Below are positions 1 to 38,508 of a DNA stretch of 38,508 bases, piece after piece; positions within the stretch are counted from its first letter, which is position 1; each line of letters starts with the position of its first letter. Both the position numbers and the translations under genes were made by a program. Source of the stretch: a virus; IMG/VR virus record IMGVR_UViG_3300024518_002736, positions 1 to 38,508 of that record. The stretch is one strand, 5' to 3'. Below the pieces are notes generated by a model that worked only from the letters and a program-made list of their open reading frames with translations, had not been told where the DNA came from and made no database searches.

Positions 1-48
1 GGTATGTACGGTGGCGGAATGGGTGGTATGTACGGTGGCGGAATGGGT
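1..48 (+). repeat. 24-nt perfect tandem repeat in the glycine-rich gene
   Basis: Positions 1-24 and 25-48 are identical and encode G-M-Y-G-G-G-M-G twice. They probably arose by slippage or recombination and may extend left of the window. Confidence 0.9.
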
Positions 49-414
49 GGCGGAATGCCTCCTCGACCCAGTCCTTATGGCGGAGGACTAACTGGAAGAT
101 TCGGCAACCAAATGTTTGGATCTAACCCCTACCAATATTCTCAAGGGCTGGGCTCAATGAATCAAAATTGGCAAATGAACCAATTCCCACAAACCGACCT
201 ATACAATTTAATGAATTACCAACAACAAACATTTAATCCTACAGACGAAACAACAGGCAACGGTGGCGATGGTGGAAATGGCGATGGTGGCGGTGGTGCT
301 GGTGGCGGTGGCGGTGGTCAACAACAGTACGGTGGTTATGGTGGCTACGGTGGCGGAATGGGTGGTTATGGTGGCTACGGTGGTGGGTTTAATCCGTATG
401 GGATGATGTATTAA
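1..414 (+). CDS. Glycine-rich protein, 3' part only
   Basis: The gene enters from the left edge, so its start and any N-terminal domain are unseen. The visible 137 codons are low complexity: M-Y-G-G-G and G-G-M blocks, a middle stretch rich in N, Q and Y, then long glycine tracts ending in NPYGMMY. No catalytic motif is visible. Glycine-rich tails of this kind occur in phage structural proteins, and the right end of the window lies in a structural module, so on a circular map this gene could be the last structural gene. That placement is inference. Its 3' end overlaps the convergent zinc-protein gene by 26 bp. The stop is TAA. Confidence 0.7.
   Translation, partial: GMYGGGMGGMYGGGMGGGMPPRPSPYGGGLTGRFGNQMFGSNPYQYSQGLGSMNQNWQMNQFPQTDLYNLMNYQQQTFNPTDETTGNGGDGGNGDGGGGAGGGGGGQQQYGGYGGYGGGMGGYGGYGGGFNPYGMMY
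331..390 (+). repeat. 30-nt near-perfect tandem repeat in the glycine-rich gene
   Basis: Positions 331-360 and 361-390 are almost identical and encode a G-G-Y-G-G-Y-G-G-G unit. Differences are confined to the last few bases. Confidence 0.85.
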
Positions 415-568
415 GTTGACGTTCAATAAAGGCACTAAGAAATTTTTGCCAAAACTCCTCAGTATTTAACAAACTACAATTAACACAACAAGAAAAAACA
501 TGGTTAACATGTAATGCTTTGTGTGAACGAGTCACTTTAACAGCTGCCCTACCACAACAGTGACACAT
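389..568 (-). CDS. Small cysteine-rich (zinc-ribbon-like) protein
   Basis: A 59-residue protein beginning MCHCCG. Cysteines occur as C-x-C-C near the N terminus and C-C-x-x-C around residues 27-31, with histidines between them, a plausible zinc-binding arrangement. The ATG lies one base after the stop codon of the SNF2-like helicase, so the two genes form a leftward operon and are probably translationally coupled. A longer in-frame reading starts at 658 but overlaps the helicase by almost 90 bp; the coupled start is preferred. The function is unknown. It could be a helicase partner or DNA-binding accessory factor, which is inferred from position only. Confidence 0.6.
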   Translation of the reverse strand: MCHCCGRAAVKVTRSHKALHVNHVFSCCVNCSLLNTEEFWQKFLSAFIERQLNTSSHTD

Positions 569-569
569 A

Positions 570-2027
570 TCAACGTATCCAGTCCTTCCACTCTTCTTCC
601 CCAAGGACTTGGGCTGCGATGTTTTGTTTTGCCAAAAGCGATTTAACAATTTTTTCATCTACTGTTCCCTTACACACGATGTCTATGTATGTGACTTTGT
701 TTACTTGACCTATTCTATGCGCTCGGTCTTCTGATTGTAGCCGTTTTTCAAGGTCAAAATTGTTGGAATAGTATATCACAGTAGATGCTGCAGTTAAATT
801 TATACCATACCCTCCTGTTTGTGTGTTTCCTACCATAAATCTCATAGGCGATTTAAGGTCTTGGAACTGTTTTAAGTATAACCGCCTATTGTCGTCGGAA
901 GTATCACCGAAATACGCTCCTACGGAGCTCTCTCCGTATGTTTTTTGTATTGTCTCTACAATACGGTGTATGTCGTGTCGATAGTTTGCCCAAATTATAG
1001 CCTTGCCCTCGACTTCCTCTAAAATATTCATTAATTCGTCTAGTCGCTTTGACTTTACTTCAATATTCTCTTTATCGTCAGTGGTCATAAAACCACAAGA
1101 CAACTGGTGTAGCCGAAGCATTTTAGTTAAAACAGAGGTCGCTGAAACTTGATGCCCGCCCTTTTCTTCATCATATAGCTGAGTAATCGCGTAGTTTTTC
1201 ATCTCTTTATAGGCTTTTTGTTGTTCTGGTGTGAGTTCAATCTTACGAGTCATGTATATTTTATCGGGAAGGTCTAAACAATCCTTCTTTAAAACCCTTG
1301 AACTAAACTCTAAGAGCATTTTGTTTAATTCTTCTAGGTTTTTATACCCTACCACTTGTTTAAAGGTGCGTCCTCCTGCCGTTCTATTGAGCATTTCAGC
1401 GTACCTTGCTCTAAAACTATAGTAGCTACTATAGCCCAGCAGTTCGGGGTCTAAGAATTCACATTGTGTGTAAAGATCTAAAGGACTACGAGTAACAGGA
1501 GAACCCGTCAGTATTCTTCGGTACTGTGCATACTTAGAAAGTCGAACTATATTCTTAGTTCTGCTAGCGCGTGGTGACTTGATCGTAGTACTCTCATCCA
1601 CAGCGAACAAAACCTTTTTTCCTAGTAAAAATTTTCCTGCAAATTTTGTTCCTTTGAGAGTGCTAAACGCTTCAACATTCATTACTAATATAGTAAGGTC
1701 TATACTATTTTCTAGAGCTAATTCTCTTAGTGCTTGGTTCTTCTTAGTTTCAGAAGGAGACCACTTAAAAATGCGAGCCTTGATGTAGTCAGGTAAGTGT
1801 ATTGGTATTTCCCCGCTTACCCAATTATCATACACTCCTTTAGGAGCAACAATTAAGGCGCTATCGATTTTACCCTTATTATATAGGATAGCAATATTGT
1901 CAAGAAGGATCTTGCTCTTACCACACCCCATCTCTAAAAACAGGGCATGCTCAATAGCAGACCAACTTTCTTCTAAAGCCTTACGTTGATGTTCGTAAGG
2001 TTTTGTCTTATATACAAAATCTAGCAT
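570..2027 (-). CDS. SNF2-family DEAD/DEAH-box helicase
   Basis: A 485-residue superfamily 2 ATPase of the SNF2/RapA type. Visible motifs in order are the Q-like EHQ near residue 12, Walker A G-C-G-K-S at 34-38, the Walker B variant DEST at 144-147, motif III TGSP at 174-177, motif V GYGINL and motif VI with S-E-D-R-A-H-R-I-G-Q near the C terminus. Both RecA lobes are therefore present and the ATPase should be active. In phages such proteins accompany DNA replication or recombination genes, where they probably remodel protein-DNA complexes or fork structures. It is the first leftward gene, transcribed from its own promoter at 2056-2084 and divergent from the replication operon. Confidence 0.93.
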   Translation of the reverse strand: MLDFVYKTKPYEHQRKALEESWSAIEHALFLEMGCGKSKILLDNIAILYNKGKIDSALIVAPKGVYDNWVSGEIPIHLPDYIKARIFKWSPSETKKNQALRELALENSIDLTILVMNVEAFSTLKGTKFAGKFLLGKKVLFAVDESTTIKSPRASRTKNIVRLSKYAQYRRILTGSPVTRSPLDLYTQCEFLDPELLGYSSYYSFRARYAEMLNRTAGGRTFKQVVGYKNLEELNKMLLEFSSRVLKKDCLDLPDKIYMTRKIELTPEQQKAYKEMKNYAITQLYDEEKGGHQVSATSVLTKMLRLHQLSCGFMTTDDKENIEVKSKRLDELMNILEEVEGKAIIWANYRHDIHRIVETIQKTYGESSVGAYFGDTSDDNRRLYLKQFQDLKSPMRFMVGNTQTGGYGINLTAASTVIYYSNNFDLEKRLQSEDRAHRIGQVNKVTYIDIVCKGTVDEKIVKSLLAKQNIAAQVLGEEEWKDWIR

Positions 2028-2055
2028 CTCTCTTATCTCTTAGGTTATATACATA

Positions 2056-2084
2056 AGCATAGGTATGTTTTTTAAAAAAGTAAA
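2056..2084 (-). promoter_or_regulatory. Leftward sigma-70-like promoter for the helicase operon
   Basis: On the minus strand, TTTACT (2084-2079), a 17-bp spacer and TATGCT (2061-2056). The helicase start codon is about 30 bp beyond the -10 box. It is the same class as the rightward promoters. Confidence 0.75.
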
Positions 2085-2123
2085 GGAATACACGTGACGT
2101 TGTCTTATATATTGCCTAGACTT

Positions 2124-2211
2124 AGCCAATAGCCCTCTAATAACCCCTGCTAATATAATAATTCTATAATAAAATCAAAGGCTTAACGGATAGGGTATTG
2201 GCTTATTGGCT
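2124..2211. repeat. TATTGGCT iteron-like repeats, possible origin or operator
   Basis: The divergent intergenic gap (2028-2354) contains AGCCAATA at 2124-2131 and two directly abutting copies of its complement, TATTGGCT, at 2196-2203 and 2204-2211. The same octamer recurs, again in mixed orientation, in the other long gap at 22808-22853. The sequence between is AT-rich. Repeated short sites in AT-rich gaps are typical of replication origins or repressor operators; which applies here cannot be decided from sequence. Confidence 0.5.
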
Positions 2212-2292
2212 GAAATCGGATTTGATTCAAACTTTTTTTATTTTTTCCCACTACTGGTAATATATAATACTTTTTATCTTTTTAAGAATCGC

Positions 2293-2321
2293 TTTACTTT
2301 CTATTTACTATAGTCCATACT
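2293..2321 (+). promoter_or_regulatory. Rightward promoter of the replication operon
   Basis: TTTACT at 2293-2298, 17-bp spacer, CATACT at 2316-2321. Transcription would begin near 2328, 27 nt upstream of the first start codon, with AGGAGA at 2339-2344 as ribosome binding site. Confidence 0.7.
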
Positions 2322-2354
2322 TATACCATAGTTTAGATAGGAGAGATAAAACAA

Positions 2355-2660
2355 ATGACAGTCTTTGTCGTACAAGAACCTGACGCCAGTAAGAACATAC
2401 TTTCTGCAAATGACTTTGGAGAACTAGAGTTTATTCTACCCGCTAGGGAAAACATGATGTACAGTTCTGCACCAACGGTGTCTAGGATTAAACACGCTTT
2501 AAGAAACTTCACAGACGAAGACTATTTATTATTAATCGGCGACCCTGCTGCAATTGGGGTGGCTGTCCACTTTGCTCTCAAAAATAACCGACAAAAAGCT
2601 AAACTACTAAAGTGGGACAAAAGAGAATATAGGTATTACCCAATCGAGGTTGAAGCATGA
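2355..2660 (+). CDS. Hypothetical early protein, first gene of the replication operon
   Basis: 101 residues, not recognised as a characterised family. It has a short beta-rich start (TVFVVQEP), a central amphipathic region and the segment YLLLIGDPAAIGVAVHFAL, which looks like a buried strand-turn-helix rather than a membrane span. There is no signal peptide and no metal-binding cluster. It is preceded by AGGAGA at good spacing and overlaps the next start by four bases (ATGA), indicating coupled translation. As the first gene behind the early promoter it may act on host functions or on replication, but no function is assigned. Confidence 0.8.
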   Translation: MTVFVVQEPDASKNILSANDFGELEFILPARENMMYSSAPTVSRIKHALRNFTDEDYLLLIGDPAAIGVAVHFALKNNRQKAKLLKWDKREYRYYPIEVEA

Positions 2661-3211
2661 ACGAAGTATTAGAAGAAATTATTAAAGACCAAGAAATCAA
2701 TGTTAGTGATGATGGTATTCAAACCATATCCGTATTGGCAGAGGCTCAAGTAGACCTGGAAGGGCAAATCGAGGAAAAGAATAATGAACTCAAGGTGTTA
2801 AAAGAGAAACACCGTAGAATTTCAGAAGACCAGCTTCCTGAAGCCCTTAAAGCGCTCGGCATAGCAGAATTTAAACTAAGTGATGGCACAAAAGTAAGTA
2901 CATCTATATACTATAGTGCCCGTATAACCCCAGACAATAAACAAGAAGCATTTGATTGGCTTCGCGAAAATAACTTCGCGGATCTGATTAAAAATACAGT
3001 ATCGGCTAGTTTCGGAAGAGACGAAGACGATGCTGCAAGGGAACTCCTGGATGAACTAAAGAGGAATGGGATGAATACCGCTCAAAAAGAGTGGGTAGAA
3101 CCTATGACACTTAAAGCGTTTGTTAGGGAGCAGGTGGAAAAGGGTGTTGACCTACCCTATGACGCCTTTAATATATATATTGGTCAAAGAAGCAAAATAA
3201 CCAAGAGGTAA
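2657..3211 (+). CDS. Coiled-coil early protein, possible Gam-like or DNA-binding factor
   Basis: 184 residues. Residues about 22-60 form a charged heptad-like coiled coil (DLEGQIEEKNNELKVLKEKH). The rest is mixed alpha/beta with a conserved-looking segment around GRDEDDAARELLDELK. Host-nuclease inhibitors of the Gam type are also N-terminal coiled-coil proteins of about this size found in early operons, but no diagnostic motif proves that here, so the comparison is tentative. It overlaps the upstream gene by four bases and is followed after 7 bp by the putative single-strand-binding protein. The final codons are basic (SKITKR). Confidence 0.75.
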   Translation: MNEVLEEIIKDQEINVSDDGIQTISVLAEAQVDLEGQIEEKNNELKVLKEKHRRISEDQLPEALKALGIAEFKLSDGTKVSTSIYYSARITPDNKQEAFDWLRENNFADLIKNTVSASFGRDEDDAARELLDELKRNGMNTAQKEWVEPMTLKAFVREQVEKGVDLPYDAFNIYIGQRSKITKR

Positions 3212-3218
3212 AATAACC

Positions 3219-3977
3219 ATGGAAAAAGAAACCATTGAAAGAGAACCAAGTAACCAAAGTTTGGCTACTATTGATGTTGCAGTATTAGCAGAAGACGAAG
3301 GGGCAGGACTTGAAAATGTCAGCTCTGATGATCTACTAATACCCAGCTTGAAGCTTGTTCAGAAAGGGAGCCCTTTTGTAGATCCTACAGAAAGCAACTA
3401 CACTGAAGAAGTTACGGTTGGTGACATCATCAATAGTGTGACAAACGAATTTTATGATGGATCCACTGGAATCACAGTAGTTCCTGCTGCCTATCGAAGA
3501 GTATTCTTAGAATACGTTCCGAGAGAAGCAGGGGGTGGACTAGCTGGTTTTCACGAAGACCCAGCGATCCTTTCACAAACACACAGAGACGAAATGGGTA
3601 AAGATGTACTCCCTAGCGGTAACTACATCCAAACCACTGCGAATCACTATGTGTTACTTGTAGAAGGAGAGAAGTATACGCCAGTAATGATTGCTATGTA
3701 CTCTAGTCAGCTAAAGAAATCAAGAAGATGGAACTCAATTATGGCTGGACAAAGAATAATGAATGGTGGTAAAGCCATCGTTCCTGCGTCTTATAGTCAC
3801 AAGTACCATCTTTCAACCGTTGCTGAGAAAAATAGCAAAGGTAGTTGGTTTGGCTGGAAGATCGACTTAGTGGGACAAGTAGGGGACATTCAACTCTACA
3901 ATACTGCTAAAGAGTTCGCAAAGAGCACAACAGCATCGGAAATAGCTGCAACCACTCCGACCGTAGAGTCCTTCTAA
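3219..3977 (+). CDS. Putative single-stranded DNA-binding protein
   Basis: 252 residues. The order is a flexible acidic N terminus, a predicted beta-rich core from about residue 35 (LLIPSLKLVQKGSP, then V-G-D-I-I-N) and a low-complexity S/T-rich tail ending PTVESF. Phages with an AEP-type primase often carry a protein of this general shape at this position, between early small proteins and the primase, where it serves in DNA binding during replication. No sequence-diagnostic OB-fold motif can be read by eye, so the role is inferred from context. A strong hairpin lies directly after its stop codon (3987-4016), consistent with this protein being made in excess of downstream enzymes. Confidence 0.6.
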   Translation: MEKETIEREPSNQSLATIDVAVLAEDEGAGLENVSSDDLLIPSLKLVQKGSPFVDPTESNYTEEVTVGDIINSVTNEFYDGSTGITVVPAAYRRVFLEYVPREAGGGLAGFHEDPAILSQTHRDEMGKDVLPSGNYIQTTANHYVLLVEGEKYTPVMIAMYSSQLKKSRRWNSIMAGQRIMNGGKAIVPASYSHKYHLSTVAEKNSKGSWFGWKIDLVGQVGDIQLYNTAKEFAKSTTASEIAATTPTVESF

Positions 3978-3986
3978 CTGGGGACT

Positions 3987-4016
3987 GTAGAAGGGGGGAA
4001 CACTCCCTCCTTCTAC
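3987..4016 (+). promoter_or_regulatory. Stable hairpin between the SSB-like and primase genes
   Basis: GTAGAAGGGGGGA (3987-3999) pairs with TCCCTCCTTCTAC (4004-4016) through 13 positions, one of them a G-U wobble, around the loop ACAC. There is no U-tract, so it is not a classical terminator. The primase ATG follows four bases after the stem. The hairpin may protect the upstream mRNA end or limit primase translation. Confidence 0.7.
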
Positions 4017-4020
4017 CTTA

Positions 4021-5538
4021 ATGACGAAAAATATGACGGATATACCACAAAAATTCTACAGACTCTTTAAAGGTTCTAAGAAAGCACACGGTACATTCAA
4101 CATAGAAAAAACAGCAGACATTAAGCAAAAAGGAACAGGGAAAACAATCCGTAGTGGTGGTGCAGAACTAAAACATTGGGAAGCACACATAACGGGTGAA
4201 TATGGGCTAGGCGTTATCCCCATAACCGAAGGCAACAAGGTCGGTTGGGGGTGTATTGATGTTGATGTGTACCCTTTAGATCTGGCTCATGTAGTACACC
4301 TAGTTGAAAACCAAGATTTTCCATTAGTAGTTTGCCGAAGTAAAAGTGGTGGTGCACATGTTTTCCTATTTACACAAGAACCCGTCCCAGCAGGGGACAT
4401 GCAAGATAAACTTAGGGAACTTTCTGCAGCACTAGGGCACGGGGGAGTAGAAATATTTCCTAAACAAAGAGAAATCCTAACAGAACGAAACGATGTAGGG
4501 TCTTGGCTAAATATGCCATATTTTGGAGGAGAAGGATCAACAAGGTATGGCTATAATGAAAAGGGAGAAACACTTACTCCCCAAGAATTTTTAAATTTTG
4601 TAGAAACAAGAAAAATCACACACAACGAACTCCTGAAAATAAAAGTACCTACTGTTGATGATATCGCAGGTGGTCCACCTTGTTTAAAGGTTTTACTCAA
4701 ACAAGGCTTCCCAGAAGGTACGAGGAACAATGGGTTGTTTAACGTAGGTGTATATTTAAAGAAAGCCACCCCAGATGAATGGGAAAAACAAATAGAAGAA
4801 TACAACCGCAAGTATGTGACTCCTCCGCTTCCCGCTCAAGAGGTACTAACCCTAATTAAGACACTACAAAAGAAAGACTACAATTATAAATGTTCAGACG
4901 AACCGATCCATTCATTCTGTAACCGTAACCAGTGCTTAAGGTGTAAGTTTGGTGTGGGAGATAACCACGGAACGCCTGCTTTTTCTAGCTTGGCGAAACT
5001 AGACACTGTTCCTCCTCTCTGGTTTTTATCTATTAACGACAGGCGTATTGAATTAAACACAGAACAACTACAAAACCAATTAAGGTTCCAAAGAATTTGT
5101 ATGGAACAGCTAAATATAATGCCTCCTAGGATGAACGAAAAAGATTGGCAAAATCTAATACAACACTTAATGAATAACGGCATGGAAATAATAGAAGTTA
5201 GTGACGATGCTTCTGTTGAAGGACAGTTTATGGAACTACTTGAGTCTTTCTGCACAGACTTAGCACAGGCATCGGTTAAGGATGAGATACTTCTAGGCAA
5301 ACCGTGGACAAAAGAGAGCACAACTTACTTTAGGCTAAGAGACTTAAAAGAATACCTAGTGAAACACCGCTTCACTGAAATGGAAACCAATAGGATTGCT
5401 TCTAAGCTAAGAAACATAGGGGCTAAACATGATTTCTGGAATATAAAAAAGAAGGGGGTTAATGTTTGGTCAATCCCTGCGTTTAGCTACGAAGAAATTG
5501 AATTAGCGATCCCCGAAATGGATCAGGATGGTTTCTAA
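4021..5538 (+). CDS. AEP-superfamily primase (TOTE-type primase domain)
   Basis: 505 residues. The N-terminal half has archaeo-eukaryotic primase signatures: the metal-binding pair D80-x-D82 in CIDVDVYP, the nucleotide-binding R-S-K-S-G-G-A-H-V at 106-114 and EIFPKQ at 144-149, where the third acidic site is expected. It is followed by a cysteine cluster, C291, C300, C305 and C308, which probably binds zinc or an Fe-S centre, and a helical C-terminal region of about 190 residues. The enzyme should synthesise primers for phage replication. The gene has no evident Shine-Dalgarno: the ATG sits four bases after a strong hairpin, and a second ATG lies at 4033. It overlaps the next gene by one base (TAATG). 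Confidence 0.88.
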   Translation: MTKNMTDIPQKFYRLFKGSKKAHGTFNIEKTADIKQKGTGKTIRSGGAELKHWEAHITGEYGLGVIPITEGNKVGWGCIDVDVYPLDLAHVVHLVENQDFPLVVCRSKSGGAHVFLFTQEPVPAGDMQDKLRELSAALGHGGVEIFPKQREILTERNDVGSWLNMPYFGGEGSTRYGYNEKGETLTPQEFLNFVETRKITHNELLKIKVPTVDDIAGGPPCLKVLLKQGFPEGTRNNGLFNVGVYLKKATPDEWEKQIEEYNRKYVTPPLPAQEVLTLIKTLQKKDYNYKCSDEPIHSFCNRNQCLRCKFGVGDNHGTPAFSSLAKLDTVPPLWFLSINDRRIELNTEQLQNQLRFQRICMEQLNIMPPRMNEKDWQNLIQHLMNNGMEIIEVSDDASVEGQFMELLESFCTDLAQASVKDEILLGKPWTKESTTYFRLRDLKEYLVKHRFTEMETNRIASKLRNIGAKHDFWNIKKKGVNVWSIPAFSYEEIELAIPEMDQDGF

Positions 5539-7037
5539 TGTGGAATATTGTTATTGGTCCACCTGGAACTGGGAAAACAACCTACTTGTTGGATAGGGTA
5601 GAAGAATATTTAGATAAAGGGGTGTCTCCGCATAAGATTGCCTACCTTACCTTTACTCGTAAGGCAGCAAACGAAGGACTTAATAGGGCAGTACAAAAAT
5701 TTGGCTTTGATCCTGATGAACTCCCTTATTTTAGAACCATACACTCTTTGTGTTATAGGTGGCTTAATATGAAAAGATCAGATGTTATAGGCAAAGAAAA
5801 CTATAAAGAACTGGGAGAAATACTCGGCGAAAGAATTACGGGTGGGTTCAGTAATGAAGACGGTATTGTTAAGGGCTCAACTGTTGCTGATCAGATGTTG
5901 ATGTTAGAGAACACAGCAAGAAGCAGAAACATTTCACTTACACAACAGTGGAAAGAAAGTTCCCCTAACTTCAGTTGGATGCATTTCAATTGGTTGTGCC
6001 GCAGTTATAAAACCTACAAAGAAAAAAGATACCTAATAGACTACACAGACATGTTAGAAAACTTTCTTAAAAGAAAAACAACACCAACGCTCAAGGTTTT
6101 ATTCATCGATGAGGCACAAGACCTATCTACATTGCAGTGGGACTGTGTTAAGAAGCTAGCAGAAAATTCAGAAGAAGTCTACATAGCCGGTGACGACGAT
6201 CAGGCTATCTATAAGTGGGCAGGGGCGGACGTTGATCAATTTATTTCCTTAAAGGGTAATGAAATACAATTAACTCAATCGTATAGGATTCCTAAAGCAG
6301 TACACACCTTATCACAACAAATAATAAAACGGAATAAGTTTAGGAGAGAAAAAGAATGGTTGTCTAAAGAAGAGAAAGGTTCTGTTAGTTTCCACACCTC
6401 TCCAGAACATATAGATTTGTCTAAGGGTGAGTGGCTTTTATTGGCTAGAAACAACTACTTACTGACACCAATAGAAGAATATTTAAAAACAGTTGGCGTA
6501 CTCTATGAAAGGAACCATCGAATATCTATTAGACAACGCCTACTAGACGCTATCAGAGGATGGGAAATGCTAAGAAAAGGGCAAGCGATACCCCTAGATG
6601 TAATTAAAAATATATATTATTTTATGTCTGTTGGTAGAGGTATAGAAAGAGGTAAGAAAAACCTAAGGGGAGCAGACGAAGAGTCTTTATTCAACCTAGA
6701 GATCTTAAAAAGAAACCACGGTCTTTTAGTAGACAGTATTTGGCACGAAGCATTTGATCGAGTAGGGGTGCAAGAAAGAGAGTATTTGATATCTTGCCTA
6801 AGAAAAGAAGAAAAAATAACTTCACCTAGAATAAAACTCAGTACAATTCATGCTGCAAAAGGTGGAGAGTGTGATAATGTTGTTTTGTTAACAGACATGG
6901 CTAACAGCACTTGGAAAGAATTAGGCAGAAACCCAGAGAACGAAAATAGAACATTCTATGTAGCAGTCACAAGAACTAAACAGAACCTACACGTAGTGAT
7001 GCCAAGGACACATAAACATTTTACGATCACCTATTAA
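5538..7037 (+). CDS. UvrD/Rep-like superfamily 1 helicase
   Basis: 499 residues with the complete SF1A motif set: Walker A GPPGTGKT at 7-14, motif Ia YLTFTRKAA at 36-44, motif II DEAQD at 191-195, motif III GDDDQAIYKWAG, motif IV QSYR, motif V STIHAAKGGE and motif VI YVAVTRTKQNL near the C terminus. It is shorter than cellular UvrD (about 720 residues), with the accessory subdomains reduced, as is common in phage fork helicases. It directly follows and overlaps the primase gene by one base, so the pair probably forms the priming-unwinding part of the replisome, with 3'-5' polarity expected from the family. Confidence 0.93.
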   Translation: MWNIVIGPPGTGKTTYLLDRVEEYLDKGVSPHKIAYLTFTRKAANEGLNRAVQKFGFDPDELPYFRTIHSLCYRWLNMKRSDVIGKENYKELGEILGERITGGFSNEDGIVKGSTVADQMLMLENTARSRNISLTQQWKESSPNFSWMHFNWLCRSYKTYKEKRYLIDYTDMLENFLKRKTTPTLKVLFIDEAQDLSTLQWDCVKKLAENSEEVYIAGDDDQAIYKWAGADVDQFISLKGNEIQLTQSYRIPKAVHTLSQQIIKRNKFRREKEWLSKEEKGSVSFHTSPEHIDLSKGEWLLLARNNYLLTPIEEYLKTVGVLYERNHRISIRQRLLDAIRGWEMLRKGQAIPLDVIKNIYYFMSVGRGIERGKKNLRGADEESLFNLEILKRNHGLLVDSIWHEAFDRVGVQEREYLISCLRKEEKITSPRIKLSTIHAAKGGECDNVVLLTDMANSTWKELGRNPENENRTFYVAVTRTKQNLHVVMPRTHKHFTITY

Positions 7038-7042
7038 ATCCC

Positions 7043-7071
7043 TTTACTTTGTAAAGCGGTTTTAATATGGT
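7043..7071 (+). promoter_or_regulatory. Promoter of the DNA-modification operon
   Basis: TTTACT (7043-7048), 17-bp spacer, TATGGT (7066-7071). It precedes the start codon at 7093 by about 20 bp. Confidence 0.7.
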
Positions 7072-7092
7072 ACTTTATATATAGGGTAAAAT

Positions 7093-7920
7093 ATGTTAGA
7101 TGAAAAAGTAGAAGATTTTTTTAATTATATAAACGAAAGACACGCTATCTATATAAATAAAGAAGCGGGTGCAGAATTTCCTTGGACAGAGGATAAAATA
7201 CTACAAGACTATAGTTTTTGTAATGTGTTTAGGGAACTAGATACAGTCACTATATGGCTTCGTGAAAATTGGCGTGAACCTTACGCCGATCATCCTAATT
7301 TGCCCTTTGCTATGGCTATGGCTAGACAAATTAATTGGCCACCAACACTAGCAGAAATAGGCTTTCCCGAAGAGTGGAACCCAGAACATGCTAAAAATGT
7401 TATGCGTGCCCGACAGATTAAAAAGGAAAAAGTATACACAGGGGCATACATGTTAACGGGAACGCTGGGTGGTCCAAAAATTGAACAAACTATTGATAAA
7501 ATACTAACCCCACTATATGAAAACCCACCTGAAATATATACTCATTCACTACAACGTACTTGGAGAGAGTATTTGCCATATAAAGGGTTCGCTAAGTTTA
7601 TATCTTATGAAGTTGTTACAGACCTAAGACACACTAAACACTTGAATAAGGCGAACGACATTATGTCTTGGGCTAATCCAGGTCCAGGAGCAAAGAGAGG
7701 ACTGAATAGAATCAACGGTAATGAACTTAACGAACCTATACACATTAAGAGAGCCATTGAACAAATGGAAGACCTACTAGACGACTCTAGAAAAGGACTT
7801 GAACCGTTTGTGCCTGCTTTAGAAATGAGAGACATAGAACATTGCCTCTGCGAATTTGATAAATATGAACGAACCAGACTAAACCAAGGGAGACCACGTG
7901 CAAAATACAGACCTAAGTAA
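7093..7920 (+). CDS. HMUDK/AADT helical-domain protein (putative thymine hypermodification enzyme)
   Basis: 275 residues matching the helical domain seen in 5-hydroxymethyluridine DNA kinases and alpha-glutamyl/putrescinyl-thymine pyrophosphorylases. Recognisable blocks are FPWTEDKIL-x4-SFCNVFRE-x-DTVT-x-W (residues 28-54), REPYADHPNLPFA, INWPPTLAEIGFPEEW and, near residue 195, GPGAKRGLNRI. In hydroxymethyl-dU phages these proteins modify the 5-hydroxymethyl group on DNA after replication. No P-loop kinase domain is fused to it here, so the exact chemistry (kinase partner, pyrophosphorylase or amino-acid transfer) is open. It leads a four-gene cluster with a methyltransferase, a glycosyltransferase and a thymidylate-synthase homologue, which supports a base-modification role. 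Confidence 0.82.
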   Translation: MLDEKVEDFFNYINERHAIYINKEAGAEFPWTEDKILQDYSFCNVFRELDTVTIWLRENWREPYADHPNLPFAMAMARQINWPPTLAEIGFPEEWNPEHAKNVMRARQIKKEKVYTGAYMLTGTLGGPKIEQTIDKILTPLYENPPEIYTHSLQRTWREYLPYKGFAKFISYEVVTDLRHTKHLNKANDIMSWANPGPGAKRGLNRINGNELNEPIHIKRAIEQMEDLLDDSRKGLEPFVPALEMRDIEHCLCEFDKYERTRLNQGRPRAKYRPK

Positions 7921-8584
7921 GTGGGGGTGGAACGATAAGGTCAAAGGATACACTAGACCAGACACCCTAGATGAATATGTTTTTAAAGAAATTAAGTCAT
8001 CCTATAAGTACCTAGACATAGGCGAAGGAGATAGTGTCCTAGACATAGGGGCTAACATAGGGGCATTCTCTAAGTATGCTTTAGAAAAAGGAGCACATAG
8101 GGTTTATGCCTATGAACCTGAACCTGAGAACTATGAATTATTAGTAATTAACACGCACCCTGATTTCTTCCCCATAGGGGCAGGACAAATACTAAGGGTG
8201 AAGTCTGCTGTGGTTGGCACAAATGAAACAGAGATAGAGTTGTATATTAACTCTAAGAAAAATAAAGGACTACACATGACCAGACCAGTGCGTGGTCGCG
8301 AAGGAGTTACGGTTCGTGCGGAGAATTTTGGTAAAATACTCCATAAAAGACAACCAAACAAAGTAAAGATTGATGTAGAGGGAGGGGAGTATGGCTTTAT
8401 GCCCATAACTTTCCCTGATTGTGTAGAAAAATTAGTAATGGAACTACACTTTCAATACAGTAAGAATTGGAGAGGCATGGCGGTGAAAATACATGAAGAC
8501 ATGTTGTCGCAAGGCTTCTCTGTAATAAAAGAACCTAAATTTACAGGTGGTAATTGGACCACACTAGCGGGGTATTCAAGATGA
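7898..8584 (+). CDS. FkbM-type SAM-dependent methyltransferase
   Basis: 228 residues. The SAM-binding motif I is VLDIGANIGAFS (residues about 47-58), followed by the acidic motif II YAYEPEP, and FkbM-like KIDVEGGEYGFM around residues 153-164. The family typically O-methylates sugars or other small hydroxyl groups, so a hydroxymethylated or glycosylated DNA base is a reasonable but unproven substrate. Translation starts at GTG 7898 with AAGGGAG five bases upstream, overlapping the previous gene by 23 bp, and the 3' end overlaps the glycosyltransferase by four bases (ATGA). Tight coupling on both sides argues that the product acts in the same pathway. Confidence 0.85.
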   Translation: MQNTDLSKWGWNDKVKGYTRPDTLDEYVFKEIKSSYKYLDIGEGDSVLDIGANIGAFSKYALEKGAHRVYAYEPEPENYELLVINTHPDFFPIGAGQILRVKSAVVGTNETEIELYINSKKNKGLHMTRPVRGREGVTVRAENFGKILHKRQPNKVKIDVEGGEYGFMPITFPDCVEKLVMELHFQYSKNWRGMAVKIHEDMLSQGFSVIKEPKFTGGNWTTLAGYSR

Positions 8585-9339
8585 AAATATACATTCCAAC
8601 AAGAGGTAGGGCTAACTCTCAAATAACCCTAAAGTTTTTTCCTGACGGTCTAAAGGAAAAAACTATATTAGCGGTAGACCACGACGAAAGAGACCTTTAC
8701 AGTCAATACTCAAATGTTTGGGTGATGCCCGAAGACCTACCTAGTGGAATTTCTCCTAAGAGAAAATACATATGTGAGAACAGCGACGACCCTAAAATAG
8801 TCATGCTAGACGACGACATACGGTTCTATGTAAGAAAAGCATATAACGATTGGCACCTACGGTATCTAGAACCACATGAACTTCCAGCAATGTTTGGTGT
8901 ACTAGACCAATGGCTAGGTGAGTATGCACATTGCGGAGTAAGCGCTAGGGAAGGCAACAACAGAATAGAACAACTTTCTGTAGAAAACACTAGATACATG
9001 CGCCTACTTGCCTATAACTTAGACATGCTCGATGGGGTAGAGCTCGGAAGAACTCGTATCATGGAAGATTTTGATGTTAACTTACAACTATTGAGACAAG
9101 GTAAAAAGTCTAAAGTAAGTTATTATTATGCACAAGGGCAAGGCACCTCAAACGCTGACGGAGGATGCAGTGAGTGGCGTAATTTAGGGGTACAAGCAGA
9201 GGGCGCAGAACTTCTAGGCTCTTTACACCCTGACTTTGTGCGGGTGGTAGAAAAGAAAACTAAAGAGGCTTGGGGTGGAGGCACTCGCAAGGATGTAATC
9301 GTACAATGGAAAAAGGCATATGCAAGTAGTCAAAGTTAG
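8581..9339 (+). CDS. TET-associated-type glycosyltransferase (GT-A fold)
   Basis: 252 residues from the ATG at 8581 that overlaps the methyltransferase stop as ATGA; a longer reading from 8554 is less likely. The N terminus MKIYIPTRGRA and the metal/nucleotide-sugar acidic motif VMLDDD (residues 74-79) match the GT-A-like glycosyltransferases described next to TET/JBP oxygenases and hydroxymethyl-pyrimidine systems in phages. In such systems they attach a sugar to hydroxymethylated bases in DNA. A second acidic cluster, IMEDFDVNLQLLRQG at about residue 160-175, fits the usual catalytic region. The neighbours (HMUDK-type protein, methyltransferase, dUMP hydroxymethylase-like protein) support action on phage DNA. 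Confidence 0.75.
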   Translation: MKIYIPTRGRANSQITLKFFPDGLKEKTILAVDHDERDLYSQYSNVWVMPEDLPSGISPKRKYICENSDDPKIVMLDDDIRFYVRKAYNDWHLRYLEPHELPAMFGVLDQWLGEYAHCGVSAREGNNRIEQLSVENTRYMRLLAYNLDMLDGVELGRTRIMEDFDVNLQLLRQGKKSKVSYYYAQGQGTSNADGGCSEWRNLGVQAEGAELLGSLHPDFVRVVEKKTKEAWGGGTRKDVIVQWKKAYASSQS

Positions 9340-10402
9340 AAATGTAAATATAGCCCTACCACTAGGGCTGACTCTTCTTTATGAAGATGGAATACATAGA
9401 AGAAGCAGGGGTGGGGACGTTATAGAATATCCTGGAGTCGTAGCAACTGTCTACGAACAACCAAGAGAAAGAGTATTACTTAGTCCAGAAAGAGACGCTA
9501 ACCCTTTCTTCCATTTTATGGAAGGACTGTGGATGCTTGACGGCAGAAACGATGTAGATAGTATTGCTCATTATGTTAAACGCATGGGTAAGTTTAGTGA
9601 CGATAATACCACACTACACGGAGCATATGGACATCGTTGGAGAAACCATTTCTCTTGTAGAGATCAATTACTAGAAGTCATAAACCGACTTCAAACATTC
9701 CCAGAAGATAGGAGGGTGGTCTTGACTATGTGGGATCCAGAAGCAGACCTACTTATAGACTCACTAAAAGCAAAAGATGTCCCATGTAATACGCATGTTT
9801 ATTTTAAACTTAGAGAAAACAACTTAGACATGACTGTATGTTGCCGAAGTAATGACATTATCTGGGGCGCTTACGGCGCTAACGCAGTACATATGTCTAT
9901 GTTACAAGAGTTTATTGCCAATGCTGTTGACGTAGAAGTAGGAACGTACACTCAAATTAGTGACAGCTATCATGCCTATCACGACGTTTACTCAGAAATG
10001 ATAGACAAGATCCCTCCTGTAGATGTTTATAGTTTTCACCATGTCTACAGAGACCCTTATAAGTGCGGAGAGATAAAACCGTACAACAAAATGGTCAATA
10101 CTCCAGACTTTGATCAATGGCTCTATGTAAACTCTAAGTTTCTGGAAGTTGTTTTTGCAAACCCTGCAAACCCACAGGAAATTCGTCCTTGGGCAGCCAC
10201 ATCGTCTATCCCAGGATACGACATAGACCCCTTCTTTATATATGTCGCTGAACCTATAGCTATCGCTTGGGAACACTACAAACTTTTTAAAGAGACAGGC
10301 GTAAAAGAAGACTTCGATAATGCAGTAGAAGAAGCAAAAAGGTGTATTGCTCAAGATTGGAGAACAGCTTGTGTCCAATGGTTAGAAAGGAGGGCAATCT
10401 AA
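9320..10402 (+). CDS. Thymidylate synthase / dUMP hydroxymethylase family protein
   Basis: 360 residues of the ThyA fold. It keeps the catalytic cysteine (VPC at 154-156), the substrate-binding R-S-N-D at 176-179, an asparagine at 188 in a G-A-Y-G-A-N segment, the D-x-x-H-A-Y block at 215-220 and YGHRWR at 103-108. It is about 100 residues longer than cellular ThyA. The segment around N188 has one more residue than the usual GLPFN of ThyA, and R-S-N-D differs from the usual Q-R-S-x-D block, so a changed reaction is plausible. Next to HMUDK and glycosyltransferase genes, a dUMP hydroxymethylase making 5-hydroxymethyl-dUMP is more likely than plain dTMP synthesis. That preference is inference. 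It overlaps the preceding gene by 20 bp. Confidence 0.82.
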   Translation: MQVVKVRNVNIALPLGLTLLYEDGIHRRSRGGDVIEYPGVVATVYEQPRERVLLSPERDANPFFHFMEGLWMLDGRNDVDSIAHYVKRMGKFSDDNTTLHGAYGHRWRNHFSCRDQLLEVINRLQTFPEDRRVVLTMWDPEADLLIDSLKAKDVPCNTHVYFKLRENNLDMTVCCRSNDIIWGAYGANAVHMSMLQEFIANAVDVEVGTYTQISDSYHAYHDVYSEMIDKIPPVDVYSFHHVYRDPYKCGEIKPYNKMVNTPDFDQWLYVNSKFLEVVFANPANPQEIRPWAATSSIPGYDIDPFFIYVAEPIAIAWEHYKLFKETGVKEDFDNAVEEAKRCIAQDWRTACVQWLERRAI

Positions 10403-10432
10403 ATTTTCCGAGGAATTTTTGTAAAAAAGTAA

Positions 10433-11122
10433 ATGAGTATAGATAAAACAATAAACCGGTGGTCACATAGTCGATTAGGCACTTATGAAAGTTGTCCTAA
10501 GAAAGCGTACTACAGATATATTGAACACATAGCCGAAGAGCAACACCCTGCTGCAGAACGCGGTATTAAGATCCATAATCTGGCGGAGGAGTATATCAAA
10601 GGTGAAATAGAGGAAGTCCCAAGAGAGCTATACTTATTTTACGAAGGTTTTGAGCAACTAAGAGAAGAGTATATGTGTGGGGAAGTTTCTGTAGAAGAAC
10701 AATGGGCATTTAACCTTAGTTGGGAGAAAACTGATTGGAATGGTGAAGACACATGGGGCAGATATATTATTGACGCCTTTGTTAAACAAGGCACTAAGGC
10801 TAAAGTTATAGACTTTAAGACAGGTAGGTTCAAGGATAAGAACGAAGGATACAAGAATCAGTGTTCTCTTTATGCTTGTTGTGTGTTTAACCGCTTCCCT
10901 GAAATAGAGGAAATAGACACAGAACTATGGTACTTAGACCACCATAAAATAACTCGTTATAGCTTTAAGCGGGAAGACTTAAAAGAGATACAAGAGAATT
11001 TTCATAAAAGGGCATTAGCCATGACTACGGACACGGAGTTCGGCACGACCCCTTCTGAGTTTGCTTGTCGTTGGTGTTCTTTCACTAATATTTGTAAGGA
11101 TAATTTTTATGCAAGAGCTTAA
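10433..11122 (+). CDS. Cas4/RecB-like PD-(D/E)XK nuclease with Fe-S cysteines
   Basis: 229 residues. The nuclease core is visible as H48, D114 (YIIDAF) and D127-F-K129 (VIDFKTG), followed by a Q-x3-Y motif at about residues 143-147. Four cysteines, C21 at the N terminus and C212, C215 and C221 near the C terminus, match the Cas4/AddB-type 4Fe-4S arrangement. Family members are 5' exonucleases or end-processing enzymes in recombination; phage copies next to replication genes are generally not CRISPR components, and no CRISPR array is present here. It sits between the modification cluster and the nucleotidase and overlaps the latter by 14 bp. Confidence 0.88.
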   Translation: MSIDKTINRWSHSRLGTYESCPKKAYYRYIEHIAEEQHPAAERGIKIHNLAEEYIKGEIEEVPRELYLFYEGFEQLREEYMCGEVSVEEQWAFNLSWEKTDWNGEDTWGRYIIDAFVKQGTKAKVIDFKTGRFKDKNEGYKNQCSLYACCVFNRFPEIEEIDTELWYLDHHKITRYSFKREDLKEIQENFHKRALAMTTDTEFGTTPSEFACRWCSFTNICKDNFYARA

Positions 11123-11609
11123 CGCGTTGTTTAAGGTTATGTCGAGTGGAGACGTTAAACGCTATCACACAGTTCCTACACTTGGTGAACAGACTAACGC
11201 TACTCATTGTTGGGGTGTAGCAGTAATTGCAACATACCTACATCCTGAGATGAATGCAGCGTTGTTGCTAAACACAATACTCCACGATGTGGGGGAAATA
11301 GACACAGGAGATATTCCTGCAACGGTTAAGTGGGCGCACCCAGACTTAAAAGAAAAACTAGACGCTATTGAAAACAAGCTAGCTAAAAACCTTAAAATAG
11401 AACATAAAATTAGTGTTAAAGAGAAAGCGATCCTAAAACAAGCAGATATGTTTGAGTTATTATTCTTTTGTTTAAAACAAAGAAAACTTGGCAATCGACA
11501 CATTAGCCACATTTTCGGTAACGGTGTTGAGAAACTTGCTGATGGAAATTTGAATAGCCGTGGTGAAGAACTATTGGCAGACCTACTAACTAAATACGGA
11601 GAAATATGA
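11109..11609 (+). CDS. YfbR-like HD-domain 5'-deoxynucleotidase
   Basis: 166 residues from ATG 11109; an in-frame start at 11061 would overlap the nuclease by 62 bp and is disfavoured. The HD motifs align with bacterial YfbR: R18, H33, L-H-D-V-G-E at 58-63, T-G-D-I-P-A-T-V-K at 66-74, and K-Q-A-D-x-F in the C-terminal half. The family hydrolyses dNMPs to nucleosides in a metal-dependent way. In a phage suspected of replacing thymine, a dNMP phosphatase could remove dTMP or adjust dUMP supply; this is inference from the neighbourhood. It overlaps the following gene by four bases (ATGA). Confidence 0.85.
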   Translation: MQELNALFKVMSSGDVKRYHTVPTLGEQTNATHCWGVAVIATYLHPEMNAALLLNTILHDVGEIDTGDIPATVKWAHPDLKEKLDAIENKLAKNLKIEHKISVKEKAILKQADMFELLFFCLKQRKLGNRHISHIFGNGVEKLADGNLNSRGEELLADLLTKYGEI

Positions 11610-11983
11610 TGGACCCAATAAACCTTAGGAAATTAACAGAAGAGGATATTGAGTGTCTAGTGAAAGCTGAACGCTCTTATGGTGATTCTTGGAAAAAACG
11701 TGGCGGTGTTGGAGCATTTATGATGCTTGCCCGTAAATGGGACAGGCTTGAAAAACAAGTATGGAACTATGGTTGGGACATTTTTGAGGCAATACAAGAC
11801 GACGATAGACCAGAAGGAGTCTTAGACGATATTCGAGATCTGAGGCGATATTTATTATTAGTTGAAGAGGAGATGGAAAGGGAGTCAGAACTCCGTACAC
11901 CTATTCCTGATGAAATTACCGAAGGCATAACCCTAGAAACATTTAAGGTGCAAAATGACTCAGATACCAATGTTTCAGACTGA
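11606..11983 (+). CDS. DUF1599-like (nucleotide modification associated domain 1) protein
   Basis: 125 residues, mostly helical. The segment RSYGDSWKKRG-x7-LARKWDRLE and the later VLDDIRDLRRYLLLV resemble the D/S-Y-G-x-x-W, R-L-x-x-K and D-x-x-x-D-L-x-x-Y pattern of DUF1599, a MazG-like all-alpha family linked to nucleotide or base-modification systems. A catalytic role in nucleotide pyrophosphate hydrolysis is possible but not established for the family. The acidic C terminus is probably flexible. It lies between the nucleotidase and the DNA polymerase, overlapping both, so a function in dNTP pool control fits. Confidence 0.65.
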   Translation: MMDPINLRKLTEEDIECLVKAERSYGDSWKKRGGVGAFMMLARKWDRLEKQVWNYGWDIFEAIQDDDRPEGVLDDIRDLRRYLLLVEEEMERESELRTPIPDEITEGITLETFKVQNDSDTNVSD

Positions 11984-13835
11984 ATCTAGTTGGGCGCCTC
12001 CTTCCTTGCTTCCCGACCTAACTGGAGAAAAGGAAATAGCAATTGACTTAGAAACCCGAGACCCTAACCTTATTAAACGAGGTCCAGGATGGGCAACAGG
12101 GGATGGAGAAGTGGTTGGAATAGCCGTTGCCAGTAAAAACTGGTCAGGATACCTACCAATTAAACACGAAGGGGGTGGGAATCTAGACAAAGCGTTTATC
12201 CTACACTGGTTAGCTGCTCAACTCAATACAAACAGTGATAAAATATTCCATAACTCCTTATACGATGTTGGTTGGTTAAAACGAGAAGGGGTGGAACTTA
12301 GTGGAAAAATACAAGATACAATGATTGCTGCACCCTTAATCAATGAAAATCGCAATCGGTATTCATTAGATTCACTTGGTGCAGAGTACTGTGGTGAAAG
12401 AAAAGACGAAACTCTACTCAAGCGGGCAGCACAAGAATGGGGGATTAACCCTAAAGCAGAAATGTGGAAACTCCCGTCCAAATACGTCGGGGCGTATGCT
12501 GAGCAAGATGCTGTGCTCACACTTAAACTGTGGAACAAAATGAAGCCAGAGATAGAAAAACAGAATTTAAGTTCTATCTACGAATTAGAAAGCGGGCTAC
12601 TTCCTTTATTAATAGAAATGAGGTGGAGGGGCATACTGATCGATCAAAACAAAGCAGAACAAACTTCAATAAGCCTTAAACGTAAAGAAGTAGAAGCCCT
12701 AAAGGAAGTAAAAAGGCTCTCTGGAATAGATGTAGAGGTTTGGGCATCGGCATCAGTGGCCAAAGCCTTTGATAAACTAGGGGTAAGCTACCCTAGAACT
12801 ATTCGCACTAACGCACCTAGCTTTACATCTCAATGGTTAGAAAGCCATGAACACAAACTACCTAAAGCGATTGTAAGGGTACGCAAGTTAAATAAGATAC
12901 GTACTACCTTTATCGATAAAATGGTATTCGAGCACTTACATAAGGGGCGTTTACACGCACAGATAAACCCGCTACGGTCTGATAACGGCGGTACTGTCAC
13001 AGGAAGGTTCAGCTATAGCACACCCAACCTACAACAAGTGCCTGCTAGAGACCCCGAACTTGGGGAACTGGTGAGAGAACTATTTATACCCGATGGAGAC
13101 ACCTACTGGGGAGCATTTGACTACAGTCAACAAGAACCTAGACTAACGGTTCACTATTCTTCATTAACTAAACAAACTGGTGCGGAAGAAGCTGTTAAGG
13201 CGTATCAAGAAGAAAATGCAGATTTTCATCAAATTGTAGCAGACATGGCAGGTATTGATCGTAAAAAGGCTAAGATGATTAATTTAGGACTTAGTTACGG
13301 CATGGGTAGGCAAAAGCTAACAATGTCCTTAGGGATTTCAGAAGCAGAAGCAGAACAACTTTTTTCTAAATACCATAAGCGTGTACCGTTTATAAGAGGT
13401 CTCACTAATGCTTGTATGCGTAAAGCATCTAATAAGGGGTTTATAACCACGTTATTAGGTAGAAAGTGTCGGTTTAACCTATACGAACCTCAGGGGGAAA
13501 GAGGGGTGCCCCTTCCATACGACCAAGCAACAGCAAAGTGGGGAGAAAAAAGACTAGAGAGAGCCTACACATATAAAGCGCTCAATAGGTTAATACAAGG
13601 ATCAGCTGCAGATATGACCAAGAGGGCTATGTTGGACTTGTGGAACGAAGGGTATGTTCCTTATGTACAAGTACATGATGAACTAGACCTAGCAGTTTCG
13701 AATAAGAAAGAAATAGAGAATATTAAAGAAATCATGGAACAGTGCGTCAAACTGCAAGTACCAAACATTGTAGATGCAGAAATTGGAAAAAGCTGGGGCA
13801 AAGCAACACAATCATACGAGGAGGTATTCGAATGA
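11955..13835 (+). CDS. Family A DNA polymerase with 3'-5' exonuclease
   Basis: 626 residues. The proofreading domain shows Exo I D31-L-E33, Exo II HNSLYDVGW near 100 and Exo III Y-x-x-x-D (YAEQDAV) near 180. The polymerase domain shows motif A FDYSQQEPR, motif B K-x-x-x-INLGLSYGMG and motif C VQVHDELDL near the C terminus. There is no N-terminal 5' nuclease, so the layout is like T7 polymerase. It is the replicative polymerase and would have to accept any modified dUTP made by the upstream cluster. Its start lies 29 bp inside the previous gene and its stop overlaps the next start as ATGA. Confidence 0.96.
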   Translation: MTQIPMFQTESSWAPPSLLPDLTGEKEIAIDLETRDPNLIKRGPGWATGDGEVVGIAVASKNWSGYLPIKHEGGGNLDKAFILHWLAAQLNTNSDKIFHNSLYDVGWLKREGVELSGKIQDTMIAAPLINENRNRYSLDSLGAEYCGERKDETLLKRAAQEWGINPKAEMWKLPSKYVGAYAEQDAVLTLKLWNKMKPEIEKQNLSSIYELESGLLPLLIEMRWRGILIDQNKAEQTSISLKRKEVEALKEVKRLSGIDVEVWASASVAKAFDKLGVSYPRTIRTNAPSFTSQWLESHEHKLPKAIVRVRKLNKIRTTFIDKMVFEHLHKGRLHAQINPLRSDNGGTVTGRFSYSTPNLQQVPARDPELGELVRELFIPDGDTYWGAFDYSQQEPRLTVHYSSLTKQTGAEEAVKAYQEENADFHQIVADMAGIDRKKAKMINLGLSYGMGRQKLTMSLGISEAEAEQLFSKYHKRVPFIRGLTNACMRKASNKGFITTLLGRKCRFNLYEPQGERGVPLPYDQATAKWGEKRLERAYTYKALNRLIQGSAADMTKRAMLDLWNEGYVPYVQVHDELDLAVSNKKEIENIKEIMEQCVKLQVPNIVDAEIGKSWGKATQSYEEVFE

Positions 13836-14152
13836 AAGGCATAGATAAACTAAACGCTTCACTTCATAGGGACAGAAATTCAAAGATCTACTATGAATAC
13901 ACAAACACTAATCAAACAATGGAACAATTGGCTTATAAACATGAAATTACGAAACAAAGAGTTTGGCAAATTATTAGACGGTGCGAGCTGGGCGCTGGTG
14001 ACTACTACAAGGGGTTCGAAACATATAGAGATAAACAAGAGTCTCTTAAAGAATTAGGTGTGCCTCAAGAACAAGCCCACACATTACTCCGTAAATGGAT
14101 GAGCGACAAATTCGATATTAAAACCATCACCCTAAAGGATGAGGGAAAATAA
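13832..14152 (+). CDS. Small HTH DNA-binding protein (sigma region 4-like)
   Basis: 106 residues from ATG 13832, which has GAGGAGG about six bases upstream and overlaps the polymerase stop; an upstream in-frame start would lie inside the polymerase gene. The middle contains a helix-turn-helix of the region-4 type: M-E-Q-L-A-Y-K-H-E-I-T-K-Q-R-V-W-Q-I-I-R-R. It is too short to be a full sigma factor and has no region 2. It could regulate phage transcription or tether DNA to the replication complex. It overlaps the nuclease gene by 14 bp. Confidence 0.72.
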   Translation: MKGIDKLNASLHRDRNSKIYYEYTNTNQTMEQLAYKHEITKQRVWQIIRRCELGAGDYYKGFETYRDKQESLKELGVPQEQAHTLLRKWMSDKFDIKTITLKDEGK

Positions 14153-14525
14153 CCTTTGGCAAAGTCTTAAACGAAACCTTTCAAAACCCCTATGGCAACG
14201 CATAGAAACAGGAGGCACAGGAAGAGGAATTCCTGATGTTTTTGGCGCATTTAATGACTCTTGTTGTTGGGTTGAACTAAAGGTAGCTAAAGGGAATAGA
14301 GTTCTTTTAAGACCCGAACAAGTCGCGTGGCTTATAAAATTCGGTCAAACTGGACTCCCTACCTTTATTTTAGTAGGCACGGACAAAAGAAAAATGTATC
14401 TTTTCTCAGGGCTAGACGCAATAATTGTAAAAGATCATGGACTAAAGGCAGAACCACTGTTGTTATTGACTGCCCCCTATGATTGGAACAAACTAGAAGA
14501 GGTTTTATTTTGCCAGAAGATATAG
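14139..14525 (+). CDS. VRR-NUC-type endonuclease (Holliday junction resolvase-like)
   Basis: 128 residues. The PD-(D/E)XK signature is visible as G-I-P-D-V-F (residues 30-35), W-V-E-L-K-V (E46, K48) and L-R-P-E-Q-V-A-W-L, where the conserved glutamine lies. This compact VRR-NUC layout is common in phages, where it resolves branched DNA during replication and packaging. It ends the polymerase operon together with the short gene that overlaps its 3' end. Confidence 0.85.
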   Translation: MRENNLWQSLKRNLSKPLWQRIETGGTGRGIPDVFGAFNDSCCWVELKVAKGNRVLLRPEQVAWLIKFGQTGLPTFILVGTDKRKMYLFSGLDAIIVKDHGLKAEPLLLLTAPYDWNKLEEVLFCQKI

Positions 14526-14728
14526 AAATCGAAGAAATAATGACTCTCTATAGTATGTATAGAGAAGATTCTGATATGATGCTTCAAATTGTTCTGTTTG
14601 CTCTAAACCGATATCCTTCTGAAATAGAAGAAGGGTTAGGGATCACAAAGCAGTATAGGGAACGCCTAGAACAAGTCGCCATGAAGATGTTTGCTCCTGA
14701 AATACCTGAAACAGAACACCTAAATTAA
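14510..14728 (+). CDS. Small helical acidic protein, unknown function
   Basis: About 72 residues if translation begins at TTG 14510, which has AGAAGAGG seven bases upstream. An in-frame TTG at 14483 and ATG at 14540 are alternatives. The chain is acidic and helical (LPEDIEIEEIMTLYSMYRED) with no recognised motif. It overlaps the nuclease gene by 16 bp and is last in the operon: a new promoter follows directly. No function is proposed. Confidence 0.6.
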   Translation: MPEDIEIEEIMTLYSMYREDSDMMLQIVLFALNRYPSEIEEGLGITKQYRERLEQVAMKMFAPEIPETEHLN

Positions 14729-14732
14729 CTCC

Positions 14733-14761
14733 TTTACTTTCATAGCTACCCCCTATATCAT
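14733..14761 (+). promoter_or_regulatory. Promoter positioned for a leaderless mRNA
   Basis: TTTACT (14733-14738), 17-bp spacer, TATCAT (14756-14761). The only start codon, ATG 14768, is seven bases past the -10 box, about where transcription should begin. Confidence 0.65.
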
Positions 14762-14767
14762 AAAGGT

Positions 14768-15493
14768 ATGGGGTATTATTTTAGTAATTATCTAACAGAC
14801 GAACAACTCGAAGCAGAAGAAAGTAAGGGTCTTTGCCCTGTATGTAAAAAGAACCAGATAAAAGGCAAACAGACAAAATACTGTAGCGCCGAATGTAGAA
14901 TGATTTTTAATAGAGAACAGGCTAAAGAATATCATAAAAAGAACCCACTATATCATAAACTCCCTGACCAAAGAGACCGCACTTGTGTTCATTGTTCTAA
15001 AAACTATGTTTGGATAAAGGGAACGGGAATGAAGATACACTATTGTTCCCCTGAGTGTGAAAAAGAAGTCCTTTATAAAAAGAACAAGAACCCGTTAAGC
15101 GCACACACTGATAACCATAAAGCAAAACTTAAGAAAAAGAACCTTGAAAGACAAGGGGGAAAGCATATGTTCTTTGGGGATCCCGCGTGGTTAGGTGGAG
15201 CAGTTCTCCGTAATCTTCCCAACAGGGTCAGTTATTTAATCGCCTGTATTCCTGACCAACCTTACATAGAAGAATCAGATGAAGAAATAAATAGAATAAT
15301 TGTGGAAGAACTGGGTAAACCAAAATGGAAAAACGGAGCGATTAGTAGACTAAGACCACGAAAACGCCAACGACAAAAAAGAAAACAAAGAGCATATTTA
15401 GGACTTAACTGGCAAAGAGGAGCAACGGGAAGATACCGACACCGCCAGAATAAATTACTGGAATGGGAGGACGAGGATAAAGAAAAAAAGTGA
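14768..15493 (+). CDS. Double zinc-finger basic protein
   Basis: 241 residues. Two similar C4 modules are present, C-P-V-C with Y-C-S-A-E-C (about residues 23-44) and C-V-H-C with Y-C-S-P-E-C (about 76-98), each a treble-clef-like zinc knuckle. They are followed by a lysine-rich linker and a strongly basic C terminus with R-P-R-K-R-Q-R-Q-K-R, which should bind nucleic acid. Some phage HNH endonucleases have similar zinc knuckles, but no HNH motif is visible. It may be a DNA-binding regulator. The start has no Shine-Dalgarno and no alternative initiation codon nearby. Confidence 0.75.
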   Translation: MGYYFSNYLTDEQLEAEESKGLCPVCKKNQIKGKQTKYCSAECRMIFNREQAKEYHKKNPLYHKLPDQRDRTCVHCSKNYVWIKGTGMKIHYCSPECEKEVLYKKNKNPLSAHTDNHKAKLKKKNLERQGGKHMFFGDPAWLGGAVLRNLPNRVSYLIACIPDQPYIEESDEEINRIIVEELGKPKWKNGAISRLRPRKRQRQKRKQRAYLGLNWQRGATGRYRHRQNKLLEWEDEDKEKK

Positions 15494-15499
15494 TACTCC

Positions 15500-15528
15500 T
15501 TTACTTTCTAAACTAGGGTAAGTACCCT
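15500..15528 (+). promoter_or_regulatory. Promoter of the 15564-16201 unit
   Basis: TTTACT (15500-15505), 17 bp, then TACCCT at the -10 position (15523-15528), a poor match. TATATA follows at 15529. An AAAGGAG ribosome binding site precedes the start at 15564. Confidence 0.55.
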
Positions 15529-15563
15529 ATATATACTATTAATTTAATATAAAGGAGAATCAA

Positions 15564-15911
15564 ATGTCAGAGTATGAAGACTTTAAGTCAAGACCTGGAG
15601 AATTATCTGTGGTAGTTAAAGGTATAGCCCTGCACGATAAAATACGATGGACAGGGTGGCGAGATCAACACGAAGCTGTTTTACCCTTGAACAATATTAA
15701 AGGTGAACGCCCTAGCTACAGAGACTTTATAGACCTACTTTCCAACATCAGCCTACGGTACTATCCTGACGACGCAATACGCGAAGGCGGACGAGCGGTG
15801 GACGGGGAAATTTGGACGTTAGAATTAAAAGCTATAGAGAAAAATCCAGAAAAATACTTTAAAGACAGAGGCACGTCAACAACATTTGCACCCAATAAGG
15901 ACACCGAATGA
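15564..15911 (+). CDS. Hypothetical accessory protein
   Basis: 115 residues, not recognised. It begins with a short acidic stretch, has a central region with several aromatic and arginine residues (DKIRWTGWRDQHE) and ends in a flexible T/N/D-rich tail. There are no cysteine clusters or membrane spans. It has a good AAAGGAG site seven bases before the ATG and overlaps the next gene by four bases, so the two are co-translated. It heads the first small unit of the accessory region. Confidence 0.75.
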   Translation: MSEYEDFKSRPGELSVVVKGIALHDKIRWTGWRDQHEAVLPLNNIKGERPSYRDFIDLLSNISLRYYPDDAIREGGRAVDGEIWTLELKAIEKNPEKYFKDRGTSTTFAPNKDTE

Positions 15912-16201
15912 AGTTTAACGAAACCCTACTATGGAAAGAGGACGATGACGAAGGCTTAGAAGAAATCTTAGAACTGGCTCAAATAATCACTAGAATCACT
16001 GAAGTTTCTGTAACAAACTTAGAAAAAGATTCTCGGCTCATTGCTCCTGCTCTACTTTTTTCAGCTGTCTCCCAAACCATAGGTTATGCGGATATAGACA
16101 CCCAAGACCTAATGAAAGACGAAGAACTAAAAGAACAAATGAAAATTATCCTCACTGCTGCGTTTAGAGTCATGCGAGGACAACCACTAGCATTAAATTG
16201 A
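15908..16201 (+). CDS. Hypothetical helical protein
   Basis: 97 residues, predicted almost entirely helical. The N-terminal half is acidic (KEDDDEGLEEILELAQII), followed by an apolar helix (APALLFSAVSQTIG) and a C-terminal amphipathic helix ending R-G-Q-P-L-A-L-N. It is not recognised. It overlaps the upstream gene by four bases, is the last gene of that unit, and ends 7 bp before the next promoter's -35 box. Confidence 0.72.
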   Translation: MKFNETLLWKEDDDEGLEEILELAQIITRITEVSVTNLEKDSRLIAPALLFSAVSQTIGYADIDTQDLMKDEELKEQMKIILTAAFRVMRGQPLALN

Positions 16202-16207
16202 TTTTGC

Positions 16208-16236
16208 TTTACTTTCAAGTAAAGGGGTAGTATGCT
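16208..16236 (+). promoter_or_regulatory. Promoter of the structured-leader transcript
   Basis: TTTACT (16208-16213), 17-bp spacer, TATGCT (16231-16236). It is followed by about 190 nt of structured leader before the next start codon. Confidence 0.75.
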
Positions 16237-16256
16237 AGTAGGTATATAAATAAACG

Positions 16257-16403
16257 GTGTGGTTAGCTGCCCTGAGCTCCAAGTAAGATAAAACCAGAGG
16301 CGACTTACCAGCTAGCCACACTTAAACGGTGTGGTTGGTTTATGCCCTGAAGTTCGAACGAAGTGGTATATAACAGAAAGGGTTCCACCTTAATCAACCA
16401 CAC
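16257..16403 (+). ncRNA. Two tandem homologous pseudoknot-like RNA elements in a 5' leader
   Basis: Element 1 is 16257-16321 and element 2 is 16329-16403. Each is closed by a long stem: GTGTGGTTAGCTG with CAGCTAGCCACAC (13 positions, one G-U), and GTGTGGTTGGTT with AATCAACCACAC (12 positions, one G-U). Inside each, CCCTG pairs with a CAG...GG(G) segment lying in the loop of an inner hairpin: GTAAG/CTTAC at 16283/16304, GTGG/CCAC at 16363/16385. This is an H-type pseudoknot topology. The inner stems differ in sequence but both pair, which supports conserved structure. No known riboswitch or ribozyme is recognised. Confidence 0.72.
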
Positions 16404-16433
16404 TTAAGAAATTTTTATAAAGGAGAGAGAGAG

Positions 16434-16661
16434 ATGTCAAAAGACAGAAAATTGCCGAAGGGCTTAGTAATACTGGATAAAGAACCCGTACAAGTCAAAA
16501 ACCCATACAGTGGTGAGAGTGTAACACTTCAACCTGACGCTGTTGCCGTTTACGACTGGATCAAAGGAGCAGAACGCTTAGAAATGTACGACGAAATGGA
16601 CAAAGGGCTTGACTGGTTTGCTGAGCACGAACCTGAAGCCTATATGGTTTTACTGGACTGA
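16434..16661 (+). CDS. Hypothetical acidic protein behind the structured leader
   Basis: 75 residues, not recognised. The first half looks beta-rich (GLVILDKEPVQVKNPYSG), the second is acidic and helical with aromatic residues (DKGLDWFAEHEPEAYMVL). An AAAGGAGAGAGAG ribosome binding site precedes the ATG. It is the first coding sequence after the tandem RNA elements, so any regulation by that leader would act on it first. It is followed after 2 bp by the next gene. Confidence 0.75.
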   Translation: MSKDRKLPKGLVILDKEPVQVKNPYSGESVTLQPDAVAVYDWIKGAERLEMYDEMDKGLDWFAEHEPEAYMVLLD

Positions 16662-16663
16662 GC

Positions 16664-17254
16664 ATGACAAGTGGATTATGGGACGACGACCCTCTCGTCG
16701 ATGAATACGAAGATAAAATCATTCATCATTCATTTTGTATTATAAACAATACAATATATAAAATCAAACACGAAGATTCAAATAAACTGCCCAAAGACAT
16801 TGTCTCATGGGCGTCTAAGTGGCACTTCAACAGGCACGAAAACAATGAAAGTTTATTGCAATTGTATAAACAATTTGTAAAGAACCCCCCAATTAAGAAA
16901 TTTAAAGAGAAAGACCGCACGTTGTTAATAGACAAGTTGTGGGATCTTTTTATTGAACGGGCAACCGAATATGAGCCAGTTTCATTAAGTGGGTTGCTCT
17001 ATCTAACTAGAAAAGAAGAAAAGATAGAGAAGAAAGTAGTTAAGGCTAAAAAACCAAGAGTATCTGCCGAGACCTTCGTTTCTAAGAACGGGGATCGTAA
17101 GGTTCGGTTAACAGGTAAGGTTCCTGTTAGTAAGACTAACGCTTCGCGGTTAAAATACTATACTAGTAACCCTATTATTAAAGAAGTAGTCGAGCAGGTC
17201 ACTCTAAGGGCGCTACGCTATGATTTAAGGGTAGGTTACATAGAAATTATATAA
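16664..17254 (+). CDS. Hypothetical protein with basic linker
   Basis: 196 residues, not recognised. An acidic N terminus leads to a helical domain with W-A-S-K-W-H-F-N-R-H around residue 48, a lysine-rich linker (EEKIEKKVVKAKKP) and a C-terminal alpha/beta domain rich in R, K, V and T. The basic linker suggests nucleic-acid contact, but no known fold can be named. It shares the promoter and leader at 16208-16403 with the preceding gene. Confidence 0.72.
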   Translation: MTSGLWDDDPLVDEYEDKIIHHSFCIINNTIYKIKHEDSNKLPKDIVSWASKWHFNRHENNESLLQLYKQFVKNPPIKKFKEKDRTLLIDKLWDLFIERATEYEPVSLSGLLYLTRKEEKIEKKVVKAKKPRVSAETFVSKNGDRKVRLTGKVPVSKTNASRLKYYTSNPIIKEVVEQVTLRALRYDLRVGYIEII

Positions 17255-17265
17255 AGGAGAGAGAA

Positions 17266-17526
17266 ATGCTAAATCCAGCAAGAGCCTCATATTCGCAATA
17301 TATTGCGTATGAAATACAGGGCTTTCTAAAAAAATGTATTGAACAAGCACAGTTAGACCACCACTTTTTTGCAGCACCCGAAGAGCCATTGATTGGTGAA
17401 GTGGGTCATGTGGATAGTTCGAAGTCTAACCCAGTAAGTGGACCATTCACTAAAGAAATATATATTAAGGACGTCTACGGAAAACCATATAGAATTACTA
17501 TAGAAGACTTGAAGGAAGATGTTTAA
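17266..17526 (+). CDS. Hypothetical small protein
   Basis: 86 residues, not recognised. A helical N-terminal half with the unusual L-D-H-H-F-F motif is followed by a beta-rich C-terminal half (KEIYIKDVYGKPYRITIEDL). AAAGGAGAGAG lies just upstream. Its last codons overlap the start of a tiny membrane peptide. Confidence 0.75.
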   Translation: MLNPARASYSQYIAYEIQGFLKKCIEQAQLDHHFFAAPEEPLIGEVGHVDSSKSNPVSGPFTKEIYIKDVYGKPYRITIEDLKEDV

Positions 17527-17602
17527 TCTACTAGGGAGGTTAGCCTACTTCATAATCACTTTTGCTTGTGTCATGGTTTTTCTAGTAGAAGTTTTCTTTT
17601 AG
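17519..17602 (+). CDS. Tiny single-span membrane peptide
   Basis: 27 residues. After MFNLLGR the remainder (LAYFIITFACVMVFLVEVFF) is one hydrophobic span with no charged residue except a late glutamate. The ATG overlaps the preceding gene's last codons, as the adjacent genes also overlap. Phage genomes often hide such peptides, with roles ranging from lysis to membrane targeting. The size makes coding status uncertain, and no Shine-Dalgarno is clear apart from a GAAGGA just before it. Confidence 0.45.
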   Translation: MFNLLGRLAYFIITFACVMVFLVEVFF

Positions 17603-17609
17603 ATTGTCC

Positions 17610-17638
17610 TTTACTTTGGTTTAATTCGGTTTTATTAT
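17610..17638 (+). promoter_or_regulatory. Promoter of the 17671 unit
   Basis: TTTACT (17610-17615), 17-bp spacer, TATTAT (17633-17638). The leader then carries the GGTAGTATTAAT...AGGTGA pattern shared with other units. Confidence 0.75.
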
Positions 17639-17670
17639 TTAGGTAGTATTAATTTATATAGGTGAATATT

Positions 17671-17838
17671 ATGGCAATGGATGAAATGAATTATATGAAG
17701 CGACCAAAGCATGGTCGTTCAAAAGTAAAAACTACCGAACAATCAGAAATACGAATGCTTACCCGTAGAGTGTATGAACTGACTGTGGAGAACGGGACGC
17801 TTAAACAAAAGATTGTAAAATTAAAGACGGCAAGGTAG
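17671..17838 (+). CDS. Small coiled-coil protein
   Basis: 55 residues. A basic N-terminal part (MKRPKHGRSKVK) is followed by a leucine-zipper-like helix (RRVYELTVENGTLKQKIVKL), the arrangement of a minimal bZIP-like DNA-binding dimer, although no such phage family is known to me. It has its own promoter and an AGGTGA ribosome binding site eight bases upstream, which makes it a convincing gene despite its length. A hairpin follows at 17874-17911. Confidence 0.65.
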   Translation: MAMDEMNYMKRPKHGRSKVKTTEQSEIRMLTRRVYELTVENGTLKQKIVKLKTAR

Positions 17839-17873
17839 GTTTAACTTCACCTTTAACTGCCCTGTGGTCGGGG

Positions 17874-17911
17874 TGTGGTGGTCTTTTTATTACCATTTTT
17901 AGATCACCACA
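17874..17911 (+). terminator. Hairpin after the coiled-coil gene
   Basis: TGTGGTGGTC (17874-17883) pairs with GATCACCACA (17902-17911), one G-U, around an 18-nt U-rich loop. It is followed by TGCTTTTAA. It is a plausible, imperfect intrinsic terminator. Confidence 0.5.
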
Positions 17912-17925
17912 TGCTTTTAATCCAC

Positions 17926-17954
17926 TTTACTTTCTACTTTACTTTATATATGCT
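17926..17954 (+). promoter_or_regulatory. Promoter of the 17986-18928 unit
   Basis: TTTACT (17926-17931), 17-bp spacer, TATGCT (17949-17954). A second TTTACT at 17938 lies inside the spacer. Confidence 0.78.
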
Positions 17955-17985
17955 ATATAGGTATTAAATAATAAAGGTGACAACT

Positions 17986-18204
17986 ATGGACGTAAGGGAA
18001 GCAATGGAAGAATTTGTGGAACAAATGAACAATGAAATAGACCACAGTAAGGGCAAAACTATCTACACTGACGACGAAGGAACCGATCACCCACTTAGCT
18101 GTGTCGAACACGCAGGGGGGTATAACATAGCCTGTTATATAGATGGTCAAGAAGTACCTGTGGGATATATCAATGTACAGGAGGAAGTGAATGAGCAAAA
18201 TTAA
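17986..18204 (+). CDS. Hypothetical acidic protein
   Basis: 72 residues from ATG 17986, preceded by AAAGGTGA with standard spacing; the in-frame GTG at 17977 is part of that ribosome binding site. The N-terminal half is a charged helix (REAMEEFVEQMNNEID), the rest is beta-rich with C-V-E-H-A-G-G-Y. It is not recognised. It overlaps the next small gene by 14 bp. Confidence 0.72.
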   Translation: MDVREAMEEFVEQMNNEIDHSKGKTIYTDDEGTDHPLSCVEHAGGYNIACYIDGQEVPVGYINVQEEVNEQN

Positions 18205-18367
18205 AAACTGGATGCATGAAGTGGCAGACTCTTTTTACGACAATGGCGTCAAAACCACCGCAAAAGAGTATAATATTAGTGAACAAGAAGTTATAGGTGT
18301 TGTTAATACTTGGGAGGGTAATGAACCATGGGAAGCCAGAAAACTAACCGATACATCGTCGAAATAG
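18191..18367 (+). CDS. Small HTH-like protein
   Basis: 58 residues in a frame different from both neighbours, linking them by overlaps of 14 and 40 bp. The segment TTAKEYNISEQEVIGVVNTW has the spacing of a helix-turn-helix (A, E, I, S, V, I, V positions), so a small DNA-binding regulator is likely. GAGGAAGTGA precedes the ATG. The long overlap with the following gene could mean that one of the two is not expressed. Confidence 0.55.
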   Translation: MSKIKNWMHEVADSFYDNGVKTTAKEYNISEQEVIGVVNTWEGNEPWEARKLTDTSSK

Positions 18368-18531
18368 CAGTACCTACAATAGAAATCTACGAAGTAGTGT
18401 CGGACATAGCGCTGACTAAGTCAGAAATAGTGGGTAGAACTGAGTTCAGAAAGCCAAAAGAAGTGAAATACGAAGAGGCGCTCCCTACTATTCTGGTGTT
18501 TGAAGGGACAATAGAGGATGACAATAGTTAA
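18328..18531 (+). CDS. Hypothetical beta-rich small protein
   Basis: 67 residues, not recognised. It appears beta-rich (RYIVEIAVPTIEIYEVVSD, then LPTILVFEGTIED). Its ATG has GGAGGGTAATG upstream. It overlaps the previous small gene by 40 bp and the cytidylyltransferase by 14 bp, so it is probably translated as part of a coupled run. Confidence 0.6.
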   Translation: MGSQKTNRYIVEIAVPTIEIYEVVSDIALTKSEIVGRTEFRKPKEVKYEEALPTILVFEGTIEDDNS

Positions 18532-18928
18532 AGGATTTACCTGTGGGGCATTTGACCTATTACATCCTGGGCATTTAGACTTCTTCAAAAAAGCAAAACA
18601 AAAATGCAATCATCTAATCATCGGTCTCCACACCGACCCAACAATAGACCGACCCGACTCTAAAAATAAGCCCTGCGAGTCTACTTACGAACGTTGGTTA
18701 AGGCTTGACGCAGTAAAATACATTGATGAAATTATCCCCTATGATACCGAAGCAGACTTGTGGAATATGCTGCAGATGCTAGAACTAGACGTAAGGTTCC
18801 TAGGGGAAGACTATAAGCATAAAGGATTTACAGGAAAGGAGCTACCCATTAAAATAGAATATATTGTCAGGGATCATGCTTATTCTTCCAGTGGGTTACG
18901 GGAAAGAATAGTGTTACGGGGGAAGTAG
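18518..18928 (+). CDS. TagD-like cytidylyltransferase
   Basis: 136 residues of the nucleotidylyltransferase (HIGH) superfamily. The signature G-A-F-D-L-L-H-P-G-H is at residues 10-19, and the C-terminal S-S-S-G-L-R-E-R at about 122-129 corresponds to the I-S-T-T/S-x-L-x-x-R nucleotide-binding motif. Length and motifs fit glycerol-3-phosphate or ethanolamine-phosphate cytidylyltransferases (TagD/GCT type). The product would be a CDP-activated alcohol. Its use by a phage is unclear: cell-surface or lipid remodelling, or precursor supply for a DNA or virion modification. Confidence 0.85.
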   Translation: MTIVKGFTCGAFDLLHPGHLDFFKKAKQKCNHLIIGLHTDPTIDRPDSKNKPCESTYERWLRLDAVKYIDEIIPYDTEADLWNMLQMLELDVRFLGEDYKHKGFTGKELPIKIEYIVRDHAYSSSGLRERIVLRGK

Positions 18929-18944
18929 ATTAAGTACATGCTCC

Positions 18945-18973
18945 TTTACTTTCCCCTTTACTTTAGTTATGCT
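18945..18973 (+). promoter_or_regulatory. Promoter of the 19008 unit
   Basis: TTTACT (18945-18950), 17-bp spacer, TATGCT (18968-18973). A second TTTACT at 18957 lies inside the spacer. The leader ends in AATAGGTGA. Confidence 0.78.
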
Positions 18974-19007
18974 ATATGGGTACTTAATTAATAAATAGGT
19001 GAATAAA

Positions 19008-19202
19008 ATGGAAAAAACAACAAATAAATGTGCTATATGCGAAAGTGAAATTAAGCCCGACAAACATGGATGGAGCGGAGGACACAATGCTTACCCAGTA
19101 GCAAAGGGTTACGCTTGCGAACAGTGCAATACTTATGTGGTCATACCAGCTAGGTTGGTGCAGATTACAGCAGGAGTTATGCCCAGTGAAAATAAAAGTT
19201 GA
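19008..19202 (+). CDS. Small zinc-ribbon protein
   Basis: 64 residues from ATG 19008 behind AGGTGA. It carries two C-x-x-C pairs, C-A-I-C near residue 8 and C-E-Q-C near residue 37, separated by a basic histidine-containing loop: a compact zinc ribbon. The role is unknown. The following gene also encodes a zinc ribbon, so the two may be related or act together. Confidence 0.7.
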   Translation: MEKTTNKCAICESEIKPDKHGWSGGHNAYPVAKGYACEQCNTYVVIPARLVQITAGVMPSENKS

Positions 19203-19419
19203 AGATACCTGTATAGATTGTGGGGAACCCATCACTTGGGGCAAACCGATGTCAACAGGTAATGGGAACGTCTTTGAAACTTTTCAAATTGATAATATAA
19301 AAGTGAATGGTCGCTCCTTTGTAGGTGGGCATGCTTATTCCTTTCACAAAAACGACAAGGTCTTTGCTACCGTGTGTCGTGGCTGTGTGGTTCATTTTGA
19401 AATGATCAAAGGCATGTAA
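19186..19419 (+). CDS. Second small zinc-ribbon protein
   Basis: 77 residues if started at GTG 19186, which has CAGGAG nine bases upstream and overlaps the preceding gene by 17 bp; a longer frame open to 19135 is less likely. C-I-D-C-G-E-P-I near the N terminus and C-R-G-C near the C terminus form a zinc ribbon. The first half recalls DksA/TraR-type fingers, but the helical hairpin of those proteins is missing. Function unknown. Confidence 0.6.
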   Translation: MKIKVEDTCIDCGEPITWGKPMSTGNGNVFETFQIDNIKVNGRSFVGGHAYSFHKNDKVFATVCRGCVVHFEMIKGM

Positions 19420-19428
19420 ATATTCCCC

Positions 19429-19457
19429 TTTACTTTGGCGTTATTCCCCTTTACTAT
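19429..19457 (+). promoter_or_regulatory. Promoter of the 19491-21247 unit
   Basis: TTTACT (19429-19434), 17-bp spacer, TACTAT (19452-19457). The leader ends in AAAAGGTGA. Confidence 0.72.
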
Positions 19458-19490
19458 ATATGGGTAAGTAATAATTAAAAGGTGAAAACT

Positions 19491-19745
19491 ATGAATACAT
19501 TCTTTGAAGACATACAGAACGAAAACCTAACCATTAACTACAACGGTGACGACATTCCCATTGCTTATTGGAACTTAGTAAAAGCGAAGATGGATATATC
19601 CCTCTGGTGTAAGTTTGGAATAGTGCCACACAGGCACTGGAAAATATCAGACGTCAAAAAATACTTTGAGCTATCAGGAACTAGAGCGAACCTCTACGAC
19701 CGCTTTATAGAAAAGTATGGTCGATTTTTGGGGAAACAGTCATGA
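19491..19745 (+). CDS. Hypothetical protein
   Basis: 84 residues from ATG 19491 behind AAAAGGTGA. It is not recognised. It contains a W-x-L-V-K-A-K-M-D helix and H-R-H-W-K-I-S-D-V-K-K-Y-F, which looks like a small helical bundle. It overlaps the next gene by four bases (ATGA). Confidence 0.7.
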   Translation: MNTFFEDIQNENLTINYNGDDIPIAYWNLVKAKMDISLWCKFGIVPHRHWKISDVKKYFELSGTRANLYDRFIEKYGRFLGKQS

Positions 19746-20017
19746 TTAAAGAACTATTAGAAAAGTCACAACTTAGTGAAGAAGAGAAAAACCGCTTAGT
19801 CGGTCAAGTTTGTGCAGAGTACGAGCGCCTACGATTTAACGGCACTGAGAAACAAGTTATGCGAATCTATGATAGTAAGCGAAACGGCAACGAGGACCAC
19901 TATATAAGAGAAAAGACCGCTAAGTATTTTGATGGAGGAGCAGGATTTGCTGCGTACCTTGACATAGCTTATTTAAAGACACTCGGCGAGATACTACGAG
20001 AGGGGTCGGAATCATGA
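19742..20017 (+). CDS. Hypothetical helical protein
   Basis: 91 residues, not recognised. It is highly charged and helical at the N terminus (LEKSQLSEEEKNRLVGQ), with a G-G-A-G-F-A-A-Y segment before the C-terminal helix. It overlaps both neighbours by four bases, showing translational coupling within this unit. Confidence 0.7.
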   Translation: MIKELLEKSQLSEEEKNRLVGQVCAEYERLRFNGTEKQVMRIYDSKRNGNEDHYIREKTAKYFDGGAGFAAYLDIAYLKTLGEILREGSES

Positions 20018-20436
20018 GTACACGAGCAATATATAAGTTTGGTGGTGGACCTCGAACTCAAGAAGCCCCAATTGATATCTATAAACATCATGACAGCTAC
20101 CCTTCGGGCGCTGTGGAGTGGATAAAACACGGTGTGTACAAGGCATCCGCACTAGGTGTTGACGCAGCAATGGGAACCAATAAGCGAGACCTTATGGTTA
20201 TGGGCTTTTTGCTTGGAAACACAGGTCATCGATTAATTAGTGAAGAAAAGCTACACGGGGACATTGAGTACGTTTATGAAATACAGAACTACGGTGATAT
20301 GGAAAGTGAAATCAAAGCCTACTTTATTGAGCACGACTGGGATAACGACACGAGCGTTAAAAAACTAATCTTTACGGGATCCCTAGACGAAATGGAAGAA
20401 TGGTCAAAAGGTGAAGAAACGTGGGTGGTAGAATGA
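20014..20436 (+). CDS. Conserved phage protein with STRA-type N terminus
   Basis: 140 residues. The start MSTRAIYKF with the later IYKHHDSYPSG resembles a family of uncharacterised phage and plasmid proteins that share an S-T-R-A...Y-x-H-x-D-x-Y-P-x-G pattern. No biochemical function is known to me. The second half is acidic with a W-D-N-D-T-S-V motif. It overlaps both flanking genes by four bases. Confidence 0.68.
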   Translation: MSTRAIYKFGGGPRTQEAPIDIYKHHDSYPSGAVEWIKHGVYKASALGVDAAMGTNKRDLMVMGFLLGNTGHRLISEEKLHGDIEYVYEIQNYGDMESEIKAYFIEHDWDNDTSVKKLIFTGSLDEMEEWSKGEETWVVE

Positions 20437-20681
20437 AACTACTAGGAATAATTATATTTTTAGCGGGAATGCTTATGTTTGCTAGTGGGTTAGTGTTCTT
20501 AGACTTAGCTTCTATGGTGCTCAAAGGCGACCTCTACACGCTCAGTGTTTTAGGTTTCTTTAATAATATGTTTTCATTGAACCCACCGACAGCAACCGTA
20601 CAAACAGTGCTCAGTGGATTGTTTATATTGATGGGATGCTTTATTTGTTTTAGCGGTGGTATATTAATGAGGACAAGATGA
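20433..20681 (+). CDS. Small membrane protein with two spans
   Basis: 82 residues from ATG 20433, which overlaps the previous stop as ATGA. Two hydrophobic spans are seen: residues about 2-25 (LLGIIIFLAGMLMFASGLVF) and about 57-77 (VLSGLFILMGCFICFSGGIL), joined by a loop containing N-N-M-F-S-L-N-P-P. The tail M-R-T-R is basic and so probably cytoplasmic. It could be a holin-like or other inner-membrane protein, but it lies far from the spanins, so no lysis role is claimed. Confidence 0.68.
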   Translation: MKLLGIIIFLAGMLMFASGLVFLDLASMVLKGDLYTLSVLGFFNNMFSLNPPTATVQTVLSGLFILMGCFICFSGGILMRTR

Positions 20682-21247
20682 TGAAATTACTTAAAGGGTT
20701 TGCTAAGGGCTTTCCTCTCTATATACGGAAGTGGGACGAGCCAACGGTACGAGAATTTGGCGGAGTAGAAGTAGAGGGCAGACCGACTCGGGCGTTTGGC
20801 ACTTCAGTATTTAACTACGCAGGAAAGGTATATAGACCAGACCCTTGGGAAGAACGATGGGAAGTTGATGACCTTAAATACTACCTTGAAGAAAGACTAG
20901 AAGTTGACTTTAATTTCTGTCTTTGTGGGTTATATAAAACGGGAGCAATCAGTGTTCCTCATCATTCAGATACCGTGCCTACTCTTGAAGACGTTGTGGT
21001 TGGCGTTTCTTTTGGTGCTCCTAGAGTGTTAGAGTGGCGTCAGTATGAAAACGAAATCAAAAAAGAAACCAACACCAGTAAAACAGCAATCGGTACTAAT
21101 TGGACATTTGAAACAACACGCTATTTCCTAGAAGACGGGGATGTGTATATGTTCGATGGTCACTCTCAAATGACCAGCACTCATGCCGTGCCTACGCTAG
21201 AAGGCGTAGGGGAACGCAGTAGTTTAACCTTTAGAACTGGGCTATGA
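20678..21247 (+). CDS. AlkB-like 2-oxoglutarate/Fe(II) dioxygenase
   Basis: 189 residues. Iron ligands H96-x-D98 (P-H-H-S-D) and H169 (S-T-H-A-V-P) are present, and R180-x5-R186 gives the R-x5-R 2-oxoglutarate-binding signature of AlkB-type enzymes. The family demethylates or hydroxylates alkylated bases. In a phage suspected of carrying modified thymine it could repair or edit bases in DNA or RNA, but the substrate is not visible from sequence. It overlaps the membrane protein gene by four bases and ends its transcription unit. Confidence 0.85.
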   Translation: MMKLLKGFAKGFPLYIRKWDEPTVREFGGVEVEGRPTRAFGTSVFNYAGKVYRPDPWEERWEVDDLKYYLEERLEVDFNFCLCGLYKTGAISVPHHSDTVPTLEDVVVGVSFGAPRVLEWRQYENEIKKETNTSKTAIGTNWTFETTRYFLEDGDVYMFDGHSQMTSTHAVPTLEGVGERSSLTFRTGL

Positions 21248-21262
21248 TCGTTTACATACTCC

Positions 21263-21291
21263 TTTACTTTCTAAGCGCTGGGGTTTAAAAT
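21263..21291 (+). promoter_or_regulatory. Promoter of the 21325 unit
   Basis: TTTACT (21263-21268), 17-bp spacer, TAAAAT (21286-21291). The leader ends in AAAAAGGTGA. Confidence 0.75.
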
Positions 21292-21324
21292 AAAGGTGTA
21301 TTAAATAATAAAAAGGTGAAGATT

Positions 21325-21726
21325 ATGGAAAAAGTACAAGCAATACTACTAGACCCACAAGACCAAACCGCTAAAAAGGTTAAAATACCCAACACTGGCT
21401 ACCAAGAATGGAAAAAGGTTCTGGGGATTACTAGCCCAATAGAGTTTGTCCGCTTAAAACACTTAGGTGAAGAAAAATATACTTTTATATTAATAGACGA
21501 GGAAGGGCTTTATAAAGAAGACAATCGCTACTTTAAACTAGATATATATACTCAGCCCCTGTCAGGAAGAGCCCTAATAGTGTCGATAGACGAAGAAGAC
21601 CAGAGCGGTAACTTAATCAATACCGAATGGACAAAAGATATGGGAGGACTGCGGTGGTTGCCTGAAGACTTTAAACTGCCGTTAGGAGGATTTACTTACG
21701 TTAGTCTTGACGAGGGGTTACACTGA
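21325..21726 (+). CDS. DUF3846-like hypothetical protein
   Basis: 133 residues from ATG 21325. The order of an N-terminal V-Q-A-I-L-L-D-P, central Y-T-F-I-L-I-D-E-E-G-L and C-terminal L-S-G-R-A-L-I-V-S-I-D resembles DUF3846 proteins of phages and plasmids, which have no known function. The assignment is by pattern only. It overlaps the next gene by one base (TGATG). Confidence 0.62.
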   Translation: MEKVQAILLDPQDQTAKKVKIPNTGYQEWKKVLGITSPIEFVRLKHLGEEKYTFILIDEEGLYKEDNRYFKLDIYTQPLSGRALIVSIDEEDQSGNLINTEWTKDMGGLRWLPEDFKLPLGGFTYVSLDEGLH

Positions 21727-21932
21727 TGAATAAGCAATACGATATTGTATTACTACGGGGGGATGGTGAAGAAGAGTATTTGCTCGGCAGGGGTAGCTTA
21801 GAAGAAGGACGTAAGCTACTAGAAAAGCTAGACGTACAGTTTTTAAGTATTTATACAGGGAGCGATATCCTTGCTCATGCCCACGATGAAGAGTATATTT
21901 ACGCCCCGCACAAGGGGTGGAAGTCTAAGTGA
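21726..21932 (+). CDS. Hypothetical small protein
   Basis: 68 residues, not recognised. An alternating beta-rich start (YDIVLLRGDGEEEYLL) precedes one helix (LEEGRKLLEKL) and a histidine-rich acidic tail (AHAHDEEY). It is joined to the previous gene by a one-base overlap. Confidence 0.65.
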   Translation: MNKQYDIVLLRGDGEEEYLLGRGSLEEGRKLLEKLDVQFLSIYTGSDILAHAHDEEYIYAPHKGWKSK

Positions 21933-21937
21933 TGTGC

Positions 21938-21966
21938 TTTAGGATCAGGCTTTTCGGTTTTATAAT
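21938..21966 (+). promoter_or_regulatory. Promoter with consensus -10 box
   Basis: TTTAGG (21938-21943), 17-bp spacer, TATAAT (21961-21966). A weaker -35 box is paired with a perfect -10. The leader ends in AAAAAGGTGA. Confidence 0.75.
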
Positions 21967-21999
21967 ATAGGGGTAATAAATAATAAAAAGGTGAATAAA

Positions 22000-22275
22000 A
22001 TGAACGAAGAAAAACCTGGATTTGTACAAGTACTGGAAGACCGAGGCTATGAATTCCTTAGCCGTAGGTATGGTGTAGGAGGCTGGTTCTTTAAAAATAA
22101 CGATCTTTATAAGCGTACAGCAACTCAATATTGGGCACATACTGCCGAAGGCAACTTACGGGATGGTAGAGTTAGGTCGTGGGCTAGGCTTACGAAGATT
22201 ACTCGCTATAACTACCTGAGCCATTACATTCCCCCGTATATTTATAAAGAAGTAATCGGGAGGAGCTTAAGATGA
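22000..22275 (+). CDS. Hypothetical basic protein
   Basis: 91 residues from ATG 22000. It is basic and aromatic-rich, with R-G-Y-E-F-L-S-R-R-Y-G-V-G-G-W-F-F in the middle and several R/Y-rich segments later. It is not recognised. The composition suggests nucleic-acid contact, without proof. It overlaps the next gene by four bases. Confidence 0.68.
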   Translation: MNEEKPGFVQVLEDRGYEFLSRRYGVGGWFFKNNDLYKRTATQYWAHTAEGNLRDGRVRSWARLTKITRYNYLSHYIPPYIYKEVIGRSLR

Positions 22276-22559
22276 ACGAACAAGAATATCATGAAAAGTA
22301 CCCCTTTCAAGAGGCTAGTGGCGAAGACTATGATAAGGAACTAACAACTCAAATAACCTTTAGATATCCCGAAGTATTAAGGAAACGCATGATGGGCGAC
22401 TATCTGGAGTATTACCACGACGAAGAAAGTACCTACGTTGAAACCTCTGGGGAATGGTCTAATGCGGGTATGTACGTTGTCCGTGGTAAGCGGTATTCAG
22501 ACATGGAACTATATGAGTCTGCCGTGGCGTTCTTTGAGCTTCAAATTAATGATCTGTAA
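22272..22559 (+). CDS. Hypothetical acidic protein
   Basis: 95 residues, not recognised. It is rich in E, D and Y, with the segment E-Y-Y-H-D-E-E-S-T-Y-V-E near residue 43. It could be an acidic partner of the basic protein encoded directly upstream, which is conjecture from charge and overlap. It is the last gene before the long non-coding gap 22560-23227. Confidence 0.68.
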   Translation: MNEQEYHEKYPFQEASGEDYDKELTTQITFRYPEVLRKRMMGDYLEYYHDEESTYVETSGEWSNAGMYVVRGKRYSDMELYESAVAFFELQINDL

Positions 22560-22666
22560 GTAAACCTGTTCACGCCCCTTTACTTTTCTTGTAAGGGGGT
22601 GTTGTTGTTATTTAACAACGCATTTTGGACTATCAATTGGTTGTGGTAATAACCTAAGGAGGATGG

Positions 22667-22688
22667 AACCCCCTGTTGCTAGGGGGTT
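22667..22688 (+). terminator. GC-rich hairpin, possible terminator
   Basis: AACCCCCT (22667-22674) pairs perfectly with AGGGGGTT (22681-22688) across a six-base loop, followed by ATTTGCG. The weak U-tract leaves termination uncertain. Confidence 0.5.
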
Positions 22689-22807
22689 ATTTGCGTATTA
22701 GTGTTGGAGAGTGGGAGATTAGTTTTAAAAAGTGAAATCAAATCGTGTTTTAGCTAATAAGGCAATAGTGCTTGAGGTAAGTAGTTGATATACAAGAGGA
22801 AAGGTTA

Positions 22808-22853
22808 TATTGGCTGTGCTTATTGGCTGAGTATTGGCTTAGAGGAGCCAATA
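22808..22853. repeat. Second cluster of TATTGGCT repeats
   Basis: TATTGGCT occurs at 22808-22815, 22821-22828 and 22832-22839, and inverted as AGCCAATA at 22846-22853. It is the same octamer as in the divergent gap at 2124-2211. Confidence 0.7.
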
Positions 22854-22962
22854 TAATTGGGTGTAATATGGGGTTGTTGTATATGATGACGTGAGGTATG
22901 GTTCTTGAGTCTGTGACTCTTGTATCCAGTGTTGTATACTATAGTTGTTTTGGTTCAGGGAG

Positions 22963-23014
22963 CTTGGGTCTCTTCTAAGATTCTTCGGCTTCGCGTCCCA
23001 AGAGCCAAGAATCT
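22963..23014 (+). other. Candidate RNA pseudoknot
   Basis: CTTGGG (22963-22968) pairs with CCCAAG (22997-23002), while AGATTCTTCGGCT (22978-22990) pairs with AGCCAAGAATCT (23003-23014) with one bulged C. The interleaved a-b-a'-b' order and directly adjacent 3' arms allow coaxial stacking. Confidence 0.5.
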
Positions 23015-23050
23015 CGTACAAGAACGATAATCGATAATCATGATGAACAT

Positions 23051-23080
23051 GAACAAGAACCATTGCTCTTCTTCTTGTTC
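23051..23080. repeat. 29-nt hairpin repeat, copy 1
   Basis: GAACAAGAA (23051-23059) pairs with TTCTTGTTC (23072-23080). Positions 23051-23079 match 23581-23609 except at two bases. It precedes the first small-gene cassette. Confidence 0.75.
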
Positions 23081-23152
23081 TTGCTCTTTGTTCTTCTTCT
23101 TGTTCGCGTACGCACGGGCTTTTGCTCCTCTTTATGTTCTTTTAGAAAGCCC

Positions 23153-23181
23153 TTTACTTTCTTAAAGTAAACGGGTATGCT
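23153..23181 (+). promoter_or_regulatory. Promoter of the first paralogous cassette
   Basis: TTTACT (23153-23158), 17-bp spacer, TATGCT (23176-23181). The leader ends in AAAAGGTGA before ATG 23228. Confidence 0.78.
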
Positions 23182-23227
23182 ATAGGTACTACTTAATAAA
23201 AAGTGGCAACAAACTAAAAGGTGAAAT

Positions 23228-23518
23228 ATGAAAACTTTAAGTAAAACTGAAAAAACCGCAGTGAAGAAGGTCAAAGCCCAAGCTACAGCGAAAGTTGAAG
23301 TCAAGGGAATAGGTGGCTACCTTGCCCCCGCTAATATAGTGGCAACAGGGAAGCAACCAAGAGCCAAGCACAACCAAGAATGGGTTGATGCTTTTGACGG
23401 TCTCACTATCGGCGACTTCATAGCTATTAAAAATAGCAACAAAGCGCTAGGTGGATTTCAACGAGATACTTCGGCTCTTCGTTATATGGTCAAGTACGGT
23501 TATATAACAATCGGGTAA
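23228..23518 (+). CDS. Small basic protein, first paralogue
   Basis: 96 residues, not recognised. A lysine/alanine-rich N-terminal third (TEKTAVKKVKAQATAK) precedes a folded C-terminal part with D-A-F-D-G-L-T-I-G-D-F and ends SALRYMVKYGYITIG. The last 15 residues share S, L, Y, K, G, I, T, I at matching positions with the C terminus of the protein at 23826-24131, so the two genes look paralogous. It has its own promoter and a strong intrinsic terminator, a self-contained cassette. Normal dinucleotide composition sets it apart from its neighbour. Function unknown. Confidence 0.75.
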   Translation: MKTLSKTEKTAVKKVKAQATAKVEVKGIGGYLAPANIVATGKQPRAKHNQEWVDAFDGLTIGDFIAIKNSNKALGGFQRDTSALRYMVKYGYITIG

Positions 23519-23524
23519 TCCCAG

Positions 23525-23556
23525 AATCCCCCTTGCTTCGGTAAGGGGGATTTCCT
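23525..23556 (+). terminator. Intrinsic terminator of the first cassette
   Basis: AATCCCCCTT (23525-23534) pairs perfectly with AAGGGGGATT (23543-23552), followed by TCCTCT. Confidence 0.75.
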
Positions 23557-23580
23557 CTAACCCATAATCAACAAGAACAA

Positions 23581-23609
23581 GAACAAGAATCATTCCTCTT
23601 CTTCTTGTT
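23581..23609. repeat. 29-nt hairpin repeat, copy 2
   Basis: AACAAGAA (23582-23589) pairs with TTCTTGTT (23602-23609). It matches copy 1 at 23051-23079 in 27 of 29 positions and is extended on its left by more AACAAG units from 23570. Confidence 0.75.
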
Positions 23610-23825
23610 GTTCAGCATAAGCATAAGATAAAGATAAACAAATCAAAACCCCAACTCGTATTCATGTTCATGCTCATGCTCATGTTGTTCTTGCATGTAT
23701 GCGTATATAGGCGTAGGCGCGTTACGCGGGTATAAAATAAACCCCTTTACTTTTATAGTAATTAGTATAAGGTAGTAGGTAGGTATTAAATAATTAATAC
23801 CGTTAATTAATAAAGGTAAATAAAA

Positions 23826-24131
23826 ATGGTTAATAAAAGTAAAGTTAGTACCGTAACTATAAACGGTAAAGCCTATAACCTAACCGCTAAAATAGCGGTA
23901 GCTAATACGGCTAGGCTAGGGGTTAATAACGCGTATATAGCTAATAGTATTTACGGTATAGCTACCGTAGGTAATATAGTTAATAAAAAAGCCTACCCTA
24001 ATACTAGGGTAGCTAGCGCTATTAAAACTAGCGCTTTAGCTAAAGCCGGCGTAACGCTAAATAGCTTAGTATTTAGTAAAAGCGGGCTAGGCTACTTTTT
24101 AAAGGCGGGTAATATAACTATTACTAGCTAA
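23826..24131 (+). CDS. Composition-constrained small protein, second paralogue
   Basis: 101 residues, not recognised. Because GA, CA, TG and TC are excluded from the DNA, the protein has no D, E, H, Q, C or W and no internal M. All serines use AGT or AGC and all phenylalanines TTT. It is rich in A, N, K, T, V, G and I. The C terminus (SGLGYFLKAGNITIT) keeps eight identities over 15 residues with the neighbouring gene at 23228, so it has a conserved fold despite the restriction. ATG follows AAAGGTAAATAAAA; the usual AGGTGA is changed to AGGTAA. A perfect terminator lies downstream. It looks functional rather than decayed. Confidence 0.82.
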   Translation: MVNKSKVSTVTINGKAYNLTAKIAVANTARLGVNNAYIANSIYGIATVGNIVNKKAYPNTRVASAIKTSALAKAGVTLNSLVFSKSGLGYFLKAGNITITS

Positions 24132-24145
24132 AGTAAAGGGCTATT

Positions 24146-24180
24146 AAACCCCGCTAACTTAACGGCTAGCGGGGTTTTTT
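24146..24180 (+). terminator. Intrinsic terminator of the constrained gene
   Basis: AAACCCCGCTA (24146-24156) pairs perfectly with TAGCGGGGTTT (24167-24177) across a ten-base loop, and the run of six T ends at 24180. Confidence 0.88.
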
Positions 24181-24332
24181 AATAGGGGCTAGGGGTAAGT
24201 ATAGGGGTTAAAAGTAAAAGGGTTTAAAACGTCTATAACTAAGCCTTAACGGTAGCCCCCACCCCCCTTATAGCAGTAGTTGTAGCGTTAGCTAAAGCGG
24301 TAAGTTTTGGAGAACCATTGTCCATGGATATT

Positions 24333-24403
24333 GAATTTTGCAAATTTGCCTTTACTAAATGCTTCAAATAAAGTTATCATTACATAAAATTTTGCAAAAT
24401 TTT
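24333..24403. promoter_or_regulatory. TTTTGCAAAATTTT operator-like sites at a late promoter
   Basis: AAAATTTTGCAAAATTTT (24386-24403) is a perfect 18-bp palindrome located just downstream of the -10 box. A related site, GAATTTTGCAAATTTG, lies at 24333-24348 just before the -35 box. TTGCAAAATTTT also occurs in the spacer of the promoter at 31773-31801. Confidence 0.6.
24351..24380 (+). promoter_or_regulatory. Promoter of the lysis/packaging module
   Basis: TTTACT (24351-24356), 18-bp spacer, TATCAT (24375-24380). It is flanked by the TTTTGCAAA sites. Confidence 0.68.
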
Positions 24404-24417
24404 TAGGAGAAAAGATC

Positions 24418-24594
24418 ATGGCTATTGGCTTAACAAACTGGTTTAAGAAAACTTTCCTAGACTACGAAGAAAAAACTGTCCGCAACCGAACCAAGAAAGG
24501 AAGATACGTAGCAGACGACCCCACCACAAAAAACATAAACGAAGCCTACAAGACTGTTATCAAACCTACGGCTACACCTACGCAGAAGAAATGA
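24418..24594 (+). CDS. Small protein upstream of the spanins
   Basis: 58 residues, basic, with an amphipathic N terminus (GLTNWFKKTFLDYEEK) and a proline/threonine-rich tail (KPTATPTQKK). TTAGGAGA precedes the ATG, and its stop overlaps the i-spanin start as ATGA. Its position at the head of the lysis genes and behind a late promoter suggests a late function, but it has no membrane span to support a holin. Not recognised. Confidence 0.65.
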   Translation: MAIGLTNWFKKTFLDYEEKTVRNRTKKGRYVADDPTTKNINEAYKTVIKPTATPTQKK

Positions 24595-25013
24595 AACTGG
24601 CTCTAGTCTTAGGGGGACTTTTGTTTGTATCGGCTTCTATTAATGCGATTATGTTCATTAAATTGGACAAAGCAAAAATAGAACTACAAACAGCCATCAG
24701 TAATCAACAAGTTTTGGAAAACACCATCAAACAACAAAATGAACAAATTGTAAAAGCCCTAGAATCAGCTAAAAAGACTCAAGCCCAGATTCAAAACCTG
24801 AACTCCCAATACTCTGCAAGCCAAGCGCAAGTAACGAACCTAAGAAATAAATTTGCTAAGCATAATCTCGAAGGCATGGCACTAGCCAAACCTGCGTTAT
24901 TAGAGGGCAAGATCAATAAAGCCTCCGCCAGAGTAGTGGCTAACTTAACCACAATAACCAATCCAGACCAATTTGATGAAAAAGCTGCTACTAATACCGC
25001 TACTACTAATTAA
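24591..25013 (+). CDS. Inner-membrane spanin subunit (Rz-like)
   Basis: 140 residues. An N-terminal uncleaved membrane anchor (LALVLGGLLFVSASINAIMF) is followed by a long glutamine-rich coiled coil (residues about 28-90), then a short alanine/threonine tail: the layout of a type II i-spanin. The downstream lipoprotein gene starts inside its 3' end in another frame, as in Rz/Rz1 pairs. Together they would span the periplasm and fuse inner and outer membranes during lysis, so the host should be Gram-negative. No endolysin or holin is recognisable next to it in the window. Confidence 0.72.
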   Translation: MKLALVLGGLLFVSASINAIMFIKLDKAKIELQTAISNQQVLENTIKQQNEQIVKALESAKKTQAQIQNLNSQYSASQAQVTNLRNKFAKHNLEGMALAKPALLEGKINKASARVVANLTTITNPDQFDEKAATNTATTN

Positions 25014-25362
25014 CGGTTGCTCTTCGTTCTCTTTATTTGGGGACAGAGCCAACCAACAACCACAAGTTAAGCCTGTGGAAGTAGTTACTGTGGCAAAAAG
25101 AGCACCAATCTATCATCCGCCACTCCCAGAACCCATTGAATCAGCTCCGATTGAGTGGAGAATACTCTCTCCGGACGTAATGCAAGCCTATTTAACCGCC
25201 ATTGAAGCGGGCGAAGAGCCAAGAATAGCGTATTATGGGTTGACTTCTCAAGGGTATGAGAATTTGAGCATGACAATGGGCGAAGTTACTCGTTATATAG
25301 AGCAAATTCTACATATTGTGGGGTACTATAAGGAATTAGACGAAGATGACGAAGAAAAATAA
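24976..25362 (+). CDS. Outer-membrane lipoprotein spanin subunit (Rz1-like)
   Basis: 128 residues from ATG 24976; an in-frame TTG immediately precedes it. The signal peptide KKLLLIPLLLINGC ends in a lipobox with the lipidated cysteine near residue 15. A proline-rich segment follows (YHPPLPEPIESAPIEW), typical of o-spanins, then a helical acidic C terminus. It overlaps the i-spanin gene by 38 bp in a different frame. It is longer than classical Rz1 (about 60 residues). It overlaps the terminase small subunit by 17 bp. Confidence 0.72.
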   Translation: MKKLLLIPLLLINGCSSFSLFGDRANQQPQVKPVEVVTVAKRAPIYHPPLPEPIESAPIEWRILSPDVMQAYLTAIEAGEEPRIAYYGLTSQGYENLSMTMGEVTRYIEQILHIVGYYKELDEDDEEK

Positions 25363-25828
25363 CAATAAACTCACTCCTCGCCAAGAAAAATTCGCCCAAA
25401 ACGTGGCAAAAGGCTTATCAAAGACGCAAGCAGCCATCGAAGCAGGATATTCGGTTAAAAATGCTCAAAAAGCGGGTACAGCGCTAGCTAGCGATCAAAA
25501 TCCTAAAATAAAGAACCGTATTCAGACGCTACAAACCCGTGCAGCCAATTTAGTGTCCTTAAATCTAGGCACACACCTCAACGACCTCAAAGATATTCGG
25601 AATGGAGCGGTGGGTGCGGGAATGTGGTCGGCAGCGGTAGCAGCAGAGGTCGCAAGAGGCAAAGCAGCGGGGCTATACGTCCATAAATCCGAATTAACCA
25701 TTAATAAGGTCGAAATGATGACTAAAGAAGAGATTTTAGTCAGAATGGACGAACTTTACTACGAATCAGGCGGAGTATTACCCAAAGGCGAGATAATTGA
25801 CCTAAATACCGAAGAATACGATGGCTAG
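25346..25828 (+). CDS. terS: Terminase small subunit
   Basis: 160 residues. The N-terminal DNA-binding region LTPRQEKFAQNVAKG with TQAAIEAGYS (residues about 9-36) is the typical helix-turn-helix of phage small terminase subunits, followed by an oligomerisation region. It recognises the packaging site and recruits the large subunit. It overlaps the preceding and following genes. A nucleotidyltransferase gene separates it from the large subunit, which is unusual. Confidence 0.88.
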   Translation: MTKKNNNKLTPRQEKFAQNVAKGLSKTQAAIEAGYSVKNAQKAGTALASDQNPKIKNRIQTLQTRAANLVSLNLGTHLNDLKDIRNGAVGAGMWSAAVAAEVARGKAAGLYVHKSELTINKVEMMTKEEILVRMDELYYESGGVLPKGEIIDLNTEEYDG

Positions 25829-26165
25829 CCGTCTAAGCGAAGTTTATAAGCAAAAACCCGCCCTCAAGCCCCTAATTACTAAAATAAAGGCAGATAAAGG
25901 GCGAATAAGGGGTAAAATACACCTTATTTGGCTTATTGGGAGCTTTGCTAAGGGTACTGCCACCCCCCAGAGCGACACCGATTTATTGATAGTACAGTAC
26001 AAAGATAACCTAGAAGATTGGAAAACAGAGCTAAGAAACGCCTTTCCTAACATTAAACTACAAACTCACCAGCTTTTACACGATAAGTGGGAAATGATCA
26101 AAGCAAAAGAATCGCGATTTTATCAAGGGGTTATAGAAGAAAAAGACCATATTGAGATTATATGA
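25821..26165 (+). CDS. MNT-type nucleotidyltransferase
   Basis: 114 residues of the polymerase-beta-like minimal nucleotidyltransferase fold: G40-S41-F-A-K-G followed by S51-D52-x-D54-L-L, the canonical G-S-x(n)-D-x-D metal-binding signature. No HEPN partner is adjacent. Cellular MNT proteins often AMP-ylate or CMP-ylate HEPN toxins or RNA. In phages, small nucleotidyltransferases of this type near terminases are uncharacterised. It overlaps both terminase genes (8 bp and 4 bp), so it is expressed with them. Confidence 0.82.
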   Translation: MASRLSEVYKQKPALKPLITKIKADKGRIRGKIHLIWLIGSFAKGTATPQSDTDLLIVQYKDNLEDWKTELRNAFPNIKLQTHQLLHDKWEMIKAKESRFYQGVIEEKDHIEII

Positions 26166-27679
26166 AACTCGATCTCAAAAACCTTCCCGAAGAAACGCTA
26201 AAGGAATACTACGAACTTACCGAACGGTTTAAAGAACTAAGCGAAGTTGAACAAGCACAACAAGAATTTTTAACTTTTGTCAAAAGCCAATGGCCAAGCT
26301 TCATTCAAGGTCACCATCATAAAATAGTAGCAGAAGCCTTTAACCGTATAGCCGATGGCAGCTTAAAACGGCTCATTATCAATATGCCACCAAGACACAC
26401 GAAAAGTGAGTTCGCGAGTTTTTTACTGCCCGCTTATTTGATTGGGCGTAACCCTGCGCTTAAAATCATACAAGCAACACATACGTCCGACCTTGCAGTG
26501 CGATTTGGTCGTAAGGTCAGGGATTTAATACAATCTGACATATATAAACGTATTTTCCCTGAAACCGTGCTTAACCCAGACTCAAAAGCAGCAGGAAAAT
26601 GGGAAACCATGGCAGAAAACCAACCCACAGTTCGTGGTGAGTATTATGCGGTAGGTACGGGAGGCGCGATCGCCGGACGGGGTGCAGACCTCTTTATTAT
26701 TGATGATCCTCATTCAGAGCAAGACGCCATGTCAAAAGTAGCCCTAGATGACGCTTACGAGTGGTACACTTCTGGACCACGGCAACGACTCCAACCTGGA
26801 GGTGCTATTGTTATTGTTATGACGCGTTGGTCAGTTAAAGACCTAACGGGGCGATTAATTAAAGACATGTCTCGTAGCGCCCAAAATGATCAATGGGAAG
26901 TTATAGAACTCCCCGCTATTTTGCCGAGCGGTGATGCCGTGTGGCCAGAATACTGGAAAGTTGAAGAACTAGAAGGCATTAAGGCTGCGTTGGGTAATGG
27001 ACCAAAATGGTTTGCACAATACATGCAATCCCCCACCTCAGAAGAAGGTGCATTAATTAAAAGAGAGTGGTGGCAAGAATGGCCAGAAAAGAAACCGCCC
27101 GAGTGCGAATATATTATACAAAGTTACGACACAGCATTTTTAAAGTCAGAAACTGCTGACTATTCAGCCATCACAACATGGGGAGTATTTTACCCTCATG
27201 GCAGGATTGGAGAAGACTTTTATCCAGGAGAAGCAGCCCATTTAATATTATTAGATTCGGTTAAGTCCCGTTTAGAATTTCCAGAGCTCAAGCGTAAGGC
27301 ATTAGAACTCTACGAGCATTGGGAACCGGATACTGTAATCATAGAAGCAAAAGGAAGCGGTACTCCACTTACCCAAGAACTAAGGCGGATAGGAATCCCC
27401 GTTCAAAACTTTACTCCCAGCAAAGGTGCAGATAAAGTAGCTCGGGTGAATGCATGTACACCACTATTTGAGTCGGGAATAATATGGAAACCCGACACAC
27501 ACTGGGCAACTGAAGTTGTTGAAGAATGTGCATCTTTCCCCAACGGCGATCATGACGATTTAGTTGACTCTATGTCTCAGGCTGTTTTACGTTTTCGGCA
27601 GGGAGGGTTTGTTCAACTGGCTTCTGATTACGAAGATTCTTTTGATGGTTATCGTCATAAACACATGGTGTATTATTAG
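26162..27679 (+). CDS. terL: Terminase large subunit
   Basis: 505 residues. The ATPase domain has the Walker A variant PPRHTKS (76-82) and Walker B LFIIDD (177-182). The RNase H-like nuclease domain shows YDTAF around residue 322 and HDDLVDS near residue 470. The protein powers DNA translocation into the procapsid and cuts the concatemer. The order terS, MNT protein, terL, glycosyltransferase, portal is read from one strand with overlapping or abutting genes. Confidence 0.95.
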   Translation: MKLDLKNLPEETLKEYYELTERFKELSEVEQAQQEFLTFVKSQWPSFIQGHHHKIVAEAFNRIADGSLKRLIINMPPRHTKSEFASFLLPAYLIGRNPALKIIQATHTSDLAVRFGRKVRDLIQSDIYKRIFPETVLNPDSKAAGKWETMAENQPTVRGEYYAVGTGGAIAGRGADLFIIDDPHSEQDAMSKVALDDAYEWYTSGPRQRLQPGGAIVIVMTRWSVKDLTGRLIKDMSRSAQNDQWEVIELPAILPSGDAVWPEYWKVEELEGIKAALGNGPKWFAQYMQSPTSEEGALIKREWWQEWPEKKPPECEYIIQSYDTAFLKSETADYSAITTWGVFYPHGRIGEDFYPGEAAHLILLDSVKSRLEFPELKRKALELYEHWEPDTVIIEAKGSGTPLTQELRRIGIPVQNFTPSKGADKVARVNACTPLFESGIIWKPDTHWATEVVEECASFPNGDHDDLVDSMSQAVLRFRQGGFVQLASDYEDSFDGYRHKHMVYY

Positions 27680-28564
27680 ATGAAGAAAAAATTGACCGTA
27701 GGTATGGCTACCTACGATGACTACCAAGGGGTGTTTTGGACGGTTCAAGCATTACGCATGTATCATCCTGAAGTGATGGATCAAGTAGAAATCATCGTTA
27801 TAGACAATAACCCCGACAGCGATCATGGCAAAGAAGTAAGACGGTTTTTTGAAGGCTACGACGCAGATTCAGGGCTATTTACTCAAGGCAATGTCCCTAA
27901 TGGACGCTATATCCCCTTTACAGAATATCAAAGCGCCTTTGTTAAAGGACAAGTATTTGAAGAAGCGCAAACTGATTTTGTTCTATGTTTAGATTGTCAC
28001 GTCTTTCTGGTTCCAGGCGCTTTACAGAAACTGATTAACTATTATGAGGCGTTCCCTAAAACTAAAGACCTCATACAAGGTCCACTTATCCACGACAATC
28101 TAGTAGACCATTTTACTCATTTAGAGCCTGAATGGAACGATCAATTCTTCGGTAATTGGGGGTGCTCTAACGAACTCATGGCGAAAGGCGACCCCTTCGA
28201 GATCCCGATGAACGGATGTGGCTTATTCTCTTGTGTAACCGAAAACTGGGTAGGTTTTAACCCTGCCTTCAGAGGCTTTGGAGGAGAAGAATGGTATATA
28301 CAAGAAAAATTTAGAAAACACGGAGGCAAGGTCTTATGCCTACCCTTTTTACAATGGATGCATCGGTTCCAGAGAATGGACACACCTGAGTATACTTCAG
28401 ACATGTACGACCGAATCAGAAATTTCCTTATAGGCTGGATGGAACTATACGAAAACAAAGAACACGCGGGGGTTCAGTCTATAGTAGAGAACTATGTAAA
28501 GTATGGATATTCTGAGGAAAAAATCAAAGAACTACTAGATACGTTCCCAGATAATTATTTGTAA
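27680..28564 (+). CDS. GT2-type glycosyltransferase in the packaging module
   Basis: 294 residues. The GT-A start LTVGMATYDDYQGV, the strand V-E-I-I-V-I-D-N-N, a D-C-H in place of the usual D-x-D (CLDCHVFL) and the late G-G-E-E-W-Y motif resemble family 2 glycosyltransferases, particularly the polypeptide-N-acetylgalactosaminyltransferase-like branch. It starts on the base after the large terminase stop codon. Its substrate could be a virion protein, phage DNA or the host surface; location in the head module favours the virion or DNA, which is inference. Confidence 0.82.
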   Translation: MKKKLTVGMATYDDYQGVFWTVQALRMYHPEVMDQVEIIVIDNNPDSDHGKEVRRFFEGYDADSGLFTQGNVPNGRYIPFTEYQSAFVKGQVFEEAQTDFVLCLDCHVFLVPGALQKLINYYEAFPKTKDLIQGPLIHDNLVDHFTHLEPEWNDQFFGNWGCSNELMAKGDPFEIPMNGCGLFSCVTENWVGFNPAFRGFGGEEWYIQEKFRKHGGKVLCLPFLQWMHRFQRMDTPEYTSDMYDRIRNFLIGWMELYENKEHAGVQSIVENYVKYGYSEEKIKELLDTFPDNYL

Positions 28565-28594
28565 TAATGAAAAGATATGATAGAGTAGATTTTC

Positions 28595-30955
28595 ATGGCT
28601 ATTGATAAACAACTCCCAGTAATGAACGGAGAAGTTCCTATGTCGGGAGACCCGCTACCAATAGAGATTGAACTTGAGTTACCAGAGGGCGAAGAAGCGA
28701 TCGAACAAGAGATGCCTCAGGCTCCTGAGTTTAATGAAAACTTAGCAGAATTTTTAGAGGATAGTGTCTTAAGCCCTTTAGCCAGTGAATTGACCAGTCT
28801 TTATGAGGAAGACAAAGAGTCTCGCCAAGAATGGTATGAAGCCTTTAGTAAAGGATTAGACCTCTTAGGCATTAAAAGCGAAGAACGAACCCAACCGTTT
28901 CAAGGAGCTAGTGGTGTTGATCATCCGATATTGGCAGAAGCGGTAACACAATTCCAAGCCCAAGCCTATAAAGAACTTCTTCCTGCAGGAGGACCAGTCC
29001 AAGTACAAGTGGTCGGTGCACATAATCCTGAGATTGTATCGCAATCGACTCGGGTTAAAGAATTTATGAATTATCAAATAACCCATGTCATGGAAGAATA
29101 TGATCCAGAGATGGATTCAATGTTATTTTATCTACCGTTGTCTGGGAGTGCTTTTAAGAAAGTCTATTTTGATACAATGAAGAATCGTGCGGTCAGTGAG
29201 TTTGTAAAAGCTGAAGATTTAGTGGTTAGTTATTCTACAACTGACCTTTCTACTTCTCCTCGGGTTAGCCACGTTATGAATATGACTAAGAACGACCTAC
29301 TTAAGATGCAATTGAATGGCACGTATGCAGATATAGAATTAATGCAAAACCCTGGAGCAGTCATGCCGAATGACGTTCAAGAAAAAATGGAAGAACTTGA
29401 AGGAGTTAGTGCTACATACGCTGAAAATAATGAACTTTACACTATTTTAGAAATGCATGTAGATCTCCGGCTGACTGAAATTGAAGACCATGGGTTTGCC
29501 TGCCCCTATATTGTAACGATTTGTGAAGATATGAACCAAGTACTGGCTATTCGTCGTAATTGGGAAGAGGAGGATCCGCTTTATAAGAAAACAGACTATT
29601 TTGTTCAGTATAAATTTCTCCCAGGACTAGGGTTCTATGGTTTTGGTTTAATACACATGATCGGAGGTATAACTAAATCAGTAACAGCAATACTAAGACA
29701 ACTAATAGATGCTGGTACTTTGGCTAATCTGCCTGCAGGATTCAAGGCTCGTGGAATGAGAATACAAGGAGAGGACGAACCACTACAGCCTGGAGAATTT
29801 AGAGATGTTGATGTTGCGGGTGGGACAATTAAAGACTCTTTATTGCCTTTGCCCTATAAAGAACCTTCAGCCGTTTTATCACAGCTTTTAGGTGTTTTGG
29901 TTGATTCGGGAAGAAGATTTGCTAGTATTGCCGATATGCAAGTAGGCGACATAGGCAGTCAACAATTACCAGTAGGTACAACGATTGCTATGTTAGAAAG
30001 AGGCACAAAGGTTATGTCTGCTATACATAAGCGCCTACATTTTGCCCAAAAGAAAGAGTTCAGGTTACTTTCTGACCTCTATGCTAAATACCTACCGCCA
30101 GAATATCCCTACATGACGGAAGGTGGAGAACAGGTGGTCATGGCACAGGATTTTGATAATCGTGTTGACGTGCTACCAATAAGCGATCCAAATATTTTTT
30201 CAATGGCTCAAAGAGTACTAATAGCACAACAACAATTACAAATGGCTCAAGCTGCACCAGAAATACATAATATGCAAGAAGCGTATCGACGAATGTACGA
30301 AGCGCTTGAGATTAAAAACCCACAAACACTGTTTAAAGAAGAACCTCAAGTACCCCCTAGAGATCCGATCAGTGAACAACAAGCAGCAATGATGGGGAAA
30401 CCCATTAAAGCGTTTGAATGGCAAGACCATGAAGCCTATATTGAGGCACACTCGTTTTTTGTACAAAACCCGATGGCTCAACAGAATGAAATGGTTGTTC
30501 AGATGATTAGTTCTAATATACAAGAACACCAGTCGATGAAATATCGTCTAGAGATTGAAGAAGCCATGGGTCAGCCACTACCACCACTAGAAGAACTTCA
30601 ACAGATGCCTCCTGAACAAGCACAACAAATAATGAATGAAATTGCTCAGAAAGCAACACAAGCCACAGCAGAAGTTACGGGCAGAGCACAAGCAGTTGCC
30701 GAAGCTGAAGAGAAAGCTAAAATGGATCCAATAATCGAACTACAGAAAGCTGAAATAAGGCAACGGGCAGTAGCTTCAGAACAAAAACGAGAAGTTGAAA
30801 AAGATAAGATTGAATCTCAAGAAGCAATAGCAGAGATGAAGATTGCTGCTGAAAGAGAGAAGAATGTACAATCCTCTATACTTGAGGCAGATAGAACTTA
30901 CGCAGATATTTTAAACACTGTCCGAGAGGCAGACGAAAAAACTAGAACTAATTAG
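28595..30955 (+). CDS. Portal protein
   Basis: 786 residues. An acidic N-terminal arm leads into the portal core (PFQGASGVDHP, then KEFMNYQITHVMEEYD), matching large portal proteins of podoviruses with P22-like heads. The last 200 residues are glutamine-, glutamate- and alanine-rich coiled coil (EEAMGQPLPPLEELQQMPPE onwards), which resembles the helical barrel. Twelve copies should form the DNA entry vertex. It is followed after 9 bp by a small basic protein. Confidence 0.88.
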   Translation: MAIDKQLPVMNGEVPMSGDPLPIEIELELPEGEEAIEQEMPQAPEFNENLAEFLEDSVLSPLASELTSLYEEDKESRQEWYEAFSKGLDLLGIKSEERTQPFQGASGVDHPILAEAVTQFQAQAYKELLPAGGPVQVQVVGAHNPEIVSQSTRVKEFMNYQITHVMEEYDPEMDSMLFYLPLSGSAFKKVYFDTMKNRAVSEFVKAEDLVVSYSTTDLSTSPRVSHVMNMTKNDLLKMQLNGTYADIELMQNPGAVMPNDVQEKMEELEGVSATYAENNELYTILEMHVDLRLTEIEDHGFACPYIVTICEDMNQVLAIRRNWEEEDPLYKKTDYFVQYKFLPGLGFYGFGLIHMIGGITKSVTAILRQLIDAGTLANLPAGFKARGMRIQGEDEPLQPGEFRDVDVAGGTIKDSLLPLPYKEPSAVLSQLLGVLVDSGRRFASIADMQVGDIGSQQLPVGTTIAMLERGTKVMSAIHKRLHFAQKKEFRLLSDLYAKYLPPEYPYMTEGGEQVVMAQDFDNRVDVLPISDPNIFSMAQRVLIAQQQLQMAQAAPEIHNMQEAYRRMYEALEIKNPQTLFKEEPQVPPRDPISEQQAAMMGKPIKAFEWQDHEAYIEAHSFFVQNPMAQQNEMVVQMISSNIQEHQSMKYRLEIEEAMGQPLPPLEELQQMPPEQAQQIMNEIAQKATQATAEVTGRAQAVAEAEEKAKMDPIIELQKAEIRQRAVASEQKREVEKDKIESQEAIAEMKIAAEREKNVQSSILEADRTYADILNTVREADEKTRTN

Positions 30956-30964
30956 GAGTAGAAG

Positions 30965-31120
30965 ATGGCTAAAAAGTCTAAAGTTTATCCTGGACCACAA
31001 AAGAACCCAGTTAAATTGAATACTAAGGGTGACGGAATGGTTAAGGCAGTAAAAGGAAAAGTTAAAGGCGGTGGTGCAGCCACCAAAGGACTTAGTTTTA
31101 TTCAATGGATTAAAAGCTAG
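30965..31120 (+). CDS. Small basic protein after the portal
   Basis: 51 residues, strongly basic and glycine-rich (KGKVKGGGAATKGLSF). AGGAG lies nine bases upstream. It has no recognised fold. Its place between portal and co-chaperonin genes suggests a minor head component or packaging accessory, by position only. It is followed after 3 bp by the next start. Confidence 0.68.
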   Translation: MAKKSKVYPGPQKNPVKLNTKGDGMVKAVKGKVKGGGAATKGLSFIQWIKS

Positions 31121-31123
31121 TTT

Positions 31124-31324
31124 ATGGATTGGATAACTGCGACTGAGTTTTTATTAAAACAGTCCCGTAAAAGACAAGAGGAACTAAAAAATACTCTTGT
31201 AGGCGGGGGAGCTTCTGATTATGTTCAGTACCAACGGTTAATTGGCGAGATAACGGGACTGAACTTTATTGAGAATGAGATAGTTGGACTACACAAAAGG
31301 ATGGACGCACCAGATGAAGAATGA
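31124..31324 (+). CDS. Hypothetical helical protein in the head module
   Basis: 66 residues, two helices (ITATEFLLKQSRKRQEELKN and LIGEITGLNFIENEIVGLHK) joined by a V-G-G-G-A-S loop: a helical hairpin. Similar short helical proteins occur between portal and capsid genes in phages. Function unknown. It overlaps the co-chaperonin start by 11 bp. Confidence 0.7.
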   Translation: MDWITATEFLLKQSRKRQEELKNTLVGGGASDYVQYQRLIGEITGLNFIENEIVGLHKRMDAPDEE

Positions 31325-31769
31325 AGCGCAAAAACAAAAGAAGGAGATCCCTTCCTTTGTTTCTAATTTTGGTTCTGAAGAACCAAAAAAACCTACTAAT
31401 TTTACACCAGATGACCTGAAAAACGACGATAAATTGTCTCAAAAACTACCCAGACCAACAGGTTATCGAATGCTAATTTTACCCTTTGCCCCTGCTGAGA
31501 AGACAAAAGGTGGAATCTATCTGGCTAAACAAACTGTAGACCGAGAGCGTCTAACTACAGTCGTGGGCTATGTTGTAGCCCTTGGACCAGATGCCTATAA
31601 AGACCTGAACAAGTTCCCTGAAGGTGCTTGGTGCGAAGAAGGTGATTGGGTTATTTTTGGACGCTACGCAGGAGCTCGTATCCAAATTGATGGAGGAGAC
31701 TTGCGCCTTTTAAACGACGATGAAATTTTAGCACTAATAGACGATCCCGAAGACATACTTGGAGGATAG
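31314..31769 (+). CDS. GroES-like co-chaperonin
   Basis: 151 residues from ATG 31314, which overlaps the previous gene; an in-frame start at 31284 is less likely. After a 40-residue charged N-terminal extension, the Cpn10 core follows: L-P-R-P-T-G-Y-R-M-L-I-L-P, the mobile-loop region KTKGGIYLA, V-V-G-Y-V-V-A-L-G-P-D-A-Y, G-D-W-V-I-F-G-R-Y-A-G and L-R-L-L-N-D-D-E-I-L-A-L-I. By analogy with T4 gp31 it should direct host GroEL to fold the capsid protein. Confidence 0.9.
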   Translation: MKNEAQKQKKEIPSFVSNFGSEEPKKPTNFTPDDLKNDDKLSQKLPRPTGYRMLILPFAPAEKTKGGIYLAKQTVDRERLTTVVGYVVALGPDAYKDLNKFPEGAWCEEGDWVIFGRYAGARIQIDGGDLRLLNDDEILALIDDPEDILGG

Positions 31770-31772
31770 TAG

Positions 31773-31801
31773 TTTACTCTTGCAAAATTTTACGCTAAAC
31801 T
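31773..31801 (+). promoter_or_regulatory. Promoter of the scaffold/capsid genes
   Basis: TTTACT (31773-31778), 17-bp spacer, TAAACT (31796-31801). The spacer contains TTGCAAAATTTT (31781-31791), the element also found at the 24351 promoter. Confidence 0.7.
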
Positions 31802-31823
31802 CAAATAATTCATGGAGGAAACC

Positions 31824-32657
31824 ATGCCACAAGCACAAGAAGATTTAGAACGAGAAATAATAGTACCTATGAAGGAAGAGGGCACTAAAGAAGTAGAAGT
31901 AGAAACTTCTCCTCAAGATGAGCACGAACAGGAAGTTGAACAGTACAGCGATAAAGTACAAAAAAGAATCGATAAACTTACCTATAATCAGCGTGAGGCA
32001 GAACGACAAAGAGATGAAGCGCTTCGGGTCGCCCAAACTTTAAAAGATAAAGTTCAAGAATTTGAAAATAACGCTGAGAAAGATAAAGAGGCGCTTTTTA
32101 AAGAGTATAATGCCCGTGTTGCTAATGATTTAGAAATAGCTAAAGAAAAATATAAAGCGGCTGCGTATGAAGGGGATTTAGATAAATCTTTGAATGCTCA
32201 ACAAGATATTGCCAAACTGGCTGTTGAACAAGAAACATTAGCTCGTCATAAAAAACAAAAAGAAAACACACAGAGTAATGGCCAGGACAAGGCTCCTCCT
32301 CCTCCAATCGACCCTAGAGCAACCTCTTGGGCACAAAAAGAAGAAAACTCTTGGTTCGGAAGAGATAGGGTGATGACGTCTGCAGCCTTTGAAATTGATA
32401 AAGAAATGCAAGAACAAGGTATAAACCCCACTGTTTCTGACTATTACGAACAATTGGATGAGCGAATTAAAGAAGCCTTTCCACACAAATTTGAACAAGG
32501 GGAGAGTAAATCTCCTCCTGTACAAGCAGTTGGACGAACTAGCGTTGGGGCTAACCCCAATACTAGAAAGTCCAGAAAAGTAAAACTCACAGCAAGTCAG
32601 CAAGCAATTGCTAAAAAACTTGGTGTGCCATTAGAAGAATACGCAAAGTATGTCTAA
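31824..32657 (+). CDS. Scaffolding protein
   Basis: 277 residues from ATG 31824, which has GGAGGA four bases upstream; an in-frame ATG at 31812 lies before that site. The chain is acidic and almost entirely coiled coil from about residue 40 to 150, with a basic C terminus (TRKSRKVKLTASQQAIAKKL) as expected for the capsid-binding end of phage scaffolds. It lies upstream of the capsid gene and behind its own promoter. It is expected in procapsids only. Confidence 0.8.
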   Translation: MPQAQEDLEREIIVPMKEEGTKEVEVETSPQDEHEQEVEQYSDKVQKRIDKLTYNQREAERQRDEALRVAQTLKDKVQEFENNAEKDKEALFKEYNARVANDLEIAKEKYKAAAYEGDLDKSLNAQQDIAKLAVEQETLARHKKQKENTQSNGQDKAPPPPIDPRATSWAQKEENSWFGRDRVMTSAAFEIDKEMQEQGINPTVSDYYEQLDERIKEAFPHKFEQGESKSPPVQAVGRTSVGANPNTRKSRKVKLTASQQAIAKKLGVPLEEYAKYV

Positions 32658-32672
32658 ATATAGGAGTATAAT

Positions 32673-33137
32673 ATGACAGATCGCAACTCCCGTTCTGCTG
32701 AAGTTCGAGAAAAAACTACTCGCAGAAAACCTTGGCAACCTCCGTCCAGTTTGGACGCACCTAAACCACCTCCAGGATATAGATATCGCTGGATCCGTGA
32801 AAGCATTCTCGGGCAAGATGACAAAACGAATATGTCTAAGCGTATTCGCGAAGGATTTGAACCTGTTAGGGCTGAAACTCACCCTGAGTTTCAAGGTCCG
32901 ACAATTGAGGATGGAAAGCACGCAGGTGTTATTGGGGTTGGCGGTTTAATCTTAGCAAAAATAGATGAAGAGATTGTCGATGAACGTAAGGAATATTTCC
33001 AAGAAATGACCGATGCGTCCATGCAGGCAGTTGATTCAGAACTAATGAGGGAAAGTAATCCTATTATGCCTATCGAAAAACCGAATCGTAGAACGAAAAC
33101 GGAATTTGGTAGCAGACGGGATCTTTCTGAAGATTAA
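32673..33137 (+). CDS. Head-module protein of unknown role
   Basis: 154 residues. The conspicuous core YRYRWIRESILG, then NMSKRIREGFEPVRAE, appears in many marine podovirus genomes between scaffold and capsid genes, to my recollection. The N terminus is basic (REKTTRRKP), the C terminus charged and flexible. It is probably virion- or procapsid-associated. AGGAG lies eight bases before the ATG. Confidence 0.72.
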   Translation: MTDRNSRSAEVREKTTRRKPWQPPSSLDAPKPPPGYRYRWIRESILGQDDKTNMSKRIREGFEPVRAETHPEFQGPTIEDGKHAGVIGVGGLILAKIDEEIVDERKEYFQEMTDASMQAVDSELMRESNPIMPIEKPNRRTKTEFGSRRDLSED

Positions 33138-33161
33138 CCTTTAACTATGGGTAAATAAATT

Positions 33162-33698
33162 ATGGCAAACACTAATGACCCTAACGGGTTTACACCAGCA
33201 TATCATATGACTGGTGGAACTATTAGACCTGCCCAAATGAGAATCGCTAGTGCGACAAATGCTTCTATTTTTAGTGGCGATGTCGTCAATCTATCAAGCG
33301 GTTATATCATTCAGGGTACGGCTACTGGTGCGCCTATTGGCGTTTTTGCTGGCGTTTATTACGAGGCAACTGACGGCACTCCTACATTTGCAAAGATGTG
33401 GACTGCTGATGTTGCTACATTAGGAAGTGCAGATGCCAAAGCCTACGTGTATAACGATCCTGACATCGTTTACGAGGCTCAATTTACTGCTGGTACACCA
33501 GCTGTAAGTTTTATTGGCAGCAAATACACACTCACAACAACTGCTGGTAGTACATCTACCGGTCGTTCTGCTGAGGGTGTGACTGCTACAACGTCTTCTG
33601 GCGTGGCTCTTTGTGTTGGCTTTGTGGATACACCAAGCAACTCAATAGCAGCTTATGCTAGGGCTTTTTTCCGATTCCCAGCCAATCCATTTGAATAA
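33162..33698 (+). CDS. Putative head decoration protein
   Basis: 178 residues, beta-rich and nearly free of charged clusters, beginning NDPNGFTPAYHMTGGTI and rich in T, S, A and G. That composition and the location immediately upstream of the major capsid gene suit a capsid decoration or stabilising protein. The specific family cannot be named. No strong Shine-Dalgarno is seen. Confidence 0.7.
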   Translation: MANTNDPNGFTPAYHMTGGTIRPAQMRIASATNASIFSGDVVNLSSGYIIQGTATGAPIGVFAGVYYEATDGTPTFAKMWTADVATLGSADAKAYVYNDPDIVYEAQFTAGTPAVSFIGSKYTLTTTAGSTSTGRSAEGVTATTSSGVALCVGFVDTPSNSIAAYARAFFRFPANPFE

Positions 33699-33710
33699 GG
33701 AGAATAAGTA

Positions 33711-34619
33711 ATGGCAATTAACCGAGCACAACTCGTTAAAGAACTTGTCCCAGGACTTAATGCTTTATTCGGACTAGAGTACTCAAGCTACGCTGATGAG
33801 CACACAATGATTTTCAACACTGAAAATTCAGACCGTGCCTATGAGGAAGAAGTGATGCTCTCTGGATTCGGGGAAGCAGCAGTTAAAGGCGAAGGTGCCG
33901 CAGTTAAGTATGACACTGCCCAAGAAACTTGGACAGCCCGTTATACTCATGATACTGTAGCTTTAGCCTTCTCCTTGACTGAAGAAGCGATGGAAGACAA
34001 TCTGTATGATACCCTATCTGCAAGATACACTCGTGCTCTTGCTCGTTCTATGCAACAAACAAAGCAGATTAAAGCTGCTAATGTGTTGAATAACGGGTTT
34101 AGTAGTAGTTATCCAGGAGGAGACGGTAAAGAACTTTTCGCTACCGATCATACTTCTTTAACTGCTGGTGACCTTAAGAACGAACTAAGCACGGCTGCAG
34201 ACCTTAACGAAACATCTATGGAGCAAGCACTAATTGATATTGCTGGCTTTAAAGATGAAAGAGGTCTGAAAGTTAATGCACAGGCACAAAGACTAATTTG
34301 TCCTCCTGCATTACAGTTCGTAGCAGATCGGTTGTTAAATACTCCAGGTCGGGTCGCAACTTCAGATAATGACATCAATGCAATTAGAAATATGGGAATG
34401 ATCCCTGACGGCTATGCTGTGAATCATTATTTGACAGACACCGATGCGTGGTTTATTAAAACAGATATACCTAATGGGCTCAAGCACTTTGTTCGAACCG
34501 CAGTTTCCACTAACATGGAAGGCGACTTCGAAACAGGAAACGTAAGATACAAGGCACGAGAAAGATACAGCTTCGGCTGGTCTGACTGGCGTGGTATCTT
34601 TGGATCTCCTGGTGCTTAA
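33711..34619 (+). CDS. Major capsid protein
   Basis: 302 residues, HK97-type size and pattern: N-terminal helix (INRAQLVKELVPGLNALFG), an E-loop-like glycine-rich middle (GEAAVKGEGAAVKYD), a long spine helix (ARYTRALARSMQQTKQIKAA) and P-domain/A-domain strands with RLICPPALQFVADRLL. The strong ribosome binding site AAGGAGAATAAGTAATG and the terminator structures after the gene indicate high expression. Assembly would depend on the upstream scaffold and GroES-like protein. Confidence 0.9.
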   Translation: MAINRAQLVKELVPGLNALFGLEYSSYADEHTMIFNTENSDRAYEEEVMLSGFGEAAVKGEGAAVKYDTAQETWTARYTHDTVALAFSLTEEAMEDNLYDTLSARYTRALARSMQQTKQIKAANVLNNGFSSSYPGGDGKELFATDHTSLTAGDLKNELSTAADLNETSMEQALIDIAGFKDERGLKVNAQAQRLICPPALQFVADRLLNTPGRVATSDNDINAIRNMGMIPDGYAVNHYLTDTDAWFIKTDIPNGLKHFVRTAVSTNMEGDFETGNVRYKARERYSFGWSDWRGIFGSPGA

Positions 34620-34660
34620 TGCTAAGTAGAGTATTAAAACGCAAGTAACATGGAACCTGT

Positions 34661-34690
34661 GATGTGGGGGTTTCCTACTCAACCCACATC
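34661..34690 (+). terminator. First hairpin after the capsid gene
   Basis: GATGTGGG (34661-34668) pairs with CCCACATC (34683-34690). No U-tract follows directly. It is probably a 3' stabiliser or part of a double terminator. Confidence 0.55.
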
Positions 34691-34711
34691 AACTTTATCT
34701 AGGGATAAATT

Positions 34712-34763
34712 GTCCTACAGACTGACCTAGCAGACAAGCCAAGACGGTAGGACTTATTTTTTT
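34712..34763 (+). terminator. Terminator-like structure after the capsid gene
   Basis: GTCCTAC (34712-34718) pairs with GTAGGAC (34747-34753) around a 28-nt loop, followed by TTATTTTTTT. It should reduce read-through into later structural genes. Confidence 0.65.
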
Positions 34764-34777
34764 CGGGAGAAAAAATT

Positions 34778-35284
34778 ATGGCAAAATCAACCTTTTCAGG
34801 TCCAGTTAGGTCACTAGCTGGTTTTATTTCCGCAGGGAACGCTGCTGTTGTGAGTCTTACTGCTGATACCTCAATAACAGTAGCAGCACACGCAGGAAAA
34901 ATACTTCTTTGTAATGACGCAGACGGTAAATTTACACTACCTTCTATAGTTACAACGGCTCCAGGTGAAGACACCGACCCAAATCAAACTAATAATTTAG
35001 GGGCTCAATTCATGTTTGTTGTTGTTACAGCAGCTACAGATATGGACATCTTAACGGATGGCACAGACAAGTTTGTTGGCGGTACTTACACAGGAGTAAC
35101 TGACGCAACAGGTAAAACCTTTATTTCTGGCGCAAGCAATGATGTTATAACTATGAACGGAACTACCAAAGGAGGACTTGCAGGAAGCATCGTAAGGTGT
35201 ACTGCAATAGCTTCTGCGAAGTATTCAATAGAAGGAATTATACTTGGTTCAGGGACTTTAGTAACACCGTTTGCTGACGCTTAA
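34778..35284 (+). CDS. Structural protein, possibly head fibre or decoration
   Basis: 168 residues, beta-rich, dominated by A, T, G and D, with F-S-G-P-V-R-S-L-A-G-F near the N terminus and repeated T-D-G-T-D-K-F-V-G-G-T-like turns. Composition and place immediately downstream of the capsid gene fit a head fibre or decoration protein. CGGGAGA is the ribosome binding site. Confidence 0.7.
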   Translation: MAKSTFSGPVRSLAGFISAGNAAVVSLTADTSITVAAHAGKILLCNDADGKFTLPSIVTTAPGEDTDPNQTNNLGAQFMFVVVTAATDMDILTDGTDKFVGGTYTGVTDATGKTFISGASNDVITMNGTTKGGLAGSIVRCTAIASAKYSIEGIILGSGTLVTPFADA

Positions 35285-35296
35285 TAGGAGAACCGT

Positions 35297-35623
35297 ATGA
35301 GTTCATCAGATGTAAAAGCATCGGTACCTTTGACAGCTACGGGACAGTTACAAGGAACTATCGGTAGCGGAGCAGGGACAGCAACAAATTTGGGACCTAT
35401 AAGGATCCAATCTGTTCAAGCTCAAGCAAGTGCTGCAGATGCTACTATAAAAGTATACGATGGTACAAGCGCTAGTAGCACTAAACTCCTAATGGAATTT
35501 AAATTTGGTAGTGCTGCAAATGAAGCATTTGATCATTATCTACCCAATAATGGAGTTAAGTTTTCTACAGGAGCCTATGTCGTATTAGCTAATTGTGACT
35601 TTTTCGTTGCATATCACTGTTAA
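35297..35623 (+). CDS. Structural protein
   Basis: 108 residues, beta-rich with many S, A and T. It contains T-G-Q-L-Q-G-T-I-G-S-G-A-G and ends N-C-D-F-F-V-A-Y-H-C. Phage proteins of this length and composition commonly lie between capsid and adaptor genes as minor virion components. TAGGAGA lies seven bases before the ATG. Confidence 0.68.
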   Translation: MSSSDVKASVPLTATGQLQGTIGSGAGTATNLGPIRIQSVQAQASAADATIKVYDGTSASSTKLLMEFKFGSAANEAFDHYLPNNGVKFSTGAYVVLANCDFFVAYHC

Positions 35624-35625
35624 TA

Positions 35626-36294
35626 ATGGCTACTTCGGGTACTAAAACATTCGCTTTAGACACGGGCGAAGTAATAGAAGAAGCGTACGAACTTGCTGGG
35701 CTAGAGGCTCGGACAGGTTATGATGCAGCAACGGCTAGACGATCTTTAAACATTATGTTTGCAGATTGGTCGAACCGAGGCATTAATATTTGGACGATTG
35801 CTCAAGTTAGTTTAACGCTAACAGAGAGTACGGCAAGTTATACGCTTAATTCTTATGATATTGACGTAATTGAAGCTGTTATACGAAGAACAGTGAACGG
35901 GCAGCAAACTGACTATCAAGTTAATAGGGTAGGGCGTATGGAATATTTGAATATTCCTAATAAAACAACTGAAGCTAGACCCACAGAGTTTTTCGTCGAT
36001 AGGCAAACTACCCCTGTTCTTTACCTTTGGCCAACACCTGACAATTCTACTGATATTTTTTTATCCTACAGGATTCAGCGGATTGATGATGTAACTGCTT
36101 CTGCCCAAGACCAAGAAGTACCCAGTCGGTTTATACCGCCTATGGTTTCTGGCTTGGCTTACTATATGGCTCTTAAAAAGAACCCCGAACGAGTTCCTAT
36201 GTTGTCTCAAATATATGAACAAGACCTAAGAAGAGCGCAAGACGAAGATAGAGGAAGAGCAAGTCTTCATCTGGTGCCTAAGGCAACATATTAA
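35626..36294 (+). CDS. Head-tail adaptor protein
   Basis: 222 residues. The N-terminal pattern VIEEAYELAGLEARTGYDAATARRSLN followed by L-N-I-M-F-A-D-W-S-N-R-G-I-N-I-W-T matches adaptor/tail-accessory proteins of P22-like heads (gp4-type). The later L-Y-L-W-P-T-P-D and C-terminal R-R-A-Q-D-E-D-R-G-R agree. It joins the portal ring to the tail. It overlaps the next gene by one base. Confidence 0.82.
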   Translation: MATSGTKTFALDTGEVIEEAYELAGLEARTGYDAATARRSLNIMFADWSNRGINIWTIAQVSLTLTESTASYTLNSYDIDVIEAVIRRTVNGQQTDYQVNRVGRMEYLNIPNKTTEARPTEFFVDRQTTPVLYLWPTPDNSTDIFLSYRIQRIDDVTASAQDQEVPSRFIPPMVSGLAYYMALKKNPERVPMLSQIYEQDLRRAQDEDRGRASLHLVPKATY

Positions 36295-36629
36295 TGGCTT
36301 ATGCAAAAGGCACACACTCACTAGCAATATGTGATCGTTGCGGTTGGTCGTACCCTTACCTTTCTATGATGGTTGAGTGGAACAACCTAAAGGTTTGTCC
36401 TGAATGTTACGAACCTAGACAGCCTCAAGATACTCCGGCTAAACAAACACAAGACCCTGAAACTTTATATCAAGCCAGACCTGAGGTACCATTACCTCAA
36501 GCCCAATTAGGTGTTGTAACTGCTGGGGCTGCCTCTCCTATGACAGACACGACGGCAGATACAATAGGAACATACTTTACAGGACTTGAGGCTACAGCAA
36601 GTCTAGGAACAATAACGGTGACAACATGA
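36294..36629 (+). CDS. Zinc-finger protein in the tail-adaptor module
   Basis: 111 residues. A single zinc ribbon, C-D-R-C-G (residues 14-18) and C-P-E-C (about 35-38), is followed by a proline/glutamine-rich linker and a threonine-rich beta-like tail. It overlaps both flanking adaptor genes (one and four bases), so it is probably a virion or assembly component. Exact role unknown. Confidence 0.72.
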   Translation: MAYAKGTHSLAICDRCGWSYPYLSMMVEWNNLKVCPECYEPRQPQDTPAKQTQDPETLYQARPEVPLPQAQLGVVTAGAASPMTDTTADTIGTYFTGLEATASLGTITVTT

Positions 36630-37276
36630 GCTTTACATATTCAGGTTTAAAAACGGCAATACAGAACTACACGGATAATGATGAGTCTACGTTTGTGAGT
36701 ACATTAGACACTTTCATTAAATTGTCAGAAGAAAAGATATTAAAAACAGTTCAATTAGACGAGTTTCGTAAGAATGTCACAGGAACAGCAAGTTCTGGTA
36801 ATTCTTACTTAGGGAAACCGTCTGATTATCTTGACCCCTTAAGTTTAGCAGTAATTGATTCAGACAGTAACTATATCTATTTGAACTTAAAACAAGTTAC
36901 TTGGGTTAGAGACTATACCCCTGCTTCGGCGACAACAGGTGTTCCTAAATACTATGCTTCGTTTGACGAAGACACGTTTATGTTGGCACCAGCACCTAAT
37001 GCAAATTTAACTTTTGAGCTCCACTATGTTTATCGACCTGCTTCATTGACTGCTGCAGGGGATAGTGGAACAACATGGCTTTCAACGAATGCTGAAGATG
37101 CTCTCTTTTATGGGGCTTTGGTGGAAGCATCTGTATTTATGAAGGGCGATCCAAACGACCTCCAATACTATGAAACTCGTTTCCAAGAAGCGTTGATGAA
37201 ACTTAAAAACTTTAACGAAGCCCTTGGAACCAGAGATCAATACCGTTATGATAAATTAAGACCACAACCACAATGA
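36626..37276 (+). CDS. Second adaptor/neck protein
   Basis: 216 residues. The N-terminal TYSGLKTAIQNYTDNDES-type segment, the central L-G-K-P-S-D-Y-L-D-P-L and the late D-A-L-F-Y-G-A-L-V-E-A-S are typical of phage tail-adaptor proteins related to P22 gp10 or neighbouring neck proteins. It overlaps both adjacent genes by four bases. Confidence 0.78.
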   Translation: MSFTYSGLKTAIQNYTDNDESTFVSTLDTFIKLSEEKILKTVQLDEFRKNVTGTASSGNSYLGKPSDYLDPLSLAVIDSDSNYIYLNLKQVTWVRDYTPASATTGVPKYYASFDEDTFMLAPAPNANLTFELHYVYRPASLTAAGDSGTTWLSTNAEDALFYGALVEASVFMKGDPNDLQYYETRFQEALMKLKNFNEALGTRDQYRYDKLRPQPQ

Positions 37277-37995
37277 TTAAAAAGTTGAAAGGCAAGAAAA
37301 TAGCCATTGTCTCAATGGGAAGAAGTCAATTAGATTATCATATGTCCATTAGCCACAGTCAGGAATATGATGAAGTTTGGGCGGTTAATTCTATGTGTGC
37401 GGTTATAAAATGTGATCGTGTATTTGTGATGGATCCTGTTTCTCGATTTTTTGATACCTTTGATGCGGGTCCACAAACTCAAGTAATGTGTAGAACACTT
37501 CCTAAACTGGAAATTCCGATATATTCGTGTGAAAAAGACAACAGAGTTCCCGCTATTGAGTTATATCCTTTAAAAGAAGTGGTAAAAGAATTAGGGTGTG
37601 GATACTTAAATAATACGATTGCTTATGCTATTGCTTTTGCGGCTTTAAATAAAGTAGGTTCTATCAATATGTATGGTGCTGATTTTAGTTATAGCACTAA
37701 TATTCATTTTGGTGAACTAGGGAGAGCGTGTTGTGAGTTTTGGTTAGCTAAATGTATGGATCTTGGAATTGATGTTTCAGTTGCGGCAAGTTCTTCTATG
37801 TTAGATACTAACGTGCCTGAGGAACAAAAACTATATGGTTATCACAGGTTGGAAAATCCGCCTGTTGTGTATCTAAATAAAGGACAATTAGATATTACAG
37901 AGTCTTCTGAAATTGAAAAAGAAGAAGTTCATAAGGGTTTTTCAGGAAGAACAGAACAGATTACTTTAGGTCCTCCAGAACCAGAGGCATATTAA
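37273..37995 (+). CDS. Rossmann-like protein, possible glycan-related enzyme
   Basis: 240 residues. The start KGKKIAIVSMGRSQLDYHM and D-E-V-W-A-V-N-S-M, then D-R-V-F-V-M-D-P, look like alternating strands and helices of a Rossmann fold, and phage or bacterial DUF115/Maf-like proteins involved in sugar transfer have a comparable start. That likeness is weak. The C terminus is acidic and flexible. An enzyme among neck and tail genes is unusual, and it may modify or be carried in the virion. Confidence 0.6.
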   Translation: MIKKLKGKKIAIVSMGRSQLDYHMSISHSQEYDEVWAVNSMCAVIKCDRVFVMDPVSRFFDTFDAGPQTQVMCRTLPKLEIPIYSCEKDNRVPAIELYPLKEVVKELGCGYLNNTIAYAIAFAALNKVGSINMYGADFSYSTNIHFGELGRACCEFWLAKCMDLGIDVSVAASSSMLDTNVPEEQKLYGYHRLENPPVVYLNKGQLDITESSEIEKEEVHKGFSGRTEQITLGPPEPEAY

Positions 37996-38286
37996 ATGGA
38001 AACAGATTCGTTTATACTTTCTATAGGGGATCTTGGAGTAAAGACAACTCATGGTAGGGGTCATACAGCAGAAGAAGTTGCTGAAATGGCTACTAATAAA
38101 TTGATTTCGGTGAGCGACACAGCACCAGAACCAATTAAAGCGCAAGCCCATGCTTTTAAAAATAAGTGTCACTTGATAATTACTCATTATATACAAGAGG
38201 CAATTAAAAACCATATGTGTACAATAGGTAATCAATTAGAGGCGCAAGGGAATAAAGACCTTGCGGAAATTATTAGGAGACTATAA
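37996..38286 (+). CDS. Hypothetical protein in the tail module
   Basis: 96 residues, helical, with H-G-R-G-H-T-A-E-E-V-A-E-M and later histidine/cysteine residues (K-C-H-L-I-I-T-H-Y) that could bind metal. It begins on the base after the preceding stop codon and overlaps the next gene by one base (TAATG). Not recognised. Confidence 0.7.
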   Translation: METDSFILSIGDLGVKTTHGRGHTAEEVAEMATNKLISVSDTAPEPIKAQAHAFKNKCHLIITHYIQEAIKNHMCTIGNQLEAQGNKDLAEIIRRL

Positions 38287-38508
38287 TGGCTATAACACAG
38301 GCAATGTGTACTTCTTTCAAAAGCGAGCTTCTGCAAGCGGTACATAACTTTAAAGCATCTGGAGGAAACTCTTTTAAGCTGGCTTTATATACAAGTTCAG
38401 CGACAATGAGTGCTTCTACTACCGCCTATACTACAACCGCAGAGGCATCAGGAACAAACTATACTGCGGGCGGATCAGCTTTAACAAATGTCAACCCGAC
38501 CACATCGG
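38286..38508 (+). CDS. Structural (tail) protein, 5' part only
   Basis: The first 74 codons of a gene that leaves the window. It reads MAITQAMCTSFKSELLQA and then a T/S/A-rich stretch (LALYTSSATMSASTTAYTTT). This opening, C-T-S-F-K-x-E-L followed by F-K-L-A-L-Y, is frequent in small phage tail proteins. AGGAGA lies about six bases before the ATG. Confidence 0.72.
   Translation, partial: MAITQAMCTSFKSELLQAVHNFKASGGNSFKLALYTSSATMSASTTAYTTTAEASGTNYTAGGSALTNVNPTTS

Follow-up and report, generated by a model that had tools for sequence, protein, structure and literature searches.

A viral transcription unit without T before G or C, and its co-occurrence with a putative thymidine-hypermodification cassette in marine phages

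In the metagenomic virus record IMGVR_UViG_3300024518_002736, analysed here over its full 38,508 bp (hereafter the window), one small transcription unit lacks the steps TC, TG, GA and CA, which together amount to T followed by G or C (TpS) on either strand. A preliminary description, made from the letters alone, read this absence as one rule acting on DNA and imposed by selection, which raises the question of whether the rule holds, where else it occurs and what a phage might gain from it. A targeted literature search returned no description of TpS-free genes.

Extent of the TpS-free block

The absence is genuine. A count across the whole block agreed with the preliminary description in finding a single instance of the four steps inside 23701-24232, the TG of the ATG at 23827, an exception that arises because ATG, GTG and TTG each contain TG. 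The block is bounded by a TG at 23700 and a TC at 24232, and its gaps without TpS measure 127 bp and 405 bp, the next longest in the window being 48 bp. At the combined frequency of the four steps over the window (0.228 per position), approximately 121 would be expected in 531 bp, and the 405-bp run alone has a log10 P of about -45 in an independent-site approximation. The remaining 12 dinucleotides are all found in the block, with TA in excess (108 steps). On the 3' side of 24232 just four more steps occur (24260, 24274, 24281 and 24308) before normal density resumes. In short, T precedes A or T alone on both strands, the start codon excepted, and this also covers upstream DNA and reaches ~50-70 bp past the terminator. 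Continuation of the rule ~50 bp beyond the terminator indicates a property of double-stranded DNA, and its span over leader, gene and terminator on both strands supports the earlier proposal of a single strand-symmetric rule distinct from codon bias. The claimed terminator and the ordinary TpS content claimed for the adjacent gene also held up (Table 1).

The gene within the block (copy B) encodes a protein without D, E, H, Q, C or W, and all of its serine codons are AGY. Its promoter-like element has a short spacing (14 bp) and an uncertain -10 box. The CTTTACTT element, itself TpS-free, is present in 21 copies in the window, the majority in gaps 5' of genes; one precedes copy B (23745), one the adjacent gene, copy A (23152), and there are 19 others. 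Its density is 0.55 per kb in the window versus 0.03-0.09 in relatives negative for HMUDK (see below), and several copies of the CTTTACTTT promoter-like element carry a TATRNT-like box ~17 bp downstream. TpS-rich repeat arrays (TTCTTG, CATGATCAGATGATC, GACACAAAGACA) flank the A and B units.

Table 1. Coordinates of features in the window and in related contigs
Feature	Location	Strand	Evidence or remarks
HMUDK_hel (PF18723) protein	7093..7920	+	E 2.2e-45; 40% identical to M6 gp55
FkbM-type methyltransferase, modification cassette	7898..8584	+	
TAGT-family DNA glycosyltransferase (PF20691)	8554..9339	+	E 3.3e-21
Thymidylate-synthase-like protein	9320..10402	+	PF00303 3.6e-21, phrog_5131 1.4e-111
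YfbR-like HD nucleotidase	11061..11609	+	Missing together with the cassette in G007
196-aa protein	16664..17254	+	C-terminal domain as in copy A/B family; normal TpS
TpS-rich repeat arrays	23030-23110, 23541-23700; L135:19596-19900; L171:1250-1410		
Promoter-like element of copy A, CTTTACTTT-N-TATGCTATAG	23152..23185	+	Motif search
Copy A gene, 96 codons	23228..23518	+	Ordinary TpS (obs/exp 0.86); probable copy B paralogue
TpS-free block: leader, copy B gene, terminator and ~50 bp more	23701..24232	+	Dinucleotide count
Promoter-like element of copy B: CTTTACTTT, -35-like TTTACT at 23746, TATAAG at 23766	23745..23771	+	Inferred promoter
AAAGG ribosome-binding-like site, 9 nt 5' of ATG	23812..23816	+	Sequence; rule kept
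Copy B gene, 101 codons	23826..24131	+	ORF and codon counts
Intrinsic terminator, CCCCGCTA ... TAGCGGGG TTTTTT	24149..24180	+	Hairpin -21.5 kcal/mol; rule kept
TpS-free leader alone, 5' of TpS-normal family gene	L140:2619-2788; G041 (L310) 11824-12011		
TpS-free copy B frame without ATG at start, possible ATT start	L189:4952-5227; also L336		

Selection on codons

With random synonymous codons at genome usage, the copy B protein would be encoded with 55 +/- 5 of the four steps, against 0 observed (z = -10.6). Twelve TpS-poor genes lie 5.8 to 10.8 standard deviations below the same expectation; six of them (G000, G005, G019, G042 and both G021 copies) reach the minimum that their protein allows, and a seventh (G029) is one step above it. 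Serine is encoded by 67 AGY and 3 TCN codons in copy B genes versus 78 and 93, respectively, in other short members of the family, and most of the TpS exceptions left in copy B genes fall in start codons or in codons for D, H and E. These counts show that TpS avoidance is selected, in line with the earlier view of a unit kept under the rule rather than degraded.

Small-protein family and recurrence in other phages

Copies A and B of the window are probably paralogues: a profile-profile alignment matched them at E 1.2e-4 with 55% probability, which makes homology probable, not proven. Neither has a match in Pfam, PHROGs or PDB, and these two and two other family members have none among annotated phages. 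The AlphaFold2 model of copy A, of fair confidence (pLDDT 79.5), consists of strands, then three short helices and finally one more strand, an arrangement that could bind DNA; fold searches with copy A gave no significant structural match, and the prediction for copy B (pLDDT 35) gave no usable model.

The family usually takes the form of two adjacent units, a copy A with near-normal TpS and a depleted copy B. The adjacent near-normal copy A is kept in most phages with a TpS-free copy B, and some genomes hold one of the pair alone. TpS obs/exp is 0.07-0.61 in 24 B-like genes versus 0.52-0.89 in 26 A-like genes (p = 3e-9, in a comparison that takes in closely related sequences); some copy B genes are just partly depleted (0.3-0.6), and copy A leaders are depleted as well (0.34-0.72). 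The B-like genes of L331 and L332, at ~0.6, could be decaying or newly adapting copies. In several genomes the TpS-densest 100-bp stretches adjoin the A/B pair.

Homologues of copy B with normal dinucleotide use, which the preliminary description had named as evidence against the block, were not found: the homologues in IMG/VR, with protein identities of 98-100, 60 and 53%, all obey the rule except for one TC in the leader of L003. A terminase search added four block-bearing contigs (L012-L015), with one copy B protein common to all four, and also many relatives without the block. The TpS-free blocks sought elsewhere exist too, since whole contigs of other HMUDK phages contain TpS-free or near-free genes of their own, belonging to the same small-protein family in further lineages and other marine phages. 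A search of 33 other HMUDK contigs with the A1 profile had detected no copy B, but a later DNA scan of these contigs revealed TpS-free genes of their own. On the family tree the TpS-free state needs 5 changes, at least 2 of them forced by well-supported branches; it arose repeatedly within the family.

Two departures from the usual form concern the start of the unit. In G020 and G041 a TpS-free leader is followed by a TpS-normal gene, and in G037 and L336 no ATG stands near the beginning of the copy B frame, which may start at ATT and would then avoid even the start-codon TG. These scans covered the loci retrieved for analysis, which are metagenomic records and include some incomplete contigs. 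Across ~716 kb of polA-selected loci there was no TpS-free run of at least 70 bp, and gaps of ~60 bp in other HMUDK contigs were set aside as AT-rich, apparently intergenic DNA.

Modification cassette and its association with the block

The window encodes a cassette (Table 1) in which the thymidylate-synthase-like protein is proposed to be a dUMP hydroxymethylase and the HMUDK_hel protein the TpS-recognising partner. The P-loop 5hmdU DNA kinase (PF18748, HMUDK_HMUD1) was found by profile search in M6 and G026, and not in the window or any marine relative searched. As these uncultured phages lack this kinase, the site rule must stem from HMUDK_hel or another protein; by analogy, we infer that HMUDK_hel selects TpS and that TAGT acts where the kinase does in M6. 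The window phage probably modifies thymines standing before G or C. The combination of HMUDK_hel and TAGT without the P-loop kinase (7093-9339) is possibly a distinct branch of thymidine glycosylation in marine phages.

Among 46 contigs, a strong TpS-free stretch (a 200-bp window below 0.3 TpS obs/exp) was present in 13 of the 29 carrying both HMUDK_hel and TAGT and in 0 of the 17 lacking either (Fisher p = 7e-4, a value that ignores shared descent), showing that in this sample such stretches are restricted to HMUDK+TAGT+ contigs. The small family follows the same division (25/29 versus 0/17). The strong block is missing from 16 of the 29, some of them fragments. Mild depletion is also seen in bulk, with TpS in HMUDK+TAGT+ contigs at 0.76 in intergenic DNA versus 0.94 in the others (p = 6e-7), 0.80 versus 0.95 in upstream DNA and 0.96 versus 1.04 in coding DNA.

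Three relatives serve as natural comparisons. In G007, which shares synteny with the window (polA 75%, TerL 89%) and keeps the neighbouring spanin genes, the HMUDK-FkbM-TAGT-TS cassette is missing together with copy A and with copy B and its block. G025 retains HMUDK_hel (79%) and TS and lacks TAGT, the small family and the block; a different predicted glycosyltransferase-like gene, of 445 aa, occupies the TAGT position (L157:6558-7895), and its cassette also has a cupin-like and a dUTPase-like gene, these assignments having been made by eye rather than by profile search. G005 has cassette, family and block. HMUDK_hel alone was ruled out as the cause of the block by HMUDK+TAGT- contigs without one, M6 included. 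HMUDK and TAGT together were ruled out as a sufficient cause by HMUDK+TAGT+ contigs without a block and by Brevibacterium phage LuckyBarnes, whose lack of one in the part examined indicates that the enzymes alone are insufficient.

Proposed function and alternatives

We consider it probable that the block is a transcription unit free of every site at which the phage itself would hypermodify thymidine, and that this most likely allows the unit to be transcribed when the DNA is modified. The escape reading is supported by the identity of the avoided steps with the published TS motif (PMC6449724) together with the cassette in the window. Depleted copy A leaders and intergenic DNA, along with the TpS-free CTTTACTT, link the rule to transcription, and leaders are spared more strictly than genes (e.g. 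G020, G041). Since whole units are spared, leaders most strictly, and CTTTACTT is TpS-free, we propose that copy B is the gene expressed from DNA in its modified state.

We propose the following chain, in which the chemistry, its restriction to TpS in these phages and the effect on transcription are all inferred. The thymidylate-synthase-like enzyme would supply hydroxymethyl-dUMP, so that hmU replaces T in DNA; the HMUDK_hel protein would pick T preceding G or C, and TAGT would attach a bulky sugar at the selected T. With no TpS on either strand apart from the start codon, the unit would stay lightly modified. Bulky groups on DNA would hinder transcription initiation or elongation, and the small, possibly DNA-binding copy B protein would need to be transcribed from otherwise hypermodified DNA, either the entering genome or late progeny DNA. 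Copy A would supply a similar protein when modification is irrelevant.

It is also conceivable, if unlikely, that the block is kept unmodified for another DNA transaction, a terminase packaging cut or a replication origin, and that the gene merely lies inside. In almost every genome checked, the large-terminase gene is indeed 0.4 to ~3 kb away from the unit; however, TerS is at least 8-9 kb distant in most, cassette-less relatives package without such a block, and TpS depletion extends to copy A leaders and to intergenic DNA elsewhere. The rule moreover tracks the full transcription unit, leader and terminator included, and the TpS-free leaders standing alone before TpS-normal genes in G020 and G041 argue against this explanation too.

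A built-in sensor of genome modification appears distinctly unlikely. Here paralogous regulators would sit in modifiable and unmodifiable DNA, B being expressed regardless and A dropping on modified DNA, and the A:B ratio would time the infection programme or check modification. Pairs of neighbouring paralogues, each with its own promoter and the two opposite in TpS content, do recur, as such a switch would have it, and TpS-dense stretches lie close to the pair in several genomes, but other genomes hold a single member of the pair.

Local mutational bias, in which both strands undergo C deamination within TC and CA and the protein follows, would account for the excess of TA steps. We nevertheless reject it as very improbable, because TC to TT changes would turn Ser TCN into Leu or Phe whereas serine is retained as AGY, codons sit at the protein-constrained minimum, CC, CG and CT are still common and the precise edges on the unit would be left without a reason. 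An RNA-level rule by which the transcript avoids an endoribonuclease is rejected as equally improbable: the entire transcript obeys, but so does its reverse complement, as do the upstream DNA and the stretch past the terminator, and no ribonuclease with specificity for UC, UG, GA and CA is known to us. An assembly or binning artefact is scarcely credible even though all records are metagenomic, since the same architecture was recovered independently in many separate contigs with divergence at the protein level.

Significance and comparison with known systems

If the unit is indeed exempt from the phage's own modification, then phage base modification is not uniform armour, and sequence can write exemptions from it; modification would form an epigenetic layer through which some genes are built to be read. 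Site rules of modification could be inferred from sequence alone, TpS specificity would be predicted for HMUDK_hel plus TAGT, and a new small-protein family would be tied to thymidine hypermodification chemistry. It would also become possible to test a long-standing question, namely how a phage genome that is heavily modified can be transcribed when it enters the cell.

A close parallel is the system of phages M6, ViI and phiW-14, in which restriction analysis showed TG or TC to be common to the resistant sites, a TS motif read as the specificity of thymidine hypermodification and possibly set by the 5hmdU DNA kinase (PMC6449724). This motif, T before G or C, is identical to the steps avoided in the block, and the likeness extends to a thymidylate-synthase-like enzyme and an HMUDK_hel homologue (40% to M6 gp55). 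The systems differ in that M6 has the P-loop HMUDK_HMUD1 kinase beside HMUDK_hel, whereas the window has TAGT instead; contig comparison found no TpS-free block and no small-family member in M6. Among HTVC023P-type pelagiphages, the TS and aG/PT-PPlase1 pair is described in clades V, VIII and IX (PMC9599517), a paper in which a search found no dinucleotide analysis. The window is related to these podoviruses by its TerL (54-64%) and polA homologues, and the cultured HTVC023P and HTVC027P contain no TpS-free run of at least 60 bp and no small family. LuckyBarnes, a cultured actinobacterial phage, resembles the window in an HMUDK hit, TS and two TAGT-like genes, and the 38 kb of it that were examined contain no stretch depleted in TpS.

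Phage genomes are known to avoid restriction sites, their sequence evolving to lack the sites of a DNA-acting enzyme. The block resembles such avoidance in its loss of sites for an enzyme that acts on DNA, and it differs in being essentially absolute, in being confined to one unit and in being aimed, apparently, at the phage's own modification.
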